A DNA stretch of 64,000 bases, taken from Xylona heveae TC161. Lineage: Eukaryota; Ascomycota; Xylonomycetes; Xylonales; Xylonaceae. Each line of letters begins with the position of its first letter. The first letter of the stretch is position 1. The notes beneath the pieces were generated by a model. That model saw only the letters and a list, made by a program, of their open reading frames with translations, did not search any database and was not told where the DNA came from. Below, piece by piece: positions 1 to 64,000 of this stretch. Where the stretch lies: contig NW_017264205.1 of the NCBI RefSeq assembly GCF_001619985.1, positions 558,001-622,000 of the forward strand, in the 5' to 3' direction. The position numbers were made by a program, and so were the translations under genes.

Positions 1-430
1 CATATTTTAATCCCTGGATGCAGGTTGCTCTAGTATCCTTGCTTCCATTGCCCCCAATGCAATTCATGCAGCCAGTATTAAATTCAAGGCCTGGAAGTAG
101 CTACTGCTACAGCAGTCCTATGATTAGTGATACTAACCCTGCTGAGGTACTTAAGGTGTACACAAAATGGTACTCTTAGAAAGCCCTCTGCTATTTAATG
201 CTTTTTGAGACTACTTGCAATCTTCTTGTCAAAAATGACTTCAATTTGGAGTCTATACATGTGTTAACAGAGTTAGAATTGGTTTAATTAGGCATACCTA
301 CTAGTGTTATCAAGCTTTTGAAGCATGACTATCAAAATTTCAAGTAGTAGTATTTACAGGGCAAAATTTAAAGTGTAATATGTATTGTAAATAGTAATAT
401 ATTTGCTAATATATATAATGAAAATTATTA
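1..430. other. AT-rich flank with no gene
   Basis: No open frame of useful length is seen. The DNA is AT-rich with many TA steps, like the transposon relic that follows, so it may be further RIP-mutated repeat DNA. No terminal inverted repeat could be matched by eye to the far side of the relic. Confidence 0.5.
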
Positions 431-1350
431 ACTAATCAACTACTAGATGACATTGCTAGAAAAGTTCCTTATAATCTACTAAATTACTCTAATCATTGAC
501 AGCTGTTTAGAAGAAGCTCTAGAACCATTTTCCATAATCCTTGTTCCTGTATTGAGGGGCCATTACATTATACTACTTCATCCATGCTTTTAGCAGGTGA
601 AATGAAGGTTCAATTGGGTTGAAATTAGGTAAATAAGGTAGTAGAAAGTGGAGGAGGATATTGTAGCACTAGTACATCTCTTGAAGTCCTTGTATAGTAG
701 TTAGTTAGTTTGGTTTAAATATAATACTTTTTTCTATACCTCAGAGTGATGAATTAATACATTATCCATTATCAATACTGAGTGTAGCCCTAGAAATGGA
801 CTACATAACAGTAAGACCTCCCCTACTATCCATTTGTTAAACATATCTCCTGTAATTGAGCCCTGGTATATCTTTAAAGCAATATACCTATCAACTATAT
901 ATACTAGTAGAATGCTCCATTGCTCTGATTACTAGAGGTACTATATAATAACTACTAGAACCCCTTATAACAACCATCCATATTTTCTATCTAACATTTA
1001 CTTATTTGCTACAGACTCATTGATAAAGACAAGTATATCTACTGTTTAGTTTACTATTTGTATAAGTTAATCTTGGTAGAGGGTCTTGTTTCATTAAGTA
1101 GTACACTGCTAAATCTAATGAAATGTTAGTAAAGAATCCTATGAAGTAAGTACTTTTTTACCTTTTCCTACTGTTTTTTAAGTGAAATCTACATCTCCTA
1201 TAGTACAGAAGATTGTTAATACACTGACCAGGACCTTGAATTTGACCATGATATAGTAGGTCAATTTATCCAAGTATAGCTTTAGATGTGCTACAAGGAC
1301 ATTAATTAGTTCCTATGTTGTATGTAAGTCAAAAATAGTCAAAAAAATGT
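430..1350 (-). mobile_element. Decayed Tc1/mariner DNA transposon (transposase relic)
   Basis: Read on the minus strand, several blocks of a fungal Tc1-type DDE transposase can be recognised in order. About 1010-1045 reads FINESVANK, which corresponds to the usual FLDES block. About 845-900 reads DRYIALKIYQGSITGDMFN. About 735-775 reads HSVLIMDNVLIHHSE, the second catalytic Asp block. About 595-675 reads LPYLPNFNPIEPSFHLLKAW, the third catalytic acidic block with its Glu kept. The first catalytic Asp is Asn (GAT to AAT), and stops and frame changes lie between blocks, so the element is dead. The G-to-A and C-to-T bias and the AT-rich, TA-rich context fit repeat-induced point mutation. The ends are not defined and no TA target duplication was found. 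The family call rests on motif order and is fairly firm; the borders are rough. Confidence 0.8.
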
Positions 1351-1770
1351 GTCAAAATCTTACTAGCTTCATGATCTCTGTCAACATTTTGGGTTGGCTC
1401 ATTTTCAAGGTTTTTAGTACTCTAACAGACCTGTATACCTTTAAATTCTACTTTATTTAGTGGATCAACACCTTTGAAACATCATGCCTTTTGGATATTT
1501 TGGGTAAACTTATATTAAGCTCCAAATCAATGCATATTTTTTTGAGAATTGCATCAGGTGTTGCTGGTAGCATTTTGATGCAAAATTGTAGCTTTTTTGC
1601 ATCAAAATCAATTGAAAAAGCACATTTGAAGGCCTAAAAATAGATTAGTATTATAGTGATAAATTTCATCAATCTCACCTTCAAATTTCAGCTTGAAATA
1701 TCTAGAATTGCACTTGAAATCACATGATTTGTTGATTTTTGGCCTATACAGCTTTGTAACATGGTGGTGA
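1351..1770. other. AT-rich DNA beyond the transposon relic
   Basis: This stretch stays AT-rich up to about 1770, where base composition changes sharply. A repeated GCATCAAAAT-like string occurs near 1555-1605. It could be the outer part of the element or of another RIP-hit repeat. No coding signal is seen. Confidence 0.4.
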
Positions 1771-3824
1771 GGTCAGTTGGGGTGCTCTCGATCCAGACTT
1801 TTGCAAACGAGAATACTCCATACCAGGATATCTGGGACGCAGTCTGGACGGCCGCATGTGACTCTGACTTTCATGTCTGATTTACTACCTACTTATTTTG
1901 ACACGCCGCAACCCGTGATTATGCAGTGTAGGAATAGGACGAGAGGTGATACTAGTATGTCAATACATCAATATGTCAACATGTCAACATGTAAATACCT
2001 ACATCGGCGTTGGAATTGGGATTGGGAATTGGGGATAGGACAGGGATTTATGTGTCTCTACATGGGTTCTATATGTGTACAACGGGTTTATACAGATATA
2101 TCTACAGGCTTCACAAGTATTTCAAAAATATTATAGGCCTCGAGGAATGAAGATAGCCGGACATGACAACTGACCAACACAAATGACGAACGGAACGGAC
2201 CAACAAACAAGAATGACTAGAAGACAATGTAACAAGAGTAGAGCAACAAGGGTGAGAAAGAACTATGGCATTCAAGATATACAATATCTTAAAAAACATA
2301 AACAATCTTTTACAGTGTGTTATTTATATCCACTAGTTATATTTACTCTATCATATACTATCATATAGTAATTATAGTCTTATGGATTATGTTAATTATC
2401 TAGATCAGTATGAAGAGGGCAAGGAGGAGGAGGAGCTGGTCGTGCTGGTCGTGGCGGTGCAGAGTACAGAGTATACAATGCAGTACCATCTAGAGAGTAA
2501 AGAGTAAAGAGTAAAGAGTAGAAGGTTAAATCTATAAGAACTGGAATGGTCATGTCTAATGTCTGCTGTCTACTGCCTGCTGCCTGCTGCCTGCTGTAGC
2601 ATGCAGCATGCAGCATGGTGGGATGGCGGGATGGTGGGGAAGTGACAATGATAGCGACTCAGTAGATCAGTGGCTTAATGGAATGGCAGGATAGTGATGG
2701 TTCAGTGTAATATAGAGGCAAAGTACAAAATCATACAGCAAATGAATAGTTCAGCAGCAGGGAATGGCACGGGTGGGTTAGCATCAGGACTAGAGAGATA
2801 GAGATTAGAGATTGTAGATTGTAGGACTGCAAAGACTTGGACATTGAATCTGGGGTATGATGTTAGCATTGACATTGACAATGACAATAATATCCAGGAA
2901 GATTGAATGCCTTATAGATCAGGGCGAGTCATCACGTTTCCTATTGCATGGTTATAACATCACAAGGCATCAAATCCAAAGAAAGACTAATAGTTAAATA
3001 ATGATAAGTTAATACTAAAATATGACAATCTACCTATGCAGTGTGGCCCGTGGGGACCAGTGACATCTATTACAAGATAAAGACAATAAGAATGTGCCCC
3101 GACAGGAAATAGACAAATTAACGACATCCCTAGGAAAAGAGAATAAATCTGGAAGATGCACCGGCAGGTGAATAAATGTGCCGGGTAAGCCCGTAAAGAT
3201 CAGATGAGTACAAAGATCAGATGAAAGGAAAATGGATAGATCATATGAAAGGAAAAACATCAGATGAAAGGAAAACATGAGACGAAAGGTTTAGATCAGA
3301 AAGTGGCTGAGAGTCAAACTTTTCCCGGCTCCGAACGGGCACGCACATCTGCGTATGCAGGTGCACATGCTCATGCAATGCTTGTGAATGCAAGACGCGC
3401 TGTAAAAGAAATTCAAATTCAAATCGCGCTGCTTCATCACAATCATGTGAAGAAAAAGCTCCCCAACACCATACTTCATCTGGCGAAAACGAGAACGATA
3501 TCAAGCGAAGAAAAGATCAGATGAAAAAGACTCATTCACCAACGTCGATTAAATAATGGCAGAAAAAATTTCTGAAAATGCCGACTGTACGAAACCAAAC
3601 AGAGTGGTATCATGAGGCAAAGGACGCCAGGCATGCAAGCTGTAGATCAGATCCGACTCCAACGATAAAAATGTCGAGACAAATTGAAATTCCCAGTAAC
3701 GGGGGATATCATGGGGGTGGTAGTGGTAGTAATGGTAGTGGTAGTAATAGTAGTTGTTGTTGTTCGTTCGAACCAGCGTCGCCAGCCATTGTAATGTGTG
3801 GCCGGCAGCTTGCGCAAAGGAGGT
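1771..3824. repeat. Gene-free stretch with simple and tandem repeats
   Basis: No credible gene. An AGAGTAA tandem lies at about 2493-2520, a CTGC/CTG-rich run at 2573-2596, and a direct repeat of AGCATGC at about 2597-2617. A degenerate repeat of about 20 bases built on AGATCAGATGAAAGGAAAA runs from about 3190 to 3300, with single echoes near 3510 and 3645. A GGTAGTGGTAGTAAT-type trinucleotide tract at about 3712-3770 sits just downstream of the minus-strand gene and may lie in its 3' UTR. Confidence 0.6.
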
Positions 3825-5072
3825 CTAAGCGGATGGATGTCGGAGAATATCCTCGCAATTTGCGTCAAAACGCACTTTCCAATATCGCATTCCCTGCATA
3901 ATCTTTTCGGTCAGATCCAGTTCCCGGTCACGCCCAAAGATCGCGTCGACAAATTCACATCCACTGTCCTTTCCCATGGACACCTTCTTCTCCTTGCCTC
4001 CCTCCTTTCTTGCAGCCTTCCACATGTATTCCTCACAGGCCTTGAGCAGCTTGCGAAAGCGCGCCCACAGTCGTTCACCGCTCTCGAGAAAGTCCTCGAC
4101 CAATTCTCGATTCTCTATGCTTCGGATCCGCGACAGACAGTCTTCCCCGCGCTTCATCTTTCCCGCTAATTGAATCAAGAGCAGCCAGAGTTCGCCCGCA
4201 ATCTCGGCAATCGGTGTTGCCGGGCCATGGTGGAAAACGGTCCAGTCGTAGATCCACTTGCCCAGCGAGTTGGCATCGAACACGCTTCCCAGCAGCATGA
4301 TTGGTTCCTCTGTCGGATCCCAATTCTTGTACGAATATCCCGCCGGGATGCCTGCCCGCCGCGCATCTTCTTCGGTGGCTTTTGGAGAAGGCGACTTGGG
4401 AGTCGAATGCTTTGCCGGCTTTTGTGGAGTCGCATGATGCGTCGAGTAGGAAGCGCGATGATGATGGGTGGAGGCGCGGGATCGACGAGGAGTGTCAGCC
4501 GCCGCCGCAGCTTCAGTATAAATGGGGATCTGCTCGTAAAATGAGGAGTCAGCCTCCCTGCGCTTGCGGTAAGATGACGACGGATACTCGCGCGGAGACG
4601 CGTAGTAGTAGTAATAATCGCCCTCGCCCCAATCGCCACCATCCTCATCCTCCCCGTCTACTTCGACGTAGATGCGTTGAGAATCGGAACGGGGACGCGC
4701 GCGACTGCGACTCGTACCAGCTGTCGGCGGCACATAGCAATAGTACTGGCGACCGCTGTTGCTCCGGCCGCGGGAGGTAGATTGACGTACATAATCTGGG
4801 TTTCGTTGCGACGATCCAGTATATCCGGTAGAGTAATAATTCGTCGACTGGTATGGAGGCCAGCCAGAGGGCATGCGCGGCGACGTGTATGCAAATGGAG
4901 TCTGTCCATATGTTGCCCTTCGTCCGTGCGCTGATTTGGGAGATCCACAGGGCGATGGCGTAGCGGTGTGAATCGAATATCGTGGGGAGTAGTATGCTTG
5001 AGCCGGCGACACAGGCGGTGAGGTGTAGTCGAAAGCATATGTCGGCGGCGGGGCCGTAAATGGGGCAAACAT
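3825..5072 (-). CDS. Uncharacterised Ser/Tyr/Pro-rich protein with a conserved C-terminal domain
   Basis: A single exon encodes 415 residues from the Met at 5072. The open frame runs on upstream to 5276, but the extra 68 residues look like translated leader, whereas MFAPFTAPPPTYAF opens a composition that continues. The N-terminal half is low in complexity: rich in Ser, Tyr and Pro, with an acidic patch (DGEDEDGGDWGEGD) followed by five Tyr, and a run of five Ala. The last 175 or so residues are different. They are well ordered and rich in helix-forming residues, opening with NWDPTEEPIMLLGSVFDAN and carrying WIYDWTVFHHGPATPIAEI. I recall this C-terminal block as conserved among filamentous fungi, in proteins often carried under uninformative cell-wall-like names, but I know of no function. 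There is no signal peptide at the chosen start, so a wall role is not supported. Confidence 0.8.
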   Translation of the reverse strand: MFAPFTAPPPTYAFDYTSPPVSPAQAYYSPRYSIHTATPSPCGSPKSAHGRRATYGQTPFAYTSPRMPSGWPPYQSTNYYSTGYTGSSQRNPDYVRQSTSRGRSNSGRQYYCYVPPTAGTSRSRARPRSDSQRIYVEVDGEDEDGGDWGEGDYYYYYASPREYPSSSYRKRREADSSFYEQIPIYTEAAAAADTPRRSRASTHHHRASYSTHHATPQKPAKHSTPKSPSPKATEEDARRAGIPAGYSYKNWDPTEEPIMLLGSVFDANSLGKWIYDWTVFHHGPATPIAEIAGELWLLLIQLAGKMKRGEDCLSRIRSIENRELVEDFLESGERLWARFRKLLKACEEYMWKAARKEGGKEKKVSMGKDSGCEFVDAIFGRDRELDLTEKIMQGMRYWKVRFDANCEDILRHPSA

Positions 5073-6225
5073 GGTTGTTGTGATATGCGAGAGGAAAGAG
5101 GCGCACCAAACGACGCCCCACAAAAAGGAAAATATTTCAAATGCTTGCTTGGAGTAAATGAAAAGAGTATGTTTATCTGATGATGGCAATTGCAAATCGC
5201 GTGGTTCCACACAAGTCAAAGAAATCGCACTAAACGCCGTCAAACGTAAATTGGGGAAACGAAGACTCTTGTCCACCGAGGACTTGAATCGGGCTGAGAG
5301 AGAGGGAAGAAGGGGAAACTCTGGCTCGAACTCTCAAACATTCGGTCGGTATCGTTTCTGACGGCGACTATTGCAGCGATGTCGTCAAAATGGCGGAAGG
5401 AGGGAGAAGTCCCTCACGAGATCTGGCAGGATCTCGAATTGGAAGGTCCACGAAGACGATGGAATCAATCCACGGTGCGAGGGGCAAAAAAAAGAAAGCG
5501 AAAAATCACGATGAAAGAGACGCGAAATTTCTGTCGTCGCAGGAGCAGTAAAAGCAAAGATACGGGGGTAAAATAAAGATCATGGGAATTAAGAGTCAAC
5601 GGGGGGGCAAAAGGGGGCTGGGTGAGAGAGGGCCGTGGGTTGCGCCGCAATTTAATCGATACCCAAGAGCGAGAGGGCGAGTGGTGTCTTCTTGTGGTGT
5701 GGGTGTGGGCGCAAAATGGTGCCAGGGTCGCACCGCTCACGCCGCCCGCGCCGTAACCGCTACAAAAGCAAGCGTAAGAGAACGGAGAGTGAGTGTGAGA
5801 AAAGAGACGGCCCTGTCGTGGCTCGGCGGTGGGGGGAGTGTATCGCGTGTAAGAGCCTCTCTTGGGCGCAAGAAAAGAGAGGGGGAAACCCAGAGAAGCA
5901 GTCCTTTGGGGCCTAAAGGACTGTAGGCAGTTTAGCTGCCGCTCTGCGGTGACTAAACGACAGGGGTCAGGCACCTTCTGGGCGCCAGACAGAGACGGGT
6001 CAACCACTAACCGGCAAGAGACGAGAAAAGATATGGTGGGATGGTGTCAAAATCCACGGCCCACGGTCCGTCACGGGCCCCCGGTTCCAACGACTCAAAC
6101 CTGGTAGGTAGCGAAGGGGTGATAGTGGCTGACGGAAGCAAAGACTTTTGTCTTTCTGTGCGTGTGCGGCAGAGGTGAACCGACCCTTAGAGGCCAAGCC
6201 AGACAAGGGGCTGAAGATTCGGTGA

Positions 6226-6261
<36 letters not shown>

Positions 6262-7850
6262 ATGATGCTAATGCTTTTCAAAAGAGTGCTGCCTAGAGAA
6301 GGAGAATTTGCGCGCGTGTCTCCCCTTGATAGTCTTGAAGAATTCCGATTCGAGGGGATTCAAACGTTTATTTTCCTTTTGGGCAGGTGTTTCTGTCTTT
6401 GAGCCGAGAGAGCGGGACACAGAGAGGGCGACCAAAGTAGGAAAAGAGGGGCCCAGCTAAGGGAGGACGATGAGTGGTTGTTGTCGTGTGGGCGATGAGG
6501 TGAGGAGTATCGGCAGTTAGTTAGGGGAGGAGAGAGAGATGAGGGAGTTGAAAGGTTGGGTGACGACTGGAGCGATTGAAGCGGTTTAGCTTCACCAGGG
6601 GGGTTTCAACTCTTTTCCACTTCCCTTTTTGCTGCCCAAGCGAAGGACACAAGGTTAGTCAAGGGGTAAATAATAATAATAACAATAATAAATAGTAATA
6701 ACCAGTGAAAAGGTAAATTTACTGTTGGCCAACAAGATTTGCACTATTGAACTGTACAACACTGTACGATGAATCCTCGACTCATAGCCTACTGGAGTAC
6801 AGAGTACACAGCATGGCAATGAAAGGAAACGCCCCTGTCTCAGATGCCCTCTATTTGCTCGTCATTACCATGCCTTATTGTTTAATCATGTCCAACATAT
6901 CGGGCATAACCAACCGGTGACTCCCATATGAAATGAATAAACTCCAGGCCCTAGGCTGCAATATGATGTAGCTGTGCCATAGTCATTTCTGCCCCTTGAC
7001 TCATCCAAATTATGAAAATAGTGGCGAGGTTAAAAACAAACACTATAACCAAAAATAATAACAAAGAAAAAAAAATATAATTAATCTCAGACCCGACATT
7101 CTGGCCAAGGCGAGAGCCAATGGAATGGGTTCATATGGGATGACTGGCCCAGGCCCAGGACGGGACAGTCAACTTGGGTTAGGGCTGGATCCCATAAATT
7201 TCCCGAATCAAGGAGTCTCCTCGAGGTCTCCAAATAACGTGCTTCTGTTCATTCTTCAATGGCTAATCGCGCCGTGGCATGTGGGGATCCTCCTTCCTCA
7301 TCCCTTCACTTGCAGTAAATGTCGGGATAATAGAACGACCCAATAACAGTGTCTGTAGATCATACCATGTACAGATAGTATCGCATGTGAAGTTTCCAAT
7401 CTCCCGGAACCTGCTCCTGGAATTGAACATTTTCTCCATTCCCACCGGCTCGAAGCGATAGCATCGGACAAGCTGTCCAGCATAAGCGTCCAACAACAAC
7501 ACTCTGCTTCCTTCCTGCAAGTTCGTTTATGCGCCCGTTTCTGGACGATTTCTGGTTGGGCACATAGCCGTGGATCTGCAGGCTCCCTCACACTAAGGTA
7601 TAACTAAATGTTCCTTGTCCGTTAGCTATTGGCAGGACGATTAGCGAGAATCATGGGAAGAAGAACCGTTGGTGATTGATATTTATGCAAGATTACAATA
7701 TTACTATTTTGCCTTGTAGTAAAAATGACTTTAGAGTCAAACACTGTAGAATAAGATCAATCTATAGTACTTTTGGACTCCTCCAATGAATAAATATATG
7801 TATAAGAAATGAGTATTTTGCTCAAATTTCCGCTTTCCTGGATGCTTACC
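5073..7850. other. Long gene-free stretch, including a (GCT)11 tract
   Basis: About 2.8 kb lies between the start of the Ser/Tyr-rich gene and the end of the PLP-enzyme gene. The first part (5073-6500) is purine-rich on the plus strand, as is usual for a fungal 5' leader of a minus-strand gene. Eleven uninterrupted GCT units lie at 6228-6260. An AATAAT-type microsatellite lies at about 6667-6700. Open frames here overlap on both strands and none has a recognisable domain. Confidence 0.5.
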
Positions 7851-8798
7851 CTAAGCATTGGTAAACAAATTTCCATTCATATATTTGAGACCAGTATCAG
7901 AAGCTACAGTGACAACTGTTCGATCAGGACCCAGCTGCTTGGCTAGTGCAATGGCACCTGTCACGTTAAGTCCAGTCGAGGTGCCAACCAGCAATCCTTC
8001 TTCTCTGGCTAGACGTCGACACATGGTACGCCCCTCTTCCTCGGAAACGGCACGCGCTTCATCATAAGAATTTCGATCAAGATGCGGCGGCACAAAGCCC
8101 GTGCCGACCCCCTCAACTCCATGCGGTCCGGTACGGCCTTCAGTGATTATCGGCGACGATGCCGGTTCTAGAACGGCGATATGAGTCTGTGGCCACTTGG
8201 ATTTAAGCACTCGTGAGACTCCCATGGTCATTCCAGCAGTACCAACGGCGCCGCAAAATGCATCGATGCCATGAGGAAACTGCTGGACTAATTCGTGACC
8301 AATCTCCTCATACCCAATGAGAGCATCGCGGTTGTTGAATTGGTCGGCCGGATAATAATTGTCGTCTTTAGCTAACTCTTTGGCATGCTGCACCATCGAC
8401 GGGATGAGGTCCGGGGTTATCTTGCCAGAAGGACTATTGACAAGATCAAGGCTTCCGCCAAAAGCTTCCATCGTGCGTAACTTTTCGAGAGCAAACGCGT
8501 TGGAAGATATCGCCAAAAACTGATAACCCTTGACCGCGCAAACAAAAGCAAGCGAGGAACCAGTGCTTCCACCGGTAGCTTCGATGACTGTCATGTTTGG
8601 CTTTAAGTCGCCCCGATGTTCAGCCTCTTCGATCATTGACTTGGCCATGCGATCCTTGTAAGAGCCGGTTGGGTTGACAGATTCCATTTTTAGGTAGACC
8701 TGGGCGCATCCTTCCGGGACGACATGTTGAAGACGCACAACGGGCGTATTGCCAATAAGCTTCAATGAGGTATCAACTGGTGAAGGCGGAGAAGGCAT
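7851..8798 (-). CDS. Cysteine synthase-like PLP-dependent enzyme
   Basis: A 315-residue intronless protein of the fold-type II PLP family (cysteine synthase/CBS catalytic core), about the usual length. LIGNTPVVRL near residues 15-23 is the family opening. SYKDRMA carries the likely PLP Schiff-base lysine (K48). GAVGTAGMTMG (183-193) is the phosphate-binding loop, GVEGVGTGFVP (227-237) matches the family's GIQGIGAGFVP block, and VASDTG (298-303) holds the Ser that contacts the pyridine nitrogen. Unusually, the substrate loop that reads TSGNTG in true cysteine synthases is TGGSTG here (75-80), so the Asn is missing. That argues against plain O-acetylserine sulfhydrylase activity and for a sister group; I recall similar loops in bacterial homologues. 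There is no haem-binding or CBS domain and no obvious mitochondrial presequence. The fold is certain; the substrate is open. Confidence 0.9.
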   Translation of the reverse strand: MPSPPSPVDTSLKLIGNTPVVRLQHVVPEGCAQVYLKMESVNPTGSYKDRMAKSMIEEAEHRGDLKPNMTVIEATGGSTGSSLAFVCAVKGYQFLAISSNAFALEKLRTMEAFGGSLDLVNSPSGKITPDLIPSMVQHAKELAKDDNYYPADQFNNRDALIGYEEIGHELVQQFPHGIDAFCGAVGTAGMTMGVSRVLKSKWPQTHIAVLEPASSPIITEGRTGPHGVEGVGTGFVPPHLDRNSYDEARAVSEEEGRTMCRRLAREEGLLVGTSTGLNVTGAIALAKQLGPDRTVVTVASDTGLKYMNGNLFTNA

Positions 8799-11700
8799 CG
8801 TGAAGCATTTGGAAGTCTATCTGCAATACTTGCCTTTGAAAAAAAAAATTTTTGATTTTCTCCCAAAAAGATTCTAATGAGTCACCCTGAGTTTGATGCG
8901 GTGGTGTGCCAGACGATCGCGAAATTACCGAACAACCTTTCCCAGTACCCGTTGGCATGATTTTAAGTAAACATAACTCAAGGTTATAACTATATGTAGT
9001 GACAGTGTAACTAAATTACCGGCTCTACAGGGAGATTAACTCTGGAACCCTCGGGAACTATAGACTGAATCGCGCTCTTTACGGGTAAAATTAGAGCGGC
9101 TACCTTCTATTCATTCTGAGTAAGTTACTTACAACAGGATAGTCAATTTGAGATGCCCAATGAACAGCCTCAATCACACAACGGGTATCTACGCATCTGA
9201 AAACACACTAGAGCTGCGAGTCTGCGACTTTTTTTCTTTGTTGATGCATTTCAGTCGCTGCAATATGCGGCCTGCATTATGCGTTATGCATTATCCCGAA
9301 GATCCGGACCCAATGAGATCGAAATCGCTTGCAAGAAAAATAACCCCTGGGATACCTAAATGGTGCCATGCGACTTTGCGTCGGCTGTCCCATGCAATGC
9401 ATCATCTCAAATGTTTGTCTCTAGTTCTTCTTTCTTTTCCGTCTTCCTTTGCCTTTCTCCAATGGGCAAGGCCGTTATCTAGCTACCCCGCCAAGTCTGC
9501 TGGATATTTTCTTCTTCCTCCAAACATTTCCCTCAGATCAATAATAACAAGACACCTCTTCACTACCTACCGTACCTTTGTACCGTCCTGTAATAATCCT
9601 GCTCGCCGATACGAGATTCCATATGTCAGTAGCGACTAACGTGGGGCCACAAAAGTACACAAATGGTACCATGATCCGTGCACCAATTAGATTGAGACAG
9701 ACCGCTCTTACACAAACAATATCAAATCACCACTCGAATGATCCAAACACCGATAGTGTGTGTCTTGGCTCCCATAGCAACACGACTCACCGCAAGATGG
9801 AAAAAAAAGAGACAAAACACGATCCAAACACCAATTTAAAGACCTAGTGCATAACCAAAAGAAAGGATCAAGGATCAACGCCGTAAAACCAGTAAGTGAA
9901 ACCCCAGTTGTGTGCCGATGCTGCGGAAGACGGCCGAAGGAACTTGAGATGCTCCGGTGCTCCACCGCGGGAACCAGTCAATAATCAATCGTTGGAAGAG
10001 AGGGAGCTGGTGGAGACAGAACGGCGCAGGGCGTATAGTGTGGAGTATCTGCCGGCGCAGACGACGGCGCCTTGGGAGTCACGCAACCACTTTCCCATCG
10101 CATAAATCCTGTTCACCTCGAATAATACCAATAGTATATTAAAAATTGCCTTTTTTTTTTCCCCTTCGCGGCTGATTATTCGGGCCGAGATAGTAGTTAC
10201 GTGGCTGTAAACATCGCGTGTGTTAGAGCGATAGAGCAAGCCATTCGACATCGGTCACAGATAATTGATTAACTTCCAAGCCATCCATCGTTTCAAGGAG
10301 GGCTGTAACGGTACAATACCCGGAGCCAAAGTTGGACCAGCTGCACAGAGTCAGGGGTTCGCACATTAGTACGTGACACGATTTAGGGTTGGGAAGTCGA
10401 CATCAATTGCGTGTCGGCAATGGCATCACAATCATTATTGGAGGTTGCAGATTGTTGGGGCCGAAGATAAGGTTTTCCCTTTTGTCCTCCAACGTCGACT
10501 GGTCCGCGGATGTTTCTTTCAATTGCTTCCGCCCCTGCGCTGAGAGATGTACAATTTGCAGCGCTCCTCGTGGACGATGATACTGGCGCTGCTCTCATCA
10601 AGCTTACGTAGTACTTGTAGTGGTCAATTGACGATCTTGGTGTCCGAAAGGGTCCCGCTCTTTTAGACCCGGAGCCATCTTGTACAACGCATTGCACTTC
10701 AATGCATCGTCTTATGCAACGCACCGAACCGTCGCAGTATCCGGTCTCTTGTTGCCCGGTCACTATGATCATGGAAGCGCGCAGCGCATTTCTTAGCCCA
10801 AACCACCGAGGGGGCGATATCCGGCGGGGTAAACGGATCGCACAAGAGCGTCGCAATTAGGCCAAAGCAAAAAAAAAAAAAGCCCATATGCTTGCTTTAT
10901 TCTATGACCGCCAATTCTGCAATTTCCCGGCCATTAAATCGGATATCCTTGTATTCAGAACGCGAAGGCAGCATTCAGGTCCTCGTACTGGCTGGTCGGC
11001 AAAGTGCCGAATCGTCCAAGATAGATTCCTTGTGTTCAATATCATCATATGCGATAATTGGTGCTTATCATGCACAAATAAGGCGTATGGTAAGATATCA
11101 TTCTGCTTCTGATACCGCGCCACATTACACAACAGACACCCAGAAGCTGTGCCCTCTGGCGTTGCAAACCTGTGCTGAGATTCCAAGGCGACAAATTGAT
11201 TGGGCAGTTAAAACGTTTTGTGGCTCAGCGGGATGTCATTGCATGGACATCACGTGAACGACTTAGCCACAGGAACCTAACCTGATCAGGGAAAGTGGGC
11301 TTGTGATCAAGAGCTGAAGAGAACGATTCTAGGGCAAGGAAAAAGACTTCACCACAGCTGAATTGCCACTGAATTACGATCAGGAACGGCTGTCGAGTAT
11401 CTGATTTGTTAACATACAAGCTGAAGGCAGCCATAATTGTATAATTTGACGTTCAGCTCCGTTTTGCCGCAAATCCTATCCCCAGCCAATAAGGTGTACA
11501 ACTTCACCGAACATCGTCACACCTCTCTACCTTGGGTTCTGTTCCCCTTCACGCTGAGAGCCCAATGTGACTCACTTGATTTGCCCCATGTGTTGGAAAA
11601 TTTAGATCAATTAGATTGATTGCTTGAAACAATATCACAGTCAATATTTGGCCGCATCGGGTCCTGTATTGGCTGTAAAATGTACGACCCGAAATCGTGC

Positions 11701-12349
11701 TGCCTATTCCCCGATTTTGACATTTCGGCCCAATGAGCACACTGGATAACTAAGCTACACTTGTGAAGCGCCAGCTGCGGTTAGACATTTCATTTCGAGA
11801 AGTGTCATACTAGAATATTCTGCTGTGCTTCGTTACTTGTGTCAGTCATTGACCGCCGTAGTTCGTCAGGTTTTGATGAGTTTATTCTCCCTTGTCTTGG
11901 AGCTTGTGACATGTCTCGGGTCAGCTGAGACCAGGAGAATAACTTCCCCGCGTTCTGTTATAGATTCATAGAGGAAGTACTACGGGAAATGAATTCTGGA
12001 GAATCACATGTTGATAGATAATAATGAATTGCAAAAATATAATACCCTAGTGATTTAATTTCCTTACGATCTTACCAATTTTCAGTTTCGGTGAGAAAAT
12101 ACAATTTCCGCTCTAAGGAGAATATAATTCACAATAATTATTTTGTCCATGAATAAAATTACCATCATTCATTATTATTGCTAACAAGTAACTATACTCA
12201 ATCTCATAATCATCGTTACTTTAATTTATTCCCAAAATCGAGAATAAATCCATTAACGTTGCCGATATCAAGGATATCATGAATATTGTCGACCATGGCC
12301 CACTTCGAGCACCTCAATCGTACAACGTTGAGCAGCCCGCTCAAAAGGA
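8799..12349. other. 3.5 kb without a recognisable gene
   Basis: I see no known domain. The longest frames (9148-9639 plus, 10383-10856 minus) have compositions typical of chance translation. A short plus frame at 9896-10105 has an evener composition and could be a small exon, but nothing supports it further. An A14 run lies near 10868. The part from 12000 to 12250 is AT-rich. Confidence 0.45.
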
Positions 12350-13377
12350 TTACCATTTCTCAACATAAGGACGGATATCAATCTCAAAAGTAAAAGTCGT
12401 ACGAGGCTGGGTATGAAGGTGCCAGTATGCGTCCGCAATCTAGTAAAATAATGATCAGAAAAGAAAAATTGAAGATGGGGTTGAAAGAGTCAAAAGATGG
12501 GCTTACGGCATCTGGACTGATTTTCGCATCAGGTGCATCAAACTTCCACTCTTTGGTGCGGGGAATATCAATCACTCCATCGATGACTGCATGACTGACA
12601 TGGATGCCCTGAGGACCAAATTCACGGGCTAAAGATTGAGCAAATGCTCGCTGAGCCCACTTGCCCGCGGCAAAGACGGAGAAATTCGCTGAGCCTTTCA
12701 CAGAAGCAGTAGCTCCGGTAAAGATGAGAGTGGGCGGATACTCTGGATTGGTAGATGCGGTTTTCAGCAGCAGCGGTAGAGTACTCTGAGAGAAATTGAA
12801 AGTCCCGCGACTGAGAAAAGTTAGGAATCAATTTGTCATGACCTGTCAAAGACCTGCATCATTGCATGCAATGAGGAACAAAATCTTCCCAGGTCCAGAG
12901 AGGCTCGAGACAAATAAAATAAAATTGGATAACCTACCTTGTTGCGGCAACAGCACCATCAAAATCTTCCTGAGTTATCTCCAAGAATGGCTTTCGCACG
13001 AAACCTCCACCTACGTTAAAAACTGCAGCCGCGAGATTTGCATTGCCGAATTCCTTGGAGATTTCCTCGAAGGCGTTCCTGATACTCTTGACATCCGTTA
13101 CGTCTGCGCTGAACCCAACAGCTTTACCGCCAGAGCTGTTTATCTCGTTGACTATTGGCTTATAGTTGTCAGGGTTTCGAGCCAACAGTGCCACGGGGTA
13201 CTGCTGTGCAAAGCGTCGAGCAACAGAGGCACCTGCATATCAATGTCAAAAACGTGGCTCATAATTAACTATCGTAACTCGGAGACTTTAAATGCGGGGT
13301 TCGGATCATATATGGACATGCACCATACCTGTGCCGGGTCCAACCCCAGCAATAATGGCGAAGAGCTTGGAAGCCAT
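12350..13377 (-). CDS. Short-chain dehydrogenase-like protein lacking the catalytic Tyr
   Basis: Four exons fit in frame: 13329-13377, 12938-13232, 12507-12810 and 12350-12439, giving 245 residues. The first intron splits the nucleotide-binding glycine motif, which becomes AGVGPGTGASVARRF once spliced. A second typical SDR element, NVGGGF, follows the beta-4 strand, and FTGATASVKG supplies the Ser region. The YxxxK active-site motif reads FAAGK here (in SVFAAGKWAQRAFAQSLARE), so Phe replaces Tyr while the Lys stays. I recall a classical-like SDR subgroup with the same change, so this looks like a family trait rather than damage; all splice signals are intact. Activity as a standard oxidoreductase is doubtful. 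The substrate is unknown and no neighbour suggests a pathway. Confidence 0.85.
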
Positions 13378-14292
13378 AGTTTCTAAAGCACTATTTCGCA
13401 ATTGAAGGAAATTCGGAGAACTCGATTTTGTTTCAAAATGAAAAACCTTCGACAATCTGCTACGGATTATTTGATGTTTGATGTCTTATATACCAGCGCT
13501 GTAAGCCTGTCGCCGGATACAGTAAACAATGACGAGATCTGGTCCCCAAATCACACTAGCCCCCCTTCTACTAGGGATATGTCAGCGATTCGACCTGCTT
13601 CGCCAGTAATCAACAGCGAGTCGGTATTTCGGACAAATATTGAACCCGTCTTCATTTCTAATCCATATGACCATACTAGTTTACGTTGGCACATCTGGAG
13701 CTGATGCCTTCAGATGGAAGCGATAAACTGGAATTGAAGAATAACCTGATAATCTGCCGGTAAGACAACCGTTATTAACGAAAGATACTGTACCTTGGCT
13801 TTGGGCTTCGTGACATCGTAGTTTTAATGATTTTGGGCAATAGAGTTACATGTTTCTGACAATCAAACTCTCCACTTCCTGGGCGTACAACCTAAGGGAC
13901 AGTCTGCATGCCAGGCCGTTTTTAGATAAACGGTACTGGTCGATCTGCGCAAGTCGTTTACCTCGACAACCACTAGAATCTCCTGAAGGAGGGTTGGCGA
14001 GGAGATAAACAAGCGCGTGGGATTGTATCGTAGGGAGGGAAGACGATGAAAAAGAACTGATGCGGAAGGGTTGGCTTCAACCGTAACCACGGAAGATCAG
14101 ATGCCGAGAGTCAGCAAAGATCGGAATCACGAAATGACATGACATTTTTAAATCGTTGATGCAATGAATTCATTCGATTCGAAAACATGACATCTTTGTT
14201 CTAGCAATGTTCCGACAGATCCCAGGTTTCAAAGTATTCCTGCTCTGCTGCTAGAACTAACCGCTTTCCCATCAAACGACCGTTGCACCATT
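13378..14292. other. Intergenic DNA between the SDR gene and RPL26
   Basis: It holds the SDR promoter and the RPL26 3' end. The open frames here overlap one another and show no domain. Confidence 0.5.
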
Positions 14293-14892
14293 TTATGCCT
14301 TAGTAGCCTTAGCCTTGACAGCCTCACGACCCTTTCCGATTCTCTCCAGAATGTTCTCACGGTCCTTGTCAAGCTTGAGCTTGGTGACAACGACCTTGGA
14401 GGGGTGGATGCCGAGGGGAACGGACTGGCCGTTGGACTTGTCGCGGGACACCCGCTCGACGTGCACAACGTACTTCAGACGGTAGACAGAAGTGATCTTG
14501 CCCTCACGGCCCTTGTTGGAGCCACGGACGATGGTGACCTCGTCGTCCTTGCGGATGGGGATGGAGCGGACCTGTAGTCGTAGTATATCAGCACCTCGAG
14601 TGCTCGAGACGTTTCATATGACTGGGAGAACAAGATCGTGGTCTTCTCAAGTGCGGGAAAAAGGAATTCGAATGGAATAATCGCATACATTGTACTTCTC
14701 GCGCAGCTCCTTGCTCAAGGGGGCGCTCATAATGGTCCGGCGGACGCTGGAGGGGGCGCCGAAGTGCGCCTTGCGCGACTTCCTCCGCGAGGCGTGAAGG
14801 GCTGCAAAAGCAGACATCGTCAGTCAAAAATTCGCTCCTTGATTTTCCTCGAAAACAACTATATCAGACGTACTGGCATTGATCTTCGTCAT
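14293..14892 (-). CDS. RPL26: 60S ribosomal protein L26 (uL24)
   Basis: Three exons (14874-14892, 14689-14801, 14293-14571) join in frame to 136 residues, the expected size. The first exon supplies only six codons plus one base (MTKINA), a common arrangement in ribosomal protein genes. Family hallmarks are [10 protein letters not shown] near the N-terminus, [20 protein letters not shown], and the KOW segment [20 protein letters not shown], followed by the conserved [16 protein letters not shown] tail. The protein sits near the polypeptide exit of the large subunit in the cytoplasm. Codon use is strongly biased to C-ending codons (CGC, GAC, AAG), as expected for high expression. It is divergent from the large AT-hook gene, sharing about 590 bases of promoter DNA. 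Confidence 0.97.
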
Positions 14893-15483
14893 GGCGGCGG
14901 ATGGGCGTCGAAGTGGCCGTTCGAATTGTCACAGTTCTTCGAATGGTTGGCGAGAGTCGAAAATTCAAGGACGCGAGGGTTGTGGGTCATGTGATGAGGA
15001 GGTTTAGTTTGACGAAAAGCAATAGGGTTAAACGAGTCGGGTAAGAGAGGACGAGAGAGGCACAAGTGAAAAAAATGTGTGGCCGGTGTGAGGGACCTCT
15101 AGTGAAGCGTCTTTGGATACTCAAACTCACCGTAGAGATGTCCTGCGCTTTAAGCTTAAACGAGCATCCGTAATTAGTTCTGCGCGTCGCGACCGCAATG
15201 TCTATTGCGCACTGAAGCCGGGGAAGCTCACATAATGAATTGAAACTGTTATTGTTCGAAATCTTTCGCCTCCTGATACCTTACATATAGCTATCAATGC
15301 TCCGAGAGAGCTTTAGATTTTATTTACTGACTAATGGGCATATTAATTAACTGCTGAGAATGGTTTCGACAAATCTAGATTCTCTATTTTGACTGCTCTT
15401 GCGATGCCCGCAGCTGGAAATGGAACGCTCAGCGACTGCGAAACGACACTGAACGATTGATTCTCTGGCTGAACATCCAAAGG
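14893..15483. promoter_or_regulatory. Divergent promoter, RPL26 / AT-hook gene
   Basis: About 590 bases separate the two starts. A TAACCCTA octamer (minus strand, 15023-15030) lies 131 bases upstream of the RPL26 ATG. TTAGGG-type boxes bound by Tbf1-like factors are known in ribosomal protein promoters of many fungi, so a role here is plausible but untested. The AT-hook gene side is AT-rich (15240-15380) and has no clear TATA box. Confidence 0.45.
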
Positions 15484-18400
15484 ATGTCCTCAAACCGCTA
15501 TGAGGTGCCTACGTCTTATAATGACCTAAGCGGAGAGCAAAGGATTCAGCATGATCAATACTCCCACACCTATGCCCCGAGTTACGGTACGGACTTTTAT
15601 GACCGACAACAAGTTGCAAACCCTACACCTCTTTGGGATCAGTATCACCAAAAACATGCGCAACGGGACTCAGGTACAAGCTGGCCGGATCAATTTCAAT
15701 GGTACAATGGTCAACGGTCTGAGCCGCCTGTTCAACAGCTCGCCACAGCTGACGCTGAAGTTCGAAGCTCCGGCGCATTTCAGAATGGTACCAGAGGCCA
15801 TGGGCGGCCTGAACATGCGCCATCCGCGCTTGGAAACCTCGCATTTGCCTCAGGATCGGATATGAGTTCTTCGACCGGCCAACTGTCGATCCCGACTCCG
15901 GTTTCCTTTTCCGTGCCAAATGCTACCGCACCGCAATCCGTTCCTCAATTTTATCACCGAAATGATATTTCTCCTCAGACGGAAGGCGCTTCTCTTGATA
16001 CCGATAATTTTCGGCGGAGTTGGTCTAAAGGCGCCATGGCCGTCCCTTCATTGTCAACAGCATCTTCCCATCCGCCAGCGCTGGTTCAAACTGCTCCTAG
16101 TGCGGCCCAACAAGTTCGACACCCGAATCCTATCAGACCATCAGCTCAACCGTCAATTGCGAGTTATCGAAGCCCAATTTTGGAAAATGCCGGATTTGAA
16201 TCGAATACTCCAACCTTCCGCGCTGGCAATCACATGTCAGCATATCAAACCGGGAAGCCCCCAGATCCGCTAGCTGCGCAGAAGCAACCCTCAGCAACTG
16301 CCTTTGACTCCACTTCTGGGCGAAATATCCCTAGGCCTCAAGCAACTTCAGCCCGAACATCTCAGGACATGAGGCACTTCCGCGCCAGCTCGAGGAACCC
16401 AATTAGCGCAGAAGTTTCGATGCAAGGCATGCGTCAACCAGCGAATAATTCGCCTAAGAATCAAGCAGCCCGTGGAAGCTTTACAGGCACAATTCCCCAA
16501 ACGTCAATGAAGACCGCAGCAGCGCCTTCATTCGTTCAAGCAAGCCATGGAAGTTCTTCGCTCCATAATACGAAATCACCAAAAGCCGCACCTTCGAGAC
16601 CGGAAAGCCCTGATCGAAACCTCCATTCCGGGTTACAACATCATGCCACATCATCAAATATACCCCCTAATTACAATGTACAACCCTTGAGAACCCCCCG
16701 TAATAGTGAAACGAACCGGTCCATACAATCCGCCAGTGTTCATAGTCGGGATTTAGGACCCCAGCTTGCGGGAAAGTCGACGACGACGACGGTAAACGGA
16801 CCAAAGTCCCTTCAGATGCAGGGTAACAGCTCTTCTGGACCAGCAGCTCCTTATTCCTTGTCTGCTTCGGTTCCAATAATGCGTGCCTCAAATGTCTCTG
16901 TGAAACAGCGCCGGAGCTTGGATCACACTCAAAATAATCAATCAATGATGCAAGAGCCTTCGAGGCAGGGGAATGATATTCCTCCAGCCCAACCTTCGAC
17001 TATATCAGTACCAGAGAATGTCAGCAATATCCAGTCTTCTTCCTCACGTACCCAAAGCTCAACTAGAGAGCCCCTGGTTGAGGCTATTGCTGCTGAGGCT
17101 ATTGCTACTGGAACAATTCCGCGGGGATCTGGGGACGAGGACATGGAAGCTCACATTAGATTAATGGTGGAAAAGATGCGAGAGTATCAGGCTAGGGACC
17201 CGGCAAAATTTTCCCTTGTTTGGGAGCAAATGAAGAAAGTAAGCTATATTCCATTAAAGTGCCCCTTGATTATGTGTTATATTATGCTCTTGTTTCTTTC
17301 CCGAGGTATATGGTAAGCTCTTCAAAGACTAGACCTCCCTGGCTCCAATCCCCTCGTAATGGAAGCACAAAAATGCTCTGTCCACGGTCCGTGCCACTCA
17401 TAGCGTTGTATATTATCTTGGCTGCATACTATTTTATTTGTTTAATCCGACTGTATGGAAAATAAAACTACTCTGACAAGGACATCAACCAGACAACACC
17501 ACAGAATGATACCTCGAACCGGGATACTCACAGCTCTCGTGCTCAGACACCTTTGTCTCCTCAAATTATCTCCAAGGATCGATCAGGCCCTCGAACCGTA
17601 TCAGAGGCTAGGAGTCTCTCGAAGGATCGAACAGAAGCTGGACCTGCATTAAATGCACAGGTCCCAGCTCCTCCCACGATATCCCAGAAGAGTTCTGTAC
17701 CTGAGGAGCGTTCTGCATGGAACTCTGGAGTGCCATCAAAAAATGCGCCATCTGTGTCCTCCTCAGTATCGAAAAGTTCTACACAGACTGGATCTCACTT
17801 CCGTGGTCCTGCACTAGATGCCCAACCTGGGAAGCAGGTTGAAAGCACTGCATCCAAGTCTACAGACAACCGATCCAACTCTGTTACTGCGGCGCCTGCC
17901 ATGCCGTCGGTAATCGGTCCGCCACAGAGCCTTCCACCGCCGACGAATCCCCCTCAAAAGACGCCTGGGACGATCTGGCCTCAGGCCAAGAAGGCCTTAC
18001 TGGCTGAAGCCGCGGCAAAAGGCCTAATGGCTGCACCAGAGAACAGCGGGAAGCACATTACTCCGAAAGAGATTTGTAGCTTCCTTGACCTCAATCCCAG
18101 TTATATTGAGTTGTGCGAGCATTTGGAAGGCAAAGGATTCCATCTTGCAAGGGGCACTTTTGCAAGACTTTTGTTAGCTGCGGCGCCAGACGTTGTTTCA
18201 TCCTCACCAGGATCTGGTGCGCGGGGTACTGGCCAGATTGCTCCTTCTGTACAGCAAGGCGCAAGACCTCCTTCAACGCCAAATCTAGCAATGCAGCCAC
18301 AAAAAGTCGCTGCGCAGCAGCAGCTTTCAAAGGAAGCAGGGAATGCACCAATTGTTTTCACCGACGCCGCTTCGCCTGCGGTCCTCAAACGCGGCCGCGG

Positions 18401-21187
18401 CAGGCCACGAAAAACAGACAGCCCTATGCAAACGCAACCAAGGAGCATGCCGCCACAGTACCCCATTACACGTGCTGATGAATCAGCTGCCGTCAAACGG
18501 AGCCGCGGTAGGCCACGAAAATACGCTTCTCCTCCCGTACCGGAGCAAGTAAATCAATCAAAGCAAGAGATGCCGCAAGGCAACGGAGTCCCCCTTCCCA
18601 CATTTCCTACGGTCGATGAACCTTCTCCACTTGTGAGCGGTTACTTTCAAGCATTGACCCCTCATGAAGGCTCAGATTCACGTCAGCCATCCGTTGCTCA
18701 GCTGCTGCAATCTGATGAAAGAGAGACCCAATCGTCAAGGGGTAATGAGCACCTAGAGCAGAATGATCAGTTGAGTAATGCTGAGGAGAGTACGTTGCAA
18801 AGTAGTAAAATCCCCGGTGACCAACAAGCGGGACTGTCCACAGGCTCTTTCCAGGGCAACAGTGAGAGAAATGGATTTATTCCTACAGTCGCTCCTGAAA
18901 GAAACGTCCCGCCTGTTTTGAAAGATCCGTCGAAAGAAGCAGAGCAGACGAATCGATCTGAACTGTATGCACCTGCTGTCTATATGGACCTGGGTCGGGG
19001 TCAGAAGCAGCAGATTGCGGAAGGCTCTACTGAGAAGCAAGAATTCTTGTCCGAATTTACTTCTTCATCTGCTGGCGAGAAGACAACAACGACGCCTTTC
19101 ATTGCCACTGAAGTGGGTGCATTCAGTAGACCTAAGTTGGCTCCACATTCTGGGACTGCTTCTCAGAAAATGGCTTACCCCGAAACTCGAGATGATGCTC
19201 CGTTAAACGGGTCCAAAAACAAGCCTGGAGGAGTCAACTGGATACCCTTTCCATCCAGCAGCAGTACGCAGAGAGTGCTAGTTGGCGGTGGTGCTGCCTC
19301 CGGGCCGCCTGTTCGCGAAAGTACAGTGAATAATGTACCTAAGCGAGCCGAGACTCCTCAGCAACGAACCCTGACCGTTAGCCAACCTCTTAACGCGTCC
19401 ACACGCGCTTTATCTAAAGAGGCATCTGCTAGAAAGCGGACTTTTAATGACATCGTTGACCTTTCTCAAGACATTTCCGACAACGAGGAAGATACAGAAT
19501 CGTACTATTCTCAAAAACTTCGAAAGTCGGATAATGATCAAGATACAGTTGCAACTAGAGTGTCTGAGGTGAAGATCGGGGAGAGTTCACAGCTGGGCAC
19601 GCCCGACGCACAGCTAAAAAGTCGTGATCTCACCGCATTCATGAATCCCGCGGAAGTAAATAATCGCTTTCAGCATGCTACAATTGTCACTAAATTCGAC
19701 AAAAAGGGTGCTCTCAGAAAGTCCGCCTACAATCCAAAAACCATCGCACGTGACGTCCTCCTAGCCTCTGGACGCCATCCTTCTATGCGACCTTTGAACG
19801 CCCACTTTGAGATAATCAAAGCAAATTTTACACAAGTTGATAGTTCGTCCGACCTGTCTACTTTCAAATGGGACTTAGTTGACCCGGGGGACCCTATAAT
19901 TCGGTCAGGAGCTCCAGCAAATCCACCGCAGAGAAGCCAAGACCCTGTGGTTCACGGAAATTCTTCTATGTTGAACACGAAAAAAGGTAGCAGTCGAACA
20001 GTTCCCACAAAATCACCGATAGTTTTGCTTGATAGTTCTTCTGAAGCCGAAGGAGGTAAGAGCCCACGTCCATTTAGTGATCGAAGTTACTAACGCCTCT
20101 GACAGCAGACAAGACAGCAAGTGCTCGACCTCAGGGAGTTGAGCCACCACGTCAAATGCGGTCCAGTGTGAGTGTGAGCACTCCTATGGGCGGTCACCAT
20201 GGAGATCCCAGTGACAGTACCGGGACAATTCCCGAACCCACTACATTACCACGTGCTAGGTCGGTCCGTCTCCAGCCTTCTAGTCAGACATCTGGCAACC
20301 CACGTCAAGTTCAAGGCCAGATAAAGGCGTCGGTTCTGTCTCCTGAACGAAAGACGCCTGCATCCACTGGAGACTTTTCTATCGTCGTCCCATCGCACTC
20401 TCCTCACCGCACTGTAAACATTACAAAGGCACCAACCGCTGAGTCCAACAAAAAAAGAAAGCGACAGAAGCCCAACACGCCCAACACTATGCCCGATCAA
20501 CCTCGCTTAAAACCATTCAAATGTCAATGGATGGACTGTATTGCAACTTTACACAACATAGACACCCTCCGGCAACATCTTCGGAAAACCCACTGCGAGC
20601 GAGCCCTTCACGGAGGAATCCCATGCATGTGGGAAGGATGCGGTCGCTACGTCCCAAGCAAAGATACTGGAAGACTCAAAGGCCGGATGGAACTCCACAA
20701 TTTTGACTTCCAGACCGAAGCGAAATGGGCAGAGCACGTCGAGGAAGCGCATCTCCATGAGGTATCGTGGCAATACGGTGATGGCCCTGCATCTGGTCGC
20801 CGTGGTACGGCTTCAGCTAGCCAGCAGAAGTAATGCAAAGTATATTTGCTGATTTGAACAGACGCCGGGGGCTCAATCGACTATTTGAGCGACGCCACTG
20901 GCCGGCAACTCACCCCGCAGGCTTCCTCTTCCGGCGCCAGAGAGGCGGTTGCTGCTGGATTGAGACCTAATAGAGCGTTTCATAAACTACATGGCAATAC
21001 TACGGTTCGAGAGCGGATGCTGGAAGTGGAGCGTACTTTGGAACGAAAGAAGAGAGAGACTGGACCCGGTGTCGATCGTGGTGGTGCGAGTCTTTTCACA
21101 CAGGAAAGATGTGTGTGGCCGGCAGATGACGAGGATTTCGCTCGGGAATGTGATACGGATGAAGGCATTGAAAGGGCGACGGTCTGA
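15484..21187 (+). CDS. Very large protein with two AT-hooks and a C2H2 zinc-finger pair
   Basis: My model is exon 15484-17238, exon 17481-20055, an exon from 20106 or 20109 to about 20795-20801, and a last exon 20862-21187, about 1,780 residues in all. The first 580 residues are Ser/Pro/Gln-rich and look disordered, ending in a short helical block (EDMEAHIRLMVEKMREYQAR). Next come an ordered block near 775-820 (ITPKEICSFLDLNPSYIELC), two AT-hooks near 888 (RGRGRPRK) and 925 (RSRGRPRK), a conserved-looking block near 1337-1388 (TIARDVLLASGRHPSMRPLN), and two C2H2-type fingers near 1578-1655. The first finger is C-x4-C-x12-H-x4-H; in the second the Cys and His pairs are far apart. A nuclear DNA- or chromatin-binding role is inferred from AT-hooks plus fingers; I recall similar uncharacterised proteins in Eurotiales. 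The start was chosen at MSSNRYEVP, nine codons inside the open frame. The last junction is uncertain. Confidence 0.75.
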
Positions 21188-21890
21188 GTTTTAGAATCAA
21201 TGGGAGACACCAAGTTCTTCCCTGCAAAATTTCGATGTGGCGTAAGAGAGCTGGTAGCGATACAACTCAGCTCCTATTGCCCATTTACCATTTGGCTTTC
21301 TTATTATCTAGTTTCTGCCGGTTTCATTTGAGCATGGGTTCATTCATTGTTGTCAGGCGCATTCTTCGGACTTCTTCATCTTTCCTGCCAGGGCGGAGAT
21401 GATACCACGTTAGTTACGCATTTCCTTGCCCATCAGCGATCTTCACGTTTTTATTCAAATGCTTTTACCTCTTTGCAAATTGATTCCCCCTGATGAGACT
21501 ATGCGCTTCAAGTTCATGCTACGCAAGAATCGAAGGCTTGATGGTAAAGAAAATGAATCGGGAATATGAGAAATATACTGAAACTTTGCAAAGCGGCCTT
21601 TTCCGGTATCTATATCTACAATGTGCACGTCCAGTAATAAATCATCGATGCGCAGGCAAGTTTCCCTCATAAAATATCCGAGCAACAAGATGTCTGATGA
21701 TTTATACCATCCAGACTCCATACACCTGAGATTTGGTACCCGGTCGATTCTCCCTGAACGTACGGAAAACCGAAATCGGTTGCCGTCCAGTCGAAAGCCC
21801 GTTTAAGTCAGATTAAGTATTGCTTGAGGGTGCCGCAGAAAGCATTTTAGACTGCCCGCTTTCTTTCTTGGTATTGTGAATTTATAGTGA
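21188..21890. other. Convergent intergenic DNA (AT-hook gene / OST4)
   Basis: Both flanking genes end here. It holds the two 3' regions. No RNA gene or further coding signal is seen. Confidence 0.5.
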
Positions 21891-22067
21891 TCAACGTCCG
21901 GCTGATGTCTTCGCTCGTTGGGAGGAAGGAATGGTATCACTCTTGCGCTCCGTCGAAAGTGTATCATCCTTGGCATTAACTTCAAGGAAGTGGTAGAGCA
22001 CAATGAGCAGCATAGCCGCCGAGCCCAAGAAGATGGCTAGAGAGTACAAATCCGCGTCTGAAATCAT
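21891..22067 (-). CDS. OST4: Oligosaccharyltransferase subunit Ost4 (58 residues)
   Basis: A tiny membrane protein of the oligosaccharyltransferase complex, which transfers the lipid-linked glycan to Asn in the ER. The N-terminal block MISDADLYSLAIFLGSAAML followed by LIVLYHFLEVNA is the Ost4 family signature: one transmembrane helix with a very short lumenal N-terminus. The frame extends nine codons upstream to 22094, but family members begin with the Met at 22067, so I place the start there. The tail after the helix (about 27 residues, Ser/Lys/Arg-rich, cytosolic) is longer than the yeast protein, which ends soon after the helix. It is divergent from TMA46, with about 650 bases between the starts. 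Its small size makes it easy to miss. Confidence 0.92.
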   Translation of the reverse strand: MISDADLYSLAIFLGSAAMLLIVLYHFLEVNAKDDTLSTERKSDTIPSSQRAKTSAGR

Positions 22068-22714
22068 CGCGTCTGCGGTATTTGAATTGAGCAACGGGCT
22101 ATCGAAGTTGAAAGACGATCAGGAAGCAACAACGTGTCTCTGCTATGGTCCCAGTAAGTACGATAGATATTGAATTCCGTCGAGCAATAAACTGACCGCA
22201 ATGAGACAATCCAAATTTACGTTATATAAGCTCCACTGCCTGCGAATGTGGAAGTGCTCGAAAGTCCCAGTCGTCGAAGATGTTTACTATGGAGGTGTCC
22301 ACGCAACGCCCCGAGCTATTCGCCCTGAGGCCAGCTCACCTGGAGCAGTCCGGCCACTGTCAACAAGGGTTCTCGTCCGGGGGACGTCATGGCCCTAAGG
22401 CGCCGAAAAGCTTAGTCATCGATAAAGAATCAACATATGACGAGGGTACGAAATACATCACAGCCCGATGGAAATTCCCCCACGAAACTTTACTTTGATA
22501 CTTCCCCACTAGAGCATTTTAACTCAGCACGACTTCACGTTTCACCTCTTTTGCATCGTACCCTCTTTCTTTTACTCTCAGGGGGATTTATCTATAGAAC
22601 ATTTACGATTACTATCTCCAGACGCGCTTTTGGAAAGCAGTCTTGTTGACGCCTACTGCAACTTTTTTTTCACAAAGAATCTGTAAAACGAGTCTCTAGC
22701 AAAGCAGCGCCATA
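22068..22714. promoter_or_regulatory. Divergent promoter, OST4 / TMA46
   Basis: About 650 bases separate the starts. It is pyrimidine-rich on the plus strand just upstream of TMA46 (22540-22670), as in many expressed fungal genes. No specific binding site was recognised. Confidence 0.45.
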
Positions 22715-24109
22715 ATGCCGCCCAAGAAGGACCAGAAAGGCAAGGGCCCGCAGCCCAAGCCTCAGAAGGTCGCGGTTGATAAGGTGAGTAAAACTTGAAT
22801 TGTGAAATACTTTGTGGAGATTTGCTAACATTTTTTTTAGACCTTTGGTCTCAAAAACGTAAGTATATTCTGCAATGTCGCTCTTATTGCCCGTCAGCGC
22901 CATGCGATCCGGCCAATCGAGCTCGGCTTGATTTATCCTAACCGCACGATGCTAACCCGCTTCACAGAAAGGAGGAAAGAAAACCCAGAACATGATCAAG
23001 CAAATTGAATCCCAGAAGAGCACTCCTCAATCTGCTTTGGACAGGAAGAAGGCGGCTGAGAAGGAGCAAAGAGATAGAGAGAAGATGGAAGCGGAAAAGG
23101 CCAGAAAGGAAGCCGCAGAGCTCTTCAAACCAGTTCAGGTGCAGAAAGTCCCCTTTGGTGTGGACCCGAAGACCGTGCTTTGCCAGTTCTACAAGAAGGG
23201 TGGCTGTGAAAAAGGTAGAAACAGCCCGATCATTTTGACCAGTAAGGAATCAGCTGGCTGATCCGGATACAGGCAAGAAATGTAAATTCTCGCACGATCT
23301 CGCCGTTGAGCGTAAGGGAGAGAAGAAGAACTTGTACACAGATACCCGGGAGGAAGAGCAAGAGGAGAAGAAGAAGGACACCATGGATGACTGGGACGAG
23401 GAAAAGCTACGAAAGGTCGTTATGTCCAAGCACGGCAATCCGAAGACGACTACCGACAAGGTCTGCAAATACTTTATCGAAGCCGTCGAGAACCAGAAAT
23501 ACGGATGGTTCTGGCAATGTCCTAACGGAGGTGACAAGTGCATGTATAAGCACTCTCTTCCACCTGGGTAAGTGGAGCTCAGAAATGCGCACAATTCGAT
23601 GAGAGATCGTGTGCATGCCATAACGAATATCTTTTGGACCTGCTCTCTAACGAGTTTACAGATTCGTACTCAAGACTAAGGAGCAGCGTGCTGCTGAGAA
23701 GGCTTTGATGGACAAGTCTCCCCTCAACACCTTTACCATCGAAGAGTTCCTGGAGTCTGAGCGATACAAGCTTACTGGAACGCTTACGCCCGTCACTCCC
23801 GAGTCTTTCGCTAAATGGAAGAAGGACCGGCTCGACAAGAAGGCTGCCGAAGCCGAGGCACACAAGGCCAAGGATGCGACTGGTAGAGCCATGTTTGAAC
23901 AAGGTGGCTGGGAAGGCAGTGAAAGCGAGGAATCTTCTGATGAGGATGAGGATGAGACCGATGGCTGGAACCTCGAGGCTCTCCGAAAGGAGACTGAGGC
24001 GTTGCGGGCGCAGAGGGAGCGCGAAAGGCTTGGTTTGCCCGCCGAGAGTGAGATACCCACCGAGGGTGATGCTGGTGAGGATGCTCAGGAGGAATCTTCC
24101 AGTCAATGA
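22715..24109 (+). CDS. TMA46: CCCH zinc-finger protein Tma46 (DRG family regulatory protein 1, ZC3H15 type)
   Basis: Five exons (22715-22783, 22841-22858, 22968-23214, 23273-23567, 23662-24109) give 358 residues. The second is an 18-base exon coding TFGLKN, a stretch conserved in the family. The N-terminus ([11 protein letters not shown]) and the [14 protein letters not shown] segment are typical. Two CCCH fingers follow: [17 protein letters not shown] near 100-118, and C-KYF...[12 protein letters not shown] about 65 residues later. After these come the DFRP-type region ([19 protein letters not shown]) and an acidic, helical tail. In yeast, Tma46 binds the GTPase Rbg1 and associates with ribosomes; the same role is inferred here. 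The gene is convergent with SBA1. Confidence 0.95.
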
Positions 24110-24725
24110 GAAAAGTATTACCGATCCTTTTCTCTGTGATGAGGAGATGTTGTTATCTTTTTCTAGATTTATCTGGTGTTCAGAGTCATCGATTCAGCGT
24201 CGTTGTGATTGGGGATGGCCTTCGCAGTCAAAACAAAAATTGCTGCGCAGGGACAGGGCTGTCATTTTGTCATTTTCTTGGCGTATTGTTGATAGTCTCC
24301 ATATGATGTCATATTTCGAATTTCGTTGATCGAGATATGCGCAGTATCATCTTTCGGTCACGACAAAAACTTCATTCGCATAGTTGCAAAATAGCATAGT
24401 TTGCAGAATTTTTACTTGCAAACATTTCAATTAACATTTGAGTGATTTAAAATCTACTACCCCAGTCGATAAGCTGGATGGTAAAACGATAGGGTTAACA
24501 AAACAATTAGAACTCAGGGGGTACTAATTTTGTGTCGTGAGATATCTCGTAATCGCAAAGATTTACCTCAAAACTCCCGACCTAGATGCCAAACGCTTGC
24601 ATATGTGCCACTTTCCACATCGCACAATGGCGCATGGCTATACGTGTCTTCATGACAGCGAGACGAGGGGGGTCTCCAAGGGAGAAAGCAAATAGTAAAG
24701 AAATATATGAGGCGGCACAAGATGT
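24110..24725. other. Convergent intergenic DNA (TMA46 / SBA1)
   Basis: It holds the 3' ends of both genes, AT-rich in the middle (24380-24560). No coding signal is seen. Confidence 0.5.
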
Positions 24726-25705
24726 TTACGAGAGCTCCTCAATCTTCGGTGCCGTCTTGGTTGCGGATGAGCCAGTTTCGCCAGTTGCAGCGGCACCAAC
24801 TTCCTCAACCTCTTCACCAGTCTCCTTCTTCTCAACTCCTCCCTCGTCCTCAAGCTCGGGCATGTCATCGTCGCTCTGTATTCAATTGTTAGTCTGGAAC
24901 ACCGTCATGGAATGTATTCAATGAGTTAACTTACGTCACCTTCCTCGCCGCCGAGGCCGCCGAGGCCTTCCATGCCGCCAAGACCTTCCATGCCGCCGAG
25001 GCCGCCGAGGCCGCCCATACCACCAGCGCCGGCACCCAGCTTGGAGAAATCGATACCGCCGAAGCCGCCGTCACCGCCAGCACCGCCAGCACCGAAGCCG
25101 CCGGCAAGATCCTCCTCGGGAACAGCGTCCTGCTCGTCCTCATCCACCCACTAATAGCGAACGGAATGTCAGTAACCCCGAGTCTTCAAGACATACATGT
25201 AAGATAGTTGAAAGGCATACCTTGTCAAAGTCGGTCTTGAGGAAGTGAAGCTTTCGTGCTTCCTTCAGCAAGCGGGGCCAGTACTCAGACTTGAGCTCCT
25301 TCTTCCGCAGGATAACCTCGACATTCTTGCCAGTGTGGTGGACCTTGCTGTTCTCGACATCGATCTCTCCGTAGAACTCGAGATCAACGTGGTAGTCAAC
25401 CTTCTTGGTGTCAGAGTGACCGGTGAACGATAAGCTCGTGGGCTTGAGATCAAGCTTCAGAGAGCCGCTGGGAACATCGGTGGCAGAAATTGTGAGGTAG
25501 ATGAAGTTCTTCTCGGCGTCGGTAGCAGACGAGCGCTGAGCCCAGAGGACTACGCAAGAGAACAGGTGTTAGTCATTGTCAACTCTACAATTCGTGTGAT
25601 GTGCAGTGGGTTCAATTTCGAAGATACGGTGGAGGCAAGCAAAATCAATGACAAAAACAAATACATAGGTGACATACCTTCGGGAGTAAGCACGGAGGGA
25701 GCCAT
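24726..25705 (-). CDS. SBA1: Hsp90 co-chaperone p23/Sba1
   Basis: Four exons (25678-25705, 25221-25549, 24935-25150, 24726-24875) give 240 residues. The first carries nine codons plus one base. The N-terminal CS domain (about 6-120) has the p23 features: VLWAQRSS at the first strand, LTISATDV, and the family block ending in EYWPRLLKEARKLHFLKTDFDKW. The core motif WPRL, needed for Hsp90 contact in the family, is intact. After it comes a Gly-rich linker with repeats of GGLGGMEG (about 150-190), a known trait of fungal Sba1, then an acidic tail. It binds ATP-bound Hsp90 in the cytosol and nucleus and slows its ATPase. It is divergent from VPS24. Confidence 0.96.
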
Positions 25706-26289
25706 TTTGATTTGATTTGTATGAAAAAATTGAGCAAGACGCTAAGTAGCAAAGATGTAATCAAAGTCCGAAAGCGATGGAGAGGTTGGTAGAAGAAGGA
25801 GGAAGAAAAGTAGTCTGAGAGTGGAACTGCGAGAAGAGTTGACGATGGTGAGGTTACGAGTCGTTCGCGCTGGGAAGTTTAAGCGGTGCGGGACAAGGCC
25901 AGGCGCCTGTTGATGGAAGCCCCGCGAAAGACATCGAACGGGTCCCCTTCAACCTCGAGCGCCAATATGCAACCGTGAAGACATTGATGAGGAATAAACG
26001 TAAATTGTAAATTCATTTAATTCTACTGATTGATTCTGTACGTGAGCCTTGTCTACCATAATCCTATAGAATGGTCTATCGCTATTTCCTGGGGGAGGTG
26101 AGAGCTTCCCACTGTGCTTCCCCCCAAACAAGTGGAACGTCATCGCGGCCAGTTTAAGCTCCCAACCGCGAGTTATCATCACTTCGACGTCCAGGCAGCT
26201 CCGCAACGCCTGAGCGGATGTGCTTCTCGACTCATCTAAAAGGTCTCGATACAATATTATATGAGTTTTAAAGCAATAATTAAATCGCT
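25706..26289. promoter_or_regulatory. Divergent promoter, SBA1 / VPS24
   Basis: About 585 bases lie between the two ATGs. No clear heat-shock element (paired nGAAn) was seen by eye, although SBA1 could be expected to have one. The VPS24-side half is AT-rich. Confidence 0.4.
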
Positions 26290-27069
26290 ATGGAGTCCAT
26301 CAAGGCCATCTTCTGGAAGCCAGATCCCACGACTCAAGTGCGTACTCTTGCTGTGGACTTTTTCAACCTGAGTGCATCTGTAGATGTCACAGTGCTCTGA
26401 TTTGTTGTTAACAAGGTGATACTTATCTAGATGAGAAAATGTAACAACTTGATTCGCGCCAACACTCGAAAACTTGATCGTGACATTGCCAATCTCCGCC
26501 AAGTCGAGGCCAAAACCAAAAACCTCATTCTTCAAGCGTCACGGCGGGCTCAGCGCAATCCTTCCCAAGCCAAACAGGCGGCAAATGAGACACGGACATT
26601 TGCAAGAGAACTTGTTCGGGTGCGAAAGCAAAACAATAGATTGGCAACAAGTCGGGCGCAATTGCAGAGTGTGCAGATGCAGGTCAATGAGGCTTTTTCC
26701 GTGCGTAAGATTGAGGGTAGTATCAAGGCCTCAACGGGCATCATGAAGGATGTCAATAGTCTAGTGCGATTGCCGGAGCTTACAGGGACAATGAGGGAAC
26801 TCAGTCAAGAGTTGATGAAGGCTGGCATCATTGAAGAGATGGTAGGCGACACGCTACCTGATGACGAACTCCTCGAGGGCGAGGATGAGGAGGCCGAGAC
26901 CGAGGTTGATAAAGTACTTGGAGAGATACTACAGGGCAGACTGGGCAAGGCTGAACCTCGTAAGGAAGAGGAGAGACCGGCTCCAGAAGTGCCAGAAGAG
27001 GAGGAGGAGGAAGACCAGGAAGCCATGTTGGACCAAATGAGGGGCCGCCTTGAGGCATTGAAGAGCTAA
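26290..27069 (+). CDS. VPS24: ESCRT-III subunit Vps24 (CHMP3)
   Basis: Two exons (26290-26337, 26431-27069) give 228 residues, the normal size. The first exon encodes MESIKAIFWKPDPTTQ, and the second continues with the basic helix MRKCNNLIRANTRKLDRDI that packs into the ESCRT-III polymer. Helical, charged core segments follow (about 20-150). The tail is acidic (EEEEEEDQEA) and ends in DQMRGRLEALKS, a MIM1-type motif for binding the MIT domain of Vps4. It acts with Vps2, Vps20 and Snf7 on endosomes in multivesicular-body sorting. The ATG of the second exon could be mistaken for the start, but that would drop the conserved N-terminal segment. Confidence 0.96.
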
Positions 27070-27972
27070 TGTATTTCGTACATGCTCTTACATTACATTA
27101 AGATACCTCGCTGCAAGGAAGTTTTCTGTGCCATGTGGAGAAGGGAGAGAAGTTTTGCATCATCTTTTATGATACTTTTACAGGATTATGGCGTTGGAGT
27201 AGGGTGTATACCAGTACTTAGACTTTGAGCACAGTAATTTATCATAGCATGATCTTGTCATTCAACGGGTTTGATTTTCCAGCAACATGATGCATGCTTG
27301 CTCACACAATCTGACATGATCGTAGATATCTTTTCCGGTTCATTATTTAGTTGCTGTTATATTCAGAGCAAAGCTGGAGGGGTGAATGATACCAGATCTG
27401 GACTAGCGTGGAAACCTCCATGGGGCAGGTGGGCGTTGACTTTTGACTCCCTGACATCGTCCTCTCGTCTGCCGCCTTCACTTTCCATCTCCTCGTTGGT
27501 CCGATCTCAACATTTAAGTCGCGTCGGCCAAGCTTCACTGCTCTCCATTCATCTGCTCTACCTCTCCAATTCATCAGAAGCTCTGCTTCATTTGCCATCC
27601 ATCTCTATAGGGATTTCTGTCGCACTTTGCAAAGCGGTGTCTATTGTCACCGCGATCGCGTCGCTCGTTGCTTCAGCCTCAGTCGGTGCCTAAACAACCA
27701 GCCAACCGCGATCTTCAAAAACTCGACATTGCCATCCATCCATATCTCATTTAAAGTGCCATTTGGCATTTTCTTTTAACCGCTTCTTTCACTCGCTGAG
27801 CTGGAAGTGGAACTGTTTGACTTCTGCGTACCTTTGCGTCACGACTGTTGCTCATTTACCCGCTCGCATTCTCCTTCGTCAACTCTAGTCGTCTCAAACC
27901 AGGAGGCTATCGATTCGCCATCTCGATTAACTCTTTCCAAAACCTCTATTTTCCAGACTTTACTTAATCAAA
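27070..27972. promoter_or_regulatory. Intergenic DNA with CT-rich leader of MLO3/YRA1
   Basis: The VPS24 3' end is followed by a strongly pyrimidine-rich plus strand (about 27440-27970) up to the MLO3 ATG, as in leaders of highly expressed fungal genes. The open frames inside (27271-27693 and others) follow the CT bias and have no domain. Confidence 0.5.
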
Positions 27973-29982
27973 ATGTCGGACAAGCTTAGCAAGTCGCTCG
28001 ACGAGATTGCCAAGGAGCACCGTGTTGGCCGCGGTCGGGGTCGCAAGAATACTAAGCCTAAGGCTCCTGCTGGCGGTATTACCAAGAAGACAAAACAGGC
28101 AAAGGCTCCTGCTCCTGCTGCAGCGCCTGCTGTCCTTACTCCCGCTTCCGGGGAGAGCAAGATTGAGGTCAGCCAGCTGGTAAGTACCACTTCATACCTA
28201 TGTAGCTTTTGTCTCCTCTCTGTGATTTCTGACGTTTTCTCTAGCCCAAGGATGTCACCGAAGATCAAATTAAGGTATGTTGATCGATAGGCCACTTGGC
28301 CTTGGATTTTCATCGCCACTCTACTTTTCTGAACGCGCTCGGACCCCACGAATTTCGTCGATGAGCTTGCGAGAATCTTTATCTCCCTTGTTTGTGATGG
28401 GCTAGCCTCCTCGCGATAGCGCTTGCTCGCTTTCTAAAGGGAAGCTTGATGCAGAGAACGCAGCGAGTCGAGAAAAAGCTGCCCACGTCTTGCGAAGCCA
28501 AATCGTGCAATAAGAGTCGCCTGGCAAGCGCACCATGCCGATATTGGAGCAGACGACACGAGGATTACTCCGAGGAGATCCTCAAACATCACTTTCTGCG
28601 ATGATACCCCGTTTAAGTGCATCTTTACTTGGTCGAGTAAATCTGCTTTACATTTTGAGCCCCGAGCATCAGCGAGCAAGCAGTGCATGAGCAGTGCAGA
28701 ATTCTATGGATGAGGTCTCGTGAGGTCTCAAACTCCCAATCATGGGAATTCGTCCTTGGACGCAGCTTCGACGGTGATTCGTCCAAGAAGCTGTTATTTG
28801 GTTTCCTGGTCGGAACCGTGGATTCGGACGGGAATTTTCCGATCAGCAAGAACAACACACCTGGAAACATATGGCATAAGCATCTTGTACAGCGATCCAC
28901 CGCGGGCCTTTGATTCAAATGGAACACTCTTGTTGTGGTTTGACCGTCATTTCCCATCAGGTAATGGACTGCTTGGAATGGTTACTTAGGAGTGTTCTGA
29001 TGGGGACGAATGCTATCTCTGAGGCAAGACCCTTGGACTTGGTCGATCCGACTGGACAGGATTTGAGTCCTTTGGATCTTTTTTACACAATACTAACGTG
29101 CTGCCTGCTCGCTGATGCTGCTTCCTAACATGGGCTCAAAGTATAATTTCAACGAGGGATTCCATTAAGCTATTTCGTGTTTCCGGGATCGATAATATTC
29201 TTGCTTCCTTGGACGACTTCTCGAGTTTATTGAGCCTTTTTCACCTCTCAGCAGATATTGGACTAACGCGCGCCCCTCTTCGTTAAATTAGGAATACTTC
29301 GAGAAGACTATTGGTCCGGTCAAGAAGCGACCCATCATCAGCTATGGTCCAAATGGTATCAGCCGTGGTATCGCATCCATCACATTCAGCAACCCACGCC
29401 ACGCAAACACTGCTTTTGAGCGCCTAAACGGAATGCTCGTCGATGGAAAGCCCATGAAGGTTTGTGTCAAATTGCAATTTCCGCCACTGGATCGAGCTAA
29501 TAGACGTTTAGATAAGCATTATTGTCTCCCAGGCGCAAGCGCAAGCGGCCAAGTCCTTGAGCGACCGTGTAGCGTAAGTCTCTAAAAACCAATTGCCACT
29601 TTCTTTGCACTTGCTCATTCGTTTGTAGTCAGCCTAAGAACCAGCCTAAGGCTGCTGCTGCGGCTCCGAAGCAAGCTGCTGCTGGCGCTTCCGCGGCTCC
29701 CAAGGCTACCCGTGGCCGTGGCCGTGGCCGCCGAGGCCGTAACACCACTCGCCCCAAGCGCAAGACCGCCGAAGAGCTTGACGCCGAAATGGTTGACTAT
29801 TTCGGCAATGAAAACACTAATGGCGCCGCTGCTGGCACTGAAGCTGCTCCTGTTACCAACGGTGCTGCTCCAGCTCCAGCTCCCGCTGCTGCTGGTGGAG
29901 ACACTGGAATGGAAGACGAGATCATGGTATGATATATCTTCATCCGTTTCCTAGCCCTACAATGCTAACTAATCTGCAGTAA
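27973..29982 (+). CDS. mRNA export adaptor Mlo3/Yra1 (ALYREF family)
   Basis: Six coding exons (27973-28179, 28245-28274, 29292-29459, 29512-29573, 29629-29926, 29980-29982) give 255 residues. The N-terminal KLSKSLDEIAKEHR is a UAP56-binding motif, followed by an RG/Lys-rich stretch. The RRM runs from about 65 to 150, with RNP2-like KIEVSQL and RNP1-like GISRGIASITF, and introns cut it three times. A basic RGRGRGRRGRN stretch follows, then the second UAP56-binding motif KTAEELDAEMVDYF near the C-terminus, and a final MEDEIM. In the family this protein links the RNA helicase Sub2/UAP56 to the export receptor in the nucleus. The 10-codon second exon is followed by a 1,017-base intron, far longer than the others in this window. 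The last coding exon is only the stop codon. Confidence 0.93.
28275..29291 (+). promoter_or_regulatory. 1,017-base intron in the Yra1/Mlo3 homologue
   Basis: The donor is GTATGT and the acceptor follows TTAAATTAG. The intron lies inside the RRM coding region. Yeast YRA1 also has an unusually long intron used for autoregulation through poor splicing, so a similar role is an inference. Visible inside are a tandem TGAGGTCTC pair (28711-28729) and an 8-base inverted repeat CTTGGACG/CGTCCAAG (28755-28762 and 28780-28787). No C/D-box snoRNA pattern was found by eye and no credible nested gene. Confidence 0.7.
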
Positions 29983-30795
29983 ATGGTCTCATATTTCCAA
30001 ATTCCTCCAACGTGCGCACCCTTCTTACAGCGAGAGTCGGAATAAGCCATCCGCATTCGACTTCTCGCTCTTTGCTCTACTGTCCCAGAGACAGAAATGT
30101 GCATTTTGTATTATTAGTCTATTAAGAACTTGAGATTGCTGGTCTGAGACGTCTTCCTTTTGTTGAATTTTATTTTATTTTTCCTTTTGTTAATCGTCTC
30201 GAATGTTGGGACTTGGGACGGTAAAGGTCGGAAATGAAGATTGCGAAATACAGAAATCACTACATGAGAGATTGCGAAGAATTCAAACAATGCAATTTGC
30301 TAAATATATGACTGCGCACTGCTGCAGAGGGATGAACAATATCTGTCGGAGTATATGCTCCTTTTCCTTACCTGACTGTGATCGGTTGTCCCTTAGTCTC
30401 TGTAGACAGGAAATAATCTGCACAACACTATTGGGTCCAATTTATACGATATGTTATTCTGACATGTCGCGTAGCTTATGCCGTTTACTTCCCAGCGACT
30501 ACACCGATCCGAGTTATCGACATATCCAAGTCACTGAGCAGTACATTTTCCTTGGTAACACAGGACTCTGCCTTGCTTCTATGTACACAATGCCAGCCAA
30601 TCATCCCGGCGCGTCTGCACAGCCTGATTGAACGCCTTTGCATCAGCCTTGTCAAATTATACAGGTCTGGCTGCCCAACCAACATGCTCAGCTCAGCTCG
30701 CCGGCCTATATGAATCGTCTCACTTGTTCATGCTCATATTGCTGTATCTTCGTTGCTCATCTCTGTTTCATCCAAATCACCGTTCGATAGCAAAC
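29983..30795. other. Intergenic DNA with no supported gene
   Basis: It holds the MLO3 3' UTR and flank. A 142-codon frame at 30203-30631 has no domain, no helpful start context and a Cys/Tyr-rich composition that looks random. Confidence 0.45.
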
Positions 30796-32706
30796 ATGGA
30801 CCCAGTCAGCTCTGCAGCGAGCATTATTGCAGTTGTGCAGCTTTCTGGATCCGTCATTAACCTATGCTACAATTATGTGAAAAGTGTCCGAGACGGTCGC
30901 AAGGAAGTCATGCAATTTGTCGAAGAACTCAACGACCTGAAACGCATCCTTGAAAGGCTGCTGGAGATCGCTCTAAAACATGAGACTTCACAGTCGCCTT
31001 TCCCAATGCCAATGTTGGAAATATTTGGCAACGATGACAGTATTTTGACAGAGTGTGAAAACTTTCTGAAACAACTCGAGCCGCGACTTAAACCGAATGG
31101 ATTAAAGGGGGCTGTACAGGCTCTTAAATGGCCCTTGAAAGAGAAGGAGACAAAGGCGGAGCTTGAGAGGATTGAGCGGCTGAAAAAAAGCTTGACTCTC
31201 GCGTTGGCAGTCGATAATACGTATGAGTTGCTCTCCGGTGAAATTTTAACTGAGGAAGCTTTTAACTAATATTTCGCTAGAGCTTTAGCATTGGACACCC
31301 ACCAGATAGCCAGCGGGTGCTTTCGGATTTTGACCTCAATAGCAGAGGCTTTTGTACCGTTTCAGCGAGCAAATAATCGGCGCCTGATTCGCCAATGTGT
31401 TGATGCGCTCAACCTTTCTCTCAACCACAATATTTCATGGCGCCCCTCTATGGATGTGTCGACTCTGCAAAGTCAGGCATACCACGAGTGGAAGACCAAT
31501 AAAAGTCCGATAATGTGGCCGCAGGGTATCCGCGGATGCGCCAGAGCCAAACTGCGTATGTCGATAAGCTACATAACTTCAGTTCATATGTTGTAGCACA
31601 CGTTGCCCTTTCTACTTCAGTTTCAATGACGAACGGAAGTAAAATTTGAAAATATTCTCTGTTCACTTATTGTGCAGCTCTGTTCCCGATCGCATTTTCT
31701 AACCTGCTGGAATCTGGTTACGCGCAAAACAATGGCCAACGATTGCCGTTGTGAAACGTCTCGAGCTTTTTAGGCTGATTTCTGAAAAGTCTGAGCATTT
31801 TTAATTATAGTTGACGTGCTAGATGCTATCAACCGATTTGAGCTTCTTCAGATGTTGGCTTATATGAGCAAGTGGAACACTCAGGACCGGCACATTCTTA
31901 TCCCAAGTTCATCTGTTGTCGATATGAGGGATCAGGTAAAGCTGCTAGCCAATCTAAGTGTGTATTTAAGATCAGAGAGCAGATCATGATATTGAACTTT
32001 GTTTGATCATGGTGCAGGTTGGAATGCACCCGACGAACGCAATCAAACCTCACTTCTTTCCGCAGTTACTTGGCCCATGATGGTCTTAGTTAAGCTTTCA
32101 CTTGAAAAGCAGGTCACAATCACTCAGGACGTCATAGAAGTCGTGATAGAAAGACACAGTGTTGAGTTCTTATAGGAATTAGTTAGCGCTGCAGCCGATT
32201 TAGAGCCTTTGAGAGAGTGGGCGCTGTTTCTAGCGGCTGAAGATCCAAAGCCCAATTTTATCCAATTCTTGATAAATCAGGGATTTGATGTCAACGAATT
32301 CAATTATGATAATGGTACCCCACTTCAACGCGCTATACAACTCAATAACATTGACAATGCCAGGAATTCATTGCAGGCTGGCGCTGATGTTAATGCATGC
32401 AGCAAACTCGGCACTGCCCTTGGCTATGCAGCATGTTTGTGTCACCTTGAGATTGTACACATTCTGTTGGAAGCTAGTGCTACCCCTAACTTACGAGAAC
32501 CCCACAATTGTTCTCCCTTGATGCTAATACGTCGACGTATAAAATTTACGTCTTTGCTTGAATGGAGAATGAAGGAATTCGAAGGAGTGGAGAAATTACT
32601 GCTACTTCATGGTGCTCTGGGAACAGAAGAGGAGGAATATGATGACGAAGACAATGACAGAGAACGACGAGAAAAAAATATAAACGAGAAAAGAAGGGAA
32701 AAATAA
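30796..32706 (+). pseudogene. Decayed NLR-like gene (fungal N-terminal domain, NACHT, ankyrin)
   Basis: Pieces of one fungal STAND/NLR protein lie in the right order but in different frames. An intact N-terminal block at 30796-31269 (MDPVSSAASIIAVVQLSGSV) is the helical domain seen in front of fungal NACHT proteins, and it ends at a stop. Around 31490-31560 is the NACHT entry, where the P-loop GIPGCGKT has become GIRGCARA. Around 31810-31930 is the Walker B region, VLDAINRF in place of the usual LDALDEC, followed by the conserved-looking HILIPSS strand. From about 32100 to 32706 are the repeat-type segment QVTITQDVIE and an ankyrin region (GADVNACSKLGTALGYAACL) ending in an acidic tail. The altered nucleotide-binding motifs and broken frames point to a dead host gene. 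Fungal NLRs act in non-self recognition. No intron set was found that rejoins the parts. Confidence 0.75.
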
Positions 32707-33628
32707 TTAGCCATTCTGCCATAAAACAAAGATGCCTCTCAAGTTCTGGTCTTCCTATCCGCTTTATGGTCAGAAGTATCACTATCTAATAGTGCTGCCT
32801 ACTGTCAACTATCTCTCTGATATTAACAAACTCTTGGTACATTTAGTATAGACATAAAAAGTAGAAAACAAAGTCTATACTCTTCAAGACATTGTTATAC
32901 TTACTCTACATTATTTTAAATTGATGTATTTGTAAAAGCCGAGCCTTGTACCTATGTATTGATATCGGGTGTACACAAGATAATAACAGGCTGGATTCGC
33001 TGGAATAAACCGGAGTAAGAGTGATAGCTACCTAAGGTCCTATATTACAAAATATGACAATTGTCATCTTGCAGAGCATTCTACCCCGCAATATATATGC
33101 AGCGTATAGCCGCCGGACTGCCCCCGTGCTTGCATGCAGTCAGCATGCTGGGTCATTAGAATTGTATAGAGCAATGCTATTGCTGGTTGGTCTAGTCTGG
33201 AACCAGCTGCCGTGACCGTTATATGGTTATTACTATGTTAATCTAGATTCTAGTTCAGTGTTTATAACAAAAGGATTTAAGTAGACTTATCTAGAAATAC
33301 CTATGTTTATAGCTAATAATTCTAGAAACAAAAGCACAGTTATATAACTCTTCTAATAAGGGTTAATCAAGACAAACAAGATCGAGGTTTGTAAAGGAAT
33401 GCCAAAATATATATATTAGCAACCTGCCAGCCTCTTCTTTTGAATTTATTACTTCTCTTACTTCAAGTTATCCTTGCATCTAATAGAGTTCCAGCAAAAA
33501 AACGGTTTCCAATCAAAACAATTTATTTCCTACTACTCCTGTTTACTTGAAGCAAACTTTTTGACCATCAGCAGTCAGCATACAACATACAGTATACGGC
33601 ATAAAACATACAAGCACATCTTGACACA
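32707..33628. other. AT-rich gene-free DNA after the NLR remains
   Basis: It is AT-rich with many TA steps from about 32800 to 33440 except for a GC-richer island at about 33090-33220. This pattern resembles RIP-affected DNA, but no transposon protein could be read. Confidence 0.45.
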
Positions 33629-34198
33629 ATGGCAGACAATCATGGCAATCATTTACCGCGCGACGTTCAAACTTTCCTTACAACCCTCACCGCTCGCCTG
33701 CTGCAAGCCGCAATCCAGACGGACGATAATACTACTTCCGCTTCTCGCCCAAACGTTGGTATTGAAGCTGTTCGGGAGCTTCTTCTTCGGCCCTGTGACA
33801 ATAATAATAATAATACAGGCGACGGTGCTCTATCCAAGCACAAGTCTCGTCCTACGGGTGCATCTACAGGCACCCGACGCGAACCTCTTGCCGTTGAAGA
33901 TACTCCGTCGCCTCCTCGTGCTCCGCTTCCGTCTGGGGAAGGAGCCAGGCAGCCGGCTTCTCCCTTCGCATTTGCTGCCACTTCTAGCGGCTTAGGCCTT
34001 CGCGTTCAGACCCTAGAGCATCGCGTTGATGCCATTGATCCGGGAAGTAGGTCTGTTACTTCAAAATCTCTGGAAAGGCCGCTTGCGCAGTTGAGAGAGT
34101 TGGAGGAAGAAGTGGCAAAGTTGCGTAAGGATATTATGAGACTTCGAGCCCAGATTCATCCGGCGGAAAGAGGTTCTGTTTCTTTTGAGGGACTATAA
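33629..34198 (+). CDS. Orphan protein with a C-terminal coiled coil
   Basis: A single exon of 189 residues, not recognised. The N-terminal 60 residues are plain, followed by an Asn run (NNNNN), then a Ser/Pro/Arg-rich disordered middle, then a heptad-like helix at about 130-180 (LERPLAQLRELEEEVAKLRK). Good codon use, a clear start and a domain-like tail favour a real gene. It lies between AT-rich patches and converges on the next ORF, which is also a coiled-coil orphan. It could be a lineage-specific accessory gene. No function is proposed. Confidence 0.5.
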   Translation: MADNHGNHLPRDVQTFLTTLTARLLQAAIQTDDNTTSASRPNVGIEAVRELLLRPCDNNNNNTGDGALSKHKSRPTGASTGTRREPLAVEDTPSPPRAPLPSGEGARQPASPFAFAATSSGLGLRVQTLEHRVDAIDPGSRSVTSKSLERPLAQLRELEEEVAKLRKDIMRLRAQIHPAERGSVSFEGL

Positions 34199-34670
34199 GG
34201 ATAGAGACCCCGAACGACTGCGGTAGAGATGAAAGGGATATGAATTTATAATGCCATGGAAAGATCTGGAAGGCGATAGAGGTATCCGCGCTTCAGCTTG
34301 CTACTCTGAATATGAGGAAGATTTAAATTAACCCAATGAGAGTTTTCCTTCATTTCTATAGACATAGTATGATTCCGTCTATTGAAAAATTAGGTTTTAC
34401 ATGCATGCTTTGTAAAAGAACCATTAAAGGTAATGTAGAAAGACGATAATGTCGATGATATCGAACACCGCTTGACTTTTTCAAACTGTACTCCTTAAAT
34501 AAAGATATACAAAATATCATACTAGTAACCAGTCAATTAAAGTATAAAGCTCTTTCTACTTTCCCACCCTTTAGCTATATCAAACCCTTCTCAACTCTCA
34601 AATCTCACATCCCCTAACCTCTATCCCATAATCCATTCATTCCTACACTCTACCCTCCTCCAGCCTCTTG
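34199..34670. other. AT-rich intergenic DNA between two orphan ORFs
   Basis: It holds two converging 3' ends. It is AT-rich between 34310 and 34620 and pyrimidine-rich on the plus strand near the end. No coding signal is seen. Confidence 0.45.
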
Positions 34671-35180
34671 TCACTTTAACGCTCGTGTAATCTTTTCCCG
34701 GATCTCACACCGAACATCCGTCTCGGCGCTTCTTTCCTCCTCCTCCTCCTCATTACATATCTTCAGAATGTCATCCAACACCGACCTAAGCCGCTGCAGT
34801 ATATCACGACCCAACTGCTCGAGAAGATCCATACGGTGATGAAGTACACGGTCTTTCTCATCGAATGTCTGCATTTTCGCATCAACTCCATCGAGTCTAT
34901 CAGAAAGCTGCCCGGCGCGGTCCAGTCGCGCAAGGAAATCGGCAGAGCAATCATAGCGGAGAAACTCAACGAAATTTTCTCCATCAAGTCGGATCTCTAG
35001 ACCGTGAGAGTTGGCGAGTAGGCTGCCGGGCGGGAAAAAGTATGAGATGAGATCGGTGGGGCCATGACTGGTAGTGTAGGGTTGCAGGAGGTCATTGATG
35101 GAAGGTAGTTCAATAGTAGTAGTAGGGTTAGAGGGCGATTGGTGTAGAGTGGAAGGTTCCATTGTGTTGGTATCTCTCAT
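34671..35180 (-). CDS. Orphan acidic/coiled-coil protein
   Basis: A single exon of 169 residues from 35180; an internal Met at codon 7 is an alternative start. It is not recognised. The first 60 residues are Ser/Thr/Pro-rich, then comes a segment with the look of a folded region (DLISYFFPPGSLLANSHGLE), and from about 85 to 165 a heptad-rich helix with a Glu run (NEEEEEERSAE). A second frame upstream (35177-35470) is probably leader. It pairs tail to tail with the orphan at 33629. No function is proposed. Confidence 0.5.
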   Translation of the reverse strand: MRDTNTMEPSTLHQSPSNPTTTIELPSINDLLQPYTTSHGPTDLISYFFPPGSLLANSHGLEIRLDGENFVEFLRYDCSADFLARLDRAGQLSDRLDGVDAKMQTFDEKDRVLHHRMDLLEQLGRDILQRLRSVLDDILKICNEEEEEERSAETDVRCEIREKITRALK

Positions 35181-35774
35181 TGTAAAGGAGTAGGGAGAGG
35201 GGAGCGGTTGAGGTTTGGTAAACGGAGTAGTAAGAGCAAATGGTTATGATTTAAATATATATGTTGCAGATGATGTGGGTACAAGAGAAACTCAAAGTAG
35301 AAGAGGTAGGAAATTATAAGGAGAAGTTGCAGATATATAGATAACAAGCCCGAGTTTCTTTGACAAACTTCATACTTGTTTGCCCCGATATTGTTCATTC
35401 TTCTGTCATAGAACCATATCCCTACTAGAACCACCGACCATGAAACAGATATAATTCCAAGCCAGTCCAACTCTTTTCGAACCCAGAATCAAACTAGACC
35501 ATGGTAGAAATAACTACATAAAAAATCTGAATAAGAAAAGTTTAAATAAACCCGTGGATGTACATAGAAGGAACTTTCTGACTACTGCCATTACATAAAT
35601 GATAAAACTTGACAGTACTTCAGGGACAGGACTGAAAGAATCGCCAAGAAAGATGACGATATAGGGAACAAACATCAAAATGCTGCTTGAAGGCTCAAGG
35701 CCGAGCGGGAGTGATCTGTATTCGAAATGACCATTTGCATGTTGCTTTATAAAGCATCTGTTTGGGCGAGATGT
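35181..35774. other. Intergenic DNA upstream of the orphan at 34671
   Basis: AT-rich. A 97-codon frame (35177-35470, minus) starts with a hydrophobic stretch but dissolves into Leu/His-rich, random-looking sequence, so I do not call it a gene. Confidence 0.4.
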
Positions 35775-38700
35775 TCAGCCTATCTTCTGCAGTGACAAGC
35801 GCAGAGTGAGACAAAGCAAAATATCAAGCAGCAAATGTGTTGAACAAGAAACATCTGACTGGAATACGGACGCAACACTGCTGGCATCTTCGACTCCCAA
35901 AGAATTTGCTCCATCGCTTTTCCGTGCTGCTCGAGAATTCTCAGGTCCACGCGCACCTTTAAGTACCAGGATCCTTTCGCAGCTTCTCCTCTTGGATTCT
36001 CGGACCAGGTAAATGAAAAAGACAAGGTATTGAGACAAAAGAACAAATGAGATAGCCATTGTCCATGTGCCAAATGACAAAACCGTGTGGCATAACCCCA
36101 GAACAAGGACGCCTTCCAGGCCGTAGAGCCGAGTATTAAACACGGGAACCAATTCCTGTTCCCTTACTCTGGCTGTTTGAGAGTCCTCTAACTAGCCATT
36201 TCTTGCTTGATGGCATGAACTTCAGCACTCTTCTATCTCGATTCGAAGACACTGTGTAGAAACAGAGATTCGGGGGAAAGGGTGAATCAATCTGATTATA
36301 CTCATCCCTCTCAGGTCAGTAAGGTCCGGACACCCTGCCTTGAGATCTTTCTTATGTTTTTTATCATCTCTGCAGTACAGCGAGACAAAATATCTTCAGC
36401 CCCATTCCGGGCCTCGATGAACTGACGCTGTAAGAGCAGTGCTCTACGTGTCACTTGCTTTTTGTATTTGTTTTGAGTGCTCAAACGGTTTCTGTAGACA
36501 ACCTCTGCGAGAGCTCCTCTTGTTAATCAGACCTTCGTGAGCCATTTTGATGCCTCGAATCTTCATAAGCCATAACATGTCTCGGCAGAAACCAGCACTG
36601 CTCCCTCCACTTCATAGAAAGATCTTGTCGACTCTGCAGCTCGTAGCTCTCAGTCCGTTTAATAAAGTCGCTGCGGCAGATTGGAAGTGGTACTAAGGTT
36701 TGGAGATGTTGAATCGTAAGTAGATTTTGAAACCATTTCGAACAATCTGACGCAGTGATTCTCAATCGTTGGCGTCTGCGAATGGTCCCAGCTGGGGCCT
36801 TCTCGTGATTGAAACTGGAAGCTTGATTTCGGACTCGCAGGGAGATTCCAAATCTTCGGCAAACATTTGTGCTCCGGATCGACAATAGTCCAAGAAAAAA
36901 GTCCAACAGAAAACACTTTCAGCTTCGATGTCTTCTAGCCGGTGCAGGACGCTCTCAGAACCATCTGTCTGGATGACCAAGAATGTAATGCGCGGAAAGA
37001 GGCTAACACAGGTTCCGTGCATCAGCGGCAGAGCATTTCGCTGGTCAGCGGGAGCGGGAGCTGTGCACCATCTTATAGGTCTCCCTGCGAGTGTTGAGTA
37101 TTTTTTTATTGCCTGTGTTACATAATTGCGCCATTGTTCGCCTATACCTTCATGTACGATGCCTTTAGAGAATATCCCTACTTCTTGGCCTTCTTAATCC
37201 ATATCATTTCACCTTTCATGCAATTTCCATGAATTTTACCTAAAGATGTTCCAACCTTTCATTGGCATTCCCTGCATACAAGTCTTTTTTGACCATTGAT
37301 TAAAACCAACTGATTCAAGCATTCTCATAATGATCGTAAATTTCTTGTTCCAGTCGCAAGTCGCTCGAAAAATGAGTGGACTTCAGACACAGAAGAACTG
37401 CCATTGGACTTGCAGTACTAAGTATCTCAAAAACATCGGTATCAGAATTTTCCATAGATCGGCATGCCTCCCACGCAATACTCCATTTTGGCTCCGAAAG
37501 CACATCAGTGCAAGGTGTACCACATGGTGTCACGCGAAAAACTCTCTCGTCCATTGGATTTCATCACTGGCTGGATCGAGGACAGGCATCGTATTCCGAG
37601 ATCGAGAGCGAATTCATTAGTTAGCCGCGGTGGTCAACATGTATTTGTATGATGTCAAAGAAGGTTACCGAAAAGACACGATATGCTATGGTTAACGTGG
37701 CAATTCCTTTTCTCAGTCTCTTTGGCGCTTTTCAATCTACTCACATCCAAAGAGGGCAAGTGCAACACTGCGGCGTTCATAACACGATGGCGAAGCTTTT
37801 CTGGAACCCTTGTTAGAGTCACCACAGCGAATCCGACTATCAGATAGTTGTCGCTTCGCACAATGCGACTGGTCTCACTAGTTGCAGTGGAATGACCAGA
37901 AGGGATTTCTGCGGTTGTCGCGTCCGAGGCAGGAGCATTGATGGCAGCGGTTTCTTGGATGTGATCTGTTGGTGTTGCACCAGGGGCATCTGATGCCCAT
38001 GCAGAACTCATATTCGGCTTATCGCTCCTTTCTGCGAGCTCTTCTTCGAATTGGCATCAGCATTTGCGAGTCCCTCGAGACCACTCTCGGTAAACTTGGT
38101 TGAAGATAAGAACTCCCTTGGGATGGCAAGCCCTTGTCTGATTTTCGTCGAAGTCTTCGGCTTGGATGCCCCCGCGGTGAATTTCTTAATGTAAATAGAC
38201 TTTGAAAATAGGTATCTTCACACCAAGCAACCAGAAGCTCAAAAGCAGTGCCAAAGCTTGTTCCGCTCTTTTTGAGATTGTACCCTTGTTGGCGCCCTGT
38301 TCTTTCTTCCGCCTCGAACTCCATTTAAGGGTTGAAGGCGGCTGCGCCTATGGATCCCAGCCGTACCCCAACTTAAGTATAGAACAAAGGCCATACTACA
38401 CGCCCCAACCTGGTCCAGGGGTTTTGCTGAAGTCTCTTTGTCCCGTCTCGGCCGAGGCCACAGGAGACAAAGGCCTAGCCAAGCAGCCACCACGGCTCTG
38501 TTGCATGAGTTAGCATCGTTTAGAATGTTTCGAAAAGAATTTCCCTACCTGAAGTGCAACTGCTCGAAAGCTGGACCGGCTGCTACTACACACGCCGCCC
38601 CAGTGGAGTGTTCTTCCTAAGTACGAACGATGACCCGGTTTACCGGCGTAGAATTCAAGAGAATCTTCATATTCCGAGAGCTCCGTCATCTTGGTAGCTC

Positions 38701-41235
38701 CGGATTCACCATGAAAATCACCCCCACGATGCTCGAAGACACGCTCCATCGTCAGGCGAGCGGGCTCTGAAAGATACCATCGCCAGGACCCAGAGCTGTG
38801 TTGAACGTCTCTTCATGGTCCGCTCAAGACGTAGAGCGGAGCAGACCTGTGGCCAGACCACCGTGGCCTGGAACTCTGGAGCAGAAGCAACAGGGCCGAC
38901 CGTATCCGCATATGGTAGCTGAAAGTAGCCATTTCCCAATCCTGGAATATAAAAGACCACGGCAATTATTGGGAGCCTTCCCATCATACCTTTGCTGAAG
39001 ATATGCGTCGTTTCCTTGCTTCATTTTTGTCAAACGGTATGGCTCGCAAGGGGATCGATGGGAAATCCAGGGTAGCTAGGTAGAGTAATTTGGTTAAATC
39101 TCCTGCACCATTGTACCGAGAACATGAGGACATCGCGGCGAGCTGGACCGCTCAATATTTCAAATGCTTCAGTTTTTGAAAGGCCCCATTTTCTATCTGA
39201 CTTGCATATTTCGGTACCTTGACTCATATAAAAGTCTCCGCTTCCTGAACAGAAAACTCGTCAGCAGCTTGATGCAAAGCTACCTTTGACTGAGGGACGA
39301 GCATGCTGTTGCGTCGGCGGGCGGCGGGTATTTTGACCCACCGCCGACAAGAGTGGACTATAACTTAGCCCAAGCCTGGCAAATTTGAGCAGAGAATCTC
39401 TGGTGTAACCCCAAGTAGATACTCCTGGTATGGCAAGTTATGAAAATAGCGGCAAAAGTCTTTTGAAGATATAGAGGCAATCAAAACACGAGTGCCACCC
39501 CCTCGCGGGAGTTGAAATACGGAGGTGATGGCAAATTTGTCGATTTGAGAGTTTGATCTTGTTGCCAACATATGCCACAGAGCTATTGGCCAGCGTCAGG
39601 TCTAGTTATGCTCTAGCATATGGGCCTTGGGTCGAGATAGCTTGTTTCTGAGAGGCCTCTGGCGACTTCATCCAATTGCTCGTCGGACTGCTCGCAGTTG
39701 AAGCTTGCAGCTCGCCCAACCGATCTTTCTGATGGCCGGAAACGAAACAGCTTAAGAGATAGCAGTATATATACCAAGGAACTCTCGAAGACTTTTCGCT
39801 TCCCTTTTCTTGATAATCTGAGACTGCCTTCTCACTATTGCCCCAATGGCTAGAGATGCATTGATCTTCTCCAGGGGCCACTTATCGAACGCGGAATGCT
39901 GAATGATGTAGACCGAGCAGCAACGGCTTTCGCCTCTTCAAGCTGTCCACAGAGGGTTTCGAGCCTTTTCCGACCTTCGTACATAGAGTAAAAGGCAAAA
40001 TTTAAGCCAGTATATCTTCCATCAAATTCAGCGCAAGGCCATTCGCTTCCTCCATTCCTGTTTCGTCCGTTTATAATATTCTTGTAACAGGTTAGCCTCG
40101 AGCCAGAGAAACCCGTTGAAAACGGATGGGCTCCCAGTAAATAGGTCGAATTATCAACAAGCTGAGCAGCAATCTCAGTCGCGAACCTTGAAATCACAAG
40201 ATAAGCTGCGGTAGATACTATGGGTTCAAGCCGGCGGGCAAAGAGTTGTTCAGAGGAATCATTCGCTGGAGAGCATCCTCCTCCCATTTGTGTTGTGAAT
40301 GTCTGCTCTTCGTAAAAGCTTCCTTGTAATATCTTGCAGCAGTAGGCTTGGCAGAAGAATTCGGTTGATCCATGGAAGTGCTTGCATGGTAAATAAACTA
40401 GGTCGCGACATCTGGGTCGAAACTCCTGTATTGCTGGCAACGCTGGCACGAGATGCGCTGCATCAAGAAAACGGGTTTCTGGAAATTCCCTGGACACTTG
40501 CGCAGCTAGAGATCCGATCGCTCAAATGTATTGAGGGAAACCAACGACGAACAACCATACATGATGAGTGAGAGGAAGTTCGAAAGGGGTCTAATCTCGG
40601 TTGTGTTTTCCGAATATATTCGTAGAACTTGGTCTATGTGTCTGAGAACTTTGTCACGTCCATAGCTGGACGAAACGGTGTCGAAATCCAACAACGAAAA
40701 GAGAACTTGGTCGACGGGGCACATGTCCAAGCCTTGACGTCTCAGGTATAGAGAAAGAAAAATTTTGTGAAATCAGCGGGGACAAAGAAATGAGACAGCT
40801 TCATATCCTTGCGGCCACTTTCTCCAAGGAATCAAAGAAAAGAATTAAGATTTTCGATCACCCAACGCAGACTCGTATCGAGTCTGCTCGATGTTGTTGT
40901 TCTAAGAAGCAACAGAGGATCAAAAGGAGCATTATAAACAGACGCGTAAGGGCCCCTTCCTTTTTTGAGGTTGTGGCTATAAGATAGTCGAAGATGAGCA
41001 GGCAGCGGTGGCAAGTCTTTCTTTCTGCCCTAGAATGGAAAGAGTTCTTGACGGGAATTTCTTCACTGACACACACGCGGTTCTGTGCGTCGCTTTGATT
41101 CCCGCCGTTTTGCACAAAGGCAGGAGCGACCAGCAGGAGCAACCATAAGAAGAAAACATCCCCCACGTGTTGTACGATGACTGTAAGTACAATTGGATCC
41201 AATGCTCTAATTCCCAATCCAATCCACATTTTCAT
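35775..41235 (-). other. Unresolved large multi-exon or decaying gene
   Basis: Many minus-strand segments look coding but sit in different frames, and I could not build one complete model. In order from the 5' side: a hydrophobic opening at 41235 (MKMWIGLGIRALDP); 40730-40560 (GRDKVLRHIDQVLRIYSENT); an intron-like 55-base gap bounded by GTATGG and CTCTAG (about 40505-40560); 40505-39890, about 205 residues rich in Cys and aromatics (CRDLVYLPCKHFHGSTEFFC); pieces near 39200, 38750-38550 and 38000-37700 (VGFAVVTLTRVPEKLRHRVM); 37550-37315; 37100-36760 (RITFLVIQTDGSESVLHRLE); and 36152-35775 with two likely membrane helices near the end. Shared composition and order suggest one membrane protein of roughly 1,000 residues or more. 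No family was recognised. Because several joins lack good splice signals, decay is as likely as introns. Confidence 0.35.
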
Positions 41236-44200
41236 GTCCCGCGCTTATATAATAGAAAGGTTTGTTCAGGAAGAATCAATCGTTCAATGGTTGCTGTCTG
41301 AGTGTTCGGTAGAAACGTGGAAACATGATATAGACCTTCTTTAGATGGATTGAGATCATCCACCGGATCGCTGTGGAGTCTGATGCCATTGAAGCTCTTT
41401 CGATGAATCCACTCCCATCTTGAGATGCAGTATTTACTATCGATTGTCTTCTTGCTCGACTTCACAGAACCAGTCATCGAGGCGGCTTCGTCGTTTGGCC
41501 CGGAATCGAAAACGAGATCGGATCTTCCTCCTGAATCCGACAGATGCCTATGCGCCAGGGTCGCAGCTTCTCGACAGATTGCTCCTGGACTTGATGGCAA
41601 AAGGAGGTGCTTTGTAGTGTCACGATCGTGGTGTTATGAAGTTTCACGTTTGGTCTCGTAATAGACCGACTCCCGACTGTCGTTGAAGTCGAGACGCTAA
41701 ATCTTCCACCAAATACCAGTGATCTATTGCCGGTTGTATTCTCTCTAACCCATTTCTCGCGGGGTATACGATGTTGTTAAATGACTGAAGTCCATTTCAA
41801 TTTAACCTTCAGATGAAGATTCAAAAGCAATCCATGTTGTTGAACAATCAGATCTCTGTAACGCCGTTGTTGGGTTGGGAATTTTGGGAATGCATGTTCC
41901 ATTCATTGCCCCTTTCAAGTCAATCATCAATCCCCATCAACTTCGAACATCTTCGATGCAGTGTTCTGCCATTCGTCACAGACTCGCATCAATCGCCCAA
42001 CCAGGGAGCTAGTTAAAAAAAAAAAAAGCCACACGTAATGGTCACCACAGAGACTGGCATTCCATTGGATCCGCAGATCCAGCACTAATTTCTTCAGGAT
42101 AAATCATTTCCTGCGTCTGTCTCCCCTCATCAACGGATGATCATAGAATCATATATTCGTAGCGGTGAGTGGTACACCGTACCCCAGTTCATCGATCCAC
42201 CAAAAAAAAGCCGATGTTAGGTTGAGGGCCTGAGAGCCGCCAAGCGCCTGAACGCGGCCTGGCGGCTATAGCTGTAACTTAGAGCCTGCACTAAATCCAC
42301 ACCATGGCAAAATGACAAAACGAGCTGTACGTTTCAAGGTGATCCATCATATACTATGATCGGGACTTAGGTAATTATGAGAAAAAAATCACGGTTCTTG
42401 TTGAATTGAGCTGGACCTCGAATTTTGTTCTGCTTGGCTGATGCTTGAATATTGAGAACTTGAGAGAAACCTGATAGAACCGAGAAGAAAGGGGCGACTT
42501 AAGCTCTTGTAGCTTTCGGCGATTATGACCTCATCTGAGTAATGAACAGTCTAACTGTTCAAAGTCATCCCAGTTTCCGCTAGAGTTGGCCAGACATAAG
42601 GTCTGCCACGGGACGAAGGTTCAATAACGAAACGTAAGTTGTTTAATATACGTTGCGAATAATTTGTTTAGGCATTTTTGTGCGAATTTCCGTGTATCAA
42701 TGTCGTCAAAGAACGAGGGAAAGGAGTAAATATGGGTTTTTGCAGGTCTCCTTGAATCTTGGCTGTACAAGCTCACGGCTGCGACTCTCCATAGCCGCAA
42801 GGCCAGGAGGACATTGAAGAGAATGCTCATGTCAATGGACAAGATCAAATGATAAGGACATATTTGCAAAGGCAGCGGCCGAGAACCAAGCGTCCCGTGT
42901 ATTCAACAATAAAGAAAGACAGCCAGCGTAAATGTATGATTAATTCCAGCAAAGTAGTCCAGTCAGAGAGTTGCACAATCAAGGCAAAGTTGCGAGATGA
43001 GTATGGGATTTTGGGAGGATGATATTTTCACGGCGAGGGGAAAGGGAAAAGTAGTATGAAGGAGAGAAAGAGGCCCAATATATATGTGCCCATCAGTCGT
43101 ACTCAGTGACGTGAAGCCATAATCTTCAGTGAATTGTAATGCATGACACGATATGAATCATTGCTTTCATCCAATACCTTCACTACTTCCTCGTACCCGA
43201 CACTTCCCTTGAGATATTCATTATGGCCGGGGACATAATTGACTCGGCTATAGGAATGAAGGATAAATGCACAGTTTCTCCGTACAAGCCCACCGTCGTA
43301 TAATTTATGCCACGTCATGCTTGGGTTTCATAATTTTATGTTCCTCTAGAAGAAATGCGAGATGGACTCGCAGTCGTTGCGTAGGTGAATCTGTTATTCT
43401 AGAAAAAGTAAGTTAGCAATTACCATAACGAATGCTATACTGAGATCTCCGCGGAGAAAGACGAATCATCTCCCATTGACCCTCTCTCTCATAAGTGTTC
43501 GACAGGTGATGAAAGAAGGCGCTTCGCAACCGTATCCTGTTGCTTGTCTGTCGTGAAGCATGGAGTGCGGGGCCCTGCCATCTTGGCACATAGCCTCTTC
43601 ATCCTTCGAGGCGCTCCTCCGCATGTTGCTCGTGAGAGGGAAACTGCCACATAGTCATCAAGTGGAGACAGCCGTGCCCAAGGGTAATGCTGCTTTGGGT
43701 GCAGCGCAGTAAACAATCTGAGAACAGGAAGACGTTGCTTTGATGTTGATGATACGTGCATGTGAGAGCGGAGAAGGGGTTTGCAGACGCATGCGATGAA
43801 TCAACCAAGGAGGCGCGTCAAGTTCCAAGCCTCGAAACGCGGGCTTGACGCCAGAAAAGACAACCTTCTGTTGCGCCAAAGCATCATTGTGCAGCTTTTT
43901 CTTGATAGCTGCAACCAGTAAATGCCACATCACGCTGCCCACAAGATTGCTCTTAGCCAGCCACACTTCACCGCAAAATTGCGGGCAGCGTTACGCATAT
44001 GTCTTTGCGCATTGCCACTCGGACGAAGGCCTTTTGGGTATCAGTCTCGAGATTTAGCGCGCCTCAAAAACCTGAACTCGTTTTTAATAGACAAATAAGG
44101 GAATGCCGAGCAAAAGTAGTTGCTTTTTGCATCACGCCTATGGGGCGAACAAAGCGTAACAGCTTGATTAACAAAGGAGAGGAGAGGACAAAGGCCGGAG

Positions 44201-46710
44201 GGCGTTGAGCAGAATTTTTCGAACATCACTTTCACCGTCCAGATTGGCAGTTTTCGGAGAATGACCCGCTATTCTCAGTGACGTATTGGGACCGTCACCA
44301 AATTGAGGAGATTCATCTCGACTATCTCCGTATTCAGAACGGAACAGTGCTAAAGATGATCAGATCTGGCAAGAGATCAGGTCCCGGGCCGGCCGTCATT
44401 GCACAGACATCAGGCCATTATAGCGAACTTTGCAGAAGACAGGGGCCTCGTTTCCAAGGCGTGTGGTCATTGAACAACGGTGCAAACAGAAAAGGTCTCG
44501 TGACCTGTGCAGGGGGATGCTCTGCAAAAGTCCCGTAAAAATTCAGACGACGATTCTGGATTTGAAAACTTATCGTGTGCCTCATCTTTCTTCAATGTGA
44601 TCTTCGATAGGTTAATGATGATCGGCAACACTGACTTATTTTTTTCCCCTTCGTTGTTGTTGAGGGATCATCTGCCTATCTTCCGATCATCGGCCCAAGG
44701 GAATATGCTCGTAATTCTCGCGCGGGCCGGTATACCCCGCCGTCCAGAATTCCAGCAACGAAACCCGATCAACAGGGATATTCTGTGGGGCGTGCAGGTA
44801 CGCGCACTATTCAGCGAGAAAATTTGGGTCCCGGCCCCATAACATTCGGGATTTGCAATTTGCATATGGACTTCAAACAGGAACGGTGTCGTGGCTATCA
44901 TCCAAGCCAGCCTCGGAAGCACCAAAACAAGGTCGAAGCTCAATCATTCGCCGAGAAGGCTAGTTGTGGCGAGCGGTAAGACCTCTATAGCCGAGTTTGG
45001 AACAGTTTAGCCCAAATGGCACCCAGGTCCGCCTATCCACGTAGCGACGTCTAGGAAGCCCGATTAATCCCCGAAGCATCGGAAAAATTGATTCAGGAAG
45101 AAGAACCCGAGGACAAATTGCTTAATTTCGAGGGCATTTGAAAAAAACAACTTCTGCAAGAAAAGTTAAGTACCCCTCGGGTGGATTACAGTCTCAAACT
45201 CCTTGGACGCGCCGTATGTATCAATACCATCCAGGTAATGCATCCTCTTTCGTCATAGTGGTAGAATGGCTTGCGTTGTAAAAAGCCACCATAGCAGAGT
45301 CAGGAAGCTCGAGCGAGCTCCCAGGGCCCGAGCAAATTGTGCCTGAGGTGGAGAATCATATATTGAGATGATGCACTGAAAGGGGATCGCAGCTCCTCTA
45401 AACGGGGCGCCGGAGAAGCGGGCCGCCCCGGTTTGTGGGGAAAGCACGAAAATTTCAAGCCCCATCCCATCCTGGCCTGCAAGCCAACAGGCCACTTTTT
45501 CCCTCTCAGCACGTTGAAAGCACCATGAGTAATTTTCCAGGGTGCGTTTTAAGATTGGGTGAGGTTGTGGATTTGCCATCATCAAGCCACGGACGCAGAT
45601 ACGAGCTGTGTCCAGCATATCACCACTTGAGAAGCCTTCACCAGAGCGCCACTTTCTTGTGATCCACATAGCTGGTGGTACTCTCACCGATGGGTGTTAG
45701 TGGTGGGCTCTTTCCTGCAAGCGCTCTGCTCCAGCCAGTGTGCTGCGTACAAGGTCCAGATTGGATATGAGCATCAGTTTTGAGTAGTTTCCTGGCCCTA
45801 GATTAGGAAAGGAAGTAGATTCCGTCGACGAATGAAGTCTTTGCGCGTGTGTAAGAGCCACAATGACGGAGTGTTCCAAAATTTCGGGACCAGGCTAGTC
45901 AGGTAGTAGCGTCGACCCGTTGTAAATGATTTACCATTGGCGTGGGTACTGTTATCGTACTATTATACGGTCCACAAAACTTAGGGAAGCCGCCCTTCCA
46001 CCTTTCCCGTAGAGTGGTGACGGGTAGTTGTAGTAGCTGCCGCAGCAACTGACGGGAATGTTAGTCGTGCTGCCGGCGAAGAAAATGATGTGGAGAGGGG
46101 GCAGTCGTCCAATGGGGCAGAAGTGTCACCTTTGTGATCTCGGGTGGAAAAGAAGGAAATTTCCATGAAACCAAGGGGAAGGGGACGAAAATTGCGGAAA
46201 CCTAAAGGCTGAGCACCTCACGAGTCTTGCCATATCCAACTGCATGTCTGTGCCATACAAGGATCAACCGTCTGCGCTCGACCAAACAATGCAAAGGATA
46301 ACGTAAGAGAATCTGAAGTTGAAGCGGGCTTCCATCATGGATTTTACCACTTGGATCAATTCTCTCCGGCGTAAAGCTTGGTGATAGTGGCCTTGTTCAG
46401 AACTATAGTCGAGCAATGGACTGCAGCAGCACGAATATCGATTGAGATCGCCATGACCCAAACATATCCGTGCATGTGGTTGGGTCTCCACCTTCTCCAC
46501 CTTGTGCTCAAGTTCGTGCATTTTGAAATCGAGGCGGATACGAGCAAACCAGGGAGAAAAGAAACAACAACATGCACGCTGCGAGGAGACGGAAGAGAGG
46601 AGTAAGCTTCTTCTCCATCGGAATCCTGGAATAGACGTCTGAATGACGACAGAGGACGAAGTCGTGGCAGAGCATCGGTGAGGGAAGCCGGGAAAGAGGA
46701 CGACCTGCCT
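41236..46710. other. About 5.5 kb with no recognisable gene
   Basis: Only short frames are present. The better ones are minus 41232-41600 (HSDPVDDLNPSKEGLYHVST, possibly part of the locus downstream of it), minus 43103-43318 (evenly composed, 71 codons), and minus 43658-43966 (VWLAKSNLVGSVMWHLLVAA, which may be remains of a larger gene). An A13 run lies at about 42014-42026. None could be tied to a family. Confidence 0.45.
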
Positions 46711-46714
46711 CGTC

Positions 46715-46720
46715 TATAAA
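46715..46720 (+). promoter_or_regulatory. Putative TATA box of the hydrophobin gene
   Basis: TATAAA lies 129 bases upstream of the hydrophobin ATG, a plausible distance for a short 5' leader. The leader then carries a CAACATG start context. Confidence 0.5.
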
Positions 46721-46848
46721 TTCGAGGTCATTTCCCCGACTTGAGAAGAGCTCGACAGGTCATCCAGAGATCCAGCAGCCGAACATCCACAGCCAAGCCA
46801 AAGCCCACTCAAAGCACTTCGCTTCAAATTTAAACAATCATCGCCAAC

Positions 46849-47252
46849 ATGCAGTTCAAGACTCTCGCTCTTGCCCTCCCGGCCCTCTTCACTCTCGCCG
46901 CGGCCGTTCCATCTCCCAACGGTGGAAGCGGACCCACTGTCGGTGATGCCAGCTGTGGCAATGGCCAGGTCCTCTCCTGCTGCAACACCGACAGCGAGAG
47001 TAGCGGTGGCCTCATTGGCGGTATCCTCGATGGTGTTTTGGGCGGCTCTTGCACTGCTCTCAATATCCCAGTTGGTATGTTCTCTCATTTATAATACGGC
47101 ACCTAGTGCCAACAAGATGTGGAATGTTCTGACATTCTCCAGTTGGAATCAATATTCCCCTTAGCCAGGCTTGCGGTAGCAACCAGGCTGCCTGCTGCAC
47201 TGGCGACAGTAACGGCTTGGTCAACGTTGCCTGCACCAACGTCAATCTCTAA
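46849..47252 (+). CDS. Class I hydrophobin
   Basis: Two exons (46849-47074, 47143-47252) give 111 residues. A clear signal peptide (about 1-19, hydrophobic core LALALPALFTLAAA) is followed by a mature protein with exactly eight Cys in the hydrophobin order: C, CC, C, C, CC, C. The spacings are 7, 22, 17, 6 and 11 residues, which fit class I (long gaps after the first CC pair and before the fifth Cys). The intron falls after the fourth Cys, within the NIPVVG segment. Hydrophobins are secreted and self-assemble at the air-water boundary to coat spores and aerial hyphae. The Gly-rich stretch between the third and fourth Cys (GGLIGGILDGVLGG) is typical of the flexible loop. The gene stands alone between two gene-poor regions. 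Confidence 0.95.
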
Positions 47253-49163
47253 GACGGTGCACTTCGATAGGTCGCACGATGACATTGCAGCGGGCATTGT
47301 ACCGGTTGTGGACCATAAATTTCGAAGTAGGACTAAACGGTTTGGAAGGAACTGAGGTTGAAATTGAAACTGAAATTGATGGGTTGCTTGATTGAGGGAC
47401 GGAGAGGTTTTAGTTTGCAGAGCGAGAAGTCTTGAATGGAACTCAGCACACTCATTCAAGCAAATGGTTAAATAGCCTGCAGTGTTGTTAGCCAATTGAA
47501 TGAGTTTTATGACGGAATATGAAGAAAAGCCAAATGCAAATTAGTGACTGAGGTCAAACAGCATATTTGATGACTGACACTCTCAAGAGACACTTGTAAG
47601 CTATCGGAAAGTGATTGTTACGGCTCATTTGCGTGGTGACAGACAAATAGTCTTGATACAAAAAAGAGAGCATAAATATAAATGTCAAGGAAACATAAAG
47701 GAAAAGTCGAATCAAATACAGTCAAGCGGTGGTAACCTGAGTGTTTCAGTCAAGACCGAGGTAAAGCAAAAATATCATCGTAAAACAAGGCGAGGTAAAT
47801 TAAAAAGACAATGAAAAAATAATCAATTGATACCCACCTTAGTCAATGAATAACCACTTTTCGTCGAGTCGTGACCCCCCTCGAGTTTATTATATTCTAA
47901 ACAAATCAGTCATTCGAATCCCATGCTGCTCGAATCCACTAGATCAAGAAAGCTTCCTCAATCCATCGTTAGTTACATTAATAATCAGTTTTTTTTGTCG
48001 CAAAAGTATAAGGTCCTCATATCTGGCGTACATGGCTACTCAGATATATTCTCAGTCTGAGGTGTGACAGCGATAAGAGAGTCCGACTTGCACGACGAAC
48101 CATGCCTCGAGCTCAATGTTCAAGAACATGGGTCAGAGATGCCTTTTGTTAAGTACCCTTCGTTTGTCTTCAGACAAGACCACCAGCCGTCTTTGACGTA
48201 AATGCAGGGGGAAGACACTGCGCTGCCAAACAAGGCAGGTCACATCACTGGTTGTAAGCTGGAACGGAAGCGGAAGCAACTCCGGCATCGGGTCACAACC
48301 TCAAGTATATCGGCCCTTGGCCACAAATCAGAAGAGCTATATGTGCACACTTCGGCATGGATGCATATATGCCGAGACGTAAAATAACTTAAAAAAGCTT
48401 TGCTGCTCGAAATCAAATGATTCTGGATGTACACAAGTTTACTTATATATTTGGAGACCTGCTGAACTACCACCTTTAATCAGCTCTCGCGCAATCAGGT
48501 ACATGGATGGCGACTCCCCCACATGAAACGCCCACCGCAACACACAGACGCAGTACCCCTCGGTCCCCAATCGCCTACGAGAAATCGATGATGGTCAAGA
48601 AAAGCAATGACGGGACATTTCAATTACTTCAAAAGGAAAAAAAAAATATTAAATTCGTACGAAATCGATTCGAGATGAATTGAATTTAAAATTCAGAGAG
48701 GGATAAAATTGATTATTTTTCGAGAGGGGAATTTGCGTTATCGTCGTCTCTTTTTATTCTACACCAGAAAATGGCCCAGCCATTAAGCGCTTATCGGTCA
48801 CAGTATCTACTCCCTGGTCCACAGCCAAAACATTCACGCTATCTATAAGATAGCCACAGGACACCCTGCCGATAGGGTACTCGAATTTTCATCAGAAAAC
48901 CTCAACGCCGCCAGTCTTGTCCGAAGAAGGGCTGAATAGGGTATATCCCGTTACCCAAAAATATCGACCAATGAGAAAATCCAGATCCGTTTTGTGAGAT
49001 GTCTGAAGCGCGACAAATACGCGAAGGCCCAAAATCTCATAATCAATGCAAGAGCTCTTCACCAACTGTATGTTGAAGAAGAGAGGAGAAGGGGAACGTT
49101 TGCTATATTTCGATGTTCGGACAAGGCTCGCCGAATATATGAGCATATAAGAGAGAATTCGCT
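47253..49163. other. Intergenic DNA between the hydrophobin and the Zn2Cys6 gene
   Basis: About 1.9 kb with no recognisable gene. It is AT-rich in parts (47640-48060, 48600-48740). Frames are short and have no domain. Confidence 0.5.
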
Positions 49164-51974
49164 TTATATCACGATATATTCCCCATCCAACCGATCCATT
49201 GCTCGTCGCCACTTGAATGCCTGCCCTCCAACCGCTGCATGCCGAACATGCGACGTCGGTGCAGCTGCAGGATATGACGAAACCCCAGCAGTAGCATCAT
49301 TTCGGCCACGGGTGCCAAGCAGCGCATCATCGCCCACATCATCGCGCCATACCTTCTCGAGGACTTCCAAACCGGATATGTTATTCGAGAAGCCCGATTC
49401 GCTCTGAATATCAAGACATCGCTGGCGCACAATGGAGCGATGAACCTCATCGATACATTCCCCTCCAGTGATGAAAAGAGGCCAGAGGAGGAACTTGTGG
49501 ACCGTTGAAGTGCTTGCAATGCTGGTGATGTGGTAAAGTGCTTGGGCAACGAGATTTTGGAAGTTGGGGTGCGATGATGGTGACGCCGGATGAGCAAGGC
49601 GCTCGGTGTACAGAAGTGCAGCATACCGGAAAGATTCAGAAATATTCAACAGATCTCGTTGCCGGGGAGAAACGTCTGGCGTTGCGGAGCACATCTGCGC
49701 GGGCATGGTCGGATCCAATTCCCATTCTTTGAGTCCATCCCGAACGTCCTGCCATTCTTGCCAGAAAACGTGACGGTCATCGGTGCCAGAGCTGCTGTCA
49801 TCGAAACCTTCGTGGAAACTTCGCGACATCATGGTCCAGCCACTGCCGTCTAGGCTGTCGTAATTTAAACTGTAGTAATCCCGTCCAGCGGGTAGTTGTC
49901 GACTGGCAGCTGGCGACTGGGGAGTGTGTCCACGGTAGAGGCTTTGCGAGCTATCCGACATATTCTCACTGGGTCCTGCCACAGGTCTTCTCTGGCTTAA
50001 AAGGTTCAAGCGACCCAGCCGGCAGATTATTCGAAACAGCCGGCCGTCGCAGCCAATCATTTGCGCAAGGCCGCCCGGTTGTTCATCAAGAGCACTCAAC
50101 ATGTCGAGATATCCCTGACGCAGTTGAGGTTCTCTGTCATTGACAGCAGCAGTCATAACGTCGAACCACGTGAAGAAGAATTCCACCCAGCTACGAAAGT
50201 CGGACTGCGATCTACTATCGCAAAGCTCAAGAAGCTTTCTGACCCCAGCAAACTGGGTTCGCAATTGGGAAACGCCAGTATCGCATGTGTGGAAGAGGCA
50301 GAGGATGACAAGGGTTGCTAAAATGGAGTCGCTCTTGGCCAGTTCCGAATCTTTGAGCTGCCCATTGAGTAGCTGGACTGAAGTCGCCTTAAAATGGGAC
50401 TCCTCCTGCAGTAGGCTATCTGCGGCAGACCGAAGGGAAGGCTCTTGAGTCGGCTCTACAGAAACGCTTCTGCCTCGACGATTGCTGCCGCCGCTCGAAG
50501 CAAGATGATGCTGGCGGATCTTGGCACGGTCTTTGCTCATTCTCATACGCAGGTTGTTGGCGGAGAGCGCGGCAATGGCATATCGTAAGGTCTCGCTTTC
50601 CATCGCCAACCGCAAGATGTGCACTCTGTAGGGATTTGCCGGGCCATCAAATGCCACCAATCGAGGACAGATGGCCCGGTCGTAAAAGCCTATCAGTGAC
50701 TGAATACGCTGAGCAGCACTAGAAGCTTCCAGGAAAGGGTGCGATGGGACTTCCGTCGAGGATCCTGCTGGAGACGAAGGTAAGACCGAGGCTGTCGAGA
50801 CAGAAACGCCATCGTCAGTCAAAACGTGACTTGAGCCATCACGATTGGTAGAGGGGCCGCACCCATAGCCAGTACTATTCCTCGAATCACGAGCCTCACG
50901 AGGGTTGCCTCTTAATTCTTCTTCAACGAGAATGCCGTCCGTGCTATACGATGACCCGATTGGGTGTGGGGCAAAGCGGCCAGGCTCTGTATAGTCGTAG
51001 ATACTGCGATCAGAGCTGATACTTGACGCCATACCGTCGTAAGGCACTGAACATGAAGATGTTGGCGCTCGACCAGGATAAAAGGACCGCTCGCTCGCGC
51101 TCATTCCAAGAGCCTGTGGTGCGTAAAACTCTGCGTAAGATGGAGGGAGCGGCGCATTCATCAAGGAGATGTCCTCTGGCGTGTCCGGATAATCCACAGG
51201 AGAGGGATACTCGCTATCGCTGAAGCCGCTCAAGGAGGTGGCAGAAGTGCATGACTGAACGTCATCATAAGATCCCCCTAAGGAGGTTTGCAGCCGGTGC
51301 AAAGGATGGGCAGGATGAGCATAAGGATGCTGGGGTGCCCAGTCTGGGCCGTGCGCGGACTCGCCATAGGAGCTCATCATACTCCTAGCTGGCTGATGCT
51401 GATGCTGCTGCTCTGGGATTGTCTCATGCCATGTAACGGTCCCATGAGGAATAGCGGAAATCGAGGCGGTAGGAGAGGACGTAGGGTGCACGGGAATGAA
51501 ATCGTAGGCTCGTAGAGCATTTGATTCTTCATATCTCGAATTCGTGGAAGCAGAGTGATCCCTGGGAGAGGGCTCTTCGTAAGGTGCCGAAGTTGGTCGA
51601 ATGGGTTTTGGTCTCGATGTGCTATTTACGGACCCAACAGCAGATGATTTCTCTTTGGGTGCGCTAGTCGACGTCGGGCCTTTTCTTGCAATTGGGAGAG
51701 ACATGCCTCGTAGTTTGCCTCGACTGGCCACTCCGACGCCCCAAGTCAATTGAGTCTTGTAACCACTGCAGTTGCCATCGCCATGACCCAGGCATTGAGT
51801 GCAGTATGGTCGTCGTCGATCACATTGCCGTCGCTGCTTGATGCAGGTGAAGCAATCGTCGGCGGCACCACTTGGAGGAGCTCTTCGTCGCCGCTTGCGA
51901 GGAGCCACGCTGCGCGCAGGGGACTTTGCAAGAGGACTAGGCAATTGTGCCATAGAAGGCGATGACATGGTCAT
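49164..51974 (-). CDS. Zn2Cys6 fungal transcription factor
   Basis: A single 936-residue exon. The zinc cluster lies at residues 41-69: Cys 41, 44, 51, 58, 61 and 69 with spacing C-x2-C-x6-C-x6-C-x2-C-x7-C, preceded by a basic patch (RKRRRR) that may serve as a nuclear signal. After it comes a linker (YKTQLTWGVGVASRGKLRG) that I recall as typical of one conserved subgroup of these regulators. Residues about 95-400 are Ser/Pro-rich and disordered. The C-terminal half (about 410-935) is helical and resembles the fungal-specific trans domain of the Fungal_trans_2 type. It should bind DNA as a dimer and regulate transcription; the targets are unknown. A second Met at codon 3 may be the real start. 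The gene has no intron and a long gene-free upstream region. I do not assign a symbol. Confidence 0.92.
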   Translation of the reverse strand: MTMSSPSMAQLPSPLAKSPARSVAPRKRRRRAPPSGAADDCFTCIKQRRQCDRRRPYCTQCLGHGDGNCSGYKTQLTWGVGVASRGKLRGMSLPIARKGPTSTSAPKEKSSAVGSVNSTSRPKPIRPTSAPYEEPSPRDHSASTNSRYEESNALRAYDFIPVHPTSSPTASISAIPHGTVTWHETIPEQQHQHQPARSMMSSYGESAHGPDWAPQHPYAHPAHPLHRLQTSLGGSYDDVQSCTSATSLSGFSDSEYPSPVDYPDTPEDISLMNAPLPPSYAEFYAPQALGMSASERSFYPGRAPTSSCSVPYDGMASSISSDRSIYDYTEPGRFAPHPIGSSYSTDGILVEEELRGNPREARDSRNSTGYGCGPSTNRDGSSHVLTDDGVSVSTASVLPSSPAGSSTEVPSHPFLEASSAAQRIQSLIGFYDRAICPRLVAFDGPANPYRVHILRLAMESETLRYAIAALSANNLRMRMSKDRAKIRQHHLASSGGSNRRGRSVSVEPTQEPSLRSAADSLLQEESHFKATSVQLLNGQLKDSELAKSDSILATLVILCLFHTCDTGVSQLRTQFAGVRKLLELCDSRSQSDFRSWVEFFFTWFDVMTAAVNDREPQLRQGYLDMLSALDEQPGGLAQMIGCDGRLFRIICRLGRLNLLSQRRPVAGPSENMSDSSQSLYRGHTPQSPAASRQLPAGRDYYSLNYDSLDGSGWTMMSRSFHEGFDDSSSGTDDRHVFWQEWQDVRDGLKEWELDPTMPAQMCSATPDVSPRQRDLLNISESFRYAALLYTERLAHPASPSSHPNFQNLVAQALYHITSIASTSTVHKFLLWPLFITGGECIDEVHRSIVRQRCLDIQSESGFSNNISGLEVLEKVWRDDVGDDALLGTRGRNDATAGVSSYPAAAPTSHVRHAAVGGQAFKWRRAMDRLDGEYIVI

Positions 51975-54900
51975 GATGGAAAGTGAATAGATAGAAGCAG
52001 AAAGGCCAGAAGAAAGAATGTATCAAATTGGACCAAAGGGAAGCTTGTCCGTGTCGAGGATGTCAGTCGTACATCACAATGCTGTACTATGTGCTGGGGG
52101 AGGAATAGCAACAATAAAACAACGCAGAGTGGATTGAAAGTTCCAGATTCAAGCCGAACAAGTAGCGAAGGAACTCGTAGTAATATGGAAACCAACTGTA
52201 ACAGACCAGACTTGATAGTTGCACAGCACGATTGAGCCCGGTGGGGGTGGGAATGAATATGACCAGATATTCGACGGTCGAGGTTGAATTCGACTTGACT
52301 TGGGCCCCTCTTTCTCTCTCGTGTGTGCGCGCGCGAGCCAGCGAAGGGTAGATAAGATTTCACGATGACCTGCAAGGGAAATGACCAGGAGCTGCTCTTC
52401 CCCAGGCCCAAAGTTCATCGATTGCCAGACGACGAAGCGTGTCAAGGGTGAGTCCCGCACAAAGATGGCATGGGGGCACGAGCAGACGCATGGACGACGC
52501 GGCATGCATCGAATAAGAAGCTCCAAGGATGCAGGACCACCCACGCCATGACGGCGGTTGCAAATGCTTGAACCAGGGTTGTCTGGTTGGAACGGGGGGA
52601 GGAGAGTACGTCGCATTAGTTCAAGATAGCTTGTCTTTGTCTCTCGTTACCAATCCATGACCTGGAATCATTTTGGCCCTTCTGCGACTCTACGCTCTGC
52701 CGAGTAGTCCGGTGAGCGCGGAGAGCGGAACGTCAGTCTACGGGCAAAGCGCAAGCATCATTGGGTAGAACGATGGCGCGCAAGACAGAACGAATCATCA
52801 GAGTCCCGAAAGCATGAAAAACCGATAGGTCGATGAACGAAGGGTGGTTTTGGATGGGTGGGGGAACATGAAAGTCGGTCAAAAGGGTTAGGGAATTCTT
52901 TTTGGACCAGAGTGGGCGGACAAATCGAACGTCCTAACATCGACTTGTCAAGCCATCCAGGAAAGATACGCCTGGGGCCCGCTGTCTAGCGGACAGGCGA
53001 CCAGGTACGAATAGGAGGGAATGACGGGAGGTAACCAATATTGATCTCCGAGAAGGTCTGGCGGATTGGTTGGCGATGCGAAAGGTTACATTGTCGAATT
53101 TCGTCCGCCGCTGTTCCCTGGTTCGCCTCCATGTCCATGTCACAGCTCTAGTGCTGGTGCTGGTGCTGGTGTCGGTGCGGCTGCTGGTCTAATTTGACGG
53201 GTTCGCCGTCCTTCTGGTGCGCTCAGTTAGTGTGGGATGGAAAGCCTAGCTGTTATGGCGCAAAAAGGCCATGGGCGGCGCCATTGACGAGATTAGTTCT
53301 GTAATGAATGGATGGGTGAAGGGAGCAGGTCGATCCTTCAAATCAAAGGAACGAATCTTCAGAAGGGGTGGCCATGCAAACCACCCAACCTGTGAGACAA
53401 GCAATGCCTCCTTGAAGCCCCAGATGGCCCGTCGACTGCCAACGTCGCTTTGATCAGAAGGGGCCAGTTGTGGGGGAGAAAGAGGGACCTGCCGGGTCGT
53501 TGGAGATCCCTCGGCTCTCTCTTGGCTCTCCACCAATGATACACCATGAATGGGCGAACGGTAGCCGAAAAAGTGTGCGTGATAGTCCGACGGGGGCACG
53601 ACACCAAGCATTTACTTAATAGTCTGGAGGGCTGACGGATGGAAGCTCGTTCCCCTCCACGAGTCTAAGCATAGAAAACATGTTATTAGCTTCGATCCTG
53701 GTAGACTAAGAGACAATCCAACTTTGAAATCTCCTTCGTGATACGTCTAGGCCGTTGCCATGCGATTGGAAAGGCGAACTCCGCTGCAAATAGTAACTTA
53801 TACTGTTATAGATTATAGCAAATGATGACAGCTCAAGGGTATTATTTAGACGCACGTAAACTTTGGTGGTCCTGCATGAGCGCCAACCCGTCGGCGAGTC
53901 CCAATCATACTGCGTAGATGATTTGGCATTTCGTAGGGGCGATGATGATAGGGACAATGATAATGCATGCAATCAAGCCATCCCCGCCTGTACCTCCGAG
54001 TGCTTTCTACGTTTCCTTGGTTGAGCACTGACATGCCCCGATTCAACCCCTCTCTGGACATTTTCGTTCCCTCCTAGGAACATATTTCTGGGTTCTGATT
54101 TAGACGCTAGATTGTTGGTTCTGGAATTTGCGCCGGTCTCAACTAGACCGGGGGCGCAGTATAATGACCATCTGCTGACCGGTGAGTGGCATGGTGCATC
54201 GCATGGTCAATGGTGCGAAGAAATGAAAGGTGGAAGATAATTTTACCGGCGCATGCTTGCCATTGACCCATACCGTGGTCGAGGGCGAAAGGCACCAGGG
54301 GCATCAGACGGCGAGACATATGGCGCCAACTACTCCGTAAACTGTAATCGCAATTGTCACGAAGAGTCGCCGTCGCGCGGGATTATTTCCCCCCTCGTAC
54401 CGGGAGAGACATTGCAATATTTCATAATCAGAGATATCAAATTACCTTTCGGGGATGTCCGACGGAAAGGCTATTCCGCCAAAGAGCCGAGGGACCAAAG
54501 GAGCTTGAATAAGATTGAAGTGGGGTAGTCGCCGGATCGAAGGCAACTGCCCTTTTCATAGCGGGATGTTTTCGAGCCATCAGCAATAAAGTAATACTGA
54601 TCGACAAGAACTTTTTTGCCTTGAAAGGCAATTTGTCACGGCGAATTCATTACTGAGTACTCCGCCCTTTCCAGACGGAGTGATCCCGACAGCGACAACA
54701 TGATCGAGTCTGGTCCGTTGAAAATGAAAAGGAATTCTTTCGTGCTCTGCAATAAAAGAGGGGGTGTGAAGGGCTTGCATTGGTGTAGAAATAGCAATTA
54801 TTATTCCCATAATTGAGCCCGTCAGCCTCTTCAATCCTCCAATGGGTCTATTACAAACTCCCAAACGTTAAGTGGGCAATGGAAGAAACAATGAGCCCCA

Positions 54901-55979
54901 AGGGGCGGCGCATGAGCATGGCTGCATGGAAGGCTGCATGGAAGTTAAGTGGAAAGTGCCACTGAAGCTCATTGATCGGGCTCTGTGGCTGCTTCTCAAC
55001 AATGAGCTGTGGTTGTGTTCCTGCCGCCGTCAGGTGGTCACTGGTGGTGGCGTGGGCATCATTTGGTTTCTTCGTGTCTTCTTCCGCGCTACCCGGGGGT
55101 TGTGCGACCGGCCTCTTACCTATCTACCCACCTAAGCTTGTGTGGACAATAGTTAAGCTGTTCGCCAGATGGGCAGCCATGACCAAATTGGCTGTGCGAC
55201 ATCTCCCAAAGCATCTTTGGAGAAGTGCATGTAGGGGTTGTTGGCCACGGTGCACCTTATAAGCTGTTATGTACCAAATTGCGAGAAGGTGCCTTCTCGT
55301 GGATGAGGATTGCAATTATCCCACATAATTAAATGGGAGCAATTGTTGCTCAGAAGGTATCCATGGTAAAATGGCCGACACGCCCGGGATCCAGAAGAGA
55401 TGAAACAAAAGCAACGTGAGCGAAGGATCGAAAAAGCATCAAAGCCTTTTCCCAGCACGTCAAGTGAAACTTGCCTGTCCGCCGACAACAGCCGTCTGTT
55501 CAGTTCGGACATTTGTATCGATTGGGCGAGCCAGCGAGAGGTGGGCCACGGATCAAGAAAACTGGTGGCGTTGCGCCTCGTCGGGCCTCTTAGCCAGGGA
55601 CCCGCTCATTCTTCTTTTTCTTGGGCGGCTCGGTCCTCGGGGTTCGACTTGAACAGCTCCTGAGCCGCGGCACACCTTGCTCGATACCTAGGTTTTTCCG
55701 CAATAATATTTTATCATGTTCGCATGTGATGCCGAGATAATCATCGATGCTGAACACCAACTTCAAGCACCTAGAATGGGTAGATTTGGGAGATGCGGGT
55801 GCCTGCTTCCTTCATTTCCCATCCTCGCATGGCCACACTTGGCCTTCATAATTTGTGTTAAGTTGGTGCTAAGCGGTTCAAGCTGAGACTATTGGACCGT
55901 AAAATTGTTAAGAGTCTCTCTCTCGGCCCACTTGCGACATAAACAGATAGATAACTATCACTGCGCCTCTAGCTGAAGC
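51975..55979. promoter_or_regulatory. About 4 kb gene-free region upstream of the Zn2Cys6 gene
   Basis: No gene is recognised in these 4 kb. The first 700 bases are purine/pyrimidine-skewed like a leader and hold several short frames. A GGTGCT tandem lies at about 53150-53175. The length suggests a large regulatory region or long leader for the regulator gene, as known for developmental regulators in these fungi, but this is inference. Confidence 0.4.
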
Positions 55980-56804
55980 TTAACGCTCCGCTCCAAAGAA
56001 TACAATTTCGGTCCACTGTAAGTTGCTTTCCTCCGAGATGATTCTGTGCAGTGGAGCTATGACGACCTCGCGAACCCTCAATTCGTGACACTTCTCAAGT
56101 GTAGCAAATCCGTCAAAATAATTCCCAAATTTTGGTCCTGGTGGTCAGCGACTGGCTGTCGCTGAATTTTCCTTAAGCCGTCGTAAAAAGATGAATGAGC
56201 AAGATACCTACCTTAATACCCGAAAATGTTGTCAGCTCGGTTGAGTCTACGATGATCTGAGAGTTGAATCAATCCTAAGCAATCGTGAATTTGACGGGCT
56301 CACTGCCGGTTATCAACGGCTCGCAGTGATTCCTTATAGCTCGCACCTGGAACATCGATGTGACGTCGCGATGCACTTCGGTCGCCGCCCAAATCAACTC
56401 ACCCATTCGTCCTCTAGTGTCTTCTTGATGTAGCCGACTGGACATGATTTTGCATTTGGGGCAACGTAAATATTAACCTCGACGGGAAAGTGTAAGCGAA
56501 TAATCGCGGGTCCTTCTTCCCACCTGCTGCCCTAAGCCTGGCCCATACCTCGTAATTGAGTGCCGAACTTGCCTTGGCAGGTACACTTTGCCATCATCAA
56601 TCCCGTATCCACTCGCTCTAGTTCTATTCTCTCTCGTTGTCGAGGTGGTTGCTCACGGCAAGCCGAGTGCCGGTATATCGGTCCATCAACTAAATCTAGA
56701 GTGGGTCTCACCAAAGGAAGCCCACCTGCTAACTGAGAAATTAAGCGTTGCGCTTTTTCTACCTTATCCTGCAAAAGATCTGTTTCATACTTTAGTTCAA
56801 TCAC
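55980..56804 (-). other. Possible gene remains, unrecognised
   Basis: Minus-strand pieces look coding. 56140-55980 reads YFDGFATLEKCHELRVREVV and ends in QWTEIVFFGAER with a stop. About 56275-56230 reads DSTELTTFSGIK followed by a GTAGGT donor. About 56510-56410 reads EVNIYVAPNAKSCPVGYIKK followed by a GTGAGT donor. About 56570-56480 reads NYEVWARLRAAGGKKDPRLF in another frame. The donors look real, but the phases did not agree with any acceptor I tried, and the last two pieces overlap in different frames. Either I missed an exon border or the gene is damaged. No family is named. Confidence 0.35.
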
Positions 56805-58120
56805 GTATCCTCAGCTATCGTCATCAGCTTGGTCGAGAACGTCGCCTTATCAGAGGCCCCATTCAGGTTGACAACGTACCACAGCAGGTTAAAAGGCCAT
56901 AATCTTAAGGCTGATACCACTGCCCGTGTCCTAGCAACAGACTCAAACCTTCACATTGTCGGAAAGATATCATTCCATAGACTGAGCTTCTCGGAGATCG
57001 GCTTTTTTTTGTCGGGTCATTTTGATGTAGATATAGCCCGCGCAGGCTTACTCGTTTTCTAGCTTCAAAGGACTTGGCAACGATATTCTGTCGGTTCCTT
57101 GTTGTTATTGTCTGTTTATCCCAATCATCTGAATATTTAAAAACGATATAAAACTAAATATAATAATTTGATTCCTTTCTCTTCTTTTATTTCCCCCTAT
57201 ATAATAGTTGTTGCAGCTTTGGGGGACCATCTCTTAAGTGTACGGAGCAACTTTTGCTGAAATGCGGCGCTGGCGACTGCACTCTGGCACATTCTCGGGG
57301 ACTTGCAGTCGTGGTTTAGCGATGCTATAAGTCGGAATCTTTTGGCATTTTAATAGTCAAATTCTTCAAAAATGTTTTCCGGTCGTCGCACTCGATCTAT
57401 CCACAAATCGTTTTTCGACGATTCACACGAAGAACTCGAAGAAGCTTTGATCTTTCTGAACGCCCAAATATTCTCCAACTGGAAAGCTAATAAAGATTCG
57501 TGCATTTGGACATGAGTTGCATAGAACAAAAGTCCGCTGGTTTTGTTTCTAGTGTTGAGGTGCCGAAGACTGTACTGGCCAAGGAAAACTCCACCGCGGT
57601 AAGTCACAAAAGTAATGAACAATTTCATTTCATCACTGGAATCGTATGTGGAAATGAGCTTAAGTCACCAAAGTCTTTGATTTCATCGTCAGAAGTTATC
57701 TATTGAAATTCGATATGGGAACGACGCGTTTGGATCATAACATTAAACAAGGCTTGAAGGGATTAGAGAGTTATGCAAATCCGTTGACAATCTACTGTAA
57801 AGGGTTATTAATATTAATATTCTAGAAATAAGATGTATTTACAAGGAGGCAAGACCTGTATCGCGACAGAACTATACTACGTACTTAAGGTATATGGCAG
57901 AATGGCAACGAAATGATTGGAGAACTGACAGGTTTTAACCGGGTTAGCGCCGGGAACTCCCTCGGGATCTCCCGCTCTTGTTTGGGTTTAGCTGAATCTG
58001 GATTGGTTCCGCCGAAAGTTTGTGCCTCCCCAGTTGATGGAGTTCCTCATTCAAAAGTCCCGGAGCCCCCAAGTTTGAAGGATCTTCATGACTTAGCGGG
58101 GATTTTTCTCATCGAACAAA
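56805..58120. other. Intergenic DNA upstream of the monooxygenase gene
   Basis: AT-rich around 57110-57200 and 57780-57830. A minus frame at 57350-57628 (92 codons) has a moderately protein-like start but no family. The last 200 bases are the monooxygenase promoter. Confidence 0.4.
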
Positions 58121-60017
58121 ATGGATTTCCCTGACCATGTGGAGCTGGCCATCATAGGTGCCGGTAAGCTCAATATGCTGCGCTCGTTGAACGGAACAGC
58201 AAGAGGGGAGTAGCGTGAGGATAGCTGAGCTAACTGGCCTTTTCTCTCGTGTGTAGGATGGAATGGCCTAGCAATGGCAAAAACGTACCTTGAATGCCAC
58301 CCTAATGCGAAGCTCATTGTGCTCGACAAGGGAACCAGTATTGGTGGCGTGTGGGCGAAGGACCGCTTGTACCCTCATTTGAAATCCAACAATGTCAAGG
58401 GAAACCTCGAGTATAGCGATTTTCCGATGGACCTAGAAAGGTTCGGCGTCAAGCCCGGTGAGCATATTCCTGGAGCTACTGTGCATGAATATCTCTTTCA
58501 GTATTCCAAGGAATTTGGCATATATTCAAAAATCCGCCTCGGGGCTGTGGTCGGAGTGATCGAGCGTTCCCTTACAGGAGGTTGGACCTTAAACGTGCAG
58601 TCTGGCAAAGACAGTGTTCAACATCAATTACATGCAGACAAAGTGGTCTTTGCCACGGGGCTGACCTCCGAAGCTTGGATGCCAGACTTTCATGGACTGG
58701 AAAATTACGCATGTCCAGTGTATCATGTGAAAGATCTGGCCCACAATACAGACCAACTTTACCAAACGGCCCGAAACGTTACTGTTATTGGTGGAACAAA
58801 GTCTGGATGGGATGCAGCCTATACTTGTGCTAATGCAGGGATTCATGTTGACATGATTGTTCGCAAGTCTGGCCATGGCCCTGCGTGGATGTCCTGGCCG
58901 AAAGTGACTCCCTTCAAGATGTATCTGGAGAAGCTCGTGCATACGCGCTTCTTGACTTGGTTCAGTCCGTGTATATGGGGAGATTTTGATGGGTTTTCTT
59001 GGATTCGAAAATTTTTGCATGGTACCAGAATTGGACGATTCTTTGTAGATTCATTCTGGACCATATTGAATAATGACCTCCTTCAGGTGAGCTGTGTTTC
59101 CCAGCGAAGATATTACACGTCCTAATTTCTACGAGGGAGGCAAATATGACAATCATTCAGAAACGAAAAAGCTCAAACCCTGGATCAGTCCATTCTGGAT
59201 CGCTTCTTCGTTGAGCATCTTCAACTATGATACCGACTTTTTCGAACTTGTCCGAAATGGCAAGATAAATGTTCACATTGAGGACGTGTCCGGATTTGCA
59301 GAAAAGTCTGTTCAGCTATCGTCAGGTGCAACTCTTAGCTCAGATGCGCTAATATGTGCTACTGGCTGGAAACATCGACCGCCAGTGAAATTCCTGCCAT
59401 CAGATATTGAGCGCGAGATTGGTTTGCCCAAGCGCCCAAGTTCCGAAGATGAAGAGCTGGCCCATGTTGCAGATAAAAGAATCTTAGATCAATTCCCTCG
59501 ACTCAGAAATCAGCCGAATTCGAATCCTGAATATAAGCCGATGGATGGCAGCGAACCAGCTGTAGAGCTTCACCCATACCGACTGTATCGTTTCATGGTG
59601 CCTCCGGCATTCGCTGACGACCGAAATATTGCATTCATGGGAGCAATGCAATCTATCAGCACTGCGATGATCGCCCAAGTCCAGGCACTGTGGCTGACTG
59701 CATATTTAGACGGAACCCTCGACTTGGAAACCGAAACTTGGAATGATCGAGCTCAGGGCGAACCGACTTTGGCAGAGAAGATTGTTCAGGAAACTTATCT
59801 CGACTCTCAATTTGGAAAATGGCGGTGTCCGGGCGGATATGGAAACCAGTTTCCAGATATCGTTTTCGATTGTCTGCCTTATATTGATATGCTCCTTCGC
59901 CAGTTGGGGTTGTCGTATCATCGCAAACGCAACCTTATCGCAGAGGTTTTTGACAGTTACTCAACAAGTGATTATCGGGGGTTGGTTGATGAATGGAGAA
60001 CTAAGGTTGGAAAATGA
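58121..60017 (+). CDS. FAD/NADPH-dependent flavin monooxygenase (FMO-like)
   Basis: Three exons (58121-58163, 58257-59086, 59136-60017) give 584 residues. The first intron splits the FAD-binding motif, which becomes IIGAGWNGLAMAKTYLE once joined. TSIGGVW follows the second strand, as in FMOs. A second dinucleotide motif, VIGGTKSGWDAAYTCANAG (about 210-228), should bind NADPH. ATG-type motifs occur at VVFATGL and ALICATGW. The intron at 59087-59135 is only 49 bases; the acceptor after CTACGAG is the one that keeps the frame and gives DLLQGGKYDNHSE, which fits the family. The protein should insert one oxygen atom into a soft nucleophile or a ketone; the substrate is unknown. It is convergent with an NCS1 permease 339 bases away. 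Confidence 0.9.
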
Positions 60018-60356
60018 TGCGACATATGATTCTCAACTATGCGGCAAATATTCTTTATCTACAAGTTGCAATCTGACTCGAATCAGAACTCGCATCTGCG
60101 ACCACGAACCAAAAAAGAAGCCTAAAATAGTACAGCATTCATGAATATGCTTGATGAATTCAGAAAATTTTAAAGTCGATGAATGACATGTCATTTGGGA
60201 TAGTGACATTATATCCCAAAATGTAAGGAGTCGCATTGAATAAAGCTGAAGAACTTTCCTGGCAATGAAAACGCGTCCAACAAAAACAAGCAGAAAGCTT
60301 TGAGCATGGTCCAATAACACCTAATATTTTGCCCGCGGGTATCCTCTTTATTCGTT
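60018..60356. other. Convergent intergenic DNA (monooxygenase / NCS1 permease)
   Basis: 339 bases hold both 3' ends. Nothing else is seen. Confidence 0.5.
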
Positions 60357-62351
60357 CTATTTCTTTTCAGACAAGGAAACAGAAAGCTCTTCAGTAGGGG
60401 TTCCAGTCTCGACTCCTTCTACGACACCAATATCAGCCAGCTCCTCGCGGCGGAGGCCCTTCGTGTTCTTCACATTTTCGTGTGGCCACACAAGGTTCAA
60501 GAGGTAATAAATAACGAATGCGATGACGAAAGAGAGACACCAGCCAAGGTGTCCCAAGTTTTCGGCCGCAGTTGAAACTTTTGGACCAAGGGTGCCGACG
60601 AATCCTAATGTGAAAGTTAGCCAGATGAGTCTGCAATACAAGATGCAGTATACGAACCTGGGAAGGGGAGAGCAATAGCGACAATGTAGGCGATGAAGGC
60701 CTGAACGTTCCATCCTCCCTTGTACCAATAGTTCTCGTTGTTCTTGTTGCCGATATATAGAGACGGTATGAAGACGTTGCCACGAGATACAAGGTAGTAC
60801 TCGCAAATCATGATTGCAACAACTGGACCCATGAAAATACCATAGCCAGCAAGGAAAGTCACGAAGGTCGAGGCGGAGTACATGATTTTCCAGGGGCAGA
60901 CTGCGTAGCCCAAGAGGTGCACGATGGCTTGACCCCTGGTAATCGTCAAGTACTTGGGCCAGAGCATGGACGAATCGGCACCAAAAGGAATCATGTTTGC
61001 CGCGATGTTAGTTGCGAGAATAGAGATCATCCAGCAGCAAGCACATAAAAAGACGGCAAAGCGAACTTCGGGTCGCCAGTTGCGCTCCATGATCGCAGTC
61101 ATCAGGTCCCATTGGTTCCAAATGCTGGTACCCCATTTGTTGTTAACGGCCGAAGTGGCTAAGATACCGAGAGTAGCAGAAAGGGTGGTGAATACGGGGT
61201 TGACAATCTAGAGGATCAGATTGTCAGTTGATTTTCAAGACCAGGCCTCTTTTACCTTTTATGATTTATTTTTGATCCGAATTCGGAATAAGGCTTCTTA
61301 CCATCTGAGCCCAAGTGGGCGACTTGGTGGTCTTGGCCCAACGAGCAAGGTCAGGTTGGTTTGTGATCAAAGTTGCAGTATTTCCCATACCGCTATTGAT
61401 ACACCACATGAAGAACCAGCCAAACTGGCCGCCGGAAGGAGCGGAACCGTCATACAAGCTTCCAAGCTTACCCTTGGTGGTTGCCATGCAGTAAATGAAC
61501 AGACCGAGCATAGCCGGAAAGGAAATGGCAGACTTGAAGGAGAAGAAACCGCGCAGCTGGTATGGGCGTAAGAAGACAAAGGGAATATGGATCAACCAAA
61601 AGAGGAAAAAACCCAGCATTTGCTGAGTCGTGAAGCCCATGCTTTCCGGCATGCCGTTAGGGATATCGGTGTAGTGATGACCGAAAATGGCCTGAAGCAT
61701 GTTGGAGAGGTAGCTCGCACCGGTATAGACTTTGTGGCCAGTAAGTTCTTCTGCACAAGTTCAATTATAAAAACAAAAAGGTTCACAAGAACTTACGCTG
61801 CACAGCGTACCAAATGATGGCCAGGACTGCACGTGCTCCAACCGGATAATAGCTTCCCCACCTAAAGGAGGATTAGTATATGGCGGGAAATGAATATAGA
61901 GTACGGTTAAAATAATTGTTTGAGAGCAAGAGAAAACTCACATTCCATATACAGAACGAGCAACGCAAGGGTAACCAATGTGATAAGTCGAGGCGGCTTT
62001 AGAGTTGTACAGCATAGCTGTGGATGCAATCATTTGCGAGATAAAAATGACAACAATTGATTGCCACCAGTTCAAACCAATTCCAATCATGGAACTTCCA
62101 AGCGTCCAGTTGCCAAAGGAAAGGCCGAAATAATAGGTGCAATAATTGAACCAGTTCCAGTTTCGCTGCTCCGGAGGCGTCGGATCCAGGTCACGATTGG
62201 TCCATCGCGCCCGCTCAGGGTCTGTCTCATTGACAGACTCTGGGTTTTGAACATACTTCAAAAAGGCCTCTTTGCTGGAAAAGGCGTGACGAAAACCCGC
62301 CGCCTTTTCCTTGGCGGATTGTTGAAAATGAGAAATTTTGGCGGAGGCCAT
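60357..62351 (-). CDS. NCS1 family permease, Fur type (nucleobase/allantoin-like)
   Basis: Five exons (61942-62351, 61797-61861, 61302-61750, 60658-61207, 60357-60604) give 573 residues, the usual NCS1 length, with about 12 hydrophobic helices. The N-terminus carries RWTNRDLDPTPPEQRNWNWF, the cytosolic entry typical of fungal Fur transporters, then helix 1 with SSMIGIGLNWWQSI. Later family segments include SYYPVGARAVLAIIWYAVQ, the ITNQPDLARWAKTTKSPTWA loop and FMGPVVAIMICEYYLVSRGN. The fourth exon ends at an atypical GTTCGT donor. These are plasma-membrane H+ symporters for uracil, allantoin, uric acid, uridine or related compounds; sequence by eye does not settle which. The Glu-rich tail may carry endocytosis signals. 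Confidence 0.93.
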
Positions 62352-63941
62352 TTTCGTGTTCGATCGACCAGGGACAAAGAACGAAACGACACACTTGATG
62401 GAAAATGACCGACAACAGTATTGAATGTTTTCTCCATCTCGGCACCGACACTCTCAAGTACTTTAATACAAAAATGGTTCCTTTCGACCTTATCTCGTGA
62501 TCGCCGAAATGCCGCCGTTTATTGGGTCTCAGCTTCTCGAATGTCAGGGATCGTCGAGCCCTAATCCCTGGGGGACCCTCAGTGTTATCGCCATCCGTGG
62601 GTCACTCACGTGATTGGACCAGAGGTCGAACTATAGACAGGGGTGTCAATATTAATTGTAACCCCGAGCGCAGACTAGAAAAGCGAGGGCACGCGAGCAT
62701 GGTTGTAACGTCAGATCCTATCGCTGAAGATAAAAGTACTCTTCCATCTGCCTCTGTATGATACAGTACATGATTCTTACTGATTAGAAGTCTTCGCAAG
62801 GACACAAGCCTTCTTATCATGAAGGTTCGACAGCTTTCGGTGCAGAGATATGCGGATATCTTTCCAGATAAGTCTAGTAGATATGCAAGATATGCCTTTC
62901 GAGAGCTTCCACAAAAGATATAGATTGCTAACCGTGGGGAGCCCCCATACCCAACGGTACTAGCTTTTCGCCATGGGGCAACGAAATGGAACGATACCGG
63001 CACTCGAGAATCGCTGTGGCGCCCCGGCCTAGATGCTACCAACGCACCACGTAGCGCCTTCTCATGATACCAGTCACTAATGCATTGCCTCTGTAGGAGA
63101 AGACGATGATTGAAGGTGTATAGCCTTTGCCGCTTTATCAATTTATTCTTGACCGCCATGTGCCTTGATTGCCACTAAAACCAAGCGATTTTTTTTCCTT
63201 TGCCAAGACGCTGGTTCCAATTGGAGTATGCATAATCTCCACGCGGCAATCCTAGATGATAAACGTCTTGCGATATGTAATTTTGCGTTCAGTGCTATCA
63301 CCCTATATTGTATATCAGATTTGGAGCTGGTTATCACAATGCCATGATATCGTAGTAGAGTAATGAGAGCGCAGATTCTGCATTTTTCTTTCATGCAAAA
63401 AGGCTCGTACATGGTGTGGTGATATAGACGCAGTCTCCTTCGTGGACTACGGTCGCTCTTCTTTCTCTCTTTCTAATGTCTGAAGATTTTCCACTTCCAT
63501 TTTTCGATAGCTGAGAAATAGTTCAGCGTCAAGCTCTTGACGCGAATAAATGGAAAAATAAAGTAATTCCAACAATGACATTTCATCTAAATGAATCAGA
63601 CTCATGTCACCTGGAGCCGTTGGCTTACAGAATACTCTGGTTCAAGTGCATTTGTCTGCTGCCGACGTGGATGCCATGTTTACCAAAGAACTGAGATGCT
63701 TGACAAGTCATACGACTAAATGCCACGTCGAGGAACCGTCAGCGAACTGGATGTAAGTTGGTTCACGATCCCAAACCATTACGTTTGCTGATGAAAAATA
63801 GCCTACAGTCAGAAGCGATTGGACTATTACCAAATTCTCATACCTACTGGATAGCTTGAATGCCCTACTCCAGAAATGCGTTACCCTGTTCCTCAGCACT
63901 ACGATGGCGATGGATTGGCGTCCCCGCCATAGCTGAGTGGA
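62352..63941. other. Gene-free end of the window
   Basis: It starts with the permease promoter. A 185-codon minus frame (62602-63159) is the longest but shows no domain and a Arg/Ser/Leu-rich chance composition. No RNA gene was found. Confidence 0.45.
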
Positions 63942-63959
63942 CCCCCCCCCCCCCCGGGG
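63942..63959. repeat. C14G4 homopolymer pair
   Basis: Fourteen C followed directly by four G. Such runs are prone to sequencing error and to slippage; the exact length should not be trusted. Confidence 0.7.
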
Positions 63960-64000
63960 CAGGTCTGCGGTCGCCAAATCTCCATTCATTTGCGCTCCAG

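Follow-up and report, generated by a model that had tools for sequence, protein, structure and literature searches.

A long intron within the RRM of a Yra1-type gene of Xylona heveae, a possible counterpart of the YRA1 intron of S. cerevisiae

Long YRA1 introns in yeasts and the Xylona heveae gene

Budding yeast, whose lineage is poor in introns, is the best-known case of Yra1 autoregulation by means of a long intron. There, work of Preker and Guthrie in 2006 reportedly found that a shorter YRA1 intron splices better and that control is then lost, while unrelated filler sequence is said to restore it. The S. cerevisiae intron starts after coding nt 285, codon 95, and measures 766 nt (nt 286-1051, PMC2864733), compared with 1,017 nt for the Xylona heveae intron described here, and its predicted structure is conserved in the Saccharomycetaceae (PMC4937481). 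According to PMC2911113, all hemiascomycetes have a long intron in YRA1, its branch site diverges in almost all yeast species, and the 850 bp YRA1 intron of Yarrowia is NMD-sensitive. The same paper describes the S. cerevisiae Edc3 mechanism as probably not conserved in Yarrowia and a length bias as absent among the retained introns of that species (PMC2911113). In a Yarrowia upf1 mutant, intron retention is reported to be up 27-fold for YRA1 and 47-fold for SUB2 (PMC6351623). YRA1 intron retention also rises in upf1 mutants of Cryptococcus, in which, as the same report states, NMD-coupled retention is not predicted by intron size (PMC5006051). For filamentous ascomycetes, there was no report on YRA1 introns among the open-licence matches listed. 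If a filamentous fungus, richer in introns, has a long intron at the same site, the circuit would date from before these lineages separated.

We describe here a six-exon gene on the forward strand at positions 27973-29982 of the window, which is the whole stretch of 64,000 nt that was analysed (the source assembly has 17 contigs and 24.28 Mb). Its predicted product has 248 residues, with an RRM (Pfam RRM_1, residues 66-134) and a FoP-type C-terminus. The S. cerevisiae Yra1 sequence used in our alignments is assumed to be correct, with the intron boundary at VR|EFF. It has 226 residues, in agreement with the 678-nt coding length given in PMC2864733, and over its C-terminal 30 residues it matches 5sup_G (47 bits). 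Full-length alignment with this assumed sequence gives 37% identity overall and an N-box, a KSL.DR motif and a C-box LD.EM.DYF common to both proteins. The RRM scores 141 against Yra1, 97 against an Aly/REF-type paralogue of the same genome and 94 against ALYREF (four sequences compared, Yra1 as assumed), and a one-residue insert in the RRM is likewise common to the Yra1-type protein and Yra1. The initial annotation had named the gene a Yra1/Mlo3 homologue, and RRM scores, N-box, KSL.DR and C-box all agree with this; on these sequence features the gene is assigned as a Yra1/Mlo3-type export adaptor.

Exon 1 (27973-28179) comprises 69 codons, including the N-box KSLDEI and the beginning of the RRM, and is followed by intron 1 of 65 nt (28180-28244) and by exon 2 (28245-28274) with the ten codons PKDVTEDQIK. 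Intron 2 (28275-29291) has 1,017 nt, is in phase 0 and lies within the RRM, as the initial annotation had claimed; the boundaries proved exact, with GT at 28275 and AG at 29290-29291, and splicing out intron 2 brings EDQIK|EYFEK together within the domain. The bulk of the RRM is encoded by exon 3 (29292-29459). For intron 3 (29460-29532) we set the acceptor by homology and preferred 29532, because the resulting KSLSDR matches KSLADR of Yra1. Exon 4 (29533-29573) is followed by intron 4 (29574-29628), whose acceptor was placed by eye with the frame kept, and exon 5 (29629-29926) encodes an RG-rich region and the C-box EELDAEMVDYF. Intron 5 (29927-29979, 53 nt) lies directly 5' of the stop codon TAA (29980-29982), which lies in the final exon.

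Gene structures were also predicted with a home-made gene finder in three versions, the third of which penalises long introns steeply and was used for the survey described below. Versions 1 and 3 both call intron 2 base for base. For intron 3 the acceptor is set at 29532 by version 1 and at 29516 by version 3, and for intron 4 at 29644 and 29632, respectively; intron 2 is unaffected by this disagreement between homology and gene finder. Version 1 adds a spurious intron to the Yra1-type gene, and version 2 chains neighbours and misses the gene.

Position, phase and length of intron 2

Intron 2 sits in phase 0 between K79 and E80 (IK|EYF), that is in the same alignment column and the same phase as the yeast YRA1 intron, as far as the assumed Yra1 sequence places it. 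The parallel position suggested in the initial annotation is thereby supported. A second instance of the site is found within the genome itself. With the human ALYREF RRM as query, the best of six matches was the Aly/REF-type paralogue (locus L040), whose RRM scores 132 against human ALYREF and 104 against Yra1. It carries a 99-nt intron at L040 1402-1500, in an RRM column and phase identical to those of intron 2 by eye reading, while the gene finder places the acceptor 11 nt further on. The paralogue thus shares the site with intron 2 and differs from the Yra1-type gene in its short intron and in an RRM nearer to human ALYREF. With column and phase shared by both genes, the site probably predates the split of Yra1-type and Aly/REF-type paralogues, judged from these alignments. 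The great length at this site is peculiar to the Yra1-type copy in Xylona heveae, and a long and a short intron at one site make a natural comparison of length effects. Yarrowia is reported to have a separate Aly/REF protein beside Yra1 as well (PMC6351623). Searches in collections of viral and prokaryote DNA yielded pattern matches and no relative, neither for the RRM exon (19 matches, viral contigs) nor for the whole Yra1-type protein (161 matches, genome contigs) nor for a part of Sub2 (11 matches, viral contigs).

To what extent intron 2 is unusual in length can be judged from two surveys. The 104 introns predicted in the window and in 23 RRM loci have a median of 64 nt, and intron 2 is the longest of them; just three (331, 514 and 1017 nt) reach at least 300 nt, in a set drawn by a predictor that is biased against long introns and that missed a 592-nt SUB2 intron. 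Intron 2 is thus about sixteen times as long as is usual in Xylona heveae. The second survey made use of exon gaps inside kinase domains. Of 229 kinase candidates 127 were scored, 68 rows were picked by eye from the 141 matches listed, and of the 37 neighbouring pairs obtained we kept 31, after dropping six in which the profile continued poorly (gaps of 46 to 227 nt after adjustment). In 27 of the 31 pairs the gap is at most 168 nt. The four longer ones (231, 237, 522 and 573 nt) are probably coding inserts, because the same open frame continues on both sides, and some of the 27 shorter gaps may be inserts too. A search for the MFS family gave ten matches, of which the split ones were too few for an intron-length background. 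Among these 104 predicted introns and 31 kinase gaps, 1,017 nt is a clear length outlier.

Two of the predicted introns are mentioned here as observations in their own right. The 331-nt intron (L007 1951-2281) is the predicted first intron of an RRM gene of SR type, similar to Tra2 as judged by eye, and Tra2-like SR genes are often self-regulated in animals. The 514-nt intron (L030 89-602) belongs to a gene in which two stretches resemble an RRM; it is predicted to follow a first exon that is very short, and may be a prediction error.

The partner gene of YRA1 also carries a long intron. The SUB2/UAP56 orthologue was found on contig C9 (locus L035), in pieces 61-67% identical to human UAP56, and its first coding intron measures 592 nt (L035 1914-2505, reverse strand), with a stop within three codons. 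The donor of this intron, GTCAGT, falls by score in the lower quarter of the surveyed introns. Elsewhere in the 38 UAP56 match rows, intron-like gaps are about 40 to 110 nt by eye. Larger gaps occur on C5 (about 609 nt), C8 (about 389 nt) and C4 (about 513 nt, one open frame), and in each of these the protein is partly unmatched. At the sequence level, intron 2 and the SUB2 intron share a longest common word of 9 nt, within the 8 to 14 nt given by 40 random versions.

Splice sites, internal sequence and rival explanations

Intron 2 has the donor GTATGT, the branch site GACTAAC at 29261-29267 (the branch A and the last base of the intron span 26 nt inclusive) and the acceptor TTAG. The yeast YRA1 branch heptamer is GACTAAC as well. 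Summed over the three sites, the score of intron 2 tops those of all 103 other predicted introns, a rank that is inflated, since the score tables are our own consensus and the predictor takes long introns only with strong sites. Taken singly, the donor beats 93 and the branch site 95 of the 103, while the acceptor beats only 45. Even allowing for the inflated rank, the splice sites are not weak. The branch site is normal for its genome, unlike the divergent branch sites described for yeast YRA1 introns (PMC2911113); the account of Yarrowia YRA1 gives a branch TGCTGAC that is three bases from the 3' site, again unlike Xylona heveae (PMC2911113). If intron 2 is retained, translation meets a stop two codons in, giving a product of 81 residues.

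Good splice sites are what would be expected if the site is ancient and the length neutral, acquired by insertion or drift, with efficient splicing and no regulatory role. We regard this as a serious possibility, although not one that we would expect to prove right. The interior of the intron fits it well. Folding energy is unremarkable (z -1.34, a stability matched by 12 of 100 shuffles; z from -1.76 to 1.81 in 12 control stretches taken from the window), in contrast to the predicted structure conserved in the YRA1 intron of Saccharomycetaceae (PMC4937481). Rfam gives three matches in 27000-30300 at E values up to 10, all of them outside intron 2, and 966 of its 1,017 bases match only themselves genome-wide (simple and very common words skipped). 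In line with neutral length are also the reports that size does not predict retention in Yarrowia and Cryptococcus (PMC2911113, PMC5006051). Against it stand the long YRA1 introns stated for all hemiascomycetes (PMC2911113) and the long intron of the partner SUB2, since a gain of length by chance would be less likely to hit precisely this pair of genes; the predicted introns of 331 and 514 nt show that other long introns exist, which softens the coincidence.

The initial annotation had proposed a tandem TGAGGTCTC pair and an 8-base hairpin as candidate elements. Both exist: the pair lies at 28711-28719 and 28721-28729 (spacing 10), and an 8-bp hairpin, probably the one meant, is formed by 28755-28762 and 28780-28787. 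A further tandem pair, AGCAGTGCA, is found at 28679-28698 (spacing 11). Two such 9-mer pairs occurred in none of 1,000 shuffles of intron 2, but they are also present in five of 61 other 1,017-nt tiles of the window, some of them coding repeats, and are thus not rare in the 64,000-nt window. As many 8-base hairpins are held by 80 of 300 shuffles. The role of candidate elements therefore did not hold up, with the hairpin at chance and the 9-mer pairs not rare.

It is improbable, in our estimate, that a regulated alternative 3' splice site or a poison exon sets the level through unproductive splicing instead of retention. A possible site of this kind is seen at 29091-29141, where the first AG downstream of a perfect TACTAAC is at 29141 and an in-frame stop, by eye, lies beyond it. 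The branch neighbourhood ACTAACG[T/C]GC is present twice in intron 2, at 29092-29101 and 29262-29271, 170 nt apart, and such a duplication would suit an alternative site. The scores, however, argue against it: the acceptor at 29141 reaches 5.49 and the best internal acceptor 6.48 against a background median of 7.45, and the best internal donor 3.31 against 5.08. In 300 random sequences with the same dinucleotide composition, the score of the best internal acceptor is equalled or exceeded in 95% and that of the best internal donor in 90%, so that these sites are at chance. That intron 2 owes its length to a non-coding RNA encoded within it, for example a snoRNA, is very improbable, for although fungal introns can hold snoRNAs, none of the three matches to Rfam families falls within intron 2 and the overall fold is no better than that of shuffles.

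A possible role in Yra1 control

Tentatively, and with close to even confidence, we favour a reading in which intron 2 corresponds to the YRA1 intron of S. cerevisiae, old and long, with retention leading to decay and to a steady Yra1 level. The likenesses are an orthologous protein, the same column and phase, a length that is great for the genome and an early stop upon retention; a difference from S. cerevisiae YRA1 is that the Xylona heveae gene has four further short introns. The likeness to Yarrowia lipolytica lies in a long intron, intron 1 in that species, within the YRA1 gene; introns there are generally longer (median 204 bp). The long intron at the same site suggests that self-control of Yra1 by this means is old and shared.

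Such a circuit could work as follows. Its great length would slow the splicing of intron 2 relative to the roughly 60-nt introns of the genome, and part of the Yra1-type transcript would remain unspliced. The early stop would direct this transcript to decay, most likely by NMD as in Yarrowia and Cryptococcus and not by the Edc3 route of S. cerevisiae. In the Yarrowia work, the retained YRA1 form is likely to be removed by NMD, and the retained SUB2 intron is NMD-sensitive too. Since Yra1 acts in export, a surplus of it would increase the loss of its own pre-mRNA, and the protein level would stay steady. A brake based on length needs no conserved element, which fits intron 2 and is equally expected of a neutral intron. 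Autoregulation through intron 2 is plausible, with slow splicing, dose dependence and NMD each inferred. Of the autoregulatory intron that had been proposed initially, the yeast position and phase, the great length and the immediate stop upon retention are found, together with the short paralogue intron, whereas weak splice sites are not.

On sequence grounds intron 2 can be classed structurally with the long YRA1 introns. Orthology is indicated by the RRM score (141 versus 97 and 94), the one-residue insert and the motifs, all relative to the assumed Yra1 sequence; position and phase agree, again on that sequence; and the length is exceptional, the longest of 104 and judged also against the kinase gaps. 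As for the S. cerevisiae-type autoregulatory class, a premature stop upon retention is present, and the branch site is neither weak nor divergent, GACTAAC beating 95 of 103. We keep intron 2 out of this second class, because the branch site is not weak and the dose response is only inferred.

With SUB2 also carrying a long intron, one may ask whether control of this kind extends to the whole TREX pair, and SUB2 may be held likewise through its 592-nt intron. A wider claim, which we consider rather unlikely, would be that in filamentous ascomycetes the TREX pair of the adaptor Yra1 and the helicase Sub2 is matched in level by two long stop-bearing introns, in a circuit that predates the split of yeasts and filamentous fungi and that survived in YRA1 when S. 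cerevisiae, now poor in introns, lost most of them.

Two minor observations concern the surroundings of the gene. None of the candidates for a 5.8S rRNA gene scored in the assembly (39 of 799) passed the family cut-off, and the Xylona heveae assembly may lack the rDNA array. Upstream of the Yra1-type gene, the neighbour at 26290-27069 looks, by eye, like a Vps2/CHMP2 ESCRT-III gene.
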